From an uncultured Saprospiraceae bacterium (lineage in GTDB: Bacteria; Bacteroidota; Bacteroidia; Chitinophagales; Saprospiraceae): a stretch of 64,000 nt of DNA. Under the pieces are notes generated by a model. The model was given only the letters and a program-made list of their open reading frames with translations. It had not been told where the DNA came from and made no database searches. The DNA is taken from assembly GCA_943788055.1 (NCBI GenBank), contig CALSOU010000002.1, positions 203,767 through 267,766 of the forward strand. The letters are read 5' to 3'. Shown here one piece after another: positions 1 through 64,000 of the stretch. Position 1 is the stretch's first letter, and each line of letters starts with the position of its first letter. A program made the position numbers and the translations under genes.

Positions 1-1
1 G

Positions 2-400
2 ATTGAAACAGGTGATTTAGTTACAATTGGCAAGCATACAGGTAAAGTAGCGGATATCAATCTAGCCGGTTTAAAGCTACTTTCAGCTAATAACAACCTC
101 TTTATCCCTTTCCAAATCGTAGGAACTGAAGTTATAGAAAAATACAAGAGTGATCAAACAAGATATATCAGCTTCCTTTGTAAACAACACGATAAAGCGG
201 GGAACTTGACAGTACAGGATCTCGAGGAAACAATATTTAATTTTCACTTTTTGGAAATGGGATCAAGTATTGAGATCAACCATACTGAATACGGCTATGA
301 TGTTAACGTCACTTTGGCAAATGACCGATTTAAAACAAGCCTATTCAACCAGTTGGGTAAAGCAGGATTTGATATTATTCAAAAAGAAAATGCACAGTAA
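2..400 (+). CDS. Mechanosensitive ion channel (MscS family), C-terminal part
   Basis: The reading frame is open from the left edge to a TAA at 398-400, so only the last 132 residues are present. The visible part begins with a small beta domain (ETGDLVTIGKHTGKVADI...) typical of the MscS beta domain that follows the pore helix, where a short G-rich strand is followed by a pattern ending in N-x-x-FIPF. A mixed alpha/beta C-terminal domain follows, as in MscS-like proteins. Family members sit in the inner membrane and release solutes on hypo-osmotic shock. The stop overlaps the ATG of the next gene (TAATG), so the two genes are probably co-transcribed. The pore helices lie outside the window, so the assignment rests on the beta domain alone. 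Confidence 0.72.
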   Translation: METGDLVTIGKHTGKVADINLAGLKLLSANNNLFIPFQIVGTEVIEKYKSDQTRYISFLCKQHDKAGNLTVQDLEETIFNFHFLEMGSSIEINHTEYGYDVNVTLANDRFKTSLFNQLGKAGFDIIQKENAQ

Positions 401-1665
401 TGGACCAAATTTCACCTTATAGTTTAATCATCGTAGGCTCAATAATCTTGATTATCTCGTATTTCTTTGGTGAGATATCCAAAAGAACGAGTATTCCATC
501 AGTACTGCTCCTAATAGTCCTAGGTGTACTTGTTAATTTTGGCTTGCAATATGCTGATTTGGCATCCTTTAAGTTTGACGGAATCCTTGAAATTCTCGGT
601 ATTGTTGGGCTGATCATGATCGTATTAGAAGCAGCTTTGGAATTAAAGCTTGATCGTGAGAAAGTATTCCCAATCGTCCGAGCTTTGGCTATTGCATTGA
701 TAGGGCTGCTATTATCAACCTACGTAACAAAATTAATTTTAGAATATTTCATAGATGGGATGACTAACATTCAAGCATGGATATATGCTACGCCTTTGTC
801 GATTCTATCAAGTGCTATCATCATACCTAGCGTTCTTGATCTCAGAAAAGACAAAAAGGAATTCCACATCTACGAATCGACTTTTTCAGATATCCTAGGT
901 ATCATGCTATTCTATTTTTTGACAGCACAAGTCCATTTAGAAGGTGATTCAAGCCATGGTGGTGGAGGTATAGGAAACTTTGCTTTGACGACTCTTCTAA
1001 CAATTTTTATAGCTGTTGTTACTAGTTATTTACTCGTAATTGTGTTTCAAAAGATCAAATCACAAGTAAAGTTGTTCTTGCTGATCTCAGTTCTATTACT
1101 GATATATTCAGTTGAAAAACAAGCTCATCTTTCTTCGTTACTCTCGATTCTAATTTTTGGATTAGTGATTTCCAATATGGACATATTCTTTGCTGGCCGA
1201 TTAAATAAATGGCTGGATCGAGAAGCTGCACATGAAGTCTATGAAGGACTGCATGTCATTACAATGGAAACTGCGTTTGTTGTTCGCACCTTCTTTTTTG
1301 TAATCTTCGGTATCACAATTACTTTTGACTCGCTTGCTAGTTGGAATGTTTTAGGAATATCAGCGCTCTGCCTACTAATAATTTATGTCATCCGCTACAT
1401 TATGTTACGTACATCGATCGGAAAGGACATCTTACCGCAGCTGTATATCGCTCCAAGAGGTCTAATCACGATCTTATTATTCAATGCAATCCCAGCGGAA
1501 GTTATCAATGAAAACTTTAGCCAAGGAATACTATTGTATATTATTCTCGGTACTGGAGTAATTATGACGATTGCTATGATCTTCAATAAGCGAAGAGCCA
1601 ATGGTGCCATTAACGCTGTAAAGCAAACACCTGTGCGCATGGTGAAGTGGAGGCTGCCTGAATAA
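400..1665 (+). CDS. Cation:proton antiporter (CPA/NhaP-Kef type)
   Basis: A 421-residue polytopic membrane protein with about 11-12 hydrophobic segments. It starts with a segment followed by the GEISKRTSIPSVLLLIVLGV pattern seen at the beginning of Na+/H+ exchanger domains (PF00999). Family members exchange Na+ or K+ for protons across the inner membrane, giving pH and ion homeostasis. No cytoplasmic TrkA-N (RCK) domain follows the membrane part, unlike KefB/KefC. The start overlaps the stop of the MscS gene by one base, which fits a shared osmotic or ionic stress function. The transported cation cannot be read from the sequence. Confidence 0.8.
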   Translation: MDQISPYSLIIVGSIILIISYFFGEISKRTSIPSVLLLIVLGVLVNFGLQYADLASFKFDGILEILGIVGLIMIVLEAALELKLDREKVFPIVRALAIALIGLLLSTYVTKLILEYFIDGMTNIQAWIYATPLSILSSAIIIPSVLDLRKDKKEFHIYESTFSDILGIMLFYFLTAQVHLEGDSSHGGGGIGNFALTTLLTIFIAVVTSYLLVIVFQKIKSQVKLFLLISVLLLIYSVEKQAHLSSLLSILIFGLVISNMDIFFAGRLNKWLDREAAHEVYEGLHVITMETAFVVRTFFFVIFGITITFDSLASWNVLGISALCLLIIYVIRYIMLRTSIGKDILPQLYIAPRGLITILLFNAIPAEVINENFSQGILLYIILGTGVIMTIAMIFNKRRANGAINAVKQTPVRMVKWRLPE

Positions 1666-1793
1666 TCGACTACTTGACTAGGATCTTAAATATATTTCAC
1701 ACAGCTAATTCTGTACGCTGATAGTTTCGCTGACGATATTTCCAGTGTCTCAATATTGAAAAATTGATTTCAAAAACAAAAAGTGTTTTACAT

Positions 1794-4775
1794 ATGAAGA
1801 CAAAAGCTACTTATCTTTTTGCCTTGCTTTTATCCTCTTTAGGCTTTAGTTTGTCTGCTCAAAACTTAGTCAACGGTACTGTTCGAGCTGCAGTTAACGA
1901 CGAGCCACTTATCGGAGTTACAGTTTTATCGCTTCCCTCTGGGAACGGTACATTAACTGATTTTGACGGAAAATTCACCTTGAATACTGGAATGGATGAC
2001 TCGTTGCGATTTTCATACATTGGTTATGAAACGCAAACTTTTCCGATTGTCTTAGGAAAAACGGATTATTCATTCAGTATGACATCCGACGTAAATCTGG
2101 TGGACGAGGTTGTTATTATAGGTTATGGTAAAGTCAAGAAAAGTGATTTGACAGGTTCCGTTTCATCAGTGAAGTCTGAAGAACTTCAAAAAGTACCGAC
2201 TTCCAATGCGCTGCAAGCGCTTCAAGGAAAGGTATCTGGCTTATCAGTACTAACTACAAGCGGAGATCCGGGAGCCACGCCAGTTGTCCGTCTTCGTGGA
2301 ATTACAACATTAAATGACAACAATCCTATTGTAGTGATAGATGGTGTGGTATCAGATGTAGGTGCGATGAACTTATTGAATGCCAATGATATTGAATCTG
2401 TGGAAGTTCTGAAAGACGCAAGCTCTACGGCAATCTATGGATCAAGAGGAGCAGCAGGTGTGATTATTGTAACAACCAAACGAGGATCTTCATTAGAAAA
2501 CAGTATTTCAGTTTCTTTGGATCAATCCTTTGAGTCCGTTGCTAATCAAGTTGGGGTTATGAATGGTCGTGAATTTGCCACCTACATCAATGAAATCAAT
2601 CCTGGTACATTTAATAATGTAGACGCATTGCCAGATACAGACTGGCAGGACTTAATCTTCCAAGATTTTGCACCTATTACAAACGCCAATCTTTCTGCAA
2701 GTGGTGCTACAGATCAAGCTCGTTATTATTTAGGTTTAGGGTACTTTGGACAAGGTGGTATTATACCAAAATCTGGACTTGATCGCTTAACAGCAAAAAT
2801 TAACTCCGGCTACGATCTTACAAAAAATGTCAGGTTTGGATTGGATCTTTCAATAGCATTAACAGACAAGGACAATGCGCCAGGAGTAGTAAACACTGCT
2901 TTAAGAGCCTGGCCGGTTAATAGTCCGTTTAACGAGGATGGAACTTTCGCTGAGGTTGAGGGAAGCAATCCTTTAGCTACAATAGAATATACAAACAGCA
3001 AGACGCAAAGCTTGCTAGGATTAGGAAACCTCTACGCTGAAGTAGATTTCTTAGAGCATTTTAGATTTAAAACTTCTGCTCAATTTGATTTCGGAACTTC
3101 TAGATCGAAAAGCTTTACACCGGTGTTTTTTGTTGCTCCACTTCAACAAAATGAGATGAATGCTCTAAATGTAGGTTATGGAAATAGACAAACACTAATT
3201 TGGGAGAATATCTTAGGCTATAACAACACTTTTGGAATACACAGTGTCGATGTTATTGCTGGATATTCTGCTCAGTCGCAAGAAAGCGAATTCCTAAATG
3301 GTTCTACTAGAAATCTATTAAGAGAAGATCCTTCATTTTGGTACATAAATGCAGGTGAGGACGAATTTGAAGTAGCATCAAATGGTTCTTCTAGAAATAC
3401 GCTTCTATCTTATTTAGGTAGAGCTAATTATAGCTATGATGGCAGATATCTTTTCACAGCAACATTCAGAAGAGATGGTTCTTCAAAATTTGGTGTTAAC
3501 AACAGGTATGGAAACTTTACTTCTTATGCTGTCGGATGGAATTTAAGTAACGAGTCTTTCTTCCCTGAAAACAATCTTTTCAGTAATGTAAAATTAAGAG
3601 CTAGTTATGGAAGTATCGGTAACGAAAGGATTCCGGGTAATGCGCAATATTCACTTATTTCATCAGGACAAAATGCTGTTTTTGGAGATTATGGAAACGG
3701 AGCGATTTATCCAGGAGCTTCGTATTCGTCAGGTGGAAACCCATTTCTTAAGTGGGAGCAAACTCAGCAGACCGATATAGGTGTTGAATTTGGTTTATTT
3801 GAAAATAGAATTCTCGCAGAAGTTGATTATTACTACAAGCGAACAAATGACATTTTGGTAAATCTTGAGCCAATCGGTTATACAGGTATTGGTTCATTCC
3901 AAAGTATCTTCTATAATGCTGCGGATGTTCAAAATCAAGGATTTGATTGGAATCTAACTTATCGATCTGATGCTTCAAAGGACTTTACCTACGAACTCGG
4001 CTTTTTAGGATCAACCGTAAACAACAAAGTCTTGGACCTAGGACAAGGAATAGGAGCTGATTCACTCTTAGTTGGAGGAGATTTAGGAAATGGACAAAGA
4101 GTTTCAAGATCTTCGGTAGGGCAGCCAATCGGTTACTTCTATGGTTACCAAGTTGAGGGTGTTTTTCAGAATCAAGCAGAGTTGGAATCTAGTCCAGTGC
4201 TTTTTGGCCAAGGAGTTGGAGATCTTAAATACTCAGATATTAACGGTGATGGTAAGATTGATGGAAAAGATCGAACCAGAATCGGAAATAGTATTCCGAG
4301 TTTTATTTTCGGATTCAATGCAAGTGCATCCTACAAGAATTTGTCTATTTCCGCTGACATTCAAGGTCAAACTGGTAACGATATCTACAATGGTAAACAA
4401 GCGATTCGTTTCGCCCTTCTTAATTATGAAGAAAAGTATAATGACAGATGGACTGGTGAAGGCTCTACAAACGAGCATTTTATAGCTTCTCCTGGAGGTA
4501 CTAACTTTACGCCATCAAGCTATTTTGTCGAAGACGGATCATTTATTAGACTTCGAAACTTAACCTTGAGTTATGATTTAAGTCAAAGATTGTTGAATCG
4601 ACTCAAAGTCAATAACGCCAGATTCTATATTCGAGGAACTAACCTGCTTACTCTGACAAGATTTACGGGATACTCTCCAGATATAGGAGCTGGAAACGCA
4701 ACTTCAGGAGTTATTGATCTTGGATCATACCCGATAACCCGCGTATTCAGCTTTGGATTTAACTTTAATCTCTAA
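1794..4775 (+). CDS. susC: SusC/RagA-family TonB-linked outer-membrane transporter
   Basis: The TonB-dependent channel of the PUL. It imports oligosaccharides through the outer membrane together with the SusD-like lid encoded next. I prefer the ATG at 1794 over an in-frame TTG at 1764 because a clean signal peptide (MKTKATYLFALLLSSLGFSLSAQ, given here only as the first 23 residues) begins there. The mature part opens with a carboxypeptidase-D-like regulatory domain (about residues 25-105), then the plug domain with the SusC signature around DEVVIIGYG and the plug motif SSTAIYGSRGAAGVI, followed by a beta-barrel that ends in an aromatic-rich strand (FSFGFNFNL). About 993 residues is the normal size. 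The susD start lies 18 bases downstream. Confidence 0.95.
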   Translation: MKTKATYLFALLLSSLGFSLSAQNLVNGTVRAAVNDEPLIGVTVLSLPSGNGTLTDFDGKFTLNTGMDDSLRFSYIGYETQTFPIVLGKTDYSFSMTSDVNLVDEVVIIGYGKVKKSDLTGSVSSVKSEELQKVPTSNALQALQGKVSGLSVLTTSGDPGATPVVRLRGITTLNDNNPIVVIDGVVSDVGAMNLLNANDIESVEVLKDASSTAIYGSRGAAGVIIVTTKRGSSLENSISVSLDQSFESVANQVGVMNGREFATYINEINPGTFNNVDALPDTDWQDLIFQDFAPITNANLSASGATDQARYYLGLGYFGQGGIIPKSGLDRLTAKINSGYDLTKNVRFGLDLSIALTDKDNAPGVVNTALRAWPVNSPFNEDGTFAEVEGSNPLATIEYTNSKTQSLLGLGNLYAEVDFLEHFRFKTSAQFDFGTSRSKSFTPVFFVAPLQQNEMNALNVGYGNRQTLIWENILGYNNTFGIHSVDVIAGYSAQSQESEFLNGSTRNLLREDPSFWYINAGEDEFEVASNGSSRNTLLSYLGRANYSYDGRYLFTATFRRDGSSKFGVNNRYGNFTSYAVGWNLSNESFFPENNLFSNVKLRASYGSIGNERIPGNAQYSLISSGQNAVFGDYGNGAIYPGASYSSGGNPFLKWEQTQQTDIGVEFGLFENRILAEVDYYYKRTNDILVNLEPIGYTGIGSFQSIFYNAADVQNQGFDWNLTYRSDASKDFTYELGFLGSTVNNKVLDLGQGIGADSLLVGGDLGNGQRVSRSSVGQPIGYFYGYQVEGVFQNQAELESSPVLFGQGVGDLKYSDINGDGKIDGKDRTRIGNSIPSFIFGFNASASYKNLSISADIQGQTGNDIYNGKQAIRFALLNYEEKYNDRWTGEGSTNEHFIASPGGTNFTPSSYFVEDGSFIRLRNLTLSYDLSQRLLNRLKVNNARFYIRGTNLLTLTRFTGYSPDIGAGNATSGVIDLGSYPITRVFSFGFNFNL

Positions 4776-4793
4776 TCACAAAAGAACTTTCAA

Positions 4794-6275
4794 ATGAAAA
4801 AATTACTATTTATAGCAGTGATCATAAGCATGTCAGTTCTGATATCTTGTGGTGATGATTTTCTTAATCAACCACCAAGAGGTTCATTAACAGCTGGAAA
4901 TTTCCCGTCAAGTGCTAGTGATGCAGAATTGGCTCTAAATGCTTGCTATAACAGCCTCAGAAGTTGGCAACTAGCAACAGGTGGATTTCCGCTTCTCGAT
5001 ATGATGTCTGATGAAGCAACAAAAGGAAGTAATCCTGGAGATGGCGCGGCAATTAACGTGTACGATAATTTTTCCCATACTTCGCAAGAGGGCTCAGCAG
5101 AACGATACTACAAAACATTATATCAATCAGTAAGGCGAGCAAATTTGGTATTGACCAAAGTCCCTGATATTGATATGGATTCTGATCGTCAAAATGAAAT
5201 TCTTGCTGAAGCTAGATTCTTGAGAGCATACTATTATGGATTGCTGATCCGATCTTTCGGAGCCGTTCCAATGGTAACTGAAGTAGATCCACCACTTGAT
5301 CTTATGCGAACGGATCCATCAATCATCATGAGTGATATTATTGTACCTGATCTCGAATTTGGCATTTCTGTTCTAGTAGAGAAGTCTCAACAAGCTACTT
5401 CGGAACGAACACGCGCAACTAAAGGTGCTGCTCGAGGTTTGTTAGCTAGACTCTACATGTACTACAATAATACCGTCGAAGCTGAAAAACTACTTCTTGA
5501 TATTATTGAAAGTGGAGAATATGATTTGGCAGATTCTTTCGATCAAGTGTTTGTTGAGGAAAATGAGCATGGTATCGAATCCCTATTTGAAGTATCTGCG
5601 CTTCCTTTTTCATTCGCTTTGGGAGGAAATCAATATGCCAATACAATGGGAATAAGAGGAACTCCAAATAGAGGATGGGGCTTTGGCAGACCAGCATATA
5701 CATGGATATCCAAAATGCAAGATAGCGAGGACCCAAGACTAGAGCCAACGGTCATATTTCTGGGAGAAGTTCTAGGTGGAGTTGAAACAGACGGCGACTC
5801 ATCCACGCCAGACACAACTTATGTAGATGGACAAATTGTCGAGATAGAATGCTACAATCAAAAAATATGGCATTCGGGTACAAATACAGAAACTTCATTT
5901 GGACATAATCGACGTATTATACGTTATTCTGATATACTACTGCTTGCCGCAGAGGCGTTAACTAGGAATGACAAAACGACTGATGCTTTGGTTCATTTGA
6001 ACCGAGTAAGAGAGCGCGCGAGAAATGGTAATTCTGATATTCTTCCAGACATTACGACAACAAACGCAGATGAACTTCTGGATATCATTATGGAAGAGCG
6101 AAATCGTGAGCTAGCGATGGAAGGTAAGCGTTTCTGGGACTTGGTGCGAACAAATAGAGCAGAAGAAGTTTTAGGACCATTAGGCTTCCTTCCAAACAAA
6201 AATGAAATATTACCGATTCCGCAATCAGAAATTGACATCTCTGAAGGGAGAATAACACAAAATCCAGGGTACTAG
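4794..6275 (+). CDS. susD: SusD/RagB-family outer-membrane lipoprotein
   Basis: The surface lipoprotein that closes over the SusC channel and binds the glycan. The N-terminus is a lipoprotein signal ending in VLISC, followed by GDDFLNQPPRG, the usual start of mature SusD proteins. The middle is rich in TPR-like helices (for example ARFLRAYYYGLLIRSFGAVP), and the C-terminus has the SusD family pattern RELAMEGKRFWDLVRTNR. At 493 residues it is full length. It lies immediately after susC. The binding-site residues that set glycan specificity cannot be assigned without a structure. Confidence 0.94.
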   Translation: MKKLLFIAVIISMSVLISCGDDFLNQPPRGSLTAGNFPSSASDAELALNACYNSLRSWQLATGGFPLLDMMSDEATKGSNPGDGAAINVYDNFSHTSQEGSAERYYKTLYQSVRRANLVLTKVPDIDMDSDRQNEILAEARFLRAYYYGLLIRSFGAVPMVTEVDPPLDLMRTDPSIIMSDIIVPDLEFGISVLVEKSQQATSERTRATKGAARGLLARLYMYYNNTVEAEKLLLDIIESGEYDLADSFDQVFVEENEHGIESLFEVSALPFSFALGGNQYANTMGIRGTPNRGWGFGRPAYTWISKMQDSEDPRLEPTVIFLGEVLGGVETDGDSSTPDTTYVDGQIVEIECYNQKIWHSGTNTETSFGHNRRIIRYSDILLLAAEALTRNDKTTDALVHLNRVRERARNGNSDILPDITTTNADELLDIIMEERNRELAMEGKRFWDLVRTNRAEEVLGPLGFLPNKNEILPIPQSEIDISEGRITQNPGY

Positions 6276-6341
6276 CATTTTTTTAATTAACAAGATATTA
6301 CGTAACAACAAATTATTTAACCTTTAAAAAATTAAAAACAA

Positions 6342-7625
6342 ATGAAGTCATTTAAGTTTTTATCACTGTTTTTAGCACTAGGCTTGATGATAGCCAGTTG
6401 TGGTTCGGATCCTGATCCGATTACAATTAATAGCATTGAAGCAGTTGGAACTAGTTTTGAAGACGGTTCTGAAGTAAAACAAAATCTGAACGGTGCAACA
6501 TCTGCAACGGATGTAGCGCTCAACTCAACAATTACGGCAACTTTCGATAAAGCACCAACTAATGCTTCGGCATCCAATATTAAGATTACTGGTGCTGAGG
6601 GCGACGTACCTTCAACTGTTACAAGTTCAGGGACAACTGTAACGATCAAGCCAAACGCTGATCTTATGCGTGGAACACTCTATACACTTAGTATGAATGG
6701 CTTGGTAGCTGAAGACGAAGGAGAATTACCTTCTAGTTCAAGAACATTCACAACTGAAGGACGTGCACCAGTGGTTGTTCCTTTAGAAGAAAGTATGGCA
6801 GCATATTGGTCTTTTGACAATACTGTTGATGACGCAACTGGTCAAATGGTTACTTCAAAAACAGTTGCTGTATCTTATGGTACAGATCGTTTTGGACAAG
6901 GAAACAGTACAGCTTCGTTTGATGGAGATGAAACAATCATCGAAATTGCTGATGCAGACCAATTACTTGATGGACAAGATTTTACGTTGAGTTTTTGGGT
7001 TAAGACAAATTCTGATGGACACGTCGATGCAGGAGGAAATCCAGCAGGTCACTTTGTGATGGGTTTGGCAGCATTCAAAGGTTTCCAATTTGAAATTCCT
7101 TCAAGTTATACTTCTTGTAAACTTGCTGCAGGATATGAATTAGCTGACGGATCAATTGTTTTTGAAGACACCTGGTTCCCTGGAGACGGAAATGATGCCG
7201 AAAACGGAGGATGGCAAGGATGGGATTACGTTGCTGACCTCACTGGGACAGGTGGTGTAGAAGGCTTGATCCAAGACAAGTGGGCACATATTATTTGTGT
7301 TTACAATGCTGCGGAAAGACAAGGTAGAATGTATATTAATGGTGAGTTAATGAAAAGTTGGGATTTTGATCTTTGGCCAGAAGCTGATGGAAAAAGAACA
7401 GCTGTGGGCGTAGGATATGGTGGAGTTGCACCTAGTGAGCTCAATGAGTTGGCTTTCGGATTCATCCACTCTAGCGGAGGTGAACTTTGGGATGTTGAAC
7501 CATGGGGTTCTTACGAATTACCTACGTCAAATCACTTTAAAGGTGATCTAGATGATGTTAGAATTTTCAAAGCTCCTTATTCTGCTGCAGATGCAAAAGC
7601 TCTGTATGACGCAGAAAAGAACTAG
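6342..7625 (+). CDS. Surface lipoprotein with Ig-like and LamG/ConA-like domains (SusE-position glycan-binding protein)
   Basis: The signal peptide ends at a lipobox (GLMIASC). Residues about 30-130 look like a bacterial Ig-like Big_5 domain (ATFDKAPTNASASNIKITGA... TLYTLSMNGLVAEDEG). Residues about 145-425 form a LamG/concanavalin-like jelly roll, seen from AYWSFDNTVDDATG, LSFWVKT, AERQGRMYINGELMKSWDF and the closing GDLDDVRIFKAPYSAADAKALY. Proteins at this position in PULs are usually surface glycan-binding proteins that hold the polymer for the enzymes; that role is inferred from position and folds. No catalytic motif is visible. A strong terminator follows directly. Confidence 0.75.
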   Translation: MKSFKFLSLFLALGLMIASCGSDPDPITINSIEAVGTSFEDGSEVKQNLNGATSATDVALNSTITATFDKAPTNASASNIKITGAEGDVPSTVTSSGTTVTIKPNADLMRGTLYTLSMNGLVAEDEGELPSSSRTFTTEGRAPVVVPLEESMAAYWSFDNTVDDATGQMVTSKTVAVSYGTDRFGQGNSTASFDGDETIIEIADADQLLDGQDFTLSFWVKTNSDGHVDAGGNPAGHFVMGLAAFKGFQFEIPSSYTSCKLAAGYELADGSIVFEDTWFPGDGNDAENGGWQGWDYVADLTGTGGVEGLIQDKWAHIICVYNAAERQGRMYINGELMKSWDFDLWPEADGKRTAVGVGYGGVAPSELNELAFGFIHSSGGELWDVEPWGSYELPTSNHFKGDLDDVRIFKAPYSAADAKALYDAEKN

Positions 7626-7655
7626 TCTGAAATTTTAAATAGAATATTATATACT

Positions 7656-7686
7656 AGGGAGAAACGTAGCGTTTCTCCCTTATTTT
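7656..7686 (+). terminator. Strong intrinsic terminator between binding proteins and enzymes of the PUL
   Basis: A perfect 11-bp stem, AGGGAGAAACG (7656-7666) with CGTTTCTCCCT (7670-7680), has a 3-base loop and is followed by TATTTT. It lies 30 bases after the stop of the LamG lipoprotein gene and 24 bases before the GH144 gene. It could end the susC-susD-binding protein transcript, or act as an attenuator that keeps enzyme expression below that of the transporter genes. Confidence 0.85.
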
Positions 7687-7709
7687 AAAAGTTATCACAA
7701 ATCATAAGA

Positions 7710-9674
7710 ATGAGATCATACGCCATACTTTTTGTATCGGTATTCCTTTTAATCATCACGAGTTCATGTGAAGACAAAATGACAGAACCGACTGGAAGCA
7801 TGCAGTTAGTTTCAGTTCTGATTGAGGGTTCAAATGTTTTGTCCAATAATACAATATTAGCTTCTGATCGCATTGATTTGCTCTTTTCGGCGCCACTCAA
7901 AACAGATGACGTTGCAAATTCTATTCAATTACTTAAATCAAACGATGAACCAGTAGATTTTACCATCGGCTTTAGTGATTTGGACAAAGTCCTAGTACTG
8001 CAAACCAATGATTTACTTCTTGAGGGTGAAGACTATCAGATAGTCATTGCAAATACACTAAGAGGTGCAGAAAATGAGGGGTTTCCTGGAATTACAATTG
8101 ATTTTTCTGTCCTAAAAGAAGCTTTAGAAATTATTAATCTCACCGCAGGTTCCCAAGTTCTAAGCTCAACGCAAAACAATGTCAACATTGAACTTAATCC
8201 GACTTTTCAACTTGAACTAAGCCATAACATAAGTCCAAGTTTTTTGCAGTCAAAAATATTCTGTGTAGGTGATGTACAGATCGATCTCGACATCGAGCAA
8301 CTTACCAACACTACTTACGAAATAACTACCCAAGAATCTTTCACACCTTTAACAAAATACAACATTCTATTTCCTTCAACTCTTGGAGAAGAAGATGAAC
8401 GTCCTTTTGATGTACAATCATATGCTCTTTTTTCCAAGACCCCAGAAGATCCCGTATTTCCGATCATCAATGACGATGAACTATTAACCTTAGTACAAGA
8501 AAAAACCTTCCAATATTTCTGGGACTTTGGACACCCCAACAGCGGTCTAGCAAGAGAAAGAAACACAAGTGGAAACACAGTTACTAGCGGCGGAAGCGGC
8601 TTCGGATTAATGGCAATGATTGTAGGAGTCGAAAGAGGCTTTATTACGAGACAACAAGCTATCGAAAGATGGCAAAAGATTGCTGACTTTTTGGAATCTG
8701 CAGACAGATTTCACGGTGCTTGGTCTCACTGGATTAATGGAAATACAGGAGCCGCCATTCCATTCAGCGCACAAGACAACGGAGGAGACATTGTTGAAAC
8801 TGCATTTTTGGTACAAGGTCTCTTAACTGTTCGAGCATATCTAACAGAGGCAGATCCAACCGAAAAAGATCTGATTGATCAGATCACTAACCTCTGGGAA
8901 GAAGTTGAATGGGATTGGTATACAAGAGGAGGCCAAGATCTTATCTATTGGCACTGGTCACCAAACTTTGGCTGGGCGATGAACCTTCCAGTGCGAGGGC
9001 ACAATGAAACGCAAATCGTATACACTCTCGCTGCTGCATCACCTACATATTCAATAGATAAGCAAGTTTATGACAATGGATACGCAAGGAATGGCAATAT
9101 GCAAAATGGTGCCACCTATTATGGCATTACTCTTCCATTGGGCTACGACGATCGAGGTGGACCTTTATTCTTCAGTCATTACAGCTATCTTGGTATGGAT
9201 CCTAGAAATCTCAGTGATCAATACGGAAATTACTGGGAACAAAATAGAAGCCATAGTTTGGTTAATTATGAGCATTGTATTGCTAATCCAGGAAACTTTG
9301 TTGGATACAGTGATGAGTGTTGGGGCCTAACAGCGAGCGATAATCATCAAGGTTATAGCGCACATAGTCCGACTAACGATCTAGGAGTCATTACACCTAC
9401 TGCGGCGATTTCATCTATACCATACACACCTGAAGAATCTCTAAAAGCACTGAAACACTTTTACTATTATCTTGGCGATCAACTATGGGGACCTTACGGT
9501 TTTTATGATGCCTTCAATCCCACAGAGGGTTGGTGGGCTACTTCCTATCTAGCGATTGATCAAGGTCCTATTGTTTGTATGATAGAAAATTATCGAACAG
9601 GCCTTTTATGGGATTTATACATGAGTAATCCAGAAGTTACAGATGGTCTTGACAAACTGGGTATAAGCTACTAA
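7710..9674 (+). CDS. GH144-type (PF10091 'glucoamylase-like') glycosidase, lipoprotein with N-terminal Ig-like domains
   Basis: A 654-residue lipoprotein (lipobox LLIITSSC). Residues about 30-245 contain two beta-rich Ig-like modules, the first resembling Big_5. From about residue 255 the protein matches the PF10091 family: QEKTFQYFWDFGHPNSGLARER, the glycine-rich VTSGGSGFGLMAMIVG, FHGAWSHWINGNTG, NGGDIVETAFLVQGLL and a C-terminal YLAIDQGPIVCMIENYRTGLLW. Characterised bacterial members (GH144, for example from Chitinophaga pinensis) are endo-beta-1,2-glucanases releasing sophoro-oligosaccharides; this substrate is transferred by family knowledge. The lipid anchor suggests the cell surface or outer membrane. 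A close paralogue follows 11 bases downstream. Confidence 0.83.
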   Translation: MRSYAILFVSVFLLIITSSCEDKMTEPTGSMQLVSVLIEGSNVLSNNTILASDRIDLLFSAPLKTDDVANSIQLLKSNDEPVDFTIGFSDLDKVLVLQTNDLLLEGEDYQIVIANTLRGAENEGFPGITIDFSVLKEALEIINLTAGSQVLSSTQNNVNIELNPTFQLELSHNISPSFLQSKIFCVGDVQIDLDIEQLTNTTYEITTQESFTPLTKYNILFPSTLGEEDERPFDVQSYALFSKTPEDPVFPIINDDELLTLVQEKTFQYFWDFGHPNSGLARERNTSGNTVTSGGSGFGLMAMIVGVERGFITRQQAIERWQKIADFLESADRFHGAWSHWINGNTGAAIPFSAQDNGGDIVETAFLVQGLLTVRAYLTEADPTEKDLIDQITNLWEEVEWDWYTRGGQDLIYWHWSPNFGWAMNLPVRGHNETQIVYTLAAASPTYSIDKQVYDNGYARNGNMQNGATYYGITLPLGYDDRGGPLFFSHYSYLGMDPRNLSDQYGNYWEQNRSHSLVNYEHCIANPGNFVGYSDECWGLTASDNHQGYSAHSPTNDLGVITPTAAISSIPYTPEESLKALKHFYYYLGDQLWGPYGFYDAFNPTEGWWATSYLAIDQGPIVCMIENYRTGLLWDLYMSNPEVTDGLDKLGISY

Positions 9675-9685
9675 ACTACTTCTGC

Positions 9686-11030
9686 ATGCAACGAATATTG
9701 ACCCTTGCTTTTCTCTCGTGTATTTTGGTATCATGTGTTGAAACCACTGTTGATGAATCTGACATTTCATCGGTATCAGATGAAGAGCTATTGGATCGAG
9801 TCCAAAAAGAAAGTTTTAACTACTTCTGGGAAGGAGGAGATATCTATTCTGGAGCAGCTCCTGAGCGAATTCATATGGATAACATTTATCCAAGTAACGA
9901 TTCTGACGTCGTTACGATCGGTGGAACAGGCTTTGGGATTATGGCTACAATTGCAGCAATCAAACGAGAATTTATAACTAGAGAGGAGGGATTTGAAAGA
10001 TTACGAAAACTCACTGACTTTCTAGAAAAAGCAGATAGATTTCACGGTGCTTGGCCACACTGGCTAATTGGAAAAAACTGGCAAAACAAAGCCTTTCAGT
10101 AACGATGATGATGGTGGGGATCTAGTAGAAACCGCGTTTTTAGCTCAAGGTCTAATCACCGCAAGGCAGTTTTTCAAAAATGGAAGTGATACTGAAAAAG
10201 TACTTGCAAATCGAATGGACAAACTTTGGAACGAAATTGACTGGTCTTGGTATACAAAGGGAGAAGATGTATTGTATTGGCATTGGTCTCCAAAATACGA
10301 ATGGCAGAAGAATTTCGATGTACGAGGATATAATGAATGTCTGATTATGTACATTTTGGCGGCAGCCTCCCCTACTCACCCAGTCTCAGCAGATGTTTAC
10401 TACAAAGGATTTCTCATGGATGGTAAAATGGCTACAGATAGAGAATTCTATGGTATTCCAACCGAAGTCAACCATTATGAAAGCAATGATATGGCAGTAG
10501 GTCCTATGTTTTGGGCGCATTATTCCTTTTTGGGGCTCGACCCCCACCAACTAGAAGACAAATATGTAGATTATTGGAAGGCGACCCAAAACCATGCTCT
10601 TATCCAACATGAACATTGTAAGCGAAATCCATACGGATACAAGGGCTACAGTGCGGAATGCTGGGGGCTTACAAGTAGTTACTCCATGACAGGTTATGCA
10701 GGACATAATCCACAGGAAGATCTAGGAGTTATATCTCCTACGGCTGCCTTGAGTTCATTTCCTTACACACCAAATGCAAGTATGGCCTTTCTCAAACACA
10801 TGTATACAGATCATAAAAATCTAATAGGTAAATATGGACCCTATGATGCATTTTCCGAGCAGTCAAATTGGTATCTTCCGAGGTATCTTGCGATTGACCA
10901 GTTGCCTATACCAGTCATGATCGAAAATCATAGATCAGGATTACTATGGGATTTATTTATGTCTGCTCCTGAAATTCAAGAAGGACTTGATAAGTTAGAA
11001 ATGTCTTACAGAAAAGTGCCCTCGATATGA
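9686..11030 (+). CDS. Second GH144-type glycosidase lipoprotein, reading frame broken by one extra A
   Basis: A paralogue of the preceding enzyme without the Ig-like modules. It has a lipobox (SCILVSC) and then the PF10091 domain from residue about 35 (DRVQKESFNYFWEGGDIYSGAAPER). The frame breaks at a run of six A at 10072-10077. With five A the protein reads WLIGKTGKTKPFSNDDDGG and aligns with the paralogue's WINGNTGAAIPFSAQDNGG. The corrected gene is 1344 bp, or 447 residues. Downstream, DVLYWHWSPKYEWQKN and YLAIDQLPIPVMIENHRSGLLW match the first copy. It probably cleaves the same type of beta-1,2-glucan at another chain length or site, which is inference. The stop overlaps the next gene (ATGA). 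Confidence 0.8.
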
Positions 11031-11863
11031 TAAAGACTTTTAGCGCCATCATTCTCGCGATTCTAAGCTGTCAATATTCTAGCAGTGTTACTGTAAAAGC
11101 GATCACTTACAACATCCGTCTTGCTACAACGGCAGATCAAGAAAACCAGTGGAATAATCGCAAAGAAGAAGTTGCTGATTTTCTTATTGATCTGCATGCT
11201 GATTTCATCGGAATACAAGAGGCATTGTGGGAACAAGTAGAATTTCTTGCAGGTAGATTAGACCAATACGACTACATTGGAGTTGGAAGAGATGATGGAA
11301 AGGAGAAAGGCGAAGCTATGTTGATCTTCTACAAGAAAGATAAGTGGAAACTTGACAACGAGCAAACGCTCTGGCTTAGTGAAACTCCCAAAAAAGTGTC
11401 CAAAGGATGGGACGCAGCTTGTAATAGGACTCTAACTCAAGGAGTATTTGTGCACAAAAACGGAAAAAGACTAGCAGTTTGGAATACACATTTTGATCAT
11501 GTTGGTCAAAAAGCGAGGCAAAATAGCGTCGATCTGATTCTTGAACAGACAAAAAATAATACGAAGGAAGAACCAATCATTCTTATGGGTGATTTCAACC
11601 TGACCCCTGACACTGATTTGTATAGTCAACTAAATTCTGCGTTCATTGACTCTGCGATATCTTCGGTGCATAAGAAATCTCTACATGAAGGCACTTATAA
11701 CGGTTTTGATATCGAGTCCAAATGTGAAAGAAGAATTGACTACATTTTCTACAATGGAGAAACAGTAAAAGCAACTAATTACCATGTTCCCGCTCCTAAA
11801 ACAAATAAAAATCTTCACCTTTCAGACCACCTTCCTGTCATTACAGAATTTGAATTAAGGTAA
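11027..11863 (+). CDS. Endonuclease/exonuclease/phosphatase-family protein in the PUL
   Basis: A 278-residue protein with a short signal and lipobox-like AILSC. It carries the EEP-fold signature motifs: TYNIR near the N-terminus, GIQEALWEQ with the metal-binding Glu, MGDFNLTPD with the catalytic Asp/Asn, ERRIDYIFY, and the terminal SDHLPV with the catalytic Asp-His pair. EEP proteins hydrolyse phosphodiester or phosphomonoester bonds in nucleic acids, inositol phosphates or sphingolipids. Members exported to the envelope are common in Bacteroidota PULs, where their substrate is largely unknown. It could remove phosphate-containing substituents such as phosphoglycerol or phosphocholine from the glycan, but this is speculation. 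Its ATG overlaps the stop of the GH144 gene. Confidence 0.78.
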   Translation: MIKTFSAIILAILSCQYSSSVTVKAITYNIRLATTADQENQWNNRKEEVADFLIDLHADFIGIQEALWEQVEFLAGRLDQYDYIGVGRDDGKEKGEAMLIFYKKDKWKLDNEQTLWLSETPKKVSKGWDAACNRTLTQGVFVHKNGKRLAVWNTHFDHVGQKARQNSVDLILEQTKNNTKEEPIILMGDFNLTPDTDLYSQLNSAFIDSAISSVHKKSLHEGTYNGFDIESKCERRIDYIFYNGETVKATNYHVPAPKTNKNLHLSDHLPVITEFELR

Positions 11864-11864
11864 T

Positions 11865-12641
11865 ATGCTCTTAAAATATACAAGTCTTATTCTTCTACTT
11901 TCCTGTCATATTCTCAGTGCACAATCAGTGGAGCAAGCTTACGAGTCTTATCAGTATCAAAACGACGGCACAAGCTTACAGTATCGCATGATGCTTCCTC
12001 CAGATTTTGATAAAGAAAAAATGTATCCCGTCATTCTCTTTTTACATGGCATGGGAGAACGAGGTACAGACAATAAAACACAGCTTACACACGGAGCGCA
12101 ATTCTTTTTGGATTCAATCCAAAAGTACCCTTCCATTGTTATTTTTCCGCAATGTCCTCCCACGGATTACTGGGCAAACCTATACAGACCTGACGAAGGA
12201 GGAGCTAGTCGTCGATTTACATATCATACCGATGAAGATCCTCATCCGTCACTTGGCCTAGTTATTGGGCTTTTAGACAGCTTAATGCAAGAGCCATATA
12301 CCGATGAAGAACGCTTATATGTAAGTGGTCTTTCTATGGGTGGATTTGGTGTTTGGGAATTGTTATGGCGAATCCCTGAAAAAATCGCTGCTGCTATTCC
12401 TATCTGCGGTGGTGGTCCAACAAAAATGGCATCAAAAATGACTGAAGTTCCTATATGGGCATTTCACGGAACAAAAGATAATGTTGTTCATCCTCGTTTG
12501 AGTGCCAATTTAGTAAAGGCAGTTCAGCAAGCTGAAGGTAGAGCCAAAATAACGCTATTACCTGACGTAAATCATAATTCATGGGATCCAGCTTTTGCAG
12601 ATCCTGAATACCTTAAATGGTTATTCTCTCATAAAAAATAG
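11865..12641 (+). CDS. Exported alpha/beta-hydrolase (esterase / prolyl oligopeptidase-like)
   Basis: A 258-residue protein with a cleavable signal (to LSCHILSAQ). The alpha/beta hydrolase fold is shown by PVILFLHGMGERG (oxyanion strand), the nucleophile elbow GLSMGGFG, and a C-terminal PDVNHNSWD containing the likely catalytic His, with an acid candidate near HGTKDNVVHP. Members of this group, found next to glycosidases, are often annotated as phospholipase/carboxylesterase or feruloyl/acetyl esterase. In this PUL it could deacylate the glycan (for example succinyl or acetyl groups), which is inference. It begins one base after the preceding stop, so it belongs to the same transcript. Confidence 0.75.
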   Translation: MLLKYTSLILLLSCHILSAQSVEQAYESYQYQNDGTSLQYRMMLPPDFDKEKMYPVILFLHGMGERGTDNKTQLTHGAQFFLDSIQKYPSIVIFPQCPPTDYWANLYRPDEGGASRRFTYHTDEDPHPSLGLVIGLLDSLMQEPYTDEERLYVSGLSMGGFGVWELLWRIPEKIAAAIPICGGGPTKMASKMTEVPIWAFHGTKDNVVHPRLSANLVKAVQQAEGRAKITLLPDVNHNSWDPAFADPEYLKWLFSHKK

Positions 12642-12647
12642 ACTATA

Positions 12648-14963
12648 ATGAAATACACTTTTCTGCTTCTCTTGACATTAGGAATATTATGCCAGTGTGC
12701 AACACCCGCAGTAGGCCCAACAACCCCTACGACCGTCAAATCTCAGGTGAAGGGTCCTACTAGTCCAACAGTTGAAGCTCTACTTGCGAAAATGACACTC
12801 GACGAAAAAATCGGCCAATTAAACTTGCTTACTCCAGGTGGAGCAGTAACTGGATCCGTCGTTAGCGAGGATGTTGAAAAAAAGATCAAAGCAGGAAACG
12901 TCGGTGGGATATTCGGAACTCGAGGAGCTTCTAAGATACGCCAAATGCAAGAAATAGCAGTAAATGAAAGTCGTCTGAAAATTCCTTTAATAATTGGTTC
13001 GGATGTTATCCATGGTCATCAAACAATCTTTCCGATTCCTCTTGGATTGTCTTGCTCTTGGGATATGGACATGATCACAAAAACAGCTGAGCAAGCCGCT
13101 CGGGAAGCGACGGCCGATGGTATTATGTGGACGTTTTCCCCTATGGTAGATATTGCAAGGGACCCAAGATGGGGTCGTATCGCTGAAGGTGCTGGAGAAG
13201 ATTCTTTTCTCGGAAGTGCTATATCTCAAGCGATGGTTAAAGGTTATCAAGGTGTAGATTTATCCGATCCACTGACAATGTTAGCATGTGTAAAGCACTT
13301 TGCATTGTACGGTGCAGCCGAAGGAGGACGAGAATACAATACTACTGACATGAGTAAGGTTCGCATGTTCAATGAGTACTTGCCGCCTTACAAAGCTGCT
13401 GTGGATGCGGGTGTAGAAACTATAATGACGAGCTTCAATGTCATAGATTATGTTCCCTCTACCGCAAATAGTTATCTATTTACAGAAGTTCTTCGCGACC
13501 TCTGGGGTTTCGAAGGATTTGTTGTCAGTGACTATACAACTGTAAATGAACTAGTAGAGCATGGAATGGGTGACATACAGGAAGTATCGGCTCTGTCAGT
13601 GAAAGCTGGAGTTGATATGGATATGGTAGGAGAAGGATTTGTAAATACTTTGAAAAAATCTTACGAAAATGGAACAGTAAGCCTCGAAGTGATTAATACC
13701 GCTTGTAGAAGAATTCTTCTTGCAAAAGAAAAACTTGGTCTATTCGATGACCCTTATAGATATTGTGATGAAGAGCGTGCTAAAGTTGAAATCTTATCCG
13801 AGTCAAATCGAGCATACGCTAGAGAAGTTGCATCGGAGACTCATGTATTATTGAAGAACGAAGATCAACTGTTACCTCTCAATAAGGAAACCAAAGTTGC
13901 ATTAGTAGGACCACTGGCAGATAGTCGCCGAAATATGCTTGGAACATGGAGTGTTTCTGGTGATCATAGCCTAGCAGTTACTGTCCGTGAAGGATTTGAG
14001 GAGCTCGTGGGGAAAGAAAACATTATATACGCAAAAGGTTCAAATATTAGTGACAATGAAGATTTTGCAAAAAAAGTAAATGTATTTGGTCCAGAGATAG
14101 TTATTGATGATCGGTCACCTGAGGTGATGATTGAAGAAGCCGTAGCTGCCGCTCAAAAAGCAGATGTTATTGTGGCTGTCATGGGAGAAGCAGCTGATAT
14201 GTCTGGAGAATGTTCTAGTATGTCAAATATTGATTTACAGCCTAGCCAAAAACGATTACTTAAAGCTCTAAAAGAAACAGGCAAGCTCATCGTTATGGTT
14301 TTGTTCAACGGCCGTCCGATGACACTTGTTTGGGAAAACGAAAACATGGATGCGATACTTGATGTATGGTTTGGTGGTACAGAAGGAGGAAGAGCTGTCG
14401 CTGACGTTATCTATGGTGACAAAAATCCTAGCGGGAAGTTAACTACCTCTTTTCCTGTAGCTGTTGGCCAGATTCCCGTTTATCATAGCATGCTAAACAC
14501 AGGTCGTCCATACAACGGAGAAGCAAACTCCAAATTTTTATCAAATTATCTTGATATTCCCAATGGGCCTCTGTACCCTTTCGGATACGGATTAAGCTAT
14601 ACCACTTTTGAATATGACAATATTCAGATTTCTAATTCTACTATGACACCGATGGAAACAGTGATAGCATCAATCAATGTCAAAAATACCGGTAAAATTA
14701 AAGATAAAGAAGTAGTACAACTGTACATAAGAGATCGAGTAGGCAGCATTTCAAGACCTATGAAAGAACTTAAAGGTTTCAAAAAGATCGAACTAGCACC
14801 TGGTGAATCAAAGACGGTAAGTTTCGAAATCAATAGAGAGCTATTGTCATTCTATAACGGAGACCTTAAATGGGGAACGGAACCTGGCAAGTTTGATATT
14901 ATGATAGGTACAAACTCAAATGAAGTTTCATCAGCAACTCTTGAATTACGCTATAAAGAGTAG
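12648..14963 (+). CDS. GH3 beta-glucosidase, periplasmic/lipoprotein (BglX type)
   Basis: A 771-residue protein with lipobox LGILCQC. The N-terminal TIM-barrel begins around MTLDEKIGQLNLLTPGG. It includes the substrate-binding KHFALYGAAEGGREYN and the nucleophile motif GFVVSDYTTV, with Asp295. The second domain has HVLLKNEDQLLPL and the C-terminus is a fibronectin III-like module (EVVQLYIRDRVGSISRPMKELKGF). GH3 enzymes of this form release glucose from the non-reducing end. A GH3 enzyme encoded in a Bacteroides thetaiotaomicron PUL acts on sophorose and beta-1,2-gluco-oligosaccharides, which would complete the pathway begun by GH144 here. The gene starts 6 bases after the hydrolase stop. Confidence 0.92.
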   Translation: MKYTFLLLLTLGILCQCATPAVGPTTPTTVKSQVKGPTSPTVEALLAKMTLDEKIGQLNLLTPGGAVTGSVVSEDVEKKIKAGNVGGIFGTRGASKIRQMQEIAVNESRLKIPLIIGSDVIHGHQTIFPIPLGLSCSWDMDMITKTAEQAAREATADGIMWTFSPMVDIARDPRWGRIAEGAGEDSFLGSAISQAMVKGYQGVDLSDPLTMLACVKHFALYGAAEGGREYNTTDMSKVRMFNEYLPPYKAAVDAGVETIMTSFNVIDYVPSTANSYLFTEVLRDLWGFEGFVVSDYTTVNELVEHGMGDIQEVSALSVKAGVDMDMVGEGFVNTLKKSYENGTVSLEVINTACRRILLAKEKLGLFDDPYRYCDEERAKVEILSESNRAYAREVASETHVLLKNEDQLLPLNKETKVALVGPLADSRRNMLGTWSVSGDHSLAVTVREGFEELVGKENIIYAKGSNISDNEDFAKKVNVFGPEIVIDDRSPEVMIEEAVAAAQKADVIVAVMGEAADMSGECSSMSNIDLQPSQKRLLKALKETGKLIVMVLFNGRPMTLVWENENMDAILDVWFGGTEGGRAVADVIYGDKNPSGKLTTSFPVAVGQIPVYHSMLNTGRPYNGEANSKFLSNYLDIPNGPLYPFGYGLSYTTFEYDNIQISNSTMTPMETVIASINVKNTGKIKDKEVVQLYIRDRVGSISRPMKELKGFKKIELAPGESKTVSFEINRELLSFYNGDLKWGTEPGKFDIMIGTNSNEVSSATLELRYKE

Positions 14964-15002
14964 ACTAAGAGCACTTGATCGAAACTTAGAAATTATCCGA
15001 TT

Positions 15003-15304
15003 ATGAGAATACTTATAAACTTAGTTTTTTGGATCCTTATTCACAGCTTGCCAACAGCAAAGCCCTTCTCAAACTAGCAAAGTAAAAGATCAAAAAAACA
15101 TCATTTACATTCTCCGTGACGATCATCGGCACGATTTCATGGGCTTCACTGGTAAAGTTCCGTTCTTGGAGACTCCATCAATGGACCGAATGGCCCGTGA
15201 AGGTGCACACCTTAAAATTTGCCACATTGCTGAGTCATACGAAAACTCCAAACAGAGACTACGAGCCTTACTAACAAGTGACGCGCTACTCTTTCACTAT
15301 GGCT
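15003..15304 (+). pseudogene. Stump of a sulfatase lipoprotein gene
   Basis: A coding remnant right after the GH3 gene. With one T removed from the run 15025-15030 the start reads MRILINLVFGSLFTACQQQ, a lipoprotein signal, and continues NIIYILRDDHRHDFMGFTGK and TPSMDRMAREGAHL. These are the N-terminal metal-site and substrate-pocket motifs of type I (formylglycine) sulfatases. After about residue 70 the similarity ends: the CxPSR formylglycine motif is absent, and a TAA closes the frame at about 15304. About 400 further residues would be needed for an intact enzyme, so this is a truncated gene even if the extra T is a sequencing error. Confidence 0.65.
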
Positions 15305-15380
15305 AAACTATATTATGGTGGGATTCCAAATTTCCACTAAAAAAAATCCTCGATTATCCCTTAATAATCATATTAAGTAC

Positions 15381-15388
15381 TAATTTTG
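15381..15388 (+). promoter_or_regulatory. Candidate Bacteroidota -7 box upstream of tRNA-Arg
   Basis: TAATTTTG fits the TAnnTTTG -7 consensus of the Bacteroidota primary sigma factor and lies about 60 bases before the tRNA. I see no convincing TTTG -33 box at the expected distance, so the call is tentative. Confidence 0.4.
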
Positions 15389-15448
15389 CGAACCAATTTT
15401 GTTCTTTGTCGAAAGAGACAAAATTAATTCGATTATAAAAAAAGAACT

Positions 15449-15522
15449 GGCCTCGTAGCTCAGCTGGATAGAGCAACAGACTTCTAATCTGTAGGTCCCA
15501 GGTTCGAATCCTGGCGGGGTCA
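15449..15522 (+). tRNA. tRNA-Arg (anticodon TCT)
   Basis: A 74-base cloverleaf. The acceptor strands GGCCTCG (15449-15455) and CGGGGTC (15515-15521) pair with two G-U pairs, and A15522 is the discriminator. The D arm is GCTCAGCTGGATAGAGC, the anticodon stem ACAGA/TCTGT encloses loop CTTCTAA with anticodon TCT, and the T arm is CCAGG-TTCGAAT-CCTGG. CCA is not encoded. TCT reads AGA and AGG codons. Confidence 0.96.
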
Positions 15523-15534
15523 CTTTACATATCT

Positions 15535-15568
15535 AAACCTTCTGCATTAATTTGTAGAAGGTTTTTTT
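15535..15568 (+). terminator. Intrinsic terminator of the tRNA-Arg gene
   Basis: AAACCTTCT (15535-15543) and AGAAGGTTT (15556-15564) form a 9-bp stem with a 12-base loop followed by a T tract to 15568, starting 13 bases after the tRNA. Confidence 0.88.
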
Positions 15569-16547
15569 CGTTTATGCCGGTTCTCTTTCCCATTTCTCTT
15601 TTATTAGTTGGTTAATGACCAGCCATTGGTTTGGAGACATCCATTGGTTGCACCCATTGGGTCGTTTATCCACATGAATTTTGGTTTGGATACATTGGTT
15701 GATTGTGCGCATCGTTGATATGGGTACACGTTACGGGTTGTTGAAAAACTTGTCTTTTTGCCAATTGGCGAGATTCGCAACGATATAATTGGAAAAGGTG
15801 ATAACAGTTTGAACTCGAAACCATAGTCTTCTTGCACTAATGGCAGCTACAGGCAACTTGTATTGAGATTTATAAATGCCATATGATTTCAGCGGTACTA
15901 GCATGAAAGTCAAAAGAAATTCATGCAAAACTACATGACTTCCCATTACTTTTATCCCACTTTCTGCTCAGATTCAACAGTGCTCCTGCTGACATTGTAT
16001 GTATCAAAGGCAAGTAACTTGCTGAATCTATCACTAATATTTTCATAGCCATCATTAACTATTAATTTTTGACCTTTGTTTAGCAAAACCTTCGTGAACT
16101 TTACGCTAACATTTTCAAACCTTGCATAACTCGTAACCTGAAGGAGATTGACTATTCTCATCTTTCTTGATCCTACGATTTGAACTTCAAGAAACTTTAT
16201 CATTATTATAAGTTTTGATTTGAACATAAAAAATAGGAACTCCACTATTGTTTGATTCGCTAAAATCATAGGTGAAAAAAATCTTGATTTTGCTTTTTAG
16301 CTGAGTTGGATGATTCCATATTTTCCTGCTTAAAAAGCAGATCAATTGGCGTTCAAAACTCGAATGGAATGATTACTAATTACTATTATTCTACAAAACC
16401 AACCGCTAACTAGATAAACGATGCAACAACCCTTGATTTTTAGATGTTGTATATAGAAATGAAACCTCATTTCCCTGAACTATTCATGTATAAATCCATT
16501 TAATACCTCGATTTCGAAACATTCGATCTTGAAACCAAATACACCTC
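15569..16547. other. Long region with no convincing gene
   Basis: About 980 bases lie between the tRNA terminator and the next receptor gene. The only frame that might be real is on the minus strand at 15952-16269 (up to 105 residues; a start at an internal Met beginning MIKFLEVQ looks better). It is lysine-rich, has no recognisable domain, and lacks a clear ribosome-binding site. Around 15620-15710 several loose CATTGG/CATTGGTT copies occur, but not in a regular array. The 3' end (16400-16547) presumably holds the promoter of the TonB receptor. Confidence 0.5.
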
Positions 16548-18848
16548 ATGTTAAAGAATATCAACTTTCTACTACTCTTCCTTTTTACGGCATTCGGTCT
16601 GCAGGCTCAAAACTACACCTTGAGCGGTAGCTTAAAAGACGCTTCAACTGGTGAAGACCTGATCTATGCCACCGTCGCAGTCCAATCCTTAAATAAAGGC
16701 GTCAATACAAATCTATACGGTTTCTACTCGCTCACATTACCTGCCGGAACCTATGAAGTCACATATTCTTTCATTGGTCTTGAAAAGCAAGTTTTTACGA
16801 TAGACTTGAATCAAGATGTGGAGAAAAATGTAGAACTCACTGCAGCTTCTCAAGAACTCGTCGAAGTCGTTGTAACGGCCGAAAAAGAAAACGAAAATGT
16901 TTCCAATACAGAAGTGAGCGTAGTTACGATAGATGTACAGAAAAGTAAAAAGATACCTGTGCTTTTAGGTGAACAGAATATTATCCAGACACTCCAATTG
17001 ATGCCCGGTATCAGTAGCAACGGTGAAGGTGGAACTGGATTCTTTGTAAGAGGCGGAAATGTTGACCAAAATCTGATCCTTCTCGACGAAGCACCTGTAT
17101 ATAATGCTTCGCACTTATTGGGTTTCTTCTCAGTCTTCAACTCAGACGCTCTAAAGGATGTCAAATTATACAAAGGCGGAATTCCAGCAGAGTATGGTGG
17201 ACGTGCATCTTCTGTGATGGATATCCGAATGAAAGAAGGTAACTTGAAAGAATGGGGAGCTACAGGTGGTATTGGATTGATTTCGTCCAGGCTCACGGTA
17301 GAAGGACCGTTTCAAAAAGATAAAGGTTCAATCATTGTCTCAGGAAGACGTACTTATGCTGATGTCGTCGCAAAAACCTTTACAGATCAATTTGATGGAT
17401 TAGATCTATTCTTCTATGATTTCAATGCAAAAGCCAACTATAAAATCGGCTCGAAAGATCGAATCTTTGTTTCGGGATATCTCGGAAGGGATAAATTCGG
17501 TTTTGAAGGCTTTGGATTTGACTGGGGAAATACCACCTTGACAACACGATGGAATCATACCTTCAATCAAAAGATTTTCTCGAATACTACATTTATCTAT
17601 TCCGATTACAACTACGGTTTCGATATATCTTTTAGCGACAACGGGGTTAATCTTTCTGCTGGTATCTTCGATTATAACTTAAAGCAAGATTACTCATTCT
17701 TCCTGAATCCCAACAATACCATTCGTTTTGGCTGGCAAGCCATTCTCCACGATTTCAAGCCCAGCAGCTTCCGCTTCAATGGTGATGATCCTGAAAGTGC
17801 TGCACAGAGACAGCAAGCGCTTGAAAACGGAATATATGTTTCCAATGAACAGAAAGTCGGCAACAGAATCAATCTAAACTACGGTTTGCGAGTCAGTAAT
17901 TTCAATAATATTGGCGACTATACCGAGGAAATTCTTGATGACGATCGAACCGTGGTTGAATCGATTTACAGAGAGGCTGGTACCATCTACAATTCCTTCA
18001 TCGGATTTGAGCCTCGAGCGAATGCAACATTTCTACTTAATGAAAAGAGCTCGTTCAAAGCCTCATACAATCGAAACTTTCAATATTTACACTTGCTTTC
18101 GAACTCAAACGCAGGAACACCTACCGATCTATGGATCCCAAGTAGTCCAGCGGTGACTCCAACTATGGCGGATCAAATTGCCATCGGTTACTTCCGAAAT
18201 TTCAGAGATAACAGCTACAAGTTTAGCGTCGAAGGGTATTACAAGTGGCTTCAAAACACCGTTGATTATAAGGACGGTGCTGAGACATTCGGTGTTTCCA
18301 ATATCGAACGTGAAGTTGTTCAAGGAGATGGAAGAGCCTTCGGAGTTGAATTTCTATTGCAAAAAACTAAGGGTAAGTTTACCGGATGGCTAAGTTATAC
18401 ATTGAGTAGAGCCGAATTACAAAGTGATGCAATTAATGATGGAAATTGGTATTCAGCTAGACAAAATAGACCGCACGATGTTTCAATTGTCGGAATTTAT
18501 GATATCAGTGCAAGATGGAATTTGTCAGCGACATGGGTATATAGTTCTGGCCTGGCAGTCACCTACCCGATAGGCAAATACGAAATCAACGGCGAGTTAA
18601 TCAACCAGTACTCGGTAAGAAATGGTGATAAATTGCCAGACTATCACCGACTAGATATTGGTGCTACTTGTATCATCAGTAAGTCTGATCGATTCTCCAA
18701 TGAACTGAACCTATCTTTCTACAATGCATATAACAGAATGAATGCGTTCTCGATCACTTTCGATGAAAATGCGCAAGGCCAAACACAGGCTACACGATTA
18801 GCACTGTTTGGAATCATCCCAGCATTGACATGGAACTTCACTTTTTAA
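16548..18848 (+). CDS. TonB-dependent receptor with carboxypeptidase-like N-terminal domain
   Basis: A 766-residue outer-membrane receptor. The signal peptide ends at GLQAQ. A carboxypeptidase-D-like regulatory domain (LSGSLKDASTGEDLIYATVAVQ) spans about residues 22-110. The plug domain follows, with GGTGFFVRGGNVDQNLILLDEAPVYN broken here only by quotation length, and then a barrel ending in the aromatic TWNFTF. It lacks the long SusC size (about 1000 residues), and the next gene is DUF4249 rather than SusD. This receptor/DUF4249 pairing is common in Bacteroidota; its substrate is unknown. The DUF4249 gene starts 71 bases downstream and is probably co-transcribed. Confidence 0.9.
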   Translation: MLKNINFLLLFLFTAFGLQAQNYTLSGSLKDASTGEDLIYATVAVQSLNKGVNTNLYGFYSLTLPAGTYEVTYSFIGLEKQVFTIDLNQDVEKNVELTAASQELVEVVVTAEKENENVSNTEVSVVTIDVQKSKKIPVLLGEQNIIQTLQLMPGISSNGEGGTGFFVRGGNVDQNLILLDEAPVYNASHLLGFFSVFNSDALKDVKLYKGGIPAEYGGRASSVMDIRMKEGNLKEWGATGGIGLISSRLTVEGPFQKDKGSIIVSGRRTYADVVAKTFTDQFDGLDLFFYDFNAKANYKIGSKDRIFVSGYLGRDKFGFEGFGFDWGNTTLTTRWNHTFNQKIFSNTTFIYSDYNYGFDISFSDNGVNLSAGIFDYNLKQDYSFFLNPNNTIRFGWQAILHDFKPSSFRFNGDDPESAAQRQQALENGIYVSNEQKVGNRINLNYGLRVSNFNNIGDYTEEILDDDRTVVESIYREAGTIYNSFIGFEPRANATFLLNEKSSFKASYNRNFQYLHLLSNSNAGTPTDLWIPSSPAVTPTMADQIAIGYFRNFRDNSYKFSVEGYYKWLQNTVDYKDGAETFGVSNIEREVVQGDGRAFGVEFLLQKTKGKFTGWLSYTLSRAELQSDAINDGNWYSARQNRPHDVSIVGIYDISARWNLSATWVYSSGLAVTYPIGKYEINGELINQYSVRNGDKLPDYHRLDIGATCIISKSDRFSNELNLSFYNAYNRMNAFSITFDENAQGQTQATRLALFGIIPALTWNFTF

Positions 18849-18919
18849 CCTAGTCAAGCAATCAATTAATCGACCACTAAATAGCTGTGCAACACCACTT
18901 ACATAAAACTAATAATCAC

Positions 18920-19738
18920 ATGATTAACTATATAAAAAACAACATTTCTTACTTGCTACTTTTAGCCGTCATCATCAGTTTCACATCTTGTGAAGATATC
19001 ATCGAGATAGATGTACAAGATTCTGAGTCTAAAATCGTCGTCGATGCATTGCTGAATGTCGTTGAACAAACCGCAACTGTCCGACTAAGCAAAACAACAC
19101 CTCTTTATTCAACAGACACCACAGTTGTAGATTTAGACGCATCCGTATCTCTAGTTGACGAAGTTGGCAATTCTACTCCCTTATCTCAATTAACTGTTGG
19201 AGAATATGTTGCAACTGATCTAAATGTTCAAGCTGGTCAGGATCTGACGCTTGTGGTTGAAGTAGATAATGAAGTTTACAGTGGAAATGCTATCGTACCA
19301 GAGTTTGTAGAATTAGCTAAAGTAGACACGCTACAAACGGCTTTCACATTTGGTGACACAACAGTTGTTTTTTACCAAGTAGCCATGGAGTGGATTGATA
19401 TTCTTGATGTAGATAATTTCTACCGCTTGCAGACCTATGTCAATGACACACTGGAGACAGGCCAGTACTTTTTATATGCTGATACGCAAAATAATGGAAT
19501 CGCTATGAATCGGCCTATTATGTCCTTCTATCAGCCTGGTCAGAATATCACACTCGAACTCTATAGTACTAATGAAAGCTATTATGATTTCTACTTACAG
19601 GTAGCGAGTATACAAGAACAAGGTTTTGGAGGTACCACACCTTTCAATCCGCAAGGAAATATGTTTGATAGCGACGGGAATCACATCTTGGGTAATTTCG
19701 GTATTATACAGTCCAGCAGTATTCATGTACAGTTGTAG
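18920..19738 (+). CDS. DUF4249-domain lipoprotein, partner of the TonB receptor
   Basis: I choose the ATG at 18920 rather than an upstream in-frame start at 18887 because the lipoprotein signal MINYIKNNISYLLLLAVI... with lipobox SFTSC starts there. The mature start EDIIEIDVQDSESKIVVDALL and the following beta-rich repeats (VRLSKTTPLYSTD, SVSLVDEVGNSTPL, YSGNAIVPEFVELAKVDTLQ) are the usual DUF4249 pattern, and the protein ends with GNFGIIQSSSIHVQL, a normal family ending. Such proteins accompany TonB-dependent receptors and may act as surface binding partners; the ligand is unknown. Confidence 0.82.
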   Translation: MINYIKNNISYLLLLAVIISFTSCEDIIEIDVQDSESKIVVDALLNVVEQTATVRLSKTTPLYSTDTTVVDLDASVSLVDEVGNSTPLSQLTVGEYVATDLNVQAGQDLTLVVEVDNEVYSGNAIVPEFVELAKVDTLQTAFTFGDTTVVFYQVAMEWIDILDVDNFYRLQTYVNDTLETGQYFLYADTQNNGIAMNRPIMSFYQPGQNITLELYSTNESYYDFYLQVASIQEQGFGGTTPFNPQGNMFDSDGNHILGNFGIIQSSSIHVQL

Positions 19739-19789
19739 CCTAACGGTTTCAGAACTGAGATACCTATCATTTCGAACCAATAACCGACT

Positions 19790-20090
19790 CTTCCAACTAG
19801 TTCACCGAAATTTGTTCTATTTTCGATTTCATAGATTGGATCAACATTGTAGTAGGATACGGTGGTCGCGGATACCTGTTGCCCCAGTCTACGATGATTT
19901 GGGCAATGTTATGCCGGAATACATATGAACCCGGGAATACTATTTGTCTTTGGATGTTGATTTTCAAAAAAATCTAACAAAATCTCCATTGCTGAAATCG
20001 ATATTCAAAACCATTAGCTTTATCAAATTTCCATTTCCGATGCTTGGGTATAATCGAATGAATCACTTTACATTTCATTAGTTTTGATAT
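19790..20090 (+). pseudogene. Decayed remnant of a DUF2279-like (YfiM-type) gene
   Basis: Between the DUF4249 gene and the convergent EEP gene, forward frames read pieces of a known C-terminal pattern: DWINIVVGYGG, then in another frame APVYDDLGNVMPEY, and then TREYYLSLDVDFQKN, SIFKTISFIKFPFP and NHFTFH. Family members have Y-L-S-x-D-x-D followed by a hydrophobic KxPxP segment and end in HW. Here an in-frame TGA at 19926-19928 replaces a probable CGA and a TAG at 20079-20081 replaces a probable TGG, in addition to frame breaks and a missing N-terminal half. I read it as a pseudogene that once followed the receptor genes. Confidence 0.5.
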
Positions 20091-20150
20091 GCACCCTTTA
20101 GCATCAGCTTTCTCCCGATGGAACAGCACGCCTTGTCTAAGAAAATGCAC

Positions 20151-21884
20151 TTAGTTGGATTTTACTATTCTTTTGGAAATGACCTGGCCATCAACCGTCA
20201 ACCGTAGGATATAAATGCCTGAATCAGTAAGGTCTGAAACCTCAAGTATATCGATGAACGAGCCTTCCAAAATGACTTGGCCCCTAGGATTCAGCAGTTG
20301 ATATGAGATGGGGTGATTATTACCTGCAATAAATACCTCAAAACTCTCAGAGAAGGGATTCGGATAAAGGGTGATTTCTGGCGCATTTTTGTCCAAATCC
20401 GAATGGGTATTTACAAGAAATTTAAATTCAAAATCGGTTACCAATGGCAAATGATCGGAAGCATTGACTGCATCATTTTTAAATAAACCATAAGCAGTCA
20501 AACTATCTTGTGGCAAACTCGGTGTAAACAAAGAGAACTGATTTTGCAAGATGAGATTGGAACCACTATAGATGATGTAATCCAATTTTCCAGGACTGAA
20601 ACTACTCCCTTCATCATACCATGTATAGTTGAACGGCAAACCGGTTACATATGGATTGCTATCCAACAAAGGGTTTCCATCCCAATCGGGATCAAAATCC
20701 TCACCATAGGCGTTTTCATTGACGATGTCGCCCGTCAATAAAGTTTTCAATTGCTGATGATCGCCGACCAAATTCATATCCCCAAGAATGATGATAGGAG
20801 CAGTAGGCTCTATCGAAATCGGCCCCTTTCCTTCTTTGGCTTCCCTGACAAATTCCATGATGAGATCCACTTCTTTTTGTCTGCCGGAATTATTATCACA
20901 GCAAGGAGGATGCGCCACAATCAACAATGCATCGCTGTCAATAGCAGGAATATCGATTAAAAATGCCCCATTTCCAGAACTTGAATTTTGACCTTGAATT
21001 TTTGTGCTTTTCACAATGGGATATCTGCTGATCGCATGGCAATCTGGGCCAGCTTTGGCATGATACCAATCTTGTCCAGAGGCAGATGGTAGCATGTTTT
21101 CGATTTCAAATGCTACTTGTGAGGAGGTATAATCATAGATTTCTTGGAATCCAATAATATCAGGTTCTATAGCTTGGAGAATCCGAGTAAAATATTCGGT
21201 TCTAGGGGCTTCAAAGAACCCATTGGACAATACGTTATAGGAGACAACTCTGATGTCTACCTCAGGATGTTTTTGAATCGCATAATTGGGCAGTGGCCCC
21301 AATTCTAGATCAGAAAGCACATAAAGGATGGATTCATTGGCATCTGGTAGGAAATCTCCACTGAAAATATCATCGTGAAATACAACTTTCACGGTATCAG
21401 CTTGAAATACGGGAATCCCAGCAATCACGACGTCAGTATGGATGGCTATCTCAAAAACATTTGATGTCACCGTTGGTGCTGTAATGAGAAAAATATCTTC
21501 ATGATCAATTTCTACCTCACTACCAGCATAGAAAAAATATCCTGTTCTCTCACCAAAATAATACACCAACTCCGCTCCTATCCCATTCATCGACAAACCT
21601 GTATTTGAATTATTGTCGGTATCGAGATACAAGGCAACGGCATTGTAATCTTGTAAATTGATCTCAGTTCCTATTTCTAATTTAAAAAAGAGGAATGCAT
21701 CATCATGATTCATTTGCAAGGTCCCAAAATCTACATCCGAGGGTCCCCCATCTCCACCGGGATCATTATAGACAGCTGGATACCCCGACCAATCCTCAAA
21801 AATACCATCCACTAAGATACCATCTTGTGCGAAGCCGAGTAATGGAGCGAAGCAAATGAACACAAATGAAAGTTCTTGTTTCAT
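20151..21884 (-). CDS. T9SS-exported endonuclease/exonuclease/phosphatase-family protein
   Basis: A 577-residue secreted protein. The signal peptide ends at GFAQ. Residues about 22-195 form a beta-rich module starting DGILVDGIFEDWSGYPA, resembling the carbohydrate-binding or lipoprotein-like domains found before EEP domains. Residues about 205-485 are an EEP domain: RVVSYNVLSNG, DIIGFQEIYDY (metal Glu), ILGDMNLVGD, KLDYIIYSG and the catalytic DHLPLVTDF. Residues about 500-577 are a type IX secretion sorting domain (ITLYPNPFSESFEVF ... GIYILRLTVDGQVISKRIV). It is therefore a secreted DNase- or phosphatase-like enzyme, perhaps for extracellular DNA and phosphate acquisition; the substrate is inference. 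Confidence 0.85.
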   Translation of the reverse strand: MKQELSFVFICFAPLLGFAQDGILVDGIFEDWSGYPAVYNDPGGDGGPSDVDFGTLQMNHDDAFLFFKLEIGTEINLQDYNAVALYLDTDNNSNTGLSMNGIGAELVYYFGERTGYFFYAGSEVEIDHEDIFLITAPTVTSNVFEIAIHTDVVIAGIPVFQADTVKVVFHDDIFSGDFLPDANESILYVLSDLELGPLPNYAIQKHPEVDIRVVSYNVLSNGFFEAPRTEYFTRILQAIEPDIIGFQEIYDYTSSQVAFEIENMLPSASGQDWYHAKAGPDCHAISRYPIVKSTKIQGQNSSSGNGAFLIDIPAIDSDALLIVAHPPCCDNNSGRQKEVDLIMEFVREAKEGKGPISIEPTAPIIILGDMNLVGDHQQLKTLLTGDIVNENAYGEDFDPDWDGNPLLDSNPYVTGLPFNYTWYDEGSSFSPGKLDYIIYSGSNLILQNQFSLFTPSLPQDSLTAYGLFKNDAVNASDHLPLVTDFEFKFLVNTHSDLDKNAPEITLYPNPFSESFEVFIAGNNHPISYQLLNPRGQVILEGSFIDILEVSDLTDSGIYILRLTVDGQVISKRIVKSN

Positions 21885-22133
21885 CTGATGAAGTAGATGA
21901 TGGATCGTGTTTTTGGTTTAATATTAATAATAAAGGTCATAACAAACCCTAAAGGTGTTGGTTTAATCGACACGTATGCTTTTAATCCGCCAGCTATCAG
22001 TTCTAATACCCAATTGGCTCTGGCTCGTGATTCAACTGTACTTGAGCATGTTCCTTTCTTTAGTTAGTATTCTCTTCAACCCTATTTATTACCTATAATA
22101 TGTAACGTTTTTCTAAGGGTCGACTAAATCAAT

Positions 22134-22922
22134 CTATAATACCACATCATTAAACCCAACGCTCACACTACCTATCCCTTCAAAATCAGCTCGGATCATG
22201 TCACCTGCTTGTACTTCCACCATTTTACCAAGTGCACCCGTTAGAATGATGTCACCTTCTTGCAAGGGTTCATCCAAGTTAAGCATCGTATTCGCTAACC
22301 AGAACAATGCATTAATTGGTGATCCTAGACAATCTGAACCTATACCCTGGGAAATGAGTCCGTCATGGTTGTACAAGCGCATTTCCGTATGAATTATATC
22401 GATTTCATCTAGTGTTTTTGGAGTGTGCCCCAAAACAAAATGACTAGCGGAAGCATTATCCGCTACCGTATCCCAAATCTTGATATCCCAGTTCTCAATT
22501 CGACTTCCGACGATTTCAATAGCAGGTAGCACATAATCAATAGCGCCCATGATATCGACAATGGACATCTGTTCCAAATCGAGGTCTTCTCCCAACACGA
22601 TGGCCAACTCAGCCTCTACTTTTGGTTGGTGTAACTGATTCACACTGATCTCCTGACCATTCAAAACTTCCATATCATGAAACAAGCTTCCAAAATCTGG
22701 CTGCGTCACGCCCAATTGTTTTTGAACTACTTTGGAAGTAAGTCCGATCTTTCTACCGACCATCCTAGAGCCTTGATCCATGCGGCGTTCATTATTAAAC
22801 GCCTGGATTACATAGGCAAATTCAATACCTCCTTCTTCAATTTCACTTCGCAAAGGGCTGATGTATTTTCTCGTTTGTGCCGCTTTAACTAGTAAGTCTG
22901 CGTAATGTTTGATTTCTTTCAT
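22134..22922 (-). CDS. Fumarylacetoacetate-hydrolase-superfamily hydratase (2-keto-4-pentenoate hydratase-like)
   Basis: About 262 residues starting at MKEIKHYADLLVKAA (a longer in-frame start at 22964 has no better support). The sequence matches the MhpD/DmpE hydratase and 4-oxalocrotonate decarboxylase group: MVGRKIGLTSKVVQKQLGV, the metal-binding PKVEAELAIVLGEDL, AIDYVLPAIEIVGSRIENW, and the ending VQAGDMIRADFEGIGSVSVGF. These enzymes hydrate 2-hydroxypentadienoate or decarboxylate oxalocrotonate in meta-cleavage of catechols. No other aromatic pathway gene is nearby, so the physiological substrate is uncertain. It is transcribed divergently from the CPBP fragment, with about 180 bases between them. 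Confidence 0.82.
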   Translation of the reverse strand: MKEIKHYADLLVKAAQTRKYISPLRSEIEEGGIEFAYVIQAFNNERRMDQGSRMVGRKIGLTSKVVQKQLGVTQPDFGSLFHDMEVLNGQEISVNQLHQPKVEAELAIVLGEDLDLEQMSIVDIMGAIDYVLPAIEIVGSRIENWDIKIWDTVADNASASHFVLGHTPKTLDEIDIIHTEMRLYNHDGLISQGIGSDCLGSPINALFWLANTMLNLDEPLQEGDIILTGALGKMVEVQAGDMIRADFEGIGSVSVGFNDVVL

Positions 22923-23100
22923 AGTTCTATTGAATACGTAATGAACACCGGCAAAATCGACCAATGTCTAATATACCAGTTAACTAGGTTTATAAAATAA
23001 AATGTAGGACTAATAGTCCATAGTTGATCTTCAACGGCCCACGTGGCAAAGTTAAAGATAATAAGCCCTAGATTCGTATCTTACGAATAAAAAAGACCGA

Positions 23101-23585
23101 GTGACCAATCGATTCCTAGAACAAGCAAAATTGGGGAAGAACCAATGGTGGCGATATGTAATCGGTACATTCTTGGTCCTTTTATTCTTTCAAGTCATTG
23201 GATTTATGCCCGTAGAACTCTACATGGACTCTGCCAATCCTACTGATTTCACGGCTGTGGAATGGTATGAATATCAAGTAAATTCAGATTACATAAGCCT
23301 AGGTTTGGACAAAAACATGGGACTTACAATGCTGATTCTGGGATTTGTCATTGGCATGGCTGCCTTGCTAATAGTCTACCGATTCTTGCATAAGAAACCG
23401 CTTCTTCATCTTTTTACGGGATACCATAAAATTCGCTGGAAACGTGTGTGTTTCGTGCTCGTAGCATGGGGAAGTCTTTGTCTTCTTTTACTTTTCGGAC
23501 AATTATTAACTAGTCCAGAAGACTACGCTTGGCAATTTGACGCTAGCAAGTTTATTCCTCTACTTCTGATCTGTATTTTAATGAG
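23101..23585 (+). pseudogene. Truncated CPBP-family intramembrane protease
   Basis: The frame opens at a GTG (23101). It encodes an N-terminal part with QWWRYVIGTFLVLLFFQVIGF and three further hydrophobic segments, ending FIPLLLICILM. This matches the first half of Bacteroidota CPBP (Abi/CAAX-like) proteases. In intact members the next residues carry the catalytic EExxxR motif. Here the family match stops at about 23585 and the frame runs into sequence antisense to the photolyase tail, closing at 23685. All catalytic residues are missing, so it is either a genuine truncation or an assembly junction. Confidence 0.6.
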
Positions 23586-23608
23586 GCGATCAATTTTTGA
23601 TTTAGGTA

Positions 23609-25083
23609 TCAAACTCTTCTATTGGGCGTCGTATGCGTTTTTAAAATACGATATGCTTCTTTGCGCACATCTTGTCGCTTTATAAATTCGTGAACTTTGG
23701 TATTGGCTTCTCGTCCCGCTTTTTCGTGATCGACAACTGGTGCAACATAGTCTGCTCCCACTCTAAAATTATACATCATTTCTTCCATCGGAGTCAAGGT
23801 CCAAGGCGTATGAATATGTGAATCAGGACAAGCTTCCAATTCAGGAACCCATTTTCGAATAAAAATACCTTTAGGGTCATGTTCTTGTGATTGCTTGACT
23901 GGATTATAAACTCGGATAGTATGTATACCCGTGGTTCCAGCTTGCATTTGCAATTGAGGATAGTGTATCCCTGGCTCAAAATCAAGAAATACCCTAGCAA
24001 GGTGATACGCGCCATCCCTCCAGTCTTGCCATAAATGTAAAGTCAAAAATGATACGACCATGGCGCGCATTCGAAAATTGATATAGCCTGTTTCTCGTCA
24101 AACAACGCATACACGCGTCGATCAAGGGATAACCTGTCTGCCCTTCTTCCCAGCGAGATATGAACTCTGCGATTCCTCTTCTTTTCAAGATTGAAGAAAG
24201 GCCCTATTGATCGGCCGAATCTGCTTGATCCGTCTCCATTTCAAACTTCTGGATGAAAGTGGCAGTGCCATCTCAATCTAGACGCGAAGTTCTTGAAATG
24301 GAAGCCCGCCGACTTTCTGATATTGATCCCGTTGCGCCTTGATACACTTGTCGGATACTCATAGTTTCCCCATGCCAGAGTAGGGAGACAAGCGCGAACA
24401 GGACTCTCTTGACTCGTCGTGGCTTTCGAAATGTGACTCATGTATCGGTCGATTCGCCCCTCCAAGAAGCTGCCTAAATACTGATGTGCCTTGCGCTCTC
24501 CCCCACTCTGAAAATTTGAATTTGGAGTCATCCAACTCTTCTATCAACGCTTGACCAATTTCCTGCAGCTTTATGAATCTTACACGATTCAAACTTCGGG
24601 CTTGTCGAGAGGTCGCTCCATGAATTCCGTCCATCCTACCCCCCACCGCTGGCGATTCTTCCGACCTCGTACCACTCCATTACTTTGGAACTCATTCCAC
24701 TGAACCTTATGCAGCTTCAACCAGCTAGCAACATCCTTGTCTCGTTCGTAACTCTTGAGAATTCCGGTTTCCTCATGACTGTAGACTCCTTTGATCTTGT
24801 ATGATCGACGAATGCTCTCAAAGGCTTCCAGAGCCTCAGCATAGATGAGATTAACATGTGCGCCTTGCTGATTCTGATTCATGTCGTCAACACTTTCACG
24901 CACAAACCTCCAGTGCCGATCACTGTAGTGTGGATCTTTCACCAAGAGTGGTTCGATCAGTGTGAGACGCGATGAGCTTCTGCGTCATTGGATCCTGCAA
25001 ATGCCATGGCCTCAGCAAGTGGCTCATGATCTTGCCAACGCAAATCTCTCTTTAAACCAGACGACTACTACGTCATTTTGCAT
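23609..25083 (-). CDS. Cryptochrome/deoxyribodipyrimidine photolyase, frame broken several times
   Basis: A flavoprotein that repairs UV-induced pyrimidine dimers using light, or a related cryptochrome. The start at 25083 reads [11 protein letters not shown], and after removing one A (25051-25053) continues [17 protein letters not shown], the usual antenna-domain start. [20 protein letters not shown], RLxWHCHFIQKFE (split between frames near 24250-24300), [46 protein letters not shown] and [15 protein letters not shown] follow, all photolyase FAD-domain motifs. Total length of about 490 residues is normal. At least five frame changes are needed to read the whole protein, in a stretch (23.6-26.2 kb) where neighbours are also broken, so I favour poor consensus over a true pseudogene. 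Confidence 0.72.
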
Positions 25084-25280
25084 ATTGCTCAGTAAAACCA
25101 CGTTAAGTGCTATCCAGGTTTTCGACCATCGTGAACCACTTTGCAATCGTTTGACTGTTCATCATTTACCAGCAAACCTGATTTTCACTGAAATGGATTA
25201 CTTGCCTTAACTTGTCACTTCCTCTACAGGTCAAAGATAGAAAAAGCGACATGCGTCGACTTTGGACTATGTATGCCACT

Positions 25281-26107
25281 CTACATATTCGCATATAACA
25301 CCCCTCCATGATTCATGAAAGTACCCTCTCTGTCGGTTCAGAGTCCAGTCTGTCCTCCCTCATAATTGGTAGCGCTTGCAAACCTAATTCATTGAAAGAG
25401 ACAAGCAGTCGCTGCGAAGTCCCAAACGCTGCCCTCCTCCTTCCTCCTCTTTAGGAAATTTCAACATGCAAGCCGGACCATTTTCCGCCACAAATATTGC
25501 GTTCATAACCGATCCAGAACCCGAAATTTCTCTCATACCCTGCAAATGCAACAGTTCACGTTTCTCTTGTAATATACTTTCAATCTCAGCTACACGTGGT
25601 GTATCCTTCAATTCTCGATCAGTAAAATAGCTTAGGAACTTATTCTGGCGTTGAGCTATCCAAGGAACACTGTTTTTGAATGCCCCTTTACCTTTAATTG
25701 CATGGTATAAAGTTTCCGTGCAAGGGTCATATACAACACCTATAAAAGGTACTCCGTGCCGATCAACCAGCGCAATAGATACAGAAAAACCTGGACGTTT
25801 GTTAACGAAGGGCAAGGTTCCGTCCATCGGATCAATACACCAGAAAAAATCCTTTTCGAATCGACTACCATCATCTTTTGTCTCTTCAGATAGAATTGCG
25901 AAATTAAATTGCTCAGTACTATTTTGCAAAAGAGATAAAATCATCGATTCACAATGCTCTGTCCACTTCAGTCACAACTTGTGAAGCATAACTAGAGCCT
26001 GCCAGTTTGTTTTCAATTAGAACGTCATTATCCAGATGCTTTTGAATGACTTTTCCGGCTGAAATTGCTGCTTCAATCGCTATATCACCAAGTTTACATA
26101 AATCCAT
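25281..26107 (-). CDS. cysQ: CysQ/inositol-monophosphatase-family phosphatase, frame broken
   Basis: A member of the lithium-sensitive phosphatase family, probably a 3'(2'),5'-bisphosphate nucleotidase that removes PAP formed in sulfate assimilation. Across the breaks it reads MDLCKLGDIAIEAAISAGKVI, VVTEVDRACESMILSLLQ, LSEE, the family signature WCIDPMDGT, FSVSIALVD, ISGSGSVMNA, GGGSVWDFAATACLFNELG and finally GTFMNHGGVLYANM. Corrections needed are one extra base in each of 25953-25954, 25432-25434 and 25395-25397, and one missing base near 25330. The net result is 825 bp, 274 residues, a normal size. Its ATG directly follows the TAA of the phosphotransferase gene. Confidence 0.75.
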
Positions 26108-27054
26108 TTATAGATTATTGATCACTTCAGAAGTAACGCGTTCACTGTAGCTATTAATTTTCCAATGATTTGGGTTCCAGCCCTTTAAAAATCGATGAAA
26201 GTCTGCCCATGCTACTCGATATAACGAGCGCCATTCGATTCTAGCTCTTCGTTCAGTTCAGAAAATGCACTTCGTAAAAACTTAAAATACGTATCCAAAA
26301 TCTTCGATTCTAATCGTTCACAGTCTTCCTCGTTCAAGCAACTCCCAATGAAATATACAACATCCTTCATTCCACATCCTCCTCCTACATACTGCAAATC
26401 AACACCAGCAACTTTACCGTCTTCAGCAAAGCAGAAGTTTGCCAATTTAGCATCGCCATGTACGAATGTCTTGAACTTACATGTATTTAGTTTTTCATCA
26501 ATTAAAGATGCGGAGCGTTTCAACCTCCCATCCTCTAGCACTTCAAGTTCGGCCGGTCTTGTATCCAAATGCCAGTACGTTCCAACTTCCCATAATCCAT
26601 TGGGAGTCTCACCCAAATAACTAGCATGAAACCGAGCAAGCCACTCTAAACAAGAACAAATCTCACCCCATGCAACGGATGTTTTACGAACTGGGTATCC
26701 AGCAGCGTCTAAGTCTTCTAAGACTATCAATACTTCTTCGTTCTCTCTTGAAACTCCCAAACATTCAGGTACTCGTGCTTGACTTCTCGTACTATAATTT
26801 TCGTACCACACGGTTTCAACACGGTAGGATTTTAGCTTCCGTTGATGTCCAATATCCGAATCCCATCCTCGCGGATGAGTTGAGCTTTTTGATAGTTGAA
26901 TCTGCTTGATAACAACAGAATCTAAGGAAGATCCCAGCAATTCTATCCGCATAATTTTACCATAGCCACTCCATAATTCCTGGATTGTTTGCGTCCTGCC
27001 TAATGAAGAAGCTCTTGTTATATCAAGGATTTCCGTCTTGAAAAATTCATTCAT
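26108..27054 (-). CDS. Aminoglycoside/choline-kinase-like phosphotransferase (EcKinase-like)
   Basis: I start at [15 protein letters not shown] (27054), since the upstream extension has no coding character. The kinase-like fold is seen in SVVIKQIQ (nucleotide-binding Lys), [14 protein letters not shown] (hinge), the catalytic loop [13 protein letters not shown] with HGDxxxxN, and [14 protein letters not shown], where the metal-binding Asp sits in VDLQ. After ESNGARYIE a TAG appears, but adding one base continues [26 protein letters not shown] to a TAA at 26108, giving 315 residues and ending exactly where cysQ begins. The family phosphorylates small hydroxylated or amino compounds; the substrate is unknown. 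Confidence 0.72.
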
Positions 27055-27133
27055 AAGTAAGCAAAGATAAATATTCAAGATCTTATATTTGGGCCACAAC
27101 TAAGGTGCAATCTAGCTATGTTTGGCTGGTAAA

Positions 27134-27262
27134 TACATTTTGGGGTCCTACCCTTCGGGTCGCTACGTCCATTAGCTCGCAAGTCTGCTCGGCCTGCTTG
27201 GGCAGGCTGGTCAAAAATGACCACTAATTTCCATCGCTAGTCCGCTGTGTTGCTAAAATGTA
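27134..27262. repeat. Small GC-richer inverted-repeat element (MITE-like candidate)
   Basis: The ends TACATTTTGG (27134-27143) and CTAAAATGTA (27253-27262) are imperfect inverted repeats, 9 of 10 pairs matching. Inside are two further perfect hairpins, GCCTGC-TTGG-GCAGGC and TGGTCA-AAAA-TGACCA. The insert is richer in GC than its surroundings and encodes nothing. It lies in the gap between the phosphotransferase and the transporter genes. I see no target-site duplication. Confidence 0.4.
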
Positions 27263-27275
27263 AGCTATTCAATTT

Positions 27276-29087
27276 TTAGATAACCAACTCCTTCAATCTT
27301 CCCCAAGTGCGGTACAAAAGAAAGGCCAAAAGGATAGCGATTCCAACAAATATAAGAACTAGAGTAGTGTTTCCGTAAATCCAGTAACCTGTTGTAAACA
27401 TGATTGAATAGACAAGCGATACTGCTAAGAGCATTGCGGTAATTCCTGATGGCACACTCCATTTTTGATTACTAGTTACAATCTCTACTTGATCTAACTC
27501 CGCTTCTAACACGACCTTTGTCCATCCAGGACCTCCCGGCTGTATTTTTAAATAGAAACTGCGAAGTACTTCTTTCGATTCTGGTTGGGTCACAAATGTT
27601 GCTACCAACCATATAATGGAAGTAACGACCACGATAAAGGGTAGTTCTGCCCAATCAGGAAAAACGCCAGAAGTGGGATCAAAAAGAACCTCCTTGAGCG
27701 AAGTTGTCGCTATTAAGATCGAGAGTATACCAGAGGCAAACATCGCCGAAATCTCTGACCACGCATTGATTCGCCACCAAAACCACCTAAAAATAAAAAT
27801 CAATCCTGTACCTGCTCCGAAGGAAATCAAAAGATTAAATACCGCCATTGCATTTTGCATCGCTAACGCAAGAAATGCACTCAAAACCATCAGTAAAACC
27901 GTTGATAATCTACCCACTCGGACCATCTGCTTTTCTGTCGCGTTCGGATTAATCTGCTGCTTGTAGAAATCAAACACTAAATACGAGGACCCCCAATTCA
28001 ATTGCGTCGATATCGTACTCATATATGCTGCAACTAAGGATGCCAATACAAGTCCCAACAACCCACTAGGTAGTTTAGTCAACATAGCTGAATAAGCTAA
28101 ATCGTGCCCCAATTTATCTGCTGGTACATTTGGAAATGCTTGCGAAATACTCGCGATATCTGGATATACAACAAGCGAAGCTAAGGCAACTAAAATCCAT
28201 GGCCAAGGTCTCAACGCATAATGCATAATATTAAAAAAGAACGTAGCTCCAATCGCATGATTTTCATTCTTCGCAGCCAACATTCGCTGTGCAATATAAC
28301 CCCCTCCACCTGGCTCTCCACCAGGATACCATGTTGCCCACCACTGTACCGCCAGAGGAATGACCATCATAGTAATAAACGCCTTTTTATCTGAAAAATC
28401 AGGTAGGATATCCATCTTAGATTGGACAAGATCATTGGTCAAGATCGCGTTCATACCACCAACTTCAGGAATATTGACCAAATAAATAGCAGCGCCAATT
28501 GCGCCTACCATAGCTACAAAGAACAAAATAAAATCTGTGTAAACCACTCCTTTGAATCCCCCTAGAGCACTAAAAATGACTGTTATCACGCCAGCACCTA
28601 TTACCGTTTCCCAAGGCTCAAGTCCTAGCATAACACCTCCTATCTTAATAGCAGCAAGCGTAACCGCAGACATCGTGATCACATTGAATAAAACCCCTAA
28701 ATAAACAGCGCGAAATTTACGAAGAAAACTGCCTGGTGCACCACCATATCGTAGTTCGTAGAACTCGAGATCTGTTTTGACATTAGATTTACGCCAAAGC
28801 TTCGCATATACAAAAACTGTTAACATACCTGTGAGCAAAAAACACCACCAACTCCAGTTACCAGAAACACCACTCGTTCTTACTACATCAGTTACAAAAT
28901 TTGGTGTATCCGTCGAAAATGTAGTTGCAACCATGGAAAGTCCAAGTAGCCACCAGGGCATTGTTCTACCCGATAGAAAGAACTCCGACGAACTAGCACC
29001 CGACTTCTTAGAGACATAAATCCCAATCCCCAAGACAATTGCAAAAAAGATGAAAATAATGCCATAATCAAGTGTACTTAAATCCAT
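27276..29087 (-). CDS. Sodium:solute symporter (SSS family)
   Basis: A 603-residue inner-membrane transporter with about 13-15 hydrophobic segments. The start MDLSTLDYGIIFIFFAIVLG is typical, and FFLSGRTMPWWLLGLSMVATTFSTDTPN carries the conserved SSS residues of the Na+ site in TM1 (split here by description; the key part is GLSMVATTFS). Later RWFWWRINAWSEISAMFASG matches the pattern of the Bacteroidota sugar/sialic-acid-type subgroup. It uses the sodium gradient to import a solute. Tryptophan-rich segments around WSWWCF and QWWATWYPGGEPGGGGY are characteristic of the long SSS subgroup. The substrate cannot be inferred from neighbours. Confidence 0.87.
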   Translation of the reverse strand: MDLSTLDYGIIFIFFAIVLGIGIYVSKKSGASSSEFFLSGRTMPWWLLGLSMVATTFSTDTPNFVTDVVRTSGVSGNWSWWCFLLTGMLTVFVYAKLWRKSNVKTDLEFYELRYGGAPGSFLRKFRAVYLGVLFNVITMSAVTLAAIKIGGVMLGLEPWETVIGAGVITVIFSALGGFKGVVYTDFILFFVAMVGAIGAAIYLVNIPEVGGMNAILTNDLVQSKMDILPDFSDKKAFITMMVIPLAVQWWATWYPGGEPGGGGYIAQRMLAAKNENHAIGATFFFNIMHYALRPWPWILVALASLVVYPDIASISQAFPNVPADKLGHDLAYSAMLTKLPSGLLGLVLASLVAAYMSTISTQLNWGSSYLVFDFYKQQINPNATEKQMVRVGRLSTVLLMVLSAFLALAMQNAMAVFNLLISFGAGTGLIFIFRWFWWRINAWSEISAMFASGILSILIATTSLKEVLFDPTSGVFPDWAELPFIVVVTSIIWLVATFVTQPESKEVLRSFYLKIQPGGPGWTKVVLEAELDQVEIVTSNQKWSVPSGITAMLLAVSLVYSIMFTTGYWIYGNTTLVLIFVGIAILLAFLLYRTWGRLKELVI

Positions 29088-29165
29088 TGCCGACTCCGTT
29101 TAATGCGTCGCTAAAGGTAAAATAAATTGGGAAACTTTTAACTTGTATTCAATACATCTCAACCT

Positions 29166-29441
29166 TCACCATCTAAGAATTAAATCACGTCTCCCAAGAA
29201 TTCCTGGTGAAACCCAAAATCCTTGCATTGGAATATTGGCAAAAGTAGAATAAAGACGATACACTTCTTCGGAACTCGTTTGGAGCGTATTTAATGCGTC
29301 AAAAGCAGATTGCTGCTTTTCAGATAATTCATCAGTCTGGGAAAGTAAATTTCTAACAAACCCAACTGATGATTCTTTATCAGCTGACTCATTCTTATCT
29401 TTAATGTCACAAGAAGATAGAAAAACAAAACCAAGTAGCAC
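29166..29441 (-). CDS. Small hypothetical lipoprotein
   Basis: About 91 residues from a GTG start, with signal and lipobox FVFLSSC followed by DIKDKNESADKESS. The rest is a helical stretch (NLLSQTDELSEKQQSAFDALNTLQ) and a tail MQGFWVSPGILG. It lies 79 bases downstream of the start of the transporter gene on the same strand. I do not recognise a family. The lipobox and codon usage make it plausible; a longer N-terminus is also possible. Confidence 0.5.
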   Translation of the reverse strand: MLLGFVFLSSCDIKDKNESADKESSVGFVRNLLSQTDELSEKQQSAFDALNTLQTSSEEVYRLYSTFANIPMQGFWVSPGILGRRDLILRW

Positions 29442-29564
29442 AGTAATTAGAGTTCGGGATTTGATCGCCCTTTATTAAGAATTGATTCTACTTCCTTTTT
29501 TCGCTCTTCTGCATCTTACATCTTAATCAGTCTTTTCGAACAAGACTACTCTAAGTAAGATCTA

Positions 29565-29928
29565 ATGTTATACACAATTAAAACCTCCGATGTACACAAA
29601 AAGCAACTTACCTATCAAGATTCTACGTGGCCTTTAATTCCATCGCCATGCAGTGTGAAAAGCTAGGTTTTGAAATAAACTGATAGTGACGATCTCGTTC
29701 AGAATTGTCAATGGAAAAAATAGGATAAGACGCATAATCATACTCCTCAAACCGCTTGACCACAATTCCGTTATTTCTACAAGCATTTGGGCGAAAGCCC
29801 TTAATACATATTTTTTCTTAAGCGATTGGCTAAAAGTATACCTTTGGTTTACGTACATTTCCCCTGGAATCATGAAAAGGAGGTTAAAAAACTAGCGGCC
29901 TATCAAGGAGTACCTGAAAATACATAGC
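29565..29928 (+). pseudogene. Possible decayed coding remnant
   Basis: The roughly 515-base stretch before the DUF3467 gene has no intact gene, but reading across frames gives protein-like pieces. One is MLYTIKTSDVHKKQLTYQD from 29565. Near the end is RLAKSIPLVYVHFPWNHEKE followed by VKKLAAYQGVPENT and a TAG at about 29928. Several stops and frame changes lie between them. I do not recognise the family, and chance reading is possible. Confidence 0.25.
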
Positions 29929-29935
29929 TATCTAG

Positions 29936-29943
29936 TATATTTG
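29936..29943 (+). promoter_or_regulatory. Candidate -7 box for the DUF3467 gene
   Basis: TATATTTG, followed by CG, matches the TAnnTTTG consensus 14 bases before the ATG, which would give a very short leader. No clear -33 TTTG is visible. Confidence 0.5.
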
Positions 29944-29957
29944 CGATAAAAAATTAC

Positions 29958-30272
29958 ATGGCTGAAAATAAGAAACCCCAAAATCAAGTAAATATAGAAT
30001 TACCAGAAGAAGTTGCTGAAGGTCTTTATTCTAATTTAGCGATTATATCTCATTCACAGTCCGAATTTGTGGTTGATTTTATTCGTATGGTACCAAATGT
30101 GCCAAAGGCAAAAGTTAAGTCTAGAATTATTCTCACACCCCAACATGCTAAGAGACTACTGAAAGCATTGAATGAGAATGTAAAGAAGTATGAAGCTCAA
30201 CATGGGAAAGTTGACGATAAGGAACCCACTCAATTTCCTCCAATGAACTTCACTCCTACCGCCCAAGCCTAA
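29958..30272 (+). CDS. DUF3467-domain protein
   Basis: A 104-residue soluble protein matching DUF3467: VNIELPEEVAEGLYSNLAIISHSQSEFVVDF (key part YSNLAIISHSQSEFVVDF), RMVPNVPKAKVKSRIILTPQHAKRLLKAL and NVKKYEAQHG. It is widespread in Bacteroidota and other phyla; its function is not established. A TAnnTTTG box lies immediately upstream. It converges with ruvB, leaving 33 bases between the two stops. Confidence 0.88.
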   Translation: MAENKKPQNQVNIELPEEVAEGLYSNLAIISHSQSEFVVDFIRMVPNVPKAKVKSRIILTPQHAKRLLKALNENVKKYEAQHGKVDDKEPTQFPPMNFTPTAQA

Positions 30273-30305
30273 ACTTCGATCGTTCTTGAATAGGCAATGT
30301 GTATC

Positions 30306-31337
30306 TTAGTCAAACAAGTCGCCTTGTGGACTTGTTTTTCTATAATTGATGCCGAGATGTTTATAGGCTTTTTCTGTTGCCTCTCGACCACGGGGTGTGC
30401 GTTGTATGTAACCTTGCATGATAAGAAATGGCTCATGAACTTCTTCTATTGTTCCAGCTTCTTCTCCTATTGCTGTTCCGATTGTGGTGATACCAACAGG
30501 TCCACCTTTGAACTTATTAATGATCACTTCAAGGATACGATTATCCATTTGATCAAGACCACTTTCGTCAACATTGAGAGCACTCAATCCAAATTTTGCA
30601 ATCGCTTGGTCGATTACACCAGTACCTTTAATCTGAGCAAAATCCCTTACACGTCTAAGCAAAGCATTAGCAATCCTTGGAGTACCTCTGCTACGCCTCG
30701 CTATTTCATAAGCTCCTTGTTCATCCATTTCAATTCCTAGAATATCAGAACTTCGTAGTAAAATACCTTTAAGTGTTTCCACATTGTAGTAATCTAAGTG
30801 GAATGTGATTCCAAATCTAGAGCGCATAGGCGAAGTCAGTAATCCCATTCTTGTAGTCGCCCCAACTAAGGTAAAAGGATTAAGACTAAGTTGTACTGAG
30901 CGCGCATTTGGACCAGAATCAATCATAATATCAATTCGAAAATCCTCCATCGCAGAATACAAATACTCTTCTACGACCGTATTGAGTCTATGTATTTCAT
31001 CAATGAATAACACGTCACCTTCATCAAGATTGGTAAGCAAACCAGCAAGATCACCAGGCTTCTCTAACACCGGACCTGAGGTCATTTTCATACTAGTTCC
31101 CAGCTCGTTACTGATAATATATGATAAAGTCGTTTTACCAAGACCCGGAGGACCATGCAATAAAACGTGATCTAATGACTCTGCTCGCAGCTTTGCTGCT
31201 TGTATAAAAATATCCAGATTTTCGACAAGCTTTTTTTGCCCAGCGAAATCGCTAAGCAACGAAGGTCTAAGTGCCTTGTCTATAAGCTTTTCGTCCGACG
31301 AGAAATTCTCATCAGTTGGATCTAGATTTGAATTCAT
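30306..31337 (-). CDS. ruvB: Holliday junction branch migration ATPase RuvB
   Basis: The AAA+ motor that drives branch migration of Holliday junctions together with RuvA. It is 343 residues, the normal length. Walker [10 protein letters not shown] lies at residues 62-70, Walker B FIDEIHRL around Asp113-Glu114, the sensor/arginine-finger region is [18 protein letters not shown], and the C-terminal winged helix contains [16 protein letters not shown] and [16 protein letters not shown] small lipoprotein gene lies 30 bases upstream on the same strand. Confidence 0.97.
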
Positions 31338-31367
31338 ATATTTCTGTTAAATATTAATTATTTACTA

Positions 31368-31784
31368 CTAAAATAACCTTAGGTGACTCTTGCGTTTCAA
31401 ACCATTAGGTACAATATGATCTTCAGAAGTGCAGATTGCTTTCAACACAATCGACTCATCTTTATCTAACACCTCATGACCAATTTTCACTCCAGCATTT
31501 CTAACAAAAGGAACATCCGTTTCAGGCAGCTCCCCTGGTAGTACAAGTATTATATTTTGCAATCGAAAATAATAGTGGCAGCCTGCTTCAACTGTGAAAT
31601 TCTGAATGATTGCTACAGCATTGCAATCCTCTACAACAATTGGAATACTTGATTTAGAGTTTTTCTCAGCCATCGGCTTTTGTATTGCCGTACATTGTAC
31701 AAAAAATACTAATGTAGCAAGAACTATCAATGAAAGTCTTCCCTGTTGGCAAAAATCTGTCATAGTAATTGTCATATTAAACAT
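31368..31784 (-). CDS. Hypothetical lipoprotein
   Basis: Up to 138 residues; the start may be one of the internal Met codons (MTITMTDF or MTDFCQQ). A hydrophobic segment ends in FFVQC, a plausible lipobox, followed by TAIQKPMAEKNSKSS. The mature region is beta-rich and contains DCNAVAIIQNFTVEAGCHYYF. No family recognised. It lies just upstream of ruvB on the same strand and may share its transcript. Confidence 0.55.
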   Translation of the reverse strand: MFNMTITMTDFCQQGRLSLIVLATLVFFVQCTAIQKPMAEKNSKSSIPIVVEDCNAVAIIQNFTVEAGCHYYFRLQNIILVLPGELPETDVPFVRNAGVKIGHEVLDKDESIVLKAICTSEDHIVPNGLKRKSHLRLF

Positions 31785-31833
31785 TTCAATCTTGGAATGA
31801 AGATAATTTCAAATGTCCAAAACTACTCTTGGA

Positions 31834-33420
31834 TTAGTATTCTTGTGCTAATAGGTCTAATACCATATTTTCTGTAGTTAGGTTCCTTAGTTTGAAAATA
31901 ACACTTGATGGATCGTGATCAAAATCAGAACCATTCGTGTACTCAAATTCATTCTTTCCCATCAAATAAGTATAGGAATTCTTAAATTCTTGTTGGTTCT
32001 GTACGATGTCTTTAATTGCGTCAATAATATAGTCGAGCTCTTTGTTTGTCAAAGTCGGATGTAAAGACAATCGCACAAATCCCGGCTTAAAGGAATTGTC
32101 TCCTTTCAGAATCTTGTTACGTATTTTCTTACTTGCTTTTTGATCCAAATTCATTAACATGTGGCCATAAGTTCCTGCGCATACACAACCCCCTCGAACT
32201 TGAATGCCATATTTGTCATTGAGTACTTTTGTGACTAGATTATAGTGGATATTTTTCACATTGAAAGAAACAACGCCATGTCTATTTCGAATATGCTGAG
32301 CCATTACTTCCACTTCAGGTATCTCTTCCATAGCGTCCAAGAAGTGCGTAAGTAACTCGTTTTTACGGGCCTTTATATTATCTACACCCATTTGTTCTTT
32401 CAGCTTTACAACAAGTGCAGCTCTTATCCCTTGGATAAATGGTGGTGTTCCGCCGTCTTCACGTGCTTCTATATCATCTATATAGTCGTGCATGTACCAA
32501 GGATTTGTAAACGAAACGGTTCCTCCTCCGGGATTATCTGGTCTTTTATTCTTATACAAAACTTCATTAAAAATCAATATACCTGGCGTTCCTGGTCCTC
32601 CTAAAAATTTATGAGGGGAGAAAAATATAGCATCTAAATATGCATCTTCATCTTCTGGATGCATATCTATCTTGCAGTATGGAGCAGAAGCTGCAAAATC
32701 TACAAAGCACAATCCTCCTACTGCATGAATCATTCTTGAAATCTCGTAGTATGGTGTTTCAATTCCTGTAACATTAGAACAACCAGTGATTGACGCAATC
32801 TTAAATTCGCGATCCTTGTATTTATCCAATAATTCTCTAAAATGATCAATGCAAACTAAGCCGTCCTCATTGAAATTGATAATTTCAACGTCACAGATTG
32901 TCTCAAGCCACGAAGTATGATTGGAGTGGTGCTCCATATGACTAACAAACACAACTGGTTTGTGATTCTCTTTGAAATGATATTTCTGCGCTTGTGCAGC
33001 TTTTACTTTTGAAACTAATCTACGAGGATTCTCAAGGTCTGTACCTTCTAAATATGATTCAAATCGCTCTGGTACCTGCAAGCCCAAAATTCTCTGAAGT
33101 TTTGCTATTGCTCCAGTCATACCCGATCCGCAATAAATTAGCTTGTCCGCAGGTGAGGCATTGACATGGTCTTTAATAATTTGCTTTGACGCTTCATAGG
33201 CACGAGTCATCGTAGTACCTGTTATATTTGATTCCGTATGGGTGTTAGCAGCATATGGAAGTACATATTTCATGATCTGATCTTCTATCGGTTGATAAAA
33301 GCGCGCACTGGCAACCCAATCTGCGTAGAGTATTTGTCTTTCTCCAAACGGCGTATCAAACTTTTGCTTGTTTCCTATAATATTCTTTCTGAAGGGCTCA
33401 AAGTACTGTTCTAAATCCAT
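31834..33420 (-). CDS. Class V aminotransferase-fold PLP enzyme (cysteine-desulfurase-like)
   Basis: About 528 residues from MDLEQYFEPFRKNIIG (a start eight codons further upstream is less likely). The fold-type I motifs are ILYADWVASARFY at the N-terminus, HMEHHSNHTSWLE, CFVDFAASAPYCKID with the PLP-ring Asp241, and the Schiff-base Lys271 in SPHKFLGGPGTPG. VRGGCVCAGTYGH lies where desulfurases carry their active-site loop and contains two cysteines. The family is related to SufS/NifS and isopenicillin epimerase. The long C-terminal part is usual for this Bacteroidota subgroup, whose reaction is not known to me. Confidence 0.8.
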   Translation of the reverse strand: MDLEQYFEPFRKNIIGNKQKFDTPFGERQILYADWVASARFYQPIEDQIMKYVLPYAANTHTESNITGTTMTRAYEASKQIIKDHVNASPADKLIYCGSGMTGAIAKLQRILGLQVPERFESYLEGTDLENPRRLVSKVKAAQAQKYHFKENHKPVVFVSHMEHHSNHTSWLETICDVEIINFNEDGLVCIDHFRELLDKYKDREFKIASITGCSNVTGIETPYYEISRMIHAVGGLCFVDFAASAPYCKIDMHPEDEDAYLDAIFFSPHKFLGGPGTPGILIFNEVLYKNKRPDNPGGGTVSFTNPWYMHDYIDDIEAREDGGTPPFIQGIRAALVVKLKEQMGVDNIKARKNELLTHFLDAMEEIPEVEVMAQHIRNRHGVVSFNVKNIHYNLVTKVLNDKYGIQVRGGCVCAGTYGHMLMNLDQKASKKIRNKILKGDNSFKPGFVRLSLHPTLTNKELDYIIDAIKDIVQNQQEFKNSYTYLMGKNEFEYTNGSDFDHDPSSVIFKLRNLTTENMVLDLLAQEY

Positions 33421-33498
33421 AAAATATGTGTTTGATGCTATCAAATTTGATCAAAGTAAATATACAGAAATTTGTTGATGCATTGATATCGAATTTCA

Positions 33499-34086
33499 CT
33501 ACCAACCTATATACCTCGGGACTGCTTGTCCATTCATTTTCAAATAGACTGTCAACTGTCCTTTATGATGACTCATATGATCATTCATTAATCTCAAGAT
33601 CTGCACGTTGTTCATCGGACCAGCAAAAAAATCCCTTACAACATAATACCCCTTTACATCGTAGTTCTCCACTGCCGAATACGAATATCCAAATGCTTGA
33701 TCTACAAGATCAAGGAGAGTCTCTTTCGTAAAAGTTCTGATTTTGTAACCACTGTCAAAACCGCCACCTTCAAAATAATCAGTGCTTAACCACACCATAT
33801 TACTTACCATGTGAACAACTGTCTCGGAAAAAGACTTGGATGATTCAACTGGTTTGAAATCAAGTCTATGTTCAGACATGTTACCGATCAAGTCTTTCAG
33901 ATACTGTTCTGAATTTCTCCATTTGGTAAGAAAGTCTCTTTTCAACTGTTCATCATGGGAGAGCGTATCACCACTTTTAGAAGTGATTTCTCTAATTGCC
34001 TCTGTCAAGTCTCCTTGACTATAAGAAACACTGCTTATAGATATCAACAAAATGAACACTGTGATCGATTTTGCAATTAATTTCAT
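33499..34086 (-). CDS. Exported DinB-family protein
   Basis: I start at MKLIAKSITVFILLI (34086), since a good signal peptide (to SVSYSQ) begins there. The mature protein has the DinB four-helix pattern: FLTKWRNSEQYLKDLIGNM, ETVVHMVSNMVWLS with a metal-binding His, and NDHMSHHKGQLTVYLKMNG with the HxxxHxxQ pair of metal ligands. DinB/YfiT-like proteins are metal-dependent thiol transferases or of unknown function. A secreted form is common in Bacteroidota. Stand-alone gene. Confidence 0.82.
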   Translation of the reverse strand: MKLIAKSITVFILLISISSVSYSQGDLTEAIREITSKSGDTLSHDEQLKRDFLTKWRNSEQYLKDLIGNMSEHRLDFKPVESSKSFSETVVHMVSNMVWLSTDYFEGGGFDSGYKIRTFTKETLLDLVDQAFGYSYSAVENYDVKGYYVVRDFFAGPMNNVQILRLMNDHMSHHKGQLTVYLKMNGQAVPRYIGW

Positions 34087-34196
34087 ACTAGGGATTTTGC
34101 ACTCAAAGGTAATTGCACTAAGTGGTTCTGCAAAAATTCTAAACACCTTAAAACAATAGCTTTAATGATTCTCTTTCAAAGTTTGAAAATTGGCTG

Positions 34197-34204
34197 TACT
34201 TTTG
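34197..34204 (+). promoter_or_regulatory. Candidate -7 box for the lipoprotein gene at 34221
   Basis: TACTTTTG fits TAnnTTTG and lies 16 bases before the ATG. A TTTG occurs at 34182-34185, which is closer than the usual -33 spacing. Confidence 0.4.
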
Positions 34205-34220
34205 TACAAATTTTCAACTG

Positions 34221-34931
34221 ATGATGACAAGAAATCTTTTACTCGGAATTATATGCTCAATTGCATTTCTAGCTAGCTGCAAAAGTGACGCTAAAGAACT
34301 TCAGACATCCACCGAAGCATCTGAAACCACTTTAACAAAGAGTGACACTAGAGAACGAGACAGTCTACAGATTGTTAAAAAATTAGAATCTGGCGGAAGA
34401 GACGTTAATCCAGCGGAGATTTCAAAGATGCTAGACCAGACTGAAGAATTAAAGCAAAAAAGCCTAGCTCAGAAAGATGGAATACCTAGTGTATGTCCGC
34501 TCCTTTCACCTAGTGATATTGCAAGTGCATTTGGCATAGAGGAATCTACTGTCAAAGAATCAGATGGGAATCGCCAATCAACACCAAATAGCAATTCAAA
34601 GTCATGTTTTTGGCGTTGGAATGATTCAGGTATCGTTGTACAAATTAGTGACAACCCGCTACCAGAAGAGGTAAATGACTGGGGTACGAGATACATCAAC
34701 ACAAAAAAATCGACAGGAGAAAAAATGATGTCCTCAGCTGAGGAGAGATTTCTTTTCACTGATTTCAAAGGTCCTGGAAAATATAATATCTACAATCCAG
34801 ATTTAGGTAAGTTTTATGCTACTAAAGGCGAAGACCTTATAATAAGTTTGATTTTCAACGGAAACTTTAAAAAGAGAAAGCAACTTAGCATTGCTACAGA
34901 GCTACTTGATGCAATTTTCGACAAGTTGTAA
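34221..34931 (+). CDS. Hypothetical lipoprotein
   Basis: A 236-residue protein with signal and lipobox AFLASC. A Ser/Thr/Glu-rich linker follows. The C-terminal domain (about residue 90 on) starts VCPLLSPSDIASAFGI and contains a single CFWRW. That arrangement (CPLLTxxDVxxxL ... CxW) resembles lipoproteins of the DUF3558-like type found in other phyla, but I am not sure of homology. The start could be either of the two adjacent ATGs (34221 or 34224). No functional inference. Confidence 0.65.
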   Translation: MMTRNLLLGIICSIAFLASCKSDAKELQTSTEASETTLTKSDTRERDSLQIVKKLESGGRDVNPAEISKMLDQTEELKQKSLAQKDGIPSVCPLLSPSDIASAFGIEESTVKESDGNRQSTPNSNSKSCFWRWNDSGIVVQISDNPLPEEVNDWGTRYINTKKSTGEKMMSSAEERFLFTDFKGPGKYNIYNPDLGKFYATKGEDLIISLIFNGNFKKRKQLSIATELLDAIFDKL

Positions 34932-34997
34932 TTTCATTTCGGCGTTTAGTAAACTATTACTGCTTGCAAGAAACAACGAAACAACTTTTATTATCGA

Positions 34998-35603
34998 TCA
35001 GAGCCAGCTTGTCCAATTATGGATTGAACTTGAGAGGTTAGTGCCATCAGGTTCTCTGACTTTCACATGTTGCTTCAAGATGGTATTCATTAGAGATTCA
35101 TAAGGTATAACTTCAATCTCTTTCTTTTTGAGACTGTTATCCTCAAGTGCGTTCGTGTACCTGTTTGGAAAACTTAGATTTGTAACAATCACTTCTTTAA
35201 CAATTGCTTCATTTCCGCCTAGATTAAACTGCAATTCAGTGCGAATCGCTTCTACAAACTCCTCTCGTTGAGTAGTAAAAACAGAGTCAATAGTGAGAAA
35301 TTTCACTGTCTGCAGATCTGCGATCTCACGTGGTTGTGCTTTCAATACTAACGAGTCGAATGCTCTCACACCCTCAAATGACTGTCTAAAAATGTCAACG
35401 TTGGCCACTTTCCATCGATAAGTAAGATCTACAGAAATTGGTGCTCCGTCAGCAAGTCTGAGTTGGGCAAGCTTTGCTTCCAAAACGTGATCCTTGATAA
35501 AATCGAAAGGAATAGACACTTCTGAATCTTGCTCACTTTTTATGGATGATTGAAGCAAAAGAACAATCGCGAATGAGGTAATAATGATTGGCAGCTTTTT
35601 CAT
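34998..35603 (-). CDS. Hypothetical exported protein, possibly prohibitin/SPFH-like
   Basis: About 201 residues from MKKLPIIITSFAIVLLL, which gives a hydrophobic N-terminal signal or anchor. The middle reads ISVDLTYRWKVANVDIFRQSF and VEAIRTELQFNLGG...IVKEVIVTNLSFP, reminiscent of the beta strands and helix of an SPFH/Band-7 domain (where a sequence such as yRv.dp is followed by a long helix). It is shorter than typical prohibitins, and the C-terminal coiled coil is missing. The call is tentative. Confidence 0.5.
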   Translation of the reverse strand: MKKLPIIITSFAIVLLLQSSIKSEQDSEVSIPFDFIKDHVLEAKLAQLRLADGAPISVDLTYRWKVANVDIFRQSFEGVRAFDSLVLKAQPREIADLQTVKFLTIDSVFTTQREEFVEAIRTELQFNLGGNEAIVKEVIVTNLSFPNRYTNALEDNSLKKKEIEVIPYESLMNTILKQHVKVREPDGTNLSSSIHNWTSWL

Positions 35604-35882
35604 AAAATCAGATTTTAATGAATTATAATTTTGATTACAATACAAATATCAGTTGGAGATGTGCTTGTCAATTTGCCAAATGGATATTCGTCGTATTCCG
35701 CTGGATATTCGTTGCCAATGGATGGAAATCGATAAAATTAAATACCAAGATTATCTTCTCAATACTGCTCAATCTTAAGATTTAGGGCAATCCCAACTAT
35801 TAAGCTATGGAAAATGTTAGTTGGTCTAAATTGCCATGCAACTATTCCTTGAAAAAAGCATCTTTACAAAAACACCCAACTA

Positions 35883-38333
35883 ATGAAGGTTCTTATCACC
35901 CTATTTCTTTCGATATCTTTCTTGAATTTTAATTACGCTGTTGAGCTATACGACGGACCAAAAACTACGGCTGAACTTAAAGGCCAACTGGTCGATGGTA
36001 ACGATCAGCCAGTTGGTTTTGCAAATGTTGCATTATATCTTGCACAAGATGGAAGTCTTGCAAAGGTTGAGATCACTGATGAATCCGGTAGATTCAGTTT
36101 TAGTAAAATCAATCCCGGAGTTTACAACCTCGAAGCAAGCTTTGTAGGTTTTACACCACTGAAAGTTGAGGCGATAAGTCTAATTGAAAATCAACAGAAG
36201 GATCTGGGATCTCTAAAAATGGTGTCCGACGCAGTTGAACTTGAAGGTGCCACAGTTACGGCTAAACGAGTTATGGTCGAAGTAAAGCCTGATCGTACGG
36301 TCTTTAATGTTGAAGGTACAATCAATAGTGCTGGAGAAAACGGTCTGGGACTTTTGCGCAAAGCACCTGGAGTTCTAGTCGATAACAACAATAACATATC
36401 TGTTATGAGTCGATCAGGTGTATTAATCTATGTTGATGGAAAGCGCTTACCTATTAACGGGGATGCATTAACGAATTACCTAGAGAATCTTCCTGCTGAA
36501 CAAATAGATCGAATTGACATCATTACCAACCCAGGAGCTAAATACGAAGCAGAAGGCAATGCAGGTATAATTGATATACGGTTGAAAAAGGATAAATCGA
36601 TTGGAGCAAATGGGAGTGTAAGTACTAATGTTTCGCAAGGTCGATATGCAACAGCAGGTGGAAGTCTTAGTGGTAACTATCGGAACAAAAAGCTCAATAC
36701 ATTCGCTACTCTTGGTCTCAATGCCGGCACGCGGTATAATGACATGGACTTTCTAAATTTCCAAAATAACTTACTAATTGACGAGTACAATTTCAGTAAA
36801 ACAAACTTCAACGACAACAATGTACGTTTTGGAACTGATTTCTTCGTAGCAAAAAATCACACAGTTGGTTTTCTAGTTACTGGGGGTGTAGGGTCAAATA
36901 GCTCGATTTCCGATAATTTTAGTACAATTTCTACTGGTTTAGGTACGCCAATAGATAGTATTCTGATAGCTAACAATGAAACAGAAGGTACAAATGACAG
37001 GCTTACCTTTAACGTGAATTATGCGTGGAATACTGGAAAAAAGAGTCTAAACATCGATGCAGATTACGGTACATACAATAATGATGCGGACTACTTTCAA
37101 CCTAATCTATATTACGATCAAAGCCGAGAAGAACTCTTAAGTTCGAATATTACTTCGTATAGAACACCCACCCAGATAAATATCGCTACGTTTAAAATTG
37201 ACTATGAAATACCGTTGCTCAAAGGAACATTTGGAGTAGGAACAAAACTTTCGAATGTTGGAACGACAAATGAGTTTTTATTCAACAACATTATCAACGA
37301 TGAGGTTATTTTCAACAATCAACGATCAAATACTTTTGACTATTCAGAAACTGTTTACGCTGGTTATGTGAACTATGCGACCAACTTGAGCAAAAAAATT
37401 GGCTTTTCAGCCGGTGTGAGAACTGAAGTTACCGATGTAACAGGCGATCTTAAAGCTTTTGACGTAAGTCTCAACGAAGATCCCATTTCTCAATTCTATA
37501 CAAACTATTTTCCAACAGTTGGTTTAACTTATCAGCTAAAACCGATGCAGAGCCTTTCTTTGAATTTTGGTAGTAGAATAAATAGACCAGACTATAATGT
37601 TTTGAATCCTTTCCGTGTTCAAATGAGCGAGCTTTCCTTTAGTAAGGGAAACGCTTTCCTATTGCCTGAAAGAGTTTACAATGCCGAACTAGGTTACACT
37701 TTGAATTACCGCTTCAATTTCAAATTGGGATATAGTAAAACTTATGATCAGATCACTCGTCTTATTGGTCCAGATGATGAAGATCCTCGAGCAGGCTTTA
37801 TAACTTGGGCAAACCTTGCCGAACAAGAGGTTTTTAGCTTTAATGCTTCCCTACCCTTTCAGATTACAGAATGGTGGTCGCTGTACCTGAATGCGAATGC
37901 TTCGCAGATCAGTAATAAAGCAGAATATGATGGCGGAGGAATTGTAGACGTACAGGTTTTCAACTATAGTTTTTTTCAACAACAGACCTTTGAGTTGCCT
38001 AAGAAATTCACAGCAGAAATATCAGGCTGGTATGGTGGACCTGGTGTATGGGGTGGTGTATTTTTGTACGATCCACAATGGTCTCTCAATTTAGGATTGC
38101 AGCGCAAATTCTTGAATGATAAAATGAATGTAAAATTGAGCGTCAATGATATATTTTTCCAAAGTGGTTGGACTGGGGAGTCTTCGTTCAATGGACTTGT
38201 CTCATCGGGGCGTGGTAATTGGGATAGTAGACGAGCAGCTCTTGCAGTAAGTTATAATTTTGGTAATTCTAATATCAAATCTAGACTTAGAAAAACTGGT
38301 CTTGAAGATGAATCTAAGCGAGTTGGGAATTAG
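35883..38333 (+). CDS. TonB-dependent receptor-like outer-membrane protein (OMP_b-brl_3 type)
   Basis: An 816-residue outer-membrane protein. The signal ends around LNFNYAVE. A carboxypeptidase-like regulatory domain follows (LKGQLVDGNDQPVGFANVALYL), then a plug (GENGLGLLRKAPGVLVDNNNN, VLIYVDGKRLPINGDAL, DRIDIITNPGAKYEAEGNAGIIDI), and a barrel of the PF14905 type (SLNFGSRINRPDYNVLNPFRVQ). The family is common in Bacteroidota, and in most cases the substrate is unknown. No SusD or DUF4249 partner is adjacent, so it probably works alone. Confidence 0.88.
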   Translation: MKVLITLFLSISFLNFNYAVELYDGPKTTAELKGQLVDGNDQPVGFANVALYLAQDGSLAKVEITDESGRFSFSKINPGVYNLEASFVGFTPLKVEAISLIENQQKDLGSLKMVSDAVELEGATVTAKRVMVEVKPDRTVFNVEGTINSAGENGLGLLRKAPGVLVDNNNNISVMSRSGVLIYVDGKRLPINGDALTNYLENLPAEQIDRIDIITNPGAKYEAEGNAGIIDIRLKKDKSIGANGSVSTNVSQGRYATAGGSLSGNYRNKKLNTFATLGLNAGTRYNDMDFLNFQNNLLIDEYNFSKTNFNDNNVRFGTDFFVAKNHTVGFLVTGGVGSNSSISDNFSTISTGLGTPIDSILIANNETEGTNDRLTFNVNYAWNTGKKSLNIDADYGTYNNDADYFQPNLYYDQSREELLSSNITSYRTPTQINIATFKIDYEIPLLKGTFGVGTKLSNVGTTNEFLFNNIINDEVIFNNQRSNTFDYSETVYAGYVNYATNLSKKIGFSAGVRTEVTDVTGDLKAFDVSLNEDPISQFYTNYFPTVGLTYQLKPMQSLSLNFGSRINRPDYNVLNPFRVQMSELSFSKGNAFLLPERVYNAELGYTLNYRFNFKLGYSKTYDQITRLIGPDDEDPRAGFITWANLAEQEVFSFNASLPFQITEWWSLYLNANASQISNKAEYDGGGIVDVQVFNYSFFQQQTFELPKKFTAEISGWYGGPGVWGGVFLYDPQWSLNLGLQRKFLNDKMNVKLSVNDIFFQSGWTGESSFNGLVSSGRGNWDSRRAALAVSYNFGNSNIKSRLRKTGLEDESKRVGN

Positions 38334-38419
38334 AAAAATACATTGCTGTAAGCAGATTAATCTTATGAAATTTTATTAGAAACTGTAATCGTTAGATATA
38401 CCTAAAAAACAATCTAAAT

Positions 38420-38975
38420 ATGAAAACATTTCTTTCCCTACTTTTTTCGAATATGATACGTAACTACCATTTCTGCTTTAGCTGAGGGAATTAGATTCTT
38501 TGACATTTCATGCGCCACCATTAATGAAGATTTCATTGACAAGACTTCTGAAGCTTTTGGCAATCCAGAACTTCAATTGAACGAAAATGGAATCGGAATT
38601 GGAGGTATTGGAATGTTTATTATTCAGAAAATTGTAGTTGGTGGTGGAGGCGCTGTTTTTATAAATAGCGACAACCAAGACTTTATGATGAACGTGGGCC
38701 ATGGATATGATTTCGCTGGATGGGATTTTTCCAATAATCAATCAATGATTGTAGCCGCATCTTTACGATTGGGTGGCTTTGGAATTCAAGTTGACACAAT
38801 CAAGACTTTTGAGGTTGCACCTGGTCTAGCCTAGGGATTGACTGCTTATTATAATGCTCCTGTTACTGCGTGCACTTGACAATATAATGAGGTAGACATT
38901 GCGGGTGTTGAACAACGTGATTACAGCCATTTGAGATTGACACGGAAATTAGGTGGTGGTGCTTTTAACAGATAA
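38420..38975 (+). pseudogene. Broken gene for a small secreted protein
   Basis: A start MKTFLSLLF at 38420 and a continuation VTTISALAEGIRFFDIS in another frame would together give a signal peptide; the break is near a six-T run. The frame then stays open through EDFIDKTSEAFGNPELQLNE, a Gly-rich segment (GIGGIGMFIIQKIVVGGGGA) and FEVAPGLA to a TAG at 38832. In the same frame protein-like sequence continues (GLTAYYNAPVTACT, then QYNEVDIAGVEQRDYSHLRL) past a TGA to about 38975. I do not recognise the family. It may be either a frameshifted small gene ending at 38834 or a longer decayed one. Confidence 0.4.
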
Positions 38976-39156
38976 GCAATCGGACATAGACGTGACTACT
39001 GGGTACTACTAGAAAGTAGTATTTGTACTCTTAAAACCTATAGTCTGTGCAAAATTTCCATGTTATTTCTTGAATTTTATTACTACGCCAATTCGTTGTT
39101 ATTTGCTATTCCCGATAATGGAGAAATCTGCCGTACTTCTTAACTTATAAATTCCC

Positions 39157-39164
39157 TAATTTTG
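39157..39164 (+). promoter_or_regulatory. Candidate -7 box for the gene at 39183
   Basis: TAATTTTG matches TAnnTTTG and lies 18 bases before the ATG. No -33 box is evident. Confidence 0.42.
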
Positions 39165-39182
39165 AGGTATTAAACATTTAGT

Positions 39183-39677
39183 ATGAATTATTACCAACGC
39201 CTATCAGCAACTGAACTAGATGCTCTAAAAGATGACTTTGTTTCCTTCTTAGTTGTGAATGGGATAGTAGGAAGTGACTGGGAGAAATTAAAAGTAGAAA
39301 CTCCTGAAAAAGCCGAAGCTTTTATTGATCAATTCAGTGAAGTTGTATACGAAGCTAGTTTGAGAAAAGCGAGGTATATAATGATGCTAGACCCACACCA
39401 CCTGCGTTGTTTTCACTGCATGTCAGAAAAAATTAATATGGTCTCACTATCGTACGCAGGTAGTATAAAGTTTGATTTTAATGATATTGCCGATTTAGGG
39501 AATCTACTTCAAGACAATACAGTCCCTCTCGAAATTGTATCAGTAGAGAAAAATTATGGTAAGAAAAGAGAGCACGAAATGTTTGATATGATCAAAAGCG
39601 GTTGCAAGATCACGGAGGGAAAAGCCTACAAGCTCTTAGCGATGTGCTGGGCCAAAATACGAGCTTCTGAAAATTAA
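39183..39677 (+). CDS. Conserved Bacteroidota hypothetical protein (DUF6495-like)
   Basis: A 164-residue cytoplasmic protein: YYQRLSATELDALKDDFVSF, LVVNGIVGSDWEKLK, a CFHC pair in LRCFHCMSEKI, and KITEGKAYKLLAMCW. The combination of an N-terminal L-x-x-E-L-x-x-L-x-x-x-F-x-x-F-L-V-x-N-G-I stretch with MLDPHHLRCFHC matches a conserved family I believe is DUF6495. The paired cysteines could bind a metal, but no partner motif is obvious. Function unknown. Confidence 0.68.
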   Translation: MNYYQRLSATELDALKDDFVSFLVVNGIVGSDWEKLKVETPEKAEAFIDQFSEVVYEASLRKARYIMMLDPHHLRCFHCMSEKINMVSLSYAGSIKFDFNDIADLGNLLQDNTVPLEIVSVEKNYGKKREHEMFDMIKSGCKITEGKAYKLLAMCWAKIRASEN

Positions 39678-40328
39678 ACACGATCTCTTGCCAGTCATTT
39701 TAAGTACATTAATAATTAATATAGCAAAACAAAGATTAATCGAATTATGCAAAGTTTTCAATCTTAGCATTTTCAAATTCACCACAAGATCAAATTTACA
39801 TTTCAAAATTAAATACAGCATCTGGTCGCTCTCTTTGAATAGCAATCTAAACATCGAACTGTAGATTTGTCATTCGGAACCATCATCTTCGCTAATCTTA
39901 ATATTTCATTCAGCTAACTGCAAGTAATTTCGGCTTTTCACTGCATTTCTCTCTACTAATTAAATATGGCCATTGGTTAGCTTCAACAATAGATCAACTG
40001 CATGGAAAGTAATTCTTACATGTTAAGCCCTAATATAAAGTGATTTCTAGCGTATTGAATTTTAGTCATAAAAATTACTTATGCTTATCACTTGAAATAT
40101 AAATAAAAGCAAATGTGTTAATCTTTTAATATTTGTGTCGAATTTAAGATTTAGCAACTTAAATCACGAGAATAATCATCGTTCGTCAATTAAAAGTTCA
40201 ATATCAGTCAATCAGACTTTGACATCTAAACAATTTTGACAAAATGTAGTTATCTTGATTGACAAGATATATACTTGCAGATTTTGATTTTATATTTAGT
40301 ACATTCTGCAAGACATTAAAGTGTTTAC
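39678..40328. other. AT-rich region without a visible gene
   Basis: About 650 bases of very AT-rich DNA. Short open frames on both strands have no protein-like composition. I see no tRNA, terminator with a T tract, or regular repeat. The right end presumably contains the promoter of the lipoprotein gene at 40356. Confidence 0.5.
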
Positions 40329-40355
40329 GTGTTAGATAACTATAAAATCAGAATT

Positions 40356-40859
40356 ATGAAGCTTTCAACAATTATTCCAGCTCTATTAATGATCTTCGCT
40401 CTTTCATCTTGTGAGCAGACAATACCTGAAAAGGTAACAAATGACGAAGTAAAACCTATTGATAGAACTTTCTATTTTGCACCAGAAATAAAGCCTTTGC
40501 AAGTAAGTAATGGATACAATATGGAAGTAAGCTTAGAGGATGTAAACGTTGATGGATTCTTTTCCATTAATTGGGGAAACGATTTAGAGTATTATACTTT
40601 AAGTGTCATACCTGCAGATAGCGAAGTAAGACTACGGAAGTTTTTCGATGGCAAGGACTGTCTTGAAATCAAAGAAATGGATTTCAATCAAAGAAGCAAT
40701 TCTTTTGACCTCAATATAGTCGAAAATGAAAAAGGCACAATGAGCATTTCAATGGGTGATGAAATACTATTCGAAAATACTCAGAAATCTTTCAGTCCAG
40801 AATTTGGAAAATACTCTACTGATGGAGGATTGAAAGTATCGCAGTTTAGACTACGATAA
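40356..40859 (+). CDS. Hypothetical lipoprotein
   Basis: About 167 residues from the ATG at 40356; a GTG 27 bases upstream is in frame but precedes a clear lipoprotein signal (MKLSTIIPALLMIFALSSC). The mature protein is beta-rich and mostly acidic (VSLEDVNVDGFFSINWGN, YYTLSVIPADSEVRLRKFFDGK). No family recognised. It is isolated from other genes on its strand. Confidence 0.6.
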   Translation: MKLSTIIPALLMIFALSSCEQTIPEKVTNDEVKPIDRTFYFAPEIKPLQVSNGYNMEVSLEDVNVDGFFSINWGNDLEYYTLSVIPADSEVRLRKFFDGKDCLEIKEMDFNQRSNSFDLNIVENEKGTMSISMGDEILFENTQKSFSPEFGKYSTDGGLKVSQFRLR

Positions 40860-40986
40860 TTACAAGTTAAATGGCATAAATAAGATGCTGTCTCACCATA
40901 AGGTAGCCTCTTGTGTTGTAAAACTGTACTCTTAATACAAGTATCTAATTGGAATTAATAACGAAATTAACTTCGATTTGGTGTTA

Positions 40987-41748
40987 TTAAACTTTTTCAA
41001 AACAGAAGCCTTCTATTTGCCAAGTAATATGATTATTTCGACCGTCAAATACATCTCTTTCTTGCCAGCTGGATTGGTCAATCAACTTAAAACCCAAATT
41101 TACCACGAATGCAACTAATTTGGCAAAGGGATACCAAGCTTCCCATGCTGTGTTATTAGTAAAGGTCATAGGACCAAGCACAATCAAATATCCCCCTTTT
41201 CTCAAAATTCTGTGCTGTTCAAGCACAAAATCCTTATTGTCCGCAATTCGATCCCATAAGTAACATGAATAACTGACATCAACCATCTCATTTTCTAATG
41301 GTAACTTCTCACATTTTGCTAAAGCCAATTGCATTTTTGGATTTTGATCAAGAATTTCAACATCTAAACTAAGACCGTGTTTTTGAAAGAAAGCTGTAAG
41401 GGTGCTATTTGTACTTTTCTTCTTATGAATCCATAAATCTGCGGCCATACTCAACATCTGGTAACTAAGATCAAATCCAAAAATGAGAGCGTCATCAAAT
41501 TCTTTAGAAATCATGGCAGTATGATATCCAATACCACAACCATTCTCAACAATCACTGTCGATTGATCATTCTGACGAATACAATTGACTAAATAATCTA
41601 AGCTTTCGCTCACGCGATTACCACTCAGATACCTTCTTGCATTCTTCATTACCGTAGTATCGTATTGCTCATACACATCCATTCTAAATTCAGAATCAGA
41701 CTTGTCGTAGTAAAAAGGTATCCCGTTTCGTACTTTGATAGGTTTCAT
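40987..41748 (-). CDS. SAM-dependent methyltransferase
   Basis: A 253-residue class I methyltransferase. Motif I is VIVENGCGIGYHTAMISKEF with GCGIG. FGFDLSYQMLSMA follows with the acidic ribose-binding Asp, then LPLENEMVDVSYSCYLWDRI (motif IV region) and LRKGGYLIVLGP. The substrate is unknown. The stretch LIDQSSWQERDVFDGRNNHITWQ at the end is not diagnostic. Stand-alone gene. Confidence 0.8.
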   Translation of the reverse strand: MKPIKVRNGIPFYYDKSDSEFRMDVYEQYDTTVMKNARRYLSGNRVSESLDYLVNCIRQNDQSTVIVENGCGIGYHTAMISKEFDDALIFGFDLSYQMLSMAADLWIHKKKSTNSTLTAFFQKHGLSLDVEILDQNPKMQLALAKCEKLPLENEMVDVSYSCYLWDRIADNKDFVLEQHRILRKGGYLIVLGPMTFTNNTAWEAWYPFAKLVAFVVNLGFKLIDQSSWQERDVFDGRNNHITWQIEGFCFEKV

Positions 41749-41945
41749 GCGAGGTAATTACTTCTGTATACAGATTAAACTATCATTCAATAGACAGTTT
41801 GGACAAATAAAAATATACTTTTTCAGATTGTACGTAACTTTATCTCAAACAAATTAGTTTGATTTCCGTGTAAGTACGTACATACAAATGATGATTTTAT
41901 CCTATACGTATTAATTTCTATCTTTATGCACTAAACAAATAAAAA

Positions 41946-42470
41946 ATGAACGTATCAATTTCAAAACTTACTTCCCTAATTCCAACTAAACTCTTAATGC
42001 TTGTAGTTTTTGTAGGAACAGCGATCGTCTCTCAAGCACAAACTTACGAAGCTGAAAATGAAGGCTGGCTTGTAAACATGGAAGAAGCATATGTTCTTTC
42101 GCAGGAAACTGGAAAGCCAATCCTGGCAAATTTTACTGGCAGTGATTGGTGCGGTTGGTGTAAGAGATTAACTGCTTCTGTTTTTGTCAAAGATGACTTC
42201 AAAACATGGGCAGAAGAAAATGTCATCCTTTTGGAACTTGATTACCCAAGAAGAAAGCAACTTCCACCTGAGATCAGACAACAAAACGCTAGTCTTCAGA
42301 AAGCCTTTAAGGTTACTGGTTATCCAACAATTTGGGTTTTTGGACTAGATAAAGATGATAGTGGACAGTGGCAGATTGACGCCTACGGAAAAACTGGCTA
42401 TGCTAAAACTACTAAAGATTTTACATCTGCTGTAGATCGAATGATAGCTAGTAGAAACAGTGGCGAGTAA
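41946..42470 (+). CDS. Exported thioredoxin-fold protein
   Basis: A 174-residue protein with a signal peptide ending at AIVSQAQ. The thioredoxin-like domain starts NMEEAYVLSQETGKPILANF and has the redox motif GSDWCGWCKRL (CGWC), then FKVTGYPTIWVFG with the cis-Pro. It resembles the Thioredoxin_7/DUF255-type single-domain proteins that act as periplasmic disulfide reductases. The partner protein is not evident. A strong terminator follows. Confidence 0.85.
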   Translation: MNVSISKLTSLIPTKLLMLVVFVGTAIVSQAQTYEAENEGWLVNMEEAYVLSQETGKPILANFTGSDWCGWCKRLTASVFVKDDFKTWAEENVILLELDYPRRKQLPPEIRQQNASLQKAFKVTGYPTIWVFGLDKDDSGQWQIDAYGKTGYAKTTKDFTSAVDRMIASRNSGE

Positions 42471-42491
42471 ATCACTAAAAGATATAATTGT

Positions 42492-42523
42492 AAAAGCTGC
42501 TCCTTCCGGTGCAGCTTTTTTTT
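42492..42523 (+). terminator. Intrinsic terminator after the thioredoxin gene
   Basis: AAAAGCTGC (42492-42500) pairs with GCAGCTTTT (42511-42519) around a 10-base loop, followed by T to 42523. It lies 21 bases after the stop. Confidence 0.9.
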
Positions 42524-42583
42524 GGTGCCATACTCTGAGTTTAAATTGAATTATCTACTTTAGCGGAAACAAGAATATCTGTT

Positions 42584-43045
42584 ATGAAATACAAAGCGGA
42601 CTCTGTTGAAGACTACATCAGTCAGTTACCAGAAGAACGAAAACCAGTAATTACAAAGCTTTGGAGCATACTCCAAGAAAACTTACCGCAAGGATTCGAT
42701 TTCAAATTAAGCTATGGTATGCCCGGTGCAGTTATTCCTCATAGCTTGTACGAAGGCGGTTACCACTGTTCTCCTGAATTACCAGTTCCATTTGCTAGCA
42801 TTGCTTCGCAAAAGAATTTTGTAGCTCTCTATAATAGTGCTGTGTATGCCATACCTAAATTATACGATTGGTGGGTAGCAGAATACCCAAAGCATGCTAA
42901 AAGAAAACTAGACATGGGTAAAAGTTGTATTAGGTTCAAGTCAATGAATGATATTCCCTATGATTTGATTGCTGAACTCTGTCAAAAAGTTTCTCCACAA
43001 GATTATCTCGAAATCTACAAAAAAGCTGATCCTAGAAACAAATAG
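42584..43045 (+). CDS. DUF1801-domain protein (YdhG/YjbR-like)
   Basis: A 153-residue cytoplasmic protein: VEDYISQLPEERKPVITKLW, LSYGMPGAVIPHSLYEGGYH and LDMGKSCIRFKSMNDIPYDLI match DUF1801 proteins, whose fold is similar to YdhG. The molecular function is not established. It converges with the aminotransferase fragment that follows. Confidence 0.85.
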   Translation: MKYKADSVEDYISQLPEERKPVITKLWSILQENLPQGFDFKLSYGMPGAVIPHSLYEGGYHCSPELPVPFASIASQKNFVALYNSAVYAIPKLYDWWVAEYPKHAKRKLDMGKSCIRFKSMNDIPYDLIAELCQKVSPQDYLEIYKKADPRNK

Positions 43046-43075
43046 GTCATTCGTGTTACCATCCCATAGCTCTGA

Positions 43076-43279
43076 TCATCCAACCTGGAAGTGGCTTGAT
43101 AGATTTCCCAATCCTAAATAATTATTTATCGACCAGACAATCACTTCTTGGCCATTAAAGGTCATTCTATTTCCGAGTGGTCCCTCCAATTCTGGAAAGA
43201 TATAGTATCCTTCTGCTCTCTCCGCATACTGTCCTAGTGGACCTTGCTCCTTCTTGATACGTTCTGAAATGTCTTTCAT
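43076..43279 (-). pseudogene. N-terminal fragment of a class I/II aminotransferase-fold enzyme
   Basis: 67 residues: KDISERIKKEQGPLGQYAERA, FPELEGPLGNRMTFNGQEV and WSINNYLGLGN match the first 60 residues of the AONS/KBL-like PLP enzymes of Bacteroidota, which are about 400 residues long. After NYLGLGN the match ends (SSHFQVG, then TGA), so all catalytic parts, including the PLP lysine, are missing. It lies directly upstream of the SDR pseudogene on the same strand. Confidence 0.7.
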
Positions 43280-43321
43280 ATGTTTCTAATTTACTTCACC
43301 TCGGATTTAGATAAGATTCTC

Positions 43322-44098
43322 TTAAAATTTGAGGGTGGGGGGGAATCTACTCATAATATTTGCTAGCTTGGTTTCACGAAAACCACCAACCAGTATTTCT
43401 TTCTTACGATATGACACTGCGGTCAATATCTTCTTGACAGCTAGTTCAACAGGCATACCATTCGCCTATCCATTATCCATAATACCATTTTGCGGGCCAT
43501 CACCTTTCAACACATGCTTTGAACTATCAGTATGAATAAACCCAGGATATACCATTGTCACATAAATCTTATCTCCTTCAGGTTCTGCTGATCATGCTCC
43601 GAAATAACCGTTTAGTGCCATTTTTGAAGCTAAGTATCCAGATCTATATGGAACACCAAATTTATCAGCCATGCTGTTGATTACTACAAAGTGTCCTTGA
43701 TTCTTCATGAAATAAGGAAGCAAGAACTGACTGATCTGTACTATGGAAAAATAGTTGACTTGCATCATTGTTCGATACACCTCCATCTCTGTGTTTTGCG
43801 CAAGAGATCTCATAGAAATACCAGCGTTGTGTATCATGATGTCAACCTCACTCAGCTCTGTTTCGTATTCGCGAAGAACATCCGCAATTTCGGATTCATT
43901 TTGCATGTCAAAAGCTAAAATCTTGAGTTCAACTTTTGAGCTAAGTTGCTTAGACAATTCCTCTAGTTTATCTTTTTTACGAAGACTGATTATTAACCTC
44001 TTTGCAAATGGCGCTAAACTTGTAGCAGAACTCCAAGCAATGCCAGAACTTGAGCCAGTTATCCAAATCACTTTTCAATCGAAGTATTTATTGTTCAT
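43322..44098 (-). pseudogene. Short-chain dehydrogenase/reductase with three in-frame stop codons
   Basis: From ATG 44098 a single frame reads MNNKYFD-stop-KVIWITGSSSGI, on to MIHNAGISMRSLAQN, VVINSMADKFGVPYRSGYLASK with the catalytic Tyr and Lys, YFGA-stop-SAEPEG, VTMVYPGFIHTDSS, DNG-stop-ANGMPVELAVKKIL, and ends at TAA 43322. The three stops (TGA 44075-44077, TGA 43592-43594, TAG 43466-43468) are substitutions, not frameshifts; the first most simply derives from GGA (Gly). The cofactor-binding GxxxGI region is also altered (SSSGIAWSS). Expected function: NAD(P)H-dependent oxidoreductase. I consider it inactive. Confidence 0.75.
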
Positions 44099-44169
44099 AG
44101 ATAAATGGAAATTAGTACTTTTTTCTCTAATTAATAATTCATATTTGGAAATTTCTAATAGGACTTAAT

Positions 44170-44844
44170 ATGCTTGCAGAGCTCATACCTACTTATTGGC
44201 AAAATAGCCTTGCAGACTTTACTGCTGATACAAAGTTTAAGGAACTTGATCAATTTGTAGAAAAGAGATTCCAATCAGAGAAAATTGTCTATCCTCGATC
44301 TGATAGAATTTTCTATGCTTTGGATTTAGTCAAACCCGAAGACGTGAAGGTAGTGTTAATTGGTCAAGATCCTTATCATGGTCAAGATCAGGCAATGGGC
44401 CTATCTTTCTCTGTCCCACTGGGACACAAGATCCCACCATCTCTTAGAAATATCTTCAAAGAATACATGCAAGATCTAAATCTCCCCTATCCGTCTAATG
44501 GAGACTTAACAAAGTGGGCCAAACAAGGAGTTCTACTATTGAATTCTGTTCTTACTGTTGATCACAAATCTGCAGGATCTCATACCAACCAGGGATGGGA
44601 ATGGTTTACCGACAATATCATACGAAAGTTGTCCGAAAGTCAAGAGAACTTAGTCTTCTTACTATGGGGAAAATTTGCACAACAGAAAAAGTCTCTCGTT
44701 GACAAAAACAAACACTTAGTTCTTGAAGCCGCTCATCCTAGTCCATTGGCGCGAAATAAATTCAGTGGTTGCAAACACTTCTCAAAAACCAACTTATATT
44801 TAAGCAATAAAAAGAAAAAAGCAATCAATTGGAAACTCGATTAA
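44170..44844 (+). CDS. ung: Uracil-DNA glycosylase
   Basis: Removes uracil from DNA in base-excision repair. 224 residues, normal for family 1. The catalytic water-activating motif GQDPYHG has Asp67, followed by AMGLSFSVPLGHKIPPSLRN; GVLLLNSVLTVD is the uracil-recognition strand, and HPSPLARNKFSGCKHFSKTN the DNA-intercalation loop with the catalytic His. The stop is 5 bases before the DUF423 start. Confidence 0.96.
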   Translation: MLAELIPTYWQNSLADFTADTKFKELDQFVEKRFQSEKIVYPRSDRIFYALDLVKPEDVKVVLIGQDPYHGQDQAMGLSFSVPLGHKIPPSLRNIFKEYMQDLNLPYPSNGDLTKWAKQGVLLLNSVLTVDHKSAGSHTNQGWEWFTDNIIRKLSESQENLVFLLWGKFAQQKKSLVDKNKHLVLEAAHPSPLARNKFSGCKHFSKTNLYLSNKKKKAINWKLD

Positions 44845-44849
44845 ACAGA

Positions 44850-45236
44850 ATGATACAGGTTGGTGCATTTTTAGCAGCCATTGCGGTTACGTTTGGTGCG
44901 CTTGGTTCCCACCTTCTCAAAGATACGCTTACTGAAGTTGATCTTACGGTTTTTGAGATCGGAGTACGATATCAGTTTTACCATGCACTCGCTATACTAA
45001 TTACAGCGGCAATCTACGCACAACACCATAGAAAGGGATTAAAGTGGACTTACAGATTCTTCCTTGCAGGAATATTCTTCTTTAGTGGTAGTCTTTTTGC
45101 TTTGGCACTATCTGATGTAACAACAGGTACTAGAATGACATGGCTTGGAGCAGTTACACCAATCGGAGGTGTGTTTTTTATTGTTGGTTGGATTTCTTTT
45201 TTCCTTACATTCTTTGGCAAAAAAAAGCATGAGTAA
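44850..45236 (+). CDS. DUF423 membrane protein (YgdD family)
   Basis: 128 residues from ATG 44850; an in-frame TTG at 44829 would overlap ung and is less likely. Four hydrophobic segments: FLAAIAVTFGALGSHLL, YQFYHALAILITAAIYAQ, FFLAGIFFFSGSLFALALS and WLGAVTPIGGVFFIVGWISF, the standard DUF423 pattern. An inner-membrane protein of unknown function, probably co-transcribed with ung. Confidence 0.88.
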   Translation: MIQVGAFLAAIAVTFGALGSHLLKDTLTEVDLTVFEIGVRYQFYHALAILITAAIYAQHHRKGLKWTYRFFLAGIFFFSGSLFALALSDVTTGTRMTWLGAVTPIGGVFFIVGWISFFLTFFGKKKHE

Positions 45237-45475
45237 GTATTCAGACTATAAAAAGCACCTTTCAAAAAATAGAGCGGCGCTTTCTATCACTGCATGGGAG
45301 CAGGCAAGAGTAAATTACTAAATTTTGAATCCTTGCGATTTGATTTAACAAGGAAAATCAACTTATCTCTACTTGATATAAAGGAGCTCAAGTCAGCTAT
45401 CTGCGTGCGTAGGTAAAACGCTTAACATTAGCGAAAGTAATCACGCCAGTCTTAAGCAAATCGCAATATCTACCG

Positions 45476-45742
45476 CTAATGTAGACGTTCACCATTAGCC
45501 TCAAGCTTCGATTTTTTATTGTTCTTCCACCAAATATATCCTATTATACTAACCAATATATAAGGAAAAACAAAGATGTATAGGATTCCATTATTTAATC
45601 CTTTTGCAGCAGTACCTCCACTACTTAGATTAGATTCAGCAGACATTCTACACATTGGACACTGCGCTACTAAATCTACATTTACGAGCACAACACAAAC
45701 TAGAATGAGGAATAATATCTGAGCTACATTTCTTTTGTTCAT
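45476..45742 (-). CDS. Small membrane protein at the end of the oxidase operon
   Basis: 88 residues with a signal or first membrane segment ending LVAQ, then CPMCRMSAESN, a short linker GGTAAKGLNNGILYIFVFPYI and a second membrane helix before WWKNNKKSK. The CPMC pair after the first segment recurs in small proteins that Bacteroidota encode at the end of act/cox clusters. It may bind copper or heme during assembly, which is inference from position and cysteines. Eleven bases after DUF420 on the same strand. Confidence 0.7.
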   Translation of the reverse strand: MNKRNVAQILFLILVCVVLVNVDLVAQCPMCRMSAESNLSSGGTAAKGLNNGILYIFVFPYILVSIIGYIWWKNNKKSKLEANGERLH

Positions 45743-45752
45743 ATGCTTTGTT

Positions 45753-46283
45753 TTAGCTGTAACAAGGTGCTAGCATCAAATAGCAAATTGGACCTGTTAT
45801 ACAAACATATAACCATATAGGAAAGACCCACCTGGCCATTTTTTTGTGCTTTTCAACTTGAAAACTGATTCCCCTTATAAAGGTAAAGAGTATAAATGGA
45901 AAAATCACTGCAGCACTGAGTACATGTGTAATCAAGAGGACAAAGTACACTGTCCTACTTATACCCTCACCACAGTATGTGGTTTCTTCCGCCGTAATGT
46001 GATATGTGACATAGGAAAGTAAAAAGACCAAACTTAAGACCATTGCCATCAAAATAGTATTTCTATGAGCAACAATATTTCCAGTTTTAATGAAGTACAA
46101 GGCCACAAGAAGTACAACACCTGTAATAGCATTAACTGTGCTGTGAAAAGGCGGTAAAAACATCAATGGCTCCTCTAAAGGTATCTTTATATAACGCATA
46201 CCAAAGACTGCAATCAGAATAATGGCAGTTAAAACATAGGCCCATGGTTTCAGGCGACTTGCTAAATGAAGATTTTCTTTCAT
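45753..46283 (-). CDS. DUF420 membrane protein (cytochrome oxidase assembly-associated)
   Basis: A 176-residue protein with four to five membrane helices: LKPWAYVLTAIILIAVFGM, LPPFHSTVNAITGVVLLVAL, HRNTILMAMVLSLVFLLSYV and ITHVLSAAVIFPFILFTF. His residues near helix ends (FHSTVN, YHITAE, THVLSA, HKKMARW) are typical of DUF420, a CtaG-related family linked to oxidase assembly. The ATG overlaps the stop of the preceding gene (TAATG). Confidence 0.87.
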   Translation of the reverse strand: MKENLHLASRLKPWAYVLTAIILIAVFGMRYIKIPLEEPLMFLPPFHSTVNAITGVVLLVALYFIKTGNIVAHRNTILMAMVLSLVFLLSYVTYHITAEETTYCGEGISRTVYFVLLITHVLSAAVIFPFILFTFIRGISFQVEKHKKMARWVFPIWLYVCITGPICYLMLAPCYS

Positions 46284-46834
46284 TATATTTCTTTTTTACG
46301 TTGCAACTTGACTTTATCTCTCTTCTTGACTGGGAGTAAGATTACTGCATGCTCATAAACCTCTTTCGTGTCCTCTACAGTAACTCCGTAAGTATTCCTA
46401 ACGAAACTGTCTTTTGCCAAAATGAAACGCTGCTCGCCCATGATTCGCTCAATCTCGGTAATTGGCAACGGAATTCGGGATAGAGTTTTTTGAAAAACGG
46501 TATCTGAACTGAGTTCAGGATTGGAATCTTCAATTAAACCAACCAAATGAAAATCTTTTCTCACCTGTAAGTTTTCTGCAAAGAAGTACAAATCCTTGAG
46601 ATCAACTTTATCTTTAACCTTTTGAATTAATGTAACTCCTTTATTATAGCGGTCTTTAAATGTGCTAGCATTTTTCTCAATTATGGCAAAACTTTCAGCA
46701 TCCAGCTCTGATTTATCATTGAGAATTTCCAAAGCTTCTTTCCTGAAATTAAATCCAGATCTCAAATAAAGGTAGCTTCCAAGTGGTAACAAGAAAACTA
46801 GCGACACTACTAATATACCTCTAAAGTACTTCAA
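46283..46834 (-). CDS. Membrane-anchored protein in the SCO1 position, without a copper motif
   Basis: 183 residues. One N-terminal membrane helix (GILVVSLVFLLPLGSYLYL) is followed by a soluble domain of about 155 residues. In Bacteroidota the gene between cox4 and DUF420 is normally SCO1/SenC, the thioredoxin-fold copper chaperone for CuA. This protein has the right size and topology, and a SCO-like alternation of strands and helices (DLYFFAENLQVRKDFHLVGLI, VYEHAVILLPVKK), but no CxxxC and no cysteines at all. Homology to SCO1 is suggested by position and is not proven. Confidence 0.6.
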   Translation of the reverse strand: MKYFRGILVVSLVFLLPLGSYLYLRSGFNFRKEALEILNDKSELDAESFAIIEKNASTFKDRYNKGVTLIQKVKDKVDLKDLYFFAENLQVRKDFHLVGLIEDSNPELSSDTVFQKTLSRIPLPITEIERIMGEQRFILAKDSFVRNTYGVTVEDTKEVYEHAVILLPVKKRDKVKLQRKKEI

Positions 46835-47032
46835 TGTTTATTTCTTATGATCATATTCAATGCTTATTAAACACAGCAAAGTTCAAAATGATTCGCAATT
46901 CTGCAAAATCATTGTCACGGATTTGCTATGAAAACACTTGCTCAGACTTGGCACTTGGACCAATATGGTTGTACAAAAGAAAAGAGCACTGTAGTAGATC
47001 GCTCTCTTGTATAATCTATTGCATTGAAATAC

Positions 47033-47455
47033 CTACTGCAGATCCTCCTTACTCCACTCATAGTCAAGCATGCCCTGAGGAACTAGTTTTTCTGCTGGCA
47101 TTTCATTTCTAACCTTCACTTTGTTTCGCTTCTCTTTCCAATAATCGCCTTCAAGAAAGAATGCTATGATTGCCCAAACCAAAAGTAGTACAGGCAATAG
47201 TACCGATCTGATTAAGCCTGGAACCTCATATCTCATGTGCATAAACTCATAGATAATGAACTTAGCCTTGTACAAGGATAAACCAATTATAAGAAGGGCT
47301 GCAATATAAATTACCCAAGTATTGCTTTCAACGCCATCAATTATATGTCCTTTTCCGAAAAGAGACACTCCAACTTCTATTAATGTAATAACGGCTAATA
47401 TTCCAAGGCCAATATAAACTTGCTTAATCGCCTTTTCGTGATTTTCGTGAGCCAT
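47033..47455 (-). CDS. Cytochrome c oxidase subunit IV-like
   Basis: A 140-residue membrane protein with three helices: QVYIGLGILAVITLIEVGVS, VIYIAALLIIGLSLYKAKFI, and VLLPVLLLVWAIIAFFLEG. KAKFIIYEFMHMRYE is the conserved subunit IV (CyoD/COX4_pro) motif. A small accessory subunit of the oxidase. The C-terminal tail is charged (KEKRNKVKVRNEMPAEK). About 60 bases after cox3. Confidence 0.85.
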   Translation of the reverse strand: MAHENHEKAIKQVYIGLGILAVITLIEVGVSLFGKGHIIDGVESNTWVIYIAALLIIGLSLYKAKFIIYEFMHMRYEVPGLIRSVLLPVLLLVWAIIAFFLEGDYWKEKRNKVKVRNEMPAEKLVPQGMLDYEWSKEDLQ

Positions 47456-47513
47456 AGTTTAAACGTTTTATCTTTTTCTTTTCTTTATTTACTTCTCTGT
47501 ATTGTCTGTAGTT

Positions 47514-48380
47514 CTATAATAAATAGAAAACCAAGAATACGAATACCCATACTAAATCGACAAAGTGCCAATACAATCCAATCTTCTCAACCATCTCGTA
47601 ACCATTCTTACGTTCAACGTAAACACCACTAGCAGCATTGAGCATAATTATTATTAGAAAGACAACTCCTGAAAACACGTGGAAACCATGAAATCCAGTA
47701 ATAAAAAAGAAAAGAGCGCCAAAAGCTTTAGGCCCAAATTCCTGATTCATTCTAGTTCCTTCATCGGTACCACTGGTTACTTGATATTCTCTTTGAACCC
47801 AATCACCATTGTGTTTATGAATCAGGTAGCTTTCACCAGCTTCAAATGTCTCTTTTGTAGCACCGGCAGCGTATGCATCACCATTTGCGTCTTCGAGGTA
47901 AACACCACTTTCTACATGTGTACCAAATGGATTGGTAGTGACTGACATGTGCTCATGACCAATCAGATTAGTCCACTCCCAAGCTTGACAACCCAAGAAT
48001 CCTAAACCACCAATAATGGTAAGTATCATCCAAAAAACCACTCCTTTTCTATTTTCTCTGGCTCCTTCTTGTACTGCTCTAACCATAGTAACTGATGATA
48101 CGATCAATAAAAAGGACATAACTGTTACAAAAATTAGTGGCCAACCAGTAATTCCTCCTGGAAATGTCTGAAATACAAAATCGGGAACTGGCCAAGTAGG
48201 CGAACTAATACGTAGTGCCCCATAAGCAATTAGAAAACCTGAAAATGTAAATGCATCTGAAAGAAGAAAATACCACATCATTAATTTTCCGTACGAAGCC
48301 TTAAAAGGTTTTTTACCACCATCCCAAGCATCTCCACTTTGTACTTCAATATCGTGATCTAAAGCTGTATCTGTAGCCAT
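47514..48380 (-). CDS. Cytochrome c oxidase subunit III (long form)
   Basis: 288 residues with the COX3 helices: KLMMWYFLLSDAFTFSGFLI, LIFVTVMSFLLIVSSVTMV, and the diagnostic GFHGFHVFSGVVFLIII and YWHFVDLVWVFVFLVFYLL. Between helices it has a soluble insertion of about 80 residues (GTHVESGVYLEDANGDAYAA to RMNQEFGPKAF) usual for Bacteroidota. Subunit III stabilises the core and oxygen channel. Second of two adjacent cox3 genes; 16 bases after the short form. Confidence 0.93.
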   Translation of the reverse strand: MATDTALDHDIEVQSGDAWDGGKKPFKASYGKLMMWYFLLSDAFTFSGFLIAYGALRISSPTWPVPDFVFQTFPGGITGWPLIFVTVMSFLLIVSSVTMVRAVQEGARENRKGVVFWMILTIIGGLGFLGCQAWEWTNLIGHEHMSVTTNPFGTHVESGVYLEDANGDAYAAGATKETFEAGESYLIHKHNGDWVQREYQVTSGTDEGTRMNQEFGPKAFGALFFFITGFHGFHVFSGVVFLIIIMLNAASGVYVERKNGYEMVEKIGLYWHFVDLVWVFVFLVFYLL

Positions 48381-48396
48381 GTATCGTTGTGTTTAA

Positions 48397-48975
48397 TTAT
48401 CTAGTCAAAAGTAAAAATATATATAAGTATATCCACAAGAATCCTAAAAAGTGCCAAAACTGTAACACCAATTGAAATCTATTCTTGCGAACTTCCGTAA
48501 CTTCAAATTTCAACCCGAATGCATGTATAAGGGCAACAATCAATGTCGTTAAACCTGCTACTACATGTGCAGCATGTACAATATTGATCAAATAAAAGAA
48601 TGACGCAGAAGGATTGATTTTGAAATCAACACCCCACGCGTACAATTGCATCCAACCTTGATATTGAAGAATTAAGAAAGTAACTCCTAGTAAGAATGCT
48701 GTAATCAACATCCCACGGTAAAGTGACTTGTTCTCTTTTGTAAACATGTAATATGATGTTTGCAAACAAATACTACTAACTAAGAGAGTTACAGTACTCC
48801 ACACAAAAATCGGTGGTATAGCAAACTCTAACCAATTTCCCGCAGCATGCCGCACAATATATGCACTTGTAAATGCACCAAACATCATAATAAGACTACC
48901 CATAGATATCCATAATCCAAACTTCTGTGGATTAATTCTACCTGGTCTATATTCATTTGTCATAGCCTGATCCAT
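48397..48975 (-). CDS. Cytochrome c oxidase subunit III (short form)
   Basis: 192 residues with five helices. ISMGSLIMMFGAFTSAYIV, TVTLLVSSICLQTSYYMF, FYLINIVHAAHVVAGLTTLI and FWHFLGFLWIYLYIFLLL are COX3/CyoC-like. Bacteroidota act/cox clusters typically carry two COX3 proteins; this one corresponds to the first. One base after the ctaB stop, in the same operon. Confidence 0.9.
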   Translation of the reverse strand: MDQAMTNEYRPGRINPQKFGLWISMGSLIMMFGAFTSAYIVRHAAGNWLEFAIPPIFVWSTVTLLVSSICLQTSYYMFTKENKSLYRGMLITAFLLGVTFLILQYQGWMQLYAWGVDFKINPSASFFYLINIVHAAHVVAGLTTLIVALIHAFGLKFEVTEVRKNRFQLVLQFWHFLGFLWIYLYIFLLLTR

Positions 48976-48976
48976 C

Positions 48977-49891
48977 TTATATTCCGTTTTGACCGATAAT
49001 AAAAAGAATTAGTACTAGAGGTAAATATGCAAATGAAAAGTACATCAGCTTTTTTGCAGAAACAGTGTCGCCCAACTTATATAGGTTCCAGCCCCGCATA
49101 GCATAAAGTATGTTGATTGCAAGAATCATAAGAGTAGTAAATACGCCCATAGATCCGTAAACAAATGGAATTAGACATATTAGAATTAACGGTAGAGACC
49201 AAATAAAAGCCGATAACCCAATTCTGTTGTCTCTGACTTGATCTTTAACTGGCAAGAGTAGATATCCTGCCAATTTATAATCGTCATAAGACATCCATCC
49301 TATCGCCCAAAAATGAGGTAACTGCCAGAAAAACTGAACTGCAAAAAGAACTAGAGCTAATGCAGTTATTTCTCCTTGAAAAGCTGTTGTGCCAATCAAA
49401 ACAGGTAAAGCTCCTGGTATAGCTCCTATCCATATAGCTATTGGTGAGAACCTCTTGAAAGGTGTATATACAAATGCGTAGGTAACTAGTGCCGTTGTTC
49501 CTAATAAGGCTGAAATAGGATTAAACAATGCTAGCAAAGTGATCCCTACTAAAGCCATCATTCCCGCAAGCAAAACCGCTTTTGAAACCTGCATTCTTCC
49601 GCCTGGAATAGGACGATTTTTGGTTCTAGTCATTAGACCATCGAAATCTTTTTCTAAAACTTGGTTCAGTGCATTTGCACTACCAGTTACTAGAAAACCT
49701 CCTAACGCCAATACTGCTGCAGCATATATGTTAAAGGCTGACTGTGCAACAATTGCATACGCAAGTAGAGAAGACATCACTACAGTTACGTTAAGTCTAA
49801 ACTTAACGAGCAATTTGAAGTCGTCCCAAGCAGAATACTTTTCTGCTTGAGCTCCAGCCTGTATAGCATGTACTTGTGCTTGTTTATTCAT
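48977..49891 (-). CDS. ctaB: Protoheme IX farnesyltransferase (heme O synthase)
   Basis: Adds the farnesyl group to heme B, making heme O, the precursor of heme A for the oxidase. 304 residues with about nine helices. The first prenyl-diphosphate site is NQVLEKDFDGLMTRTKNRP with the NxxxDxxxD arrangement, and the second aspartate-rich site is SYDDYKLAG. The ATG overlaps the cox1 stop by one base. Confidence 0.94.
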   Translation of the reverse strand: MNKQAQVHAIQAGAQAEKYSAWDDFKLLVKFRLNVTVVMSSLLAYAIVAQSAFNIYAAAVLALGGFLVTGSANALNQVLEKDFDGLMTRTKNRPIPGGRMQVSKAVLLAGMMALVGITLLALFNPISALLGTTALVTYAFVYTPFKRFSPIAIWIGAIPGALPVLIGTTAFQGEITALALVLFAVQFFWQLPHFWAIGWMSYDDYKLAGYLLLPVKDQVRDNRIGLSAFIWSLPLILICLIPFVYGSMGVFTTLMILAINILYAMRGWNLYKLGDTVSAKKLMYFSFAYLPLVLILFIIGQNGI

Positions 49892-51729
49892 TAATGCACA
49901 TCCTTTTCACCTTCCTGAGCAGGAACATATTGCGGAATAAAATCATGACCATCTTTACCGTAATCGTAAGCCCATCTATGAACTGTAGGAAGGTTTCCTT
50001 CCCAGTTACCGTGACCCGGCTTAATATCCGTAGTCCATTCCAAAGTAGTTGCTCCCCAAGGATTCTTTGTCTTCATTTTCTTACCATACCAAATACTGTA
50101 GAAAAAATTAATGACAAATAGAATCTGAACAGCGAATACAATGATAGCAGCAATTGTTATGAACTTGTTCATCAAGGCGAAGTCATTGAACGCGTCAAAA
50201 CTATCAAAACTATAATATCTACGAGGAACACCTGCCATACCTATGTAGTGCATAGGCCAAAATATTGCATATGCTCCAACAATTGTAAACCAGAAGTGGA
50301 TTTTTCCTAAAGTTTCATTCATAAATCTCCCATACATTTTTGGGAACCAGTGGTATATACCAGCGAACATACCAAAGAATGCAGCTACACCCATTACAAT
50401 ATGGAAGTGGGCAACTACGAAATATGTATCGTGCATTTGAATATCAATAGCTGAGTTTCCTAAGAATATACCTGTTAACCCTCCAGAGATGAACATTGAT
50501 ACGAAACCTATTGCAAATAGCATTGGAGTATTCAATCTGATATTACCACCATACAACGTCGTGATCCAGTTAAATACTTTCACCGCAGATGGCACAGCAA
50601 TAATCAAGGTAAATACAACAAAGAAATTAGATATCATTGGATTCACTCCAGACATAAACATGTGGTGTGCCCAAACAATAAATGACAAGAATCCAATTGC
50701 AAGTATTGAGTATACCATGGCTTTATAACCGAAAATTGGCTTTCTAGCATGTACTGAAAGCACCTCAGAAACTAGACCCATTGCTGGTAAAATAATTATA
50801 TACACCTCAGGGTGACCCAAGAACCAGAATAGGTGTTGGTATAGAATCGGAGAACCCCCAACATTAGGAAGAGCTTCACCGTTCACAAAAATCTCACTAA
50901 GAAAAAAAGAAGTTCCCAATCCACGATCACACATTAACATAAGGAATCCTGATACTAACACTGGGAAAGATAAGAGACCCAAGATTGCAGTTACAAAAAA
51001 TGCCCAAATTGTTAAAGGCATTCTCCACAAGCTCATTCCTTTCGTTCGAAGGTTCAATACCGTTGTAATGTAGTTTATACCACCCAATAGAACGGAAACC
51101 ACAAAAAGAGTCAAACTTACCAACCACAGAGTCATACCTGCACCAGACCCCTGAGAGGCCTGAGGTAGTGCCGACAACGGTGGATAAGCAGTCCATCCAC
51201 CAGCAAATGGTCCAGTAGAGATAAATAAGCTATAGAACATCACGATTCCTGCCATAAAGAAAAACCAGTAAGATAGCATATTCATGAATGGTGATGCCAT
51301 ATCTCTAGCACCTAGTTGCAATGGAATTAGAAGATTACTAAAGGTTCCCGATAGTCCGGCAGTCAATACAAAGAAAACTAAAATCGTTCCATGCATAGTA
51401 ACCAATGCGTAGTAGAATTCTGGTGCTAAAGTTCCTATACCATTTTCAACTACTATCCACTTACCTAAAAGTGGCTTAATCCATGTCATACTGTCTTCTG
51501 GAAAACCTAATTGCATCCGGAAAACTATTGACATGGCAGCTCCAATAATCGCCCAAATCATACCAGTTATCAAAAACTGCTTAGCAATGATCTTGTGATC
51601 CATGCTAAAGATATAGTGCGAAATAAATCCTGATCGAAACTTATCACCGTGGTGATGATCGTGAAAATGATCATCATATCCCTGTTCTTTGATCAGAACA
51701 TCTTCATTATATTCTAATACTTCTGCCAT
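49891..51729 (-). CDS. ctaD: Cytochrome c oxidase subunit I
   Basis: The catalytic heme-copper subunit, 612 residues. The CuB His and cross-linked Tyr are in WFLGHPEVYIIILP, the CuB His pair is in WAHHMFMSG, and the heme ligands are in HDTYFVVAHFH. The low-spin heme His occurs in TMHGTILVFF. The N-terminus has an unusual His-rich tail (HFHDHHHGDKF) before helix 1 (IAKQFLITGMIWAIIGAAM). Starts two bases after cox2. The core of an aa3-type oxidase. Confidence 0.97.
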   Translation of the reverse strand: MAEVLEYNEDVLIKEQGYDDHFHDHHHGDKFRSGFISHYIFSMDHKIIAKQFLITGMIWAIIGAAMSIVFRMQLGFPEDSMTWIKPLLGKWIVVENGIGTLAPEFYYALVTMHGTILVFFVLTAGLSGTFSNLLIPLQLGARDMASPFMNMLSYWFFFMAGIVMFYSLFISTGPFAGGWTAYPPLSALPQASQGSGAGMTLWLVSLTLFVVSVLLGGINYITTVLNLRTKGMSLWRMPLTIWAFFVTAILGLLSFPVLVSGFLMLMCDRGLGTSFFLSEIFVNGEALPNVGGSPILYQHLFWFLGHPEVYIIILPAMGLVSEVLSVHARKPIFGYKAMVYSILAIGFLSFIVWAHHMFMSGVNPMISNFFVVFTLIIAVPSAVKVFNWITTLYGGNIRLNTPMLFAIGFVSMFISGGLTGIFLGNSAIDIQMHDTYFVVAHFHIVMGVAAFFGMFAGIYHWFPKMYGRFMNETLGKIHFWFTIVGAYAIFWPMHYIGMAGVPRRYYSFDSFDAFNDFALMNKFITIAAIIVFAVQILFVINFFYSIWYGKKMKTKNPWGATTLEWTTDIKPGHGNWEGNLPTVHRWAYDYGKDGHDFIPQYVPAQEGEKDVH

Positions 51730-51731
51730 GA

Positions 51732-53241
51732 TTATATGGTTTGTTTTTTAAAAATTTTGAATTCAATTCTTTTATTCTTCATTCTGCCCTCCTCAGTATC
51801 ATTAGTTTCCAATGGCATTCGATCTCCGTAACCCCTTGATGAAAGGCGTGAAGAACTGACGCCACGGTCAATAAGATAGTTGAGAACTGTACTCGCTCGT
51901 GATTCGGATAATTGCTGATTAACACCAGAATCTCCAACATTGTCCGTGTGCCCATTAAGCTCGATACTAACATCCTTGTATTTAGTTAAGGCTGTCACGA
52001 GATTATTAAGCTCATACTGTGAATTGTTAGTTAGGTTAGCTGAACCTGTTTCAAAATTTATATTTCTGAGCGGTAAGACGATATCATCAGTGTCTGCACT
52101 AGACATTGCATTATCGAATTCCTCAAAGAATTTCTTTTCATTAACTTTTATATCAGACTCCAAGAATTGACCCTTCAATGGATCATTGTCTGTATTTCTG
52201 ATTTGTGACATGTAGTATGAATTCTGTTGCTCTAACCAAGCATTATATTCATCTTCACTCACAATTTTTACGATTTTTCGCATACTATAGTGACCTTTCC
52301 CGCACAACTCAGCACAAGCCAACTCGTAATCAAAAGCCTCCCATTTCTGAAGAGATTCAGGATCCTCAGGATCAGATAGTCCTTGCCAATTAGCGTTGTC
52401 ACGTAAGCGAGCCCTGAAGTCTTCTGTTGTCACAGTTGGTGTGAATACGAAGTATGAAGGTAGTCCCGGAACTGCATCCATCTTTACTCTAAAGTGCGGT
52501 AGGTAGAAATTGTGCAGGACGTCTTTTGCAGTAATTCTCACTCTTACTTTCCTTCCAACTGGAAGATAAATTTGATCCGCGATAAAATCATCATGATTTT
52601 GTGGATCTTCCCAATTTTGTCCTAGAGGATTGATACCAAGTTGAATTAGTGTATAATCCTTCTCTCCCAATCTATTATCAGGACCTGGATATCTAATATC
52701 CCAAGCAAACTGATAACCAGTTGCCTCAATTTCAATTACTTCTTCATCTATTCCTACGTCAGCCATAACTTCATTCCACACTACCAATCCTTTTACAACT
52801 AAGAAAGTCATTACTAGCGCAGGAATACCTGTCCATACGTATTCTAGAGTATTCGTCATGAGAGAAAAATAGCGCTTTTCGACCTTTACGTTTTCTATAC
52901 TTATAAGTATACCAAAACAATAAAATGTGAGTAATCACAAAAACAATACCCGTGAAGATCAGCGTGGTATTGAATACGCTATCTAGTAAAACTCCATGAG
53001 CGGATGCAGCAGTAAGAGGACCATATCCAAGCATAACATCTTTATAGTACACTGCTGAAATGACAGTAGCTGATAAAAAGACAATCATGAATATAAGTAA
53101 CCAGAATGCAGTGCTATTGTTGGCTTGCTGCTCAACAATTTCCTCTCCTCGTATTCGTCCTGACAGTTCCGTCACTTTGGATATCTGAATAACGATAACT
53201 ACGAGTAGAAATAAAATCAGTAATATTATTAGTGCAGTCAT
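51732..53241 (-). CDS. ctaC: Cytochrome c oxidase subunit II fused to a C-terminal OmpA peptidoglycan-binding domain
   Basis: Accepts electrons from cytochrome c at the CuA centre. One extra base (C52854) breaks the frame after FFSHD; removing it gives NTLEYVWTGIP and a 502-residue protein (1509 bp). The N-terminal part has an extra helix (residues 1-20) and two COX2 helices. CuA ligands are His243 in VLHNFYLP and Cys309, Glu311, Cys313, His317 and Met320 in CAELCGKGHYSM. After a 65-residue linker, residues about 385-500 are an OmpA domain: NINFETGSANL, LNGHTDNVGD (Asp433), LSESRASTVLNYL (Arg448) and RGYGDRMP. Both residues that bind diaminopimelate in OmpA are present. The whole CuA-linker-OmpA part is a single uninterrupted frame. 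Confidence 0.9.
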
Positions 53242-53254
53242 TTTTAATTTTTAA

Positions 53255-54665
53255 TTATGATCGTAATGCGATATAATTTAGTTCTTTAGTTATTATACGT
53301 GGTGATGTAAAACTCTCTTCCAAAAATGGATCCTTTGCAGGTGTAAGTGGAGCTGATCCCAATGTTCGATAAAATATCAATAAGAATAAACTCAAAAATC
53401 CAATGAACGTCCCTATTTCCAAAAAATCCTGGTAAATTATAACCCATCAAAAATTCTGATGCTCCATGTGCAGCGTCTGCTACAGATTCAGCGTGCCCGC
53501 CAGCAGCATGTGCAACTTCGCTTCCGTGCTCTGCAGCCGAATGAGCTGCTTCTCCGGCATGCTCACCATCGTGACCAGCGCCATGATCTGAATGTCCCAT
53601 AACCTCATGAGCTGTATGAATTACTCCTGGCTTGATCATCAAGAAATAATCCCACCAGTGACCAAAGAAAACTGCTCCTGAAGTAAGTAACAATGTCCCG
53701 TATTTTCTCTTGTTATCGTTACGCATTAAAACAAAGAAAGGAAGTAAAAAGTTTATCAAAATATTACCATAAAACAAAATTCCATAGTCATCTTTTCTCA
53801 GCTTGTAATAACCAGTTTCCTCTCCAACATTTCCATACCAAATAAGCATATATTGTGAGAACCATAGATAAGTCCAAAAGATAGAAAATGCGAAAAGTAA
53901 CTTTCCTAAATCGTGTAAGTGTTCGTTTGAAACTTCAGCGAAATATCCTTTTCCTTTCATGTAAGAGATGATCATGATAGTTAAGGCTATCATTGCTACA
54001 AACCAACTTGCACCTGCATACCATCCAAAAAGCGTACTATACCAATGCGCGTCGACGCTCATTACCCAAAAGCCATATAACAGCAGCACTTGTAAAACCA
54101 GCAATTGGTAAGAATATTGCTGCATACGTTCTTAGTCTTCTGTGATGCTTGAATCCACTATCGCCACCTTCAGTGTCTTCACTCAATGAAATATCGCGCA
54201 TTCTCTTGGCAAAAAAGTACCAAGCCAAAACAATTATCCCTCCAAAAACAACATACATATTAGCATTTAGAAATCCAGACTTGCCTTCGAGAAGTTCGTC
54301 TGTGGCTACGCTTTCAGCATCAGCCCAGTGGTACAAATGGTGCCAGTGGAAGTAAACTCCTAGTCCAATGATTAACATAAGGACGAAACCTACTATCAAA
54401 AACTGCCCCATAGACTCCCAAAACTCTCTTAAATACCGTGTACCAACCTGCCCAGGCAGTTATTGACGCCGACAGAAAGAATACCGCCATTAGTGCGATA
54501 CCAGTAAAAAATACCGAGTTATGTAAAAGGTTTGACCAAAATCGAGAATGTAATTCATTATCATTACCCCCCAAAATACGTTAGTATCAAACTCAATACG
54601 CCCACAGCAATACCTACAAACAGTAATGTTGTTTGCCTAGCCGGCATAGTATATTGATTATTCAT
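53255..54665 (-). CDS. actF: Alternative Complex III subunit ActF, frame broken four times
   Basis: An integral-membrane, quinone-side subunit related to NrfD/PsrC. Joined across breaks it starts MNNQYTMPARQTTLLFVG, then YFGGNDNELHSRFWSN, FFTGIALMAVFFLSASI, RVLESMGQFLIVGF, VIWLWVMSVDAHWYSTLFGWY, YMLIWYGN and LPGFLEIGTFIGFL, to ALRS. Extra bases are inferred at C54567-54572, C54417-54419, A54068-54071 and A53421-53426; removing them gives exactly 1407 bp, 468 residues. A His/Ala-rich segment (HSDHGAGHDGEHAGEAAH and following, 53464-53610) is inserted before the final helices. It is the last act gene, 13 bases before cox2. Confidence 0.85.
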
Positions 54666-54707
54666 TTTAGTGCTTTTCTTTCTTAGTAATACGGTTCCAA
54701 TAAAAAA

Positions 54708-55592
54708 TTAGTGTTGACTTCCATGATCTTCAGAGTGGCCATCTTCATAATCTCCTTGCTCTGAATGCTCAACTTCCAAGTGCTCAGCATGTTCTACATC
54801 CATTGTACTAGCCATTTTCTTGACCATAGAACCTGCAATAGCCCACTCATTTAAAGTATTTTCAGTTTCATTGTATGCCAACTTCTTTTCTTTAGCTTGA
54901 AGACCTCTGATATAGTGGATAACTTGCCATCTCTCTTCATAAGACAGCTTGTCTTTATATGCACCCATCATATTCTTTCCGTACATTATAGCGTGATAGT
55001 ATTGTCCGTTGCTCATTTCAACATATTGATCAAGCAATAAATTTGCAGGCTGTGCAGGGTATTTACCACCATCTTCGCGAACGAGATATCCCGCTCCATC
55101 TCCTTTTTCGCCATGACAAATTCCACAAAAGATATTATAGAGTTCTTTTGCTTCTTTCATTTCAGCATCAGTGATTGGAAAAGGATTCTGCATTATATCA
55201 GCAGCCGCTTTCATTCTATCATCTTCAGTGTCTTCATAAGGATAAGGTACGCTTCCGTTCATAGGAACAGAGATACTTGAATTTGTTAAGCTACCGTTTA
55301 AACTTTTTGCTACATCAGATGAAGTAGCTTGTACAAGACCAGCATAGCCTCGAGGTACCGTTCCTTTCACTGGCTCTTTTGGCTTCGCATACTTATAGTA
55401 TTCATCTTCACCACCCCATGTATTATTATAATAATAGAGGTAATGGTTAGACTCGTAAGCTACCGAGTGAGCCATATCTGGCATAAACTCACTTCCTGGC
55501 ACGTTATCATGAGGTCTTTGACATGAACTAATCACGAGCCAAACAAAGAGGCTCATAGCGATCAGGATATTGTTATAATTAATTTTCATCAA
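54708..55592 (-). CDS. actE: Alternative Complex III subunit ActE, monoheme cytochrome c lipoprotein
   Basis: 294 residues with lipobox VWLVISSC. The cytochrome c domain has one heme site, ELYNIFCGICHGEKGDGAGY (CGICH), with a likely axial Met in YGKNMMGAYKDKL, and the ending WQVIHYIRGLQ. The N-terminal region DNVPGSEFMPDMAHSVAYE is typical of ActE. It probably passes electrons from ActA towards the oxidase. The C-terminus is His- and acid-rich (HAEHLEVEHSEQ ... GHSEDHGSQH). In order between actD and actF. Confidence 0.9.
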   Translation of the reverse strand: MMKINYNNILIAMSLFVWLVISSCQRPHDNVPGSEFMPDMAHSVAYESNHYLYYYNNTWGGEDEYYKYAKPKEPVKGTVPRGYAGLVQATSSDVAKSLNGSLTNSSISVPMNGSVPYPYEDTEDDRMKAAADIMQNPFPITDAEMKEAKELYNIFCGICHGEKGDGAGYLVREDGGKYPAQPANLLLDQYVEMSNGQYYHAIMYGKNMMGAYKDKLSYEERWQVIHYIRGLQAKEKKLAYNETENTLNEWAIAGSMVKKMASTMDVEHAEHLEVEHSEQGDYEDGHSEDHGSQH

Positions 55593-55610
55593 TCGTAGTT
55601 GAATGTTCTA

Positions 55611-56144
55611 TTATATAATTTTAGAGTTAACTTCATCAGCACCTGTCTCTGTAAAGAAACTCTCAGCAACTGAAGCATCAACTTCTGACTTATCAAAAGC
55701 TATACAAAATTTATCATCAGTAATTCTATTATCAAGAATTGGTAACTTAATCCCTGGTCCCATACCATTAACAATGTAAAATGTTACAACCATACCGATT
55801 GCCGCAAACAATACTGTTAATTCAAATGTGATTGGAATGAAAGCCGGTACCGACCAGTAGGGTTTTCCACCAAAGATTATTGGCCAATCCTTAGTGAAAA
55901 TCCAACTCATCCCCAGGAAAGGCTGTAAGTGTACCTATTGCTCCGTAGACGAATCCTCCCATGTGCAGCCTTGATTCTGCTAATCCCAAGAAGCGGATCT
56001 AAGACCGTGCACAGGAAATGGTGTAATACACTTCCATGATCTCGATAGTGCTGATGCTATTAGCCTCCTTGACGGCTTTCAATCAGAGTCTGTCTCATCA
56101 TTGTCATATAGACCGTAGATTACGTCTTTATCTTGATGTGCCAT
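55611..56144 (-). CDS. actD: Alternative Complex III subunit ActD (DUF3341), N-terminal half broken
   Basis: A small membrane subunit of ACIII. The C-terminal half is intact: MSWIFTKDWPIIFGGKPYW, SVPAFIPITFELTVLFAAIG, and FYIVNGMGPGIKLPILDNRI with the usual ending. Upstream, MAHQDKDVIYGLYDNDE (start 56144), KAVKEANSISTIEIMEVY, PFPVHGL, DPLLG and LAESRLHMGGFVYGAIG are read in changing frames, showing about five indels in 55911-56085. The order of motifs is exactly that of DUF3341. I consider it a real gene with a poor consensus. Confidence 0.78.
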
Positions 56145-56179
56145 AATAGCTTATTGCCATTTCTTATCTAATTAAATGC

Positions 56180-57631
56180 CTAGTGTGATTCGGTTATCTG
56201 CTTCTACAGCTGTACATCCGTGGGACTGCTGATGTTGATAGCATCGGGTCCGACAGTACTGGTCTACCGGATGATCTTCAGAATAGCTCTTTACCTCTGC
56301 CACTGCCACTACCGGTGCGACCCTACACGAAGATTAAGATACAGTGCAAAGAATAGTCCCATCGTCCCAGTACGAAGATGCCGATCTCGACCCAAGTTGG
56401 TGACATAATACGACTCCAGCTTGATGGCAAGTAGTCCCTTGCTAAGTGTAGTAGCGATGATCACGAATCGCTCAAACCACATTCCTATGTTCACAACTAT
56501 TGACATGAAGAATGTGAGCCACACATATCACGTCTTCCAACTTTTCGTCTCCAGAAGAACTGAGGCGATACCACATTACAGAACATCATACCAAAATATG
56601 ACCACCAATACGGTCCCAGCTGCTCTATTGAAAAACGCAAATTGCTCATATACATATCCCGAATACCAGGCGATAAACAGCTCTGTGAGGTATGCTACGC
56701 CCACGATTGTACCCGTTACCAATATTACTTTATTCATCGACTCAACGTGAGCTCGATAGTAATATAATCTTCTAGTCCTAAGTATCTTTCGGGTGATCAG
56801 CATCAGTGTCAGTACCATTGCGAACCCAGAGAAGATCGCCCCTGCCACAAAGTATGGAGGAAAAATCGTAGTATGCCATCCTGGAATAACTGATGTCGCG
56901 AAATCAAAACTTACAATCGTGTGAACTGAAAGTACAAGTGGCGTTGCAAGACCTGCAAGTACCAATGAAATCGACTCCCATCTCTGCCAGTGTTTCGCAG
57001 AACCGTTCCATCCAAAAGAAAGGAAATGGTAAATCTTCTTTCTTATCCCTCTTGCTCTATCTCTTACCGTTGCAAAATCTGGAACTAAACCTGTGTACCA
57101 AAATAAAAGTGAAACCGTGAAATAGGTACTAATCGCAAATAAATCCCATAACAGTGGAGAATTAAAATTAGGCCAAAGTGGGCCTCTAGTGTTTGGATAA
57201 GGGAAGAAGTAGAAAACAACCCATGCTCTACCCACGTGTATACCTGGAAAAAGTGCCGCACATAATACAGCGAATATTGTCATTGCCTCCGCAGCTCGGT
57301 TAACACCCGTTCTCCATTTTTGACGGAAAAGTAGCAATATCGCGGAAATCAATGTTCCGGCGTGACCGATACCAATCCACCACACGAAGTTGGTGATATC
57401 CCAACCCCAACCAATTGTCCTATTCAAGTTCCAAGTTCCAATTCCGAACCAGATTGTCCACGCAATACAGAACACTCCGAAAGTAGCTAATGCTGCAGCT
57501 ACTGAAAAAGCTATGACCCACATTAAATTAGGTGCTTTCTCCGTAGGAGACACTAGATCCTCCGTGATCTGGTGGTAGGTTTTATGCCCAGTTATTAAGG
57601 GCTCTCTTATTGCTGATACAGGTGCACTCAT
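56180..57631 (-). CDS. actC: Alternative Complex III subunit ActC (NrfD-like), C-terminal part broken
   Basis: A menaquinol-site membrane subunit with about ten helices. The first 340 residues are intact: [78 protein letters not shown], and ending [12 protein letters not shown]. There a GGG (C56615-56617 on the plus strand) has one base too many; the next frame reads [17 protein letters not shown] and [19 protein letters not shown]. Two or more further frame changes follow around 56370-56440 ([10 protein letters not shown], then [11 protein letters not shown]). The 3' end is therefore approximate. Confidence 0.85.
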
Positions 57632-57655
57632 ATTTTTCTTATCTAAAATTTAAAA

Positions 57656-60600
57656 TTAAGCGTCAAGTTTTTCATTACGATTATTCACTCGCATAGAGTA
57701 TTGAACTGAAGATCTAACGTTCACTTCTTCCAGAACAATAAAATTCAGTGGATTCTCAAGTTTATGGCTCAAATTACCATTCTTGTTATTCATATCACCA
57801 AATGTAATTGCTCCAGTAGGACAAGCTGTTTGACAAGCTGTCTTAACGTCGCTATCCCTAAGCATACGCTCTTCCTTTTTCGCCGTCAACTTTCCTTCTT
57901 GAATTCTCTGAACGCAAAAACTACACTTTTCAATCACCCCTCTTGAACGAACTGTAACATCTGGATTTAATACCATTCTTGTCAAGTTATCCGCTCCAAA
58001 AGGAATCTCTTCGTTATTTATCGTTGGTTGGTTACCAGGGAAGATATCCGCTGTTGTATAATCCAACCAGTTAAATCTTCTTACTTTATAAGGACAGTTA
58101 TTTGCACAATATCTAGTACCAACACATCTGTTGTAGGTCATTTGATTAAGTCCTTCAGAAGAGTGGTTTGTAGCATTTACTGGACAAACATTCTCGCATG
58201 GAGCGTTATCACAGTGCTGACACATCATCGGCTGATAAACCGTATTTGGATTCTCTAACTTTCCATAGTAGTATCTATCGATTCTCAACCATGTCATCTC
58301 GTGGTGTCTACTAACTTCTCTTTTACCTACAACAGGAACATTATTCTCGGCCATACATGCAACTGTACATGCTGCACACCCAGTACAAGAATTCAAATCT
58401 ACATGCATTCCCCAATGATGTCCATTCTTGTACATCTTATCATGACCACCATAGATTTGCTGATCATTCAAATGTTGAGCATGTGCTCTTTTATCATTCA
58501 AGTGCTCCACACTATCTTTCAAACCTTCAAGGCTTGAATAGTACATAACAGATCTATCAGTTAAAGCTCCTTGGAAACCCTGACTTCCAAGACCATAGCT
58601 AAATGACACTAAAGCAGCCTCATCAGCATTAATCATCTCACCAGTTGCTTCATCAGTATCTTTCACCCCGTAAGTATGGTGATACTGAACACTTGCAAAT
58701 TCTTTATCTTCTCCAACTTTTGCAGAAATTTCTACATTTGGAACAGAATAAGTTCTATACCCTAGCTTGTTAACAGAAACTGACTTATTCATGTCAACTC
58801 CCACGCCTTTTGCACAAAGCCCTCCAACCTCTCGGCCATAACCTAATGCTAAAGCAGCAGTTCCAGGTGCTTGACCAAATTGCTGTACAACGGGAACGGT
58901 AATTGTTTCTCCGTTGACTGTTAGGTCTACTAAGTCACCATCTTTAAGATCATTCATAGAGATCATAGTGCTAACACCATCGAAATCCACCGGTATAGCA
59001 AGATGATTCCCCCACACAGTTCGTGTAATTGGATCCGGCATTTCCATCAACCATGGATTATTGGTATAGGCACCATTTCCAAGATGTCCTTCATATATCT
59101 TTAATTCGATTCCGTCTCCTGATACTGTTTTTGTCACTTGTCCAGCAGCAGATGCCGTATCTCCAGAGAAACTCACACTACCTGCTATTTTACCAGATTT
59201 GAAAATACCATCATGAAGTGCTGACTCCCAAAATCTTTGGAATCCACCAAACAAAGACTGAAGTTCAAAAACATCCTCTTTCCAACCTTGCTGCACAAAA
59301 TTCATATACGAATCACCAAAATCTACACCAGCCCAAGCAAGCAAGGTTTCACCCGCTTGTCTTGTATCAAAGATGGTATTGATCGTAGGCTGCATTAAAG
59401 TATACATACCTTTTACCGGCTGAGCATCTCCCCAAGATTCTAGGTAATGACTTACAGCTGCTACCATATCACTTTGATCAGTAGTCTCGTCATTAGAGTA
59501 TGAAATGCTCAATTTGTTCTTCACTTTCTCTAGACCAGATGCAAATTTACCATTTGATTTAAAATCGTAAGCTGGATTTACTTGCATAAAAATAACAGTA
59601 TCAACACTGCCACTATTCATTTCATTGACAAGTGACGAGATCTCCTTATCGCTTCCTTGACGTGTCATCAAAGCTTCTGAAAAATCAACTGTATTTCCTA
59701 AGTTACCTAAATAGTCATTGACTGCATTTACGAGTACTTGCTCCCCTTTATTATTAGTGCCAGAAACTACTATAGACTTACCTCTTGCAGCCTTCAACTC
59801 TTGGGCTGCTGCTTGTAAAGCAGTTTTTGCTTCCTGGTTCAAGCTCGCTGCACTTAAGCTACTTCCCGTCACCATATTGTAAAGCGTAACGATTGCAGCA
59901 CCTTGTTCGGATGGCTTGATTAGAATTCTGTTATCTGCATTTGACCCAGTCAAAGACATATGAGACTCAACCTGATAAAGTCGGCTCATTTTAGCTCCAT
60001 CTACTTTGTCTATTTTTCTGTTGTTAATGAAGTCAACAGAGTATTTTGTACTATCACCCCAACTGCCTAGAAAGTCAGCATCGAAGCTAACAACAACTTC
60101 TGCCTTATCAAATTTATAAGCAGGCATCGCACGCATACCAAAGTTTTCTTCATTGGCATCCAAAAGTCCAGCATAAGAAACACTATCATATTGAATATGC
60201 TGTGTTGACGGATACTTAGTTTTGAAAGCTTCAATCGCTCTAGTTGTAGATGGACTGTAGATTGAAGAGGTAACAAGTTTGATCGACGTTGAACTCGCCA
60301 ATACACTCATTGCTTTTTCATCTAAATCAGCCCAACTAGTCTCAGCTCTATCGGCATCTTTACCAATTTGAGGTGATCTAAATCGAGCAGTGTCATATAA
60401 ATTCAACACAGAAGCTTGTGCTCTTGCAGATGTTCCACCGTAACCCACAAGATCATTACCTTCGATCTTAATAGGACGTCCCTCTCTTGTTTTAACAAGA
60501 ACAGAAGCGTAGTCACCACCTTCCACAAATGTTGTAGCGTAGTATGATGCTACTCCTGGCACGATAGTGTCAGGTTTCACAACGTATGGAATTGCTCTCT

Positions 60601-60820
60601 TTACAGGAATGTCACACCCTGCTGCAATAGTCGCTGCACCAACACCGAAACCAAGCATCTTTAAAAAATCTCTACGAGTACCGCCTAATTGCTCAACAGC
60701 TTCAGCATTTCCTAGTGCTTCTGGCATAGAAGCAAACTCTTGCTGAGAAATTTCTATAAAGCCAGGGTCGTTAGTAAGATCCTTTTCTCCTATCCAAACA
60801 CCTTGATCTTTTCCTTTCAT
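57656..60820 (-). CDS. actB: Alternative Complex III subunit ActB (molybdopterin-like plus iron-sulfur protein)
   Basis: The large periplasmic subunit, 1054 residues, intact. It has a Tat-type signal with RRDFLKMLGFGVGAATIAAG. Residues about 80-760 are a molybdopterin-oxidoreductase-like domain that carries no Mo cofactor in known ActB. Residues about 805-1020 hold the four-cluster ferredoxin domain: CTGCAACTVACMAENN, CQHCDNAPCENVCP, CVGTRYCANNCPYKVRRF and CSFCVQRIQ with a following CQTACPTGAI. In known ACIII these make three 4Fe-4S clusters and one 3Fe-4S cluster. It starts 60 bases after the actA stop. Confidence 0.95.
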   Translation of the reverse strand: MKGKDQGVWIGEKDLTNDPGFIEISQQEFASMPEALGNAEAVEQLGGTRRDFLKMLGFGVGAATIAAGCDIPVKRAIPYVVKPDTIVPGVASYYATTFVEGGDYASVLVKTREGRPIKIEGNDLVGYGGTSARAQASVLNLYDTARFRSPQIGKDADRAETSWADLDEKAMSVLASSTSIKLVTSSIYSPSTTRAIEAFKTKYPSTQHIQYDSVSYAGLLDANEENFGMRAMPAYKFDKAEVVVSFDADFLGSWGDSTKYSVDFINNRKIDKVDGAKMSRLYQVESHMSLTGSNADNRILIKPSEQGAAIVTLYNMVTGSSLSAASLNQEAKTALQAAAQELKAARGKSIVVSGTNNKGEQVLVNAVNDYLGNLGNTVDFSEALMTRQGSDKEISSLVNEMNSGSVDTVIFMQVNPAYDFKSNGKFASGLEKVKNKLSISYSNDETTDQSDMVAAVSHYLESWGDAQPVKGMYTLMQPTINTIFDTRQAGETLLAWAGVDFGDSYMNFVQQGWKEDVFELQSLFGGFQRFWESALHDGIFKSGKIAGSVSFSGDTASAAGQVTKTVSGDGIELKIYEGHLGNGAYTNNPWLMEMPDPITRTVWGNHLAIPVDFDGVSTMISMNDLKDGDLVDLTVNGETITVPVVQQFGQAPGTAALALGYGREVGGLCAKGVGVDMNKSVSVNKLGYRTYSVPNVEISAKVGEDKEFASVQYHHTYGVKDTDEATGEMINADEAALVSFSYGLGSQGFQGALTDRSVMYYSSLEGLKDSVEHLNDKRAHAQHLNDQQIYGGHDKMYKNGHHWGMHVDLNSCTGCAACTVACMAENNVPVVGKREVSRHHEMTWLRIDRYYYGKLENPNTVYQPMMCQHCDNAPCENVCPVNATNHSSEGLNQMTYNRCVGTRYCANNCPYKVRRFNWLDYTTADIFPGNQPTINNEEIPFGADNLTRMVLNPDVTVRSRGVIEKCSFCVQRIQEGKLTAKKEERMLRDSDVKTACQTACPTGAITFGDMNNKNGNLSHKLENPLNFIVLEEVNVRSSVQYSMRVNNRNEKLDA

Positions 60821-60879
60821 ATTCTGTATTGAATTAATTCTAAGTAATATTATGTATGTTTCAATGATTATGGTTCAGT

Positions 60880-62305
60880 CTAGTAGTGACATTTCTGACA
60901 TTCAAGACCTCCAATATCTTCTACAGTCACTTTAGTACGATCACCATCTTTCATCTCTTTGTGATAGTCTTCGTAAGCACTGTAATATGTATCATTAAAA
61001 TTAACTTCTGTTTGTCTGTGGCAGTTGATACACCATCCCATTGATAACGGTGACATCTGCTGTACAACTTCCATTTCTTGAACTTGACCGTGGCATGTTT
61101 GACATTCTACTTGTCCAACAGTTACGTGCTGAGCGTGATTGAAATAAACATGATCTGGCAGATTATGTATTCTAGTCCATTCTATTGGACCAGGTATCTC
61201 TGTTTTTTACTTCATTAGTTAAACTAGCTTTCAAAGCTTCAAATTGCTTATCTGCAATTCGTCGTAGCTGCTCATCTGTTGCATTCTCTAACTCTTCGTC
61301 GTTTTCAGCATTTGCCTTTTTGATCCAATCCTTATACAACATAGATATTGAATCTTCAGGCATGTTTTCATAGTTCTCAATATACTTTCCTTTGATTGGG
61401 TCATATCCTACAGAAGCATAGATTTTTGTAATCTCTGCAGTTCCATACTCAGAGCCATAATTAATGGCCTTATGGCAATTCATACAAGTGTTAGTTGCAG
61501 GAATAACAGAGTGCTTCGATCTTCTTGCTCCGTCATGGCAATATTGACATTCGATTTTATTTAATCCAGCATGAGTTTCGTGAGAAAACTTAATAGGCTG
61601 CTCGGGTGCATAACCTTGTTGACGACCTAGAGAAACTGCATTATTAACTGTTGTATATCCTCCAAGTAGCACAAACGCAAAAAGTACGAATCCAATCAAC
61701 CCCTTACTCGTAAGAATATCCAGAATTGATTTTCGTTCGACAATCGCATCAGGGTTCTCTTTCTTGGTAGCTATAACATTTAGGTTACCAATTACTCTTG
61801 CCAAAACTAAAGCAAGAATTGCAAGAAGTCCAAGCAATCCAACGTACAACCAAGGGCTAGTTGCTTCTTCTTCCTCTTCATCTTCGGCTACTACAACTAC
61901 ACCAGCTTTCACACCATAAGTACCATTGGCTACACCATTGATGTATTCTAAAAGTGATCCTATATCGTCATCTGTTAGGTTAGGATATGCAGTCATGATG
62001 ACACCATTGTAAGTCTCCCACAATTCTGTAGCTCGTGGATGACCAGATGCGATCAAAGCTTGTGAATTTCTAATCCATGCATATAAATCAGATTCTGGAT
62101 AATCAGCCCAACGCTCCTGAACTCCCGCGAGTGCTGGACCAGTCATATTCTTTTGCATGCCCTTATCGTGGCAAGATGCACAATAATTACGGAACAAGGT
62201 TTTTCCTGCGTCAGCAGAAACCTGTGCCATCGAAGTGGTTCCATATGCCATGAGAAATACTAAGAGTAGTGATCTCCCGAATGAAGCTAAATTTCTTATT
62301 ATCAT
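60880..62305 (-). CDS. actA: Alternative Complex III subunit ActA, multiheme cytochrome c, frame broken once
   Basis: A membrane-anchored multiheme electron-transfer subunit, first gene of the operon. After a signal (to TSMAQ) comes a monoheme cytochrome c domain with CASCHDKG, then an acidic linker, membrane helices, and a pentaheme part with CQYCH, CMNCH, CQTCH, CINCH and CQKCH, giving six CXXCH in all. The frame breaks at T61203-61208; with one base fewer, EVKTEIPGPIEWTRIHNLPD is restored and the protein has 474 residues. Fusion of a cytochrome c domain to ActA is usual in Bacteroidota. Passes electrons to ActE or directly to cytochrome c. Confidence 0.9.
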
Positions 62306-62356
62306 CGTGTTTGTATGAACTTTAAATTAAGTGTGTTTTTCGTGATCAAAATTTTT

Positions 62357-62364
62357 CAAATTTA
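62357..62364 (-). promoter_or_regulatory. Candidate -7 box of the act/cox operon
   Basis: On the minus strand TAAATTTG matches TAnnTTTG, about 50 bases before the actA ATG. A second match, TATTTTTG, lies at 62393-62400. Neither has a good -33 TTTG at the usual distance, so which is used is open. Confidence 0.33.
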
Positions 62365-62486
62365 CTTTACATGACAAAACACAACATTGCCGCAAAAATA
62401 AGTCCCTACCTAAGTTTGCACAATTATTTTCTCTGCCTTTAATTTTATTTAGACAACGTCTAAATAAAATGACTAAATAAACAGCC

Positions 62487-63281
62487 TCACACAGAAACTT
62501 TTGCCTTGATGTGAGGATGTGGGTTATAATCAATTAATGTAAAATCGTCATATGTAAAATCCAGTATATTTTGTATTTCTGGATTGATATTCATTGTCGG
62601 GAGCGGTCTTAGATCTCTACTGAGCTGTAATTTCGTTTGCTCAAGATGATCTTTATAAATATGTGCATCACCGAATGTATGGACAAACTCTCCCACTTCT
62701 AAGTTACACACTTGTGCGATCATCATAGTAAAAAGAGCATAGGAGGCAATATTAAATGGAACTCCTAAAAAAACAATCTGCCGATCTCTGAAAAAGTTGA
62801 CACGAAAGTTTACCATCCGCGACGTAAAACTGAAACATACAATGACAAGGTGTTTAAAGCCATCTTATCAAGTTCACCTACATTCCAAGCATTAATGATC
62901 ATGCGTCTCGAATCAGGATTCTCTTTTTAGTGTATTAATGACCTTCATCAACTGATCTACAGTTTTACCGTCAGCTCCTTGCCAACTTCGCCACTGCTTG
63001 CCGTATACCGGACCAAGATCACCATTTTCATCTGCCCACTCGTTCCATATTCTGACACCGTTTTCTTGTAGATATTTGACATTAGTATCGCCCTTTATAA
63101 ACCATAAGAGCTCATAAATGATCGATTTTAAGTGAAGTTTCTTAGTTGTGACCATCGGAAAACCTTTAGAAAGGTCAAAACGCATTTGATATCCAAAGGT
63201 GCTAATTGTGCCTGTGCCAGTACGATCTGATTTCTCGACACCATTATCGAGTACGTGCTGCAGTAGGGATAGATATTGACG
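62487..63281 (-). CDS. thyA: Thymidylate synthase, frame broken three times
   Basis: Methylates dUMP to dTMP using methylene-tetrahydrofolate. Start [15 protein letters not shown] (63281), then [69 protein letters not shown], the catalytic [30 protein letters not shown], and [20 protein letters not shown] sequence, ending at 62487. Extra bases are inferred at T62924-62928, G62852 and A62767-62773. Removing three gives 792 bp and 263 residues, the size of the Escherichia coli enzyme. As an essential gene it is most likely intact in the organism. Confidence 0.92.
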
Positions 63282-63344
63282 CATAAGTGGTAGAAGCGTG
63301 AGTTCGGTTAGCTGCAAAATTAATAACATTTCTAGCCAAAGCAA

Positions 63345-64000
63345 ATGGATAATAAAATAAAATATGATATTTTTTAATGTGTTTATGAAGTCTCTTAGAA
63401 CATCTTTGTAATTAGAGATTTACATGTTAAGCTAATTGAATATATGAAATTGCATCTTCTCTTCGTCGGATGCAAATCCAAATAAAAAGTACTCTAATAA
63501 ACTAAATGGAGAGAGGTTGCACTACTTGTCATGAAATGATAAGCTTAGAATTGATTCGCCTTTCGGGCTCAAAGCCCTTAATAATCAATAGTAGGAAAAG
63601 CTACAATTCATTGAATTCCATTAATAAGCGCTTTCTCAAAAGTTAAATTAATTTCAAATCAAATTATCAAAAGTTAAGTTGGATCGAGCGTAAGTCTGAT
63701 TCTTTACGAAAAAACAAGGACATAGAATATAAGGAGATAGAAATTGGTACAAAGTTAAAAACGCACTATTAGGATTCACATGGGTAAGTTACTCGGAAAT
63801 AGAGCATATTTCTATCTGATATCTTTTCCTGAATATTCGAATTATAAAAAAAGTAGTACTGCCACATCTAACCAAATTAGATGTCACACATCTCTTTAAA
63901 TGCAAAAGTATCATAAAGAAAGAGGATTGATTACTCGATATTCTGGACAAATTACTAAATCAGTTTTTTGAATGTCAAAAATTAATAATACCTTTCGAGC
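63345..64000. other. Region without a visible gene at the right edge
   Basis: About 650 AT-rich bases upstream of thyA. Frames on both strands are short and interrupted. A small hairpin-like CGGGCTCAAAGCCC lies near 63568, without a T tract. No tRNA or repeat array seen. It may hold the thyA promoter and the start of an intergenic region extending beyond the window. Confidence 0.45.

Follow-up and report, generated by a model that had tools for sequence, protein, structure and literature searches.

An OmpA-type domain on subunit II of a Saprospiraceae cytochrome oxidase and the possible tethering of an ACIII-oxidase complex to the cell wall

Introduction

In most depictions, respiratory complexes diffuse within the membrane. 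In caa3 oxidases, subunit II has a cytochrome c domain at its C terminus. Physical association of alternative complex III (ACIII) with an oxidase is known in Flavobacterium johnsoniae and R. marinus (PMC8552683). In F. johnsoniae, ActE is described as a monohaem cytochrome c that is anchored in the membrane beside the oxidase; it is reported not to be required for electron transfer to aa3, but to benefit growth (PMC8552683). In OmpA of A. baumannii, Asp271 and Arg286 have been reported to bind diaminopimelate (PMC5974059).

In this study, the subunit II gene (coxB) of an uncultured Saprospiraceae bacterium was analysed in the window, which is the whole stretch of 64,000 nucleotides of DNA. Its product carries an OmpA-type domain behind the CuA domain.

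The coxB gene and its operon

The features of coxB were as follows.
52771..53241, minus strand: N-terminal membrane part (156 aa, separate frame), 100% match to residues 1-129 of the relative P0002
52855..52886, minus strand: overlap of the two coxB frames, site of the frame break
51732..52859, minus strand: main frame, 375 aa, with the last membrane helix, CuA domain, linker and OmpA domain
52461..52730, minus strand: PF00116 COX2 match
52512..52514, minus strand: His116 of the 375-aa frame, the CuA ligand within VLHNF
52281..52316, minus strand: CuA motif CAELCGKGHYSM
52056..52280, minus strand: linker, 75 residues
51774..52055, minus strand: OmpA peptidoglycan-binding-type domain (PF00691)
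51942..51953, minus strand: GHTD, containing Asp306 in frame numbering (Asp433 of P0002)
51894..51911, minus strand: LSESRA, containing Arg321 in frame numbering (Arg448 of P0002)

The original prediction had placed the CuA domain, linker and OmpA domain in a single uninterrupted frame within 51732-53241. The fusion was found to be real in 51732-52859 (minus), a single stop-free frame in which PF00116 (residues 44-133, E 5e-11, 42.9 bits against a cut-off of 22) and PF00691 (residues 269-362, E 4e-22, 78.8 bits against 27.2) both exceeded the Pfam cut-offs. The longer range consists of two frames, with the N-terminal membrane part separate. The predicted motifs VLHNF, CAELCGKGHYSM, GHTD and LSESRA were all present in the window frame. 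It also contained the CuA ligands His, Cys, Glu, Cys, His, and Met, among which the His of VLHNF is counted, as in COX2 proteins; the six ligand positions were kept in 120/120 listed homologues.

In the assembly, the coxB frame is broken between the membrane helices. Both parts lie in one unbroken frame in P0002, a relative of the window CoxB with 97% identity, 502 aa and 17 member sequences. Residues 1-129 of P0002 correspond to 53241-52855 in frame -2, and residues 119-502 to 52886-51735 in frame -3. The break in coxB is probably a sequence error, given that P0002 is intact and that actA and actF are also interrupted. The best CoxB match of P0002 was TIGR02866, the NCBIfam CoxB equivalog, yet the score of 121.1 bits against a cut-off of 147.7 leaves P0002 below equivalog status under that model. 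None of the best 25 of the 43 NCBIfam matches of P0002 reached the cut-off.

The other genes of the operon were as follows.
47514..49891, minus strand: two coxC-like genes and ctaB, downstream in the operon
49891..51729, minus strand: coxA, with its ATG right after the coxB stop
53286..54574, minus strand: actF, in four tblastn pieces
54708..55592, minus strand: actE, monohaem cytochrome c lipoprotein-like, without an OmpA domain
55611..55910, minus strand: actD (PF11821); the ActD of a relative matches on to 56144
56576..57631, minus strand: actC; the ActC of a relative matches on to 56336
57656..60820, minus strand: actB
60883..62305, minus strand: actA, in two tblastn pieces, with an N-terminal haem c domain

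The genes of the predicted ACIII partner were present: actF to actA lie upstream of coxB, in the same gene order as in relatives, beside the genes for subunit I, subunit III and haem A/O synthase. The 97%-complete assembly contained one PF00115 match, which is coxA, and one PF00116 match, giving a single detected haem-copper oxidase with the window CoxB as its CuA subunit. The broken actA and actF point to sequence errors rather than decay. With actF spread over four frames and actA over two, other genes of the window should be read with caution.

The OmpA domain and its linker

In the window CoxB, the Asp of GHTD and the Arg of LSESRA are 15 residues apart, the same spacing as between Asp271 and Arg286 of A. 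baumannii OmpA (PMC5974059). The GHTD Asp corresponds to the diaminopimelate-contacting Asp of OmpA. The predicted Asp/Arg pair was found in the window sequence and in 120/120 listed CoxB homologues, a set whose ranking by similarity to the full query favours kept domains. A fairer sample is given by the 101 family genomes with the CoxB fusion, and the pair was kept in all 101 (100 by pattern and G222 by eye, as SHTD...LSESRA). A natural pocket-loss variant was observed in G244 and G344, two genomes of one genus, where the OmpA region of CoxB persists and GHTD and LSxxRA are lost (loci L244 and L245).

Counted between the CuA Met and the beginning of the Pfam OmpA match, the linker has 75 residues, not 65 as first predicted. 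The distance from the CuA Met to the OmpA Asp had a median of 113 residues (111-133, s.d. 2.0, n=120). The linker was the least conserved part of CoxB-OmpA among the listed homologues.

The AlphaFold model of P0002 had a mean pLDDT of 83, and its core matched COX2. The OmpA fold, on whose presence the original prediction had been made to depend, superimposed on 5wtp_C at 0.7 Å over 103 columns with 39% identity. MotB/PomB, TagL-type and Pal proteins were among the PDB fold matches and the NCBIfam matches below cut-off.

The dN/dS of the OmpA domain was calculated on 13 close pairs, with dS saturated in nine and the ratio measurable in four. The values were 0.033, 0.059, and 0.144 in three pairs with an intact domain and 0.172 in the degenerate pair. 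The OmpA domain of CoxB thus appears to be under purifying selection where this is measurable.

Both caa3 subunit II and the window CoxB have an extra C-terminal domain after CuA. This domain is a cytochrome c in caa3, whereas in the window CoxB it is an OmpA domain without haem. The predicted lack of a cytochrome c domain at this site was borne out, with CXXCH in 0/120 listed CoxB-OmpA homologues, and the identification of the window CoxB as a caa3-type subunit was rejected.

Distribution of the CoxB fusion

A protein search with CoxB gave 4020 proteins at E up to 0.001, and PF00691 and PF00116 were both found on 120/120 of those listed. Where database names were given, these proteins were called 'cytochrome c oxidase subunit 2' or 'OmpA family protein' (Portibacter, Saprospiraceae, Lewinellaceae). 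The cultured Portibacter lacus is among the organisms with the fusion.

CoxB-OmpA was found in 101/150 sampled Saprospiraceae genomes, including the window genome (two frames) and G284 (on two contigs). The OmpA region of CoxB was degenerate in 2/150 (G244, G344), 12/150 had a bare CoxB with ActE-OmpA, and 23/150 had neither fusion. The remaining genomes were G224 (bare CoxB, ActE not seen), G325 (cut by a contig end) and 10 without a CoxB-core match. The family tree and its accompanying table label G284, G244, G344, and G325 as bare. One genus contained both a fused genome (G142) and a bare one (G328). This search of relatives, proposed with the original prediction, ruled out a mis-join of coxB and ompA, since intact fusions exist in other family genomes.

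Elsewhere in the order, the CoxB fusion was found in 4/130 genomes (G363; G367, G378, G411). Asp and Arg were kept in all four, with AHTD replacing GHTD in three. Among the matches listed, a match across both domains was found in 0/196 genomes of the class sample and 0/192 of the phylum sample outside the family; a fused protein should score above the matches listed. In these samples, CoxB-OmpA is rare outside Saprospiraceae.

Other CoxB variants were also observed. An N-terminal haem c domain was present on CoxB in 7/28 class-level loci (L006, L012, L013, L016, L019, L020, L024), resembling that of the window ActA with 29–42% identity (E 1e-20 to 1e-25). Four loci with such a CoxB (L275-L278) were read more widely, with no act gene matches within the 18 kb taken. 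This haem domain seems to be mobile and to pass between ActA and CoxB. The bare CoxB of L095 and L106-L110 had low-complexity or coiled C-terminal tails of at least 100 residues without CXXCH.

The OmpA domain on ActE

Confinement of the OmpA domain to CoxB was rejected, because other lineages carry it on ActE. In 7/20 loci with a bare CoxB, the operon also encodes an ActE that ends in an OmpA domain. The family-wide search found ActE-OmpA in 12 genomes, all with a bare CoxB. It was found in 0/100 CoxB-OmpA family genomes in which ActE was seen, G317 (fused, ActE not seen) being left out. In 17 genomes, the ActE frames with room for an overlooked OmpA domain were read and contained none, and no family genome had both fusions together. 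The exclusivity of the two placements (0/100 vs 12/35) gave a Fisher p of 2e-8, with genomes counted as independent though related. The kinship-aware test, which counted G284 as fused and omitted G325, G244, G344, and G224, had too few informative pairs.

Among the relatives of ActE-OmpA, 52/120 listed proteins carried the OmpA domain, and GxTD and LSxxRA were present in 52/52. The spacing from the presumed haem Met to the Asp was 121 residues (97-174, s.d. 14.6, n=52). The ActE-OmpA model had a mean pLDDT of 78, with 85–98 in the OmpA blocks from residue 291 on. Its matches included 3td5, an OmpA domain with m-DAP pentapeptide, at 43% identity.

A similar arrangement was read directly in G182 and G152, genomes of another family. 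Their act operon encodes ActE with a thrombospondin-3 (TSP3)-like spacer and an OmpA domain beside a bare CoxB. Named relatives of this protein were from Crocinitomix and Putridiphycobacter. Among the listed matches of the Crocinitomicaceae-type ActE, 27/120 carried OmpA; 21 of these fit the full pattern and the other six keep Asp and Arg by eye. The TSP3 spacer was present on some of them.

In the tree of OmpA domains, the ActE domains of G202 and G311 fell among CoxB domains (98/86), and those of the other family grouped with the TSP3-OmpA protein of the window genome (95/95). This tree was built on 115 columns and is poorly resolved, with unsettled bootstrap. The AU test did not reject one common origin of ActE-OmpA, whether or not the other family was included (p 0.44 and 0.14). 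The TSP3 spacer and the 95/95 grouping suggest that the Crocinitomicaceae-type ActE-OmpA is probably a separate gain, with one origin also compatible with the AU test (p 0.14). The 45–53% identity between CoxB and ActE domains had been considered as proof of a hop of the OmpA domain within the operon. The idea was abandoned, because comparable identity (45–59%) is seen between unrelated OmpA domains of the class and because the tree is poorly resolved.

Discussion

The results suggested that the OmpA domain of CoxB likely clamps peptidoglycan (rough probability 0.6), which would tether the oxidase and the ACIII predicted to be bound to it to the cell wall. The C terminus should be periplasmic in CoxB as well as in ActE. 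The OmpA domain would accordingly lie in the periplasm on both hosts, after the CuA domain of CoxB and after the haem domain of ActE. The Asp/Arg pocket would take the meso-diaminopimelate of the stem peptide, which should be available since dapF is present in the window genome. A linker of some 75 residues could span the distance from the inner-membrane complex to the sacculus. One subunit would suffice as the attachment point, and the alternation between CoxB and ActE can be understood because such a tether needs only one subunit of the complex. Which of the two bears the clamp of the predicted complex most likely matters little. The cell might gain a fixed site of respiration, a defined spacing of membrane and wall, or shear resistance. 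The tether would be dispensable in the 23 family genomes, since neither fusion is present there.

The pocket and the linkers bear on a different role, in which the OmpA domain is glue within the supercomplex, docking on ACIII or the oxidase and steadying their contact without wall binding. Docking would not demand an invariant diaminopimelate pocket, yet its Asp and Arg are invariant in 120/120 listed CoxB-OmpA and 52/52 ActE-OmpA proteins. The near-constant linker length of CoxB would suit docking, whereas the ActE linkers spread widely (97-174 residues) and the linker is the least conserved part. Alternation between two subunits expected at the ACIII-oxidase interface and retention of a domain without a pocket in G244 and G344 also speak for glue. 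On balance this role is unlikely, though it stands best among the alternatives.

The domain could also be a promiscuous passenger, a mobile OmpA domain fused by chance and tolerated, with peptidoglycan binding inconsequential. Its retention in 101/150 family genomes and the purifying selection where measurable argue against this, although the window genome has 14 OmpA domains above cut-off and the losses are patchy, with 23 bare genomes and the G142/G328 pair in one genus. A mere passenger would also sit poorly with a second subunit of the same operon bearing the domain in lineages with a bare CoxB, and with the ten other OmpA proteins of the genome that were scanned with Pfam, where a respiratory partner domain was found in none. 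The passenger explanation is considered rather improbable.

A peptidoglycan-binding domain might instead position the oxidase near the outer membrane or a partner there, such as gliding or type IX secretion sites. CoxB and ActE have no outer-membrane element and the complex is in the inner membrane, so that this is very improbable even though some further OmpA proteins of the genome are combined with partners of outer-membrane type (PD40, TSP3 with a beta barrel, SprB). An assembly or annotation artefact fusing coxB to an ompA gene, for which the interrupted frames of coxB, actA, and actF in the window assembly could be cited, is negligible in view of single-frame intact fusions in about 100 other family genomes and in 120/120 listed proteins.

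The wall tether remains the preferred reading. In its widest form, it would mean wall-pinned respirasomes in Saprospiraceae and in the Crocinitomicaceae type, with the OmpA clamp gained more than once, CoxB and ActE interchangeable as bearers, and ACIII:aa3 immobile at a set distance from the sacculus. This wider picture is tentative, at somewhat less than even odds. If true, a wall clamp on a terminal oxidase makes the respiratory complex a fixed part of the envelope. Removal of a single domain would then be a direct genetic test of whether fixing or spacing respiration matters. In some lineages, ActE may double as an anchor point, which can be compared with the dispensable yet growth-beneficial ActE of F. 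johnsoniae (PMC8552683).

The original prediction knew of no report of this architecture. This held for the literature covered: a full-text search of open-licence PMC papers found no report of it. It did not hold for databases, where records of such proteins exist. A known domain on a known subunit appears here in an arrangement of which no description was found in that search.

Comparison with known systems

The ACIII:aa3 supercomplex of F. johnsoniae (PMC8552683) shares the act-cox operon with the window, where the complex is predicted from the genes. The available portions of that account mention no OmpA domain; 'OmpA' there refers to a promoter only (PMC8552683). In MotB/PomB stators, TagL-type T6SS anchors and Pal, an OmpA-type domain likewise holds a membrane machine to peptidoglycan, but these are motor, secretion or outer-membrane proteins and not respiratory enzymes.

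The OmpA-like domain of Gloeobacter PsaB is regarded as a wall binder. In Gloeobacter violaceus PsaB (PDB 7f4v chain aB), an OmpA-like stretch was found at residues 752-864 (E 2e-13). Residues 3-727 are modelled in the structure, and peptidoglycan is unmentioned in the available part of its description (PMC9000952). PsaB differs from CoxB-OmpA in belonging to photosystem I, a photosynthetic complex of a cyanobacterium, and in the domain being placed on one subunit. Like CoxB-OmpA, it bears an OmpA-like domain on a core subunit of an inner-membrane electron-transfer complex, and it is the nearest precedent found.
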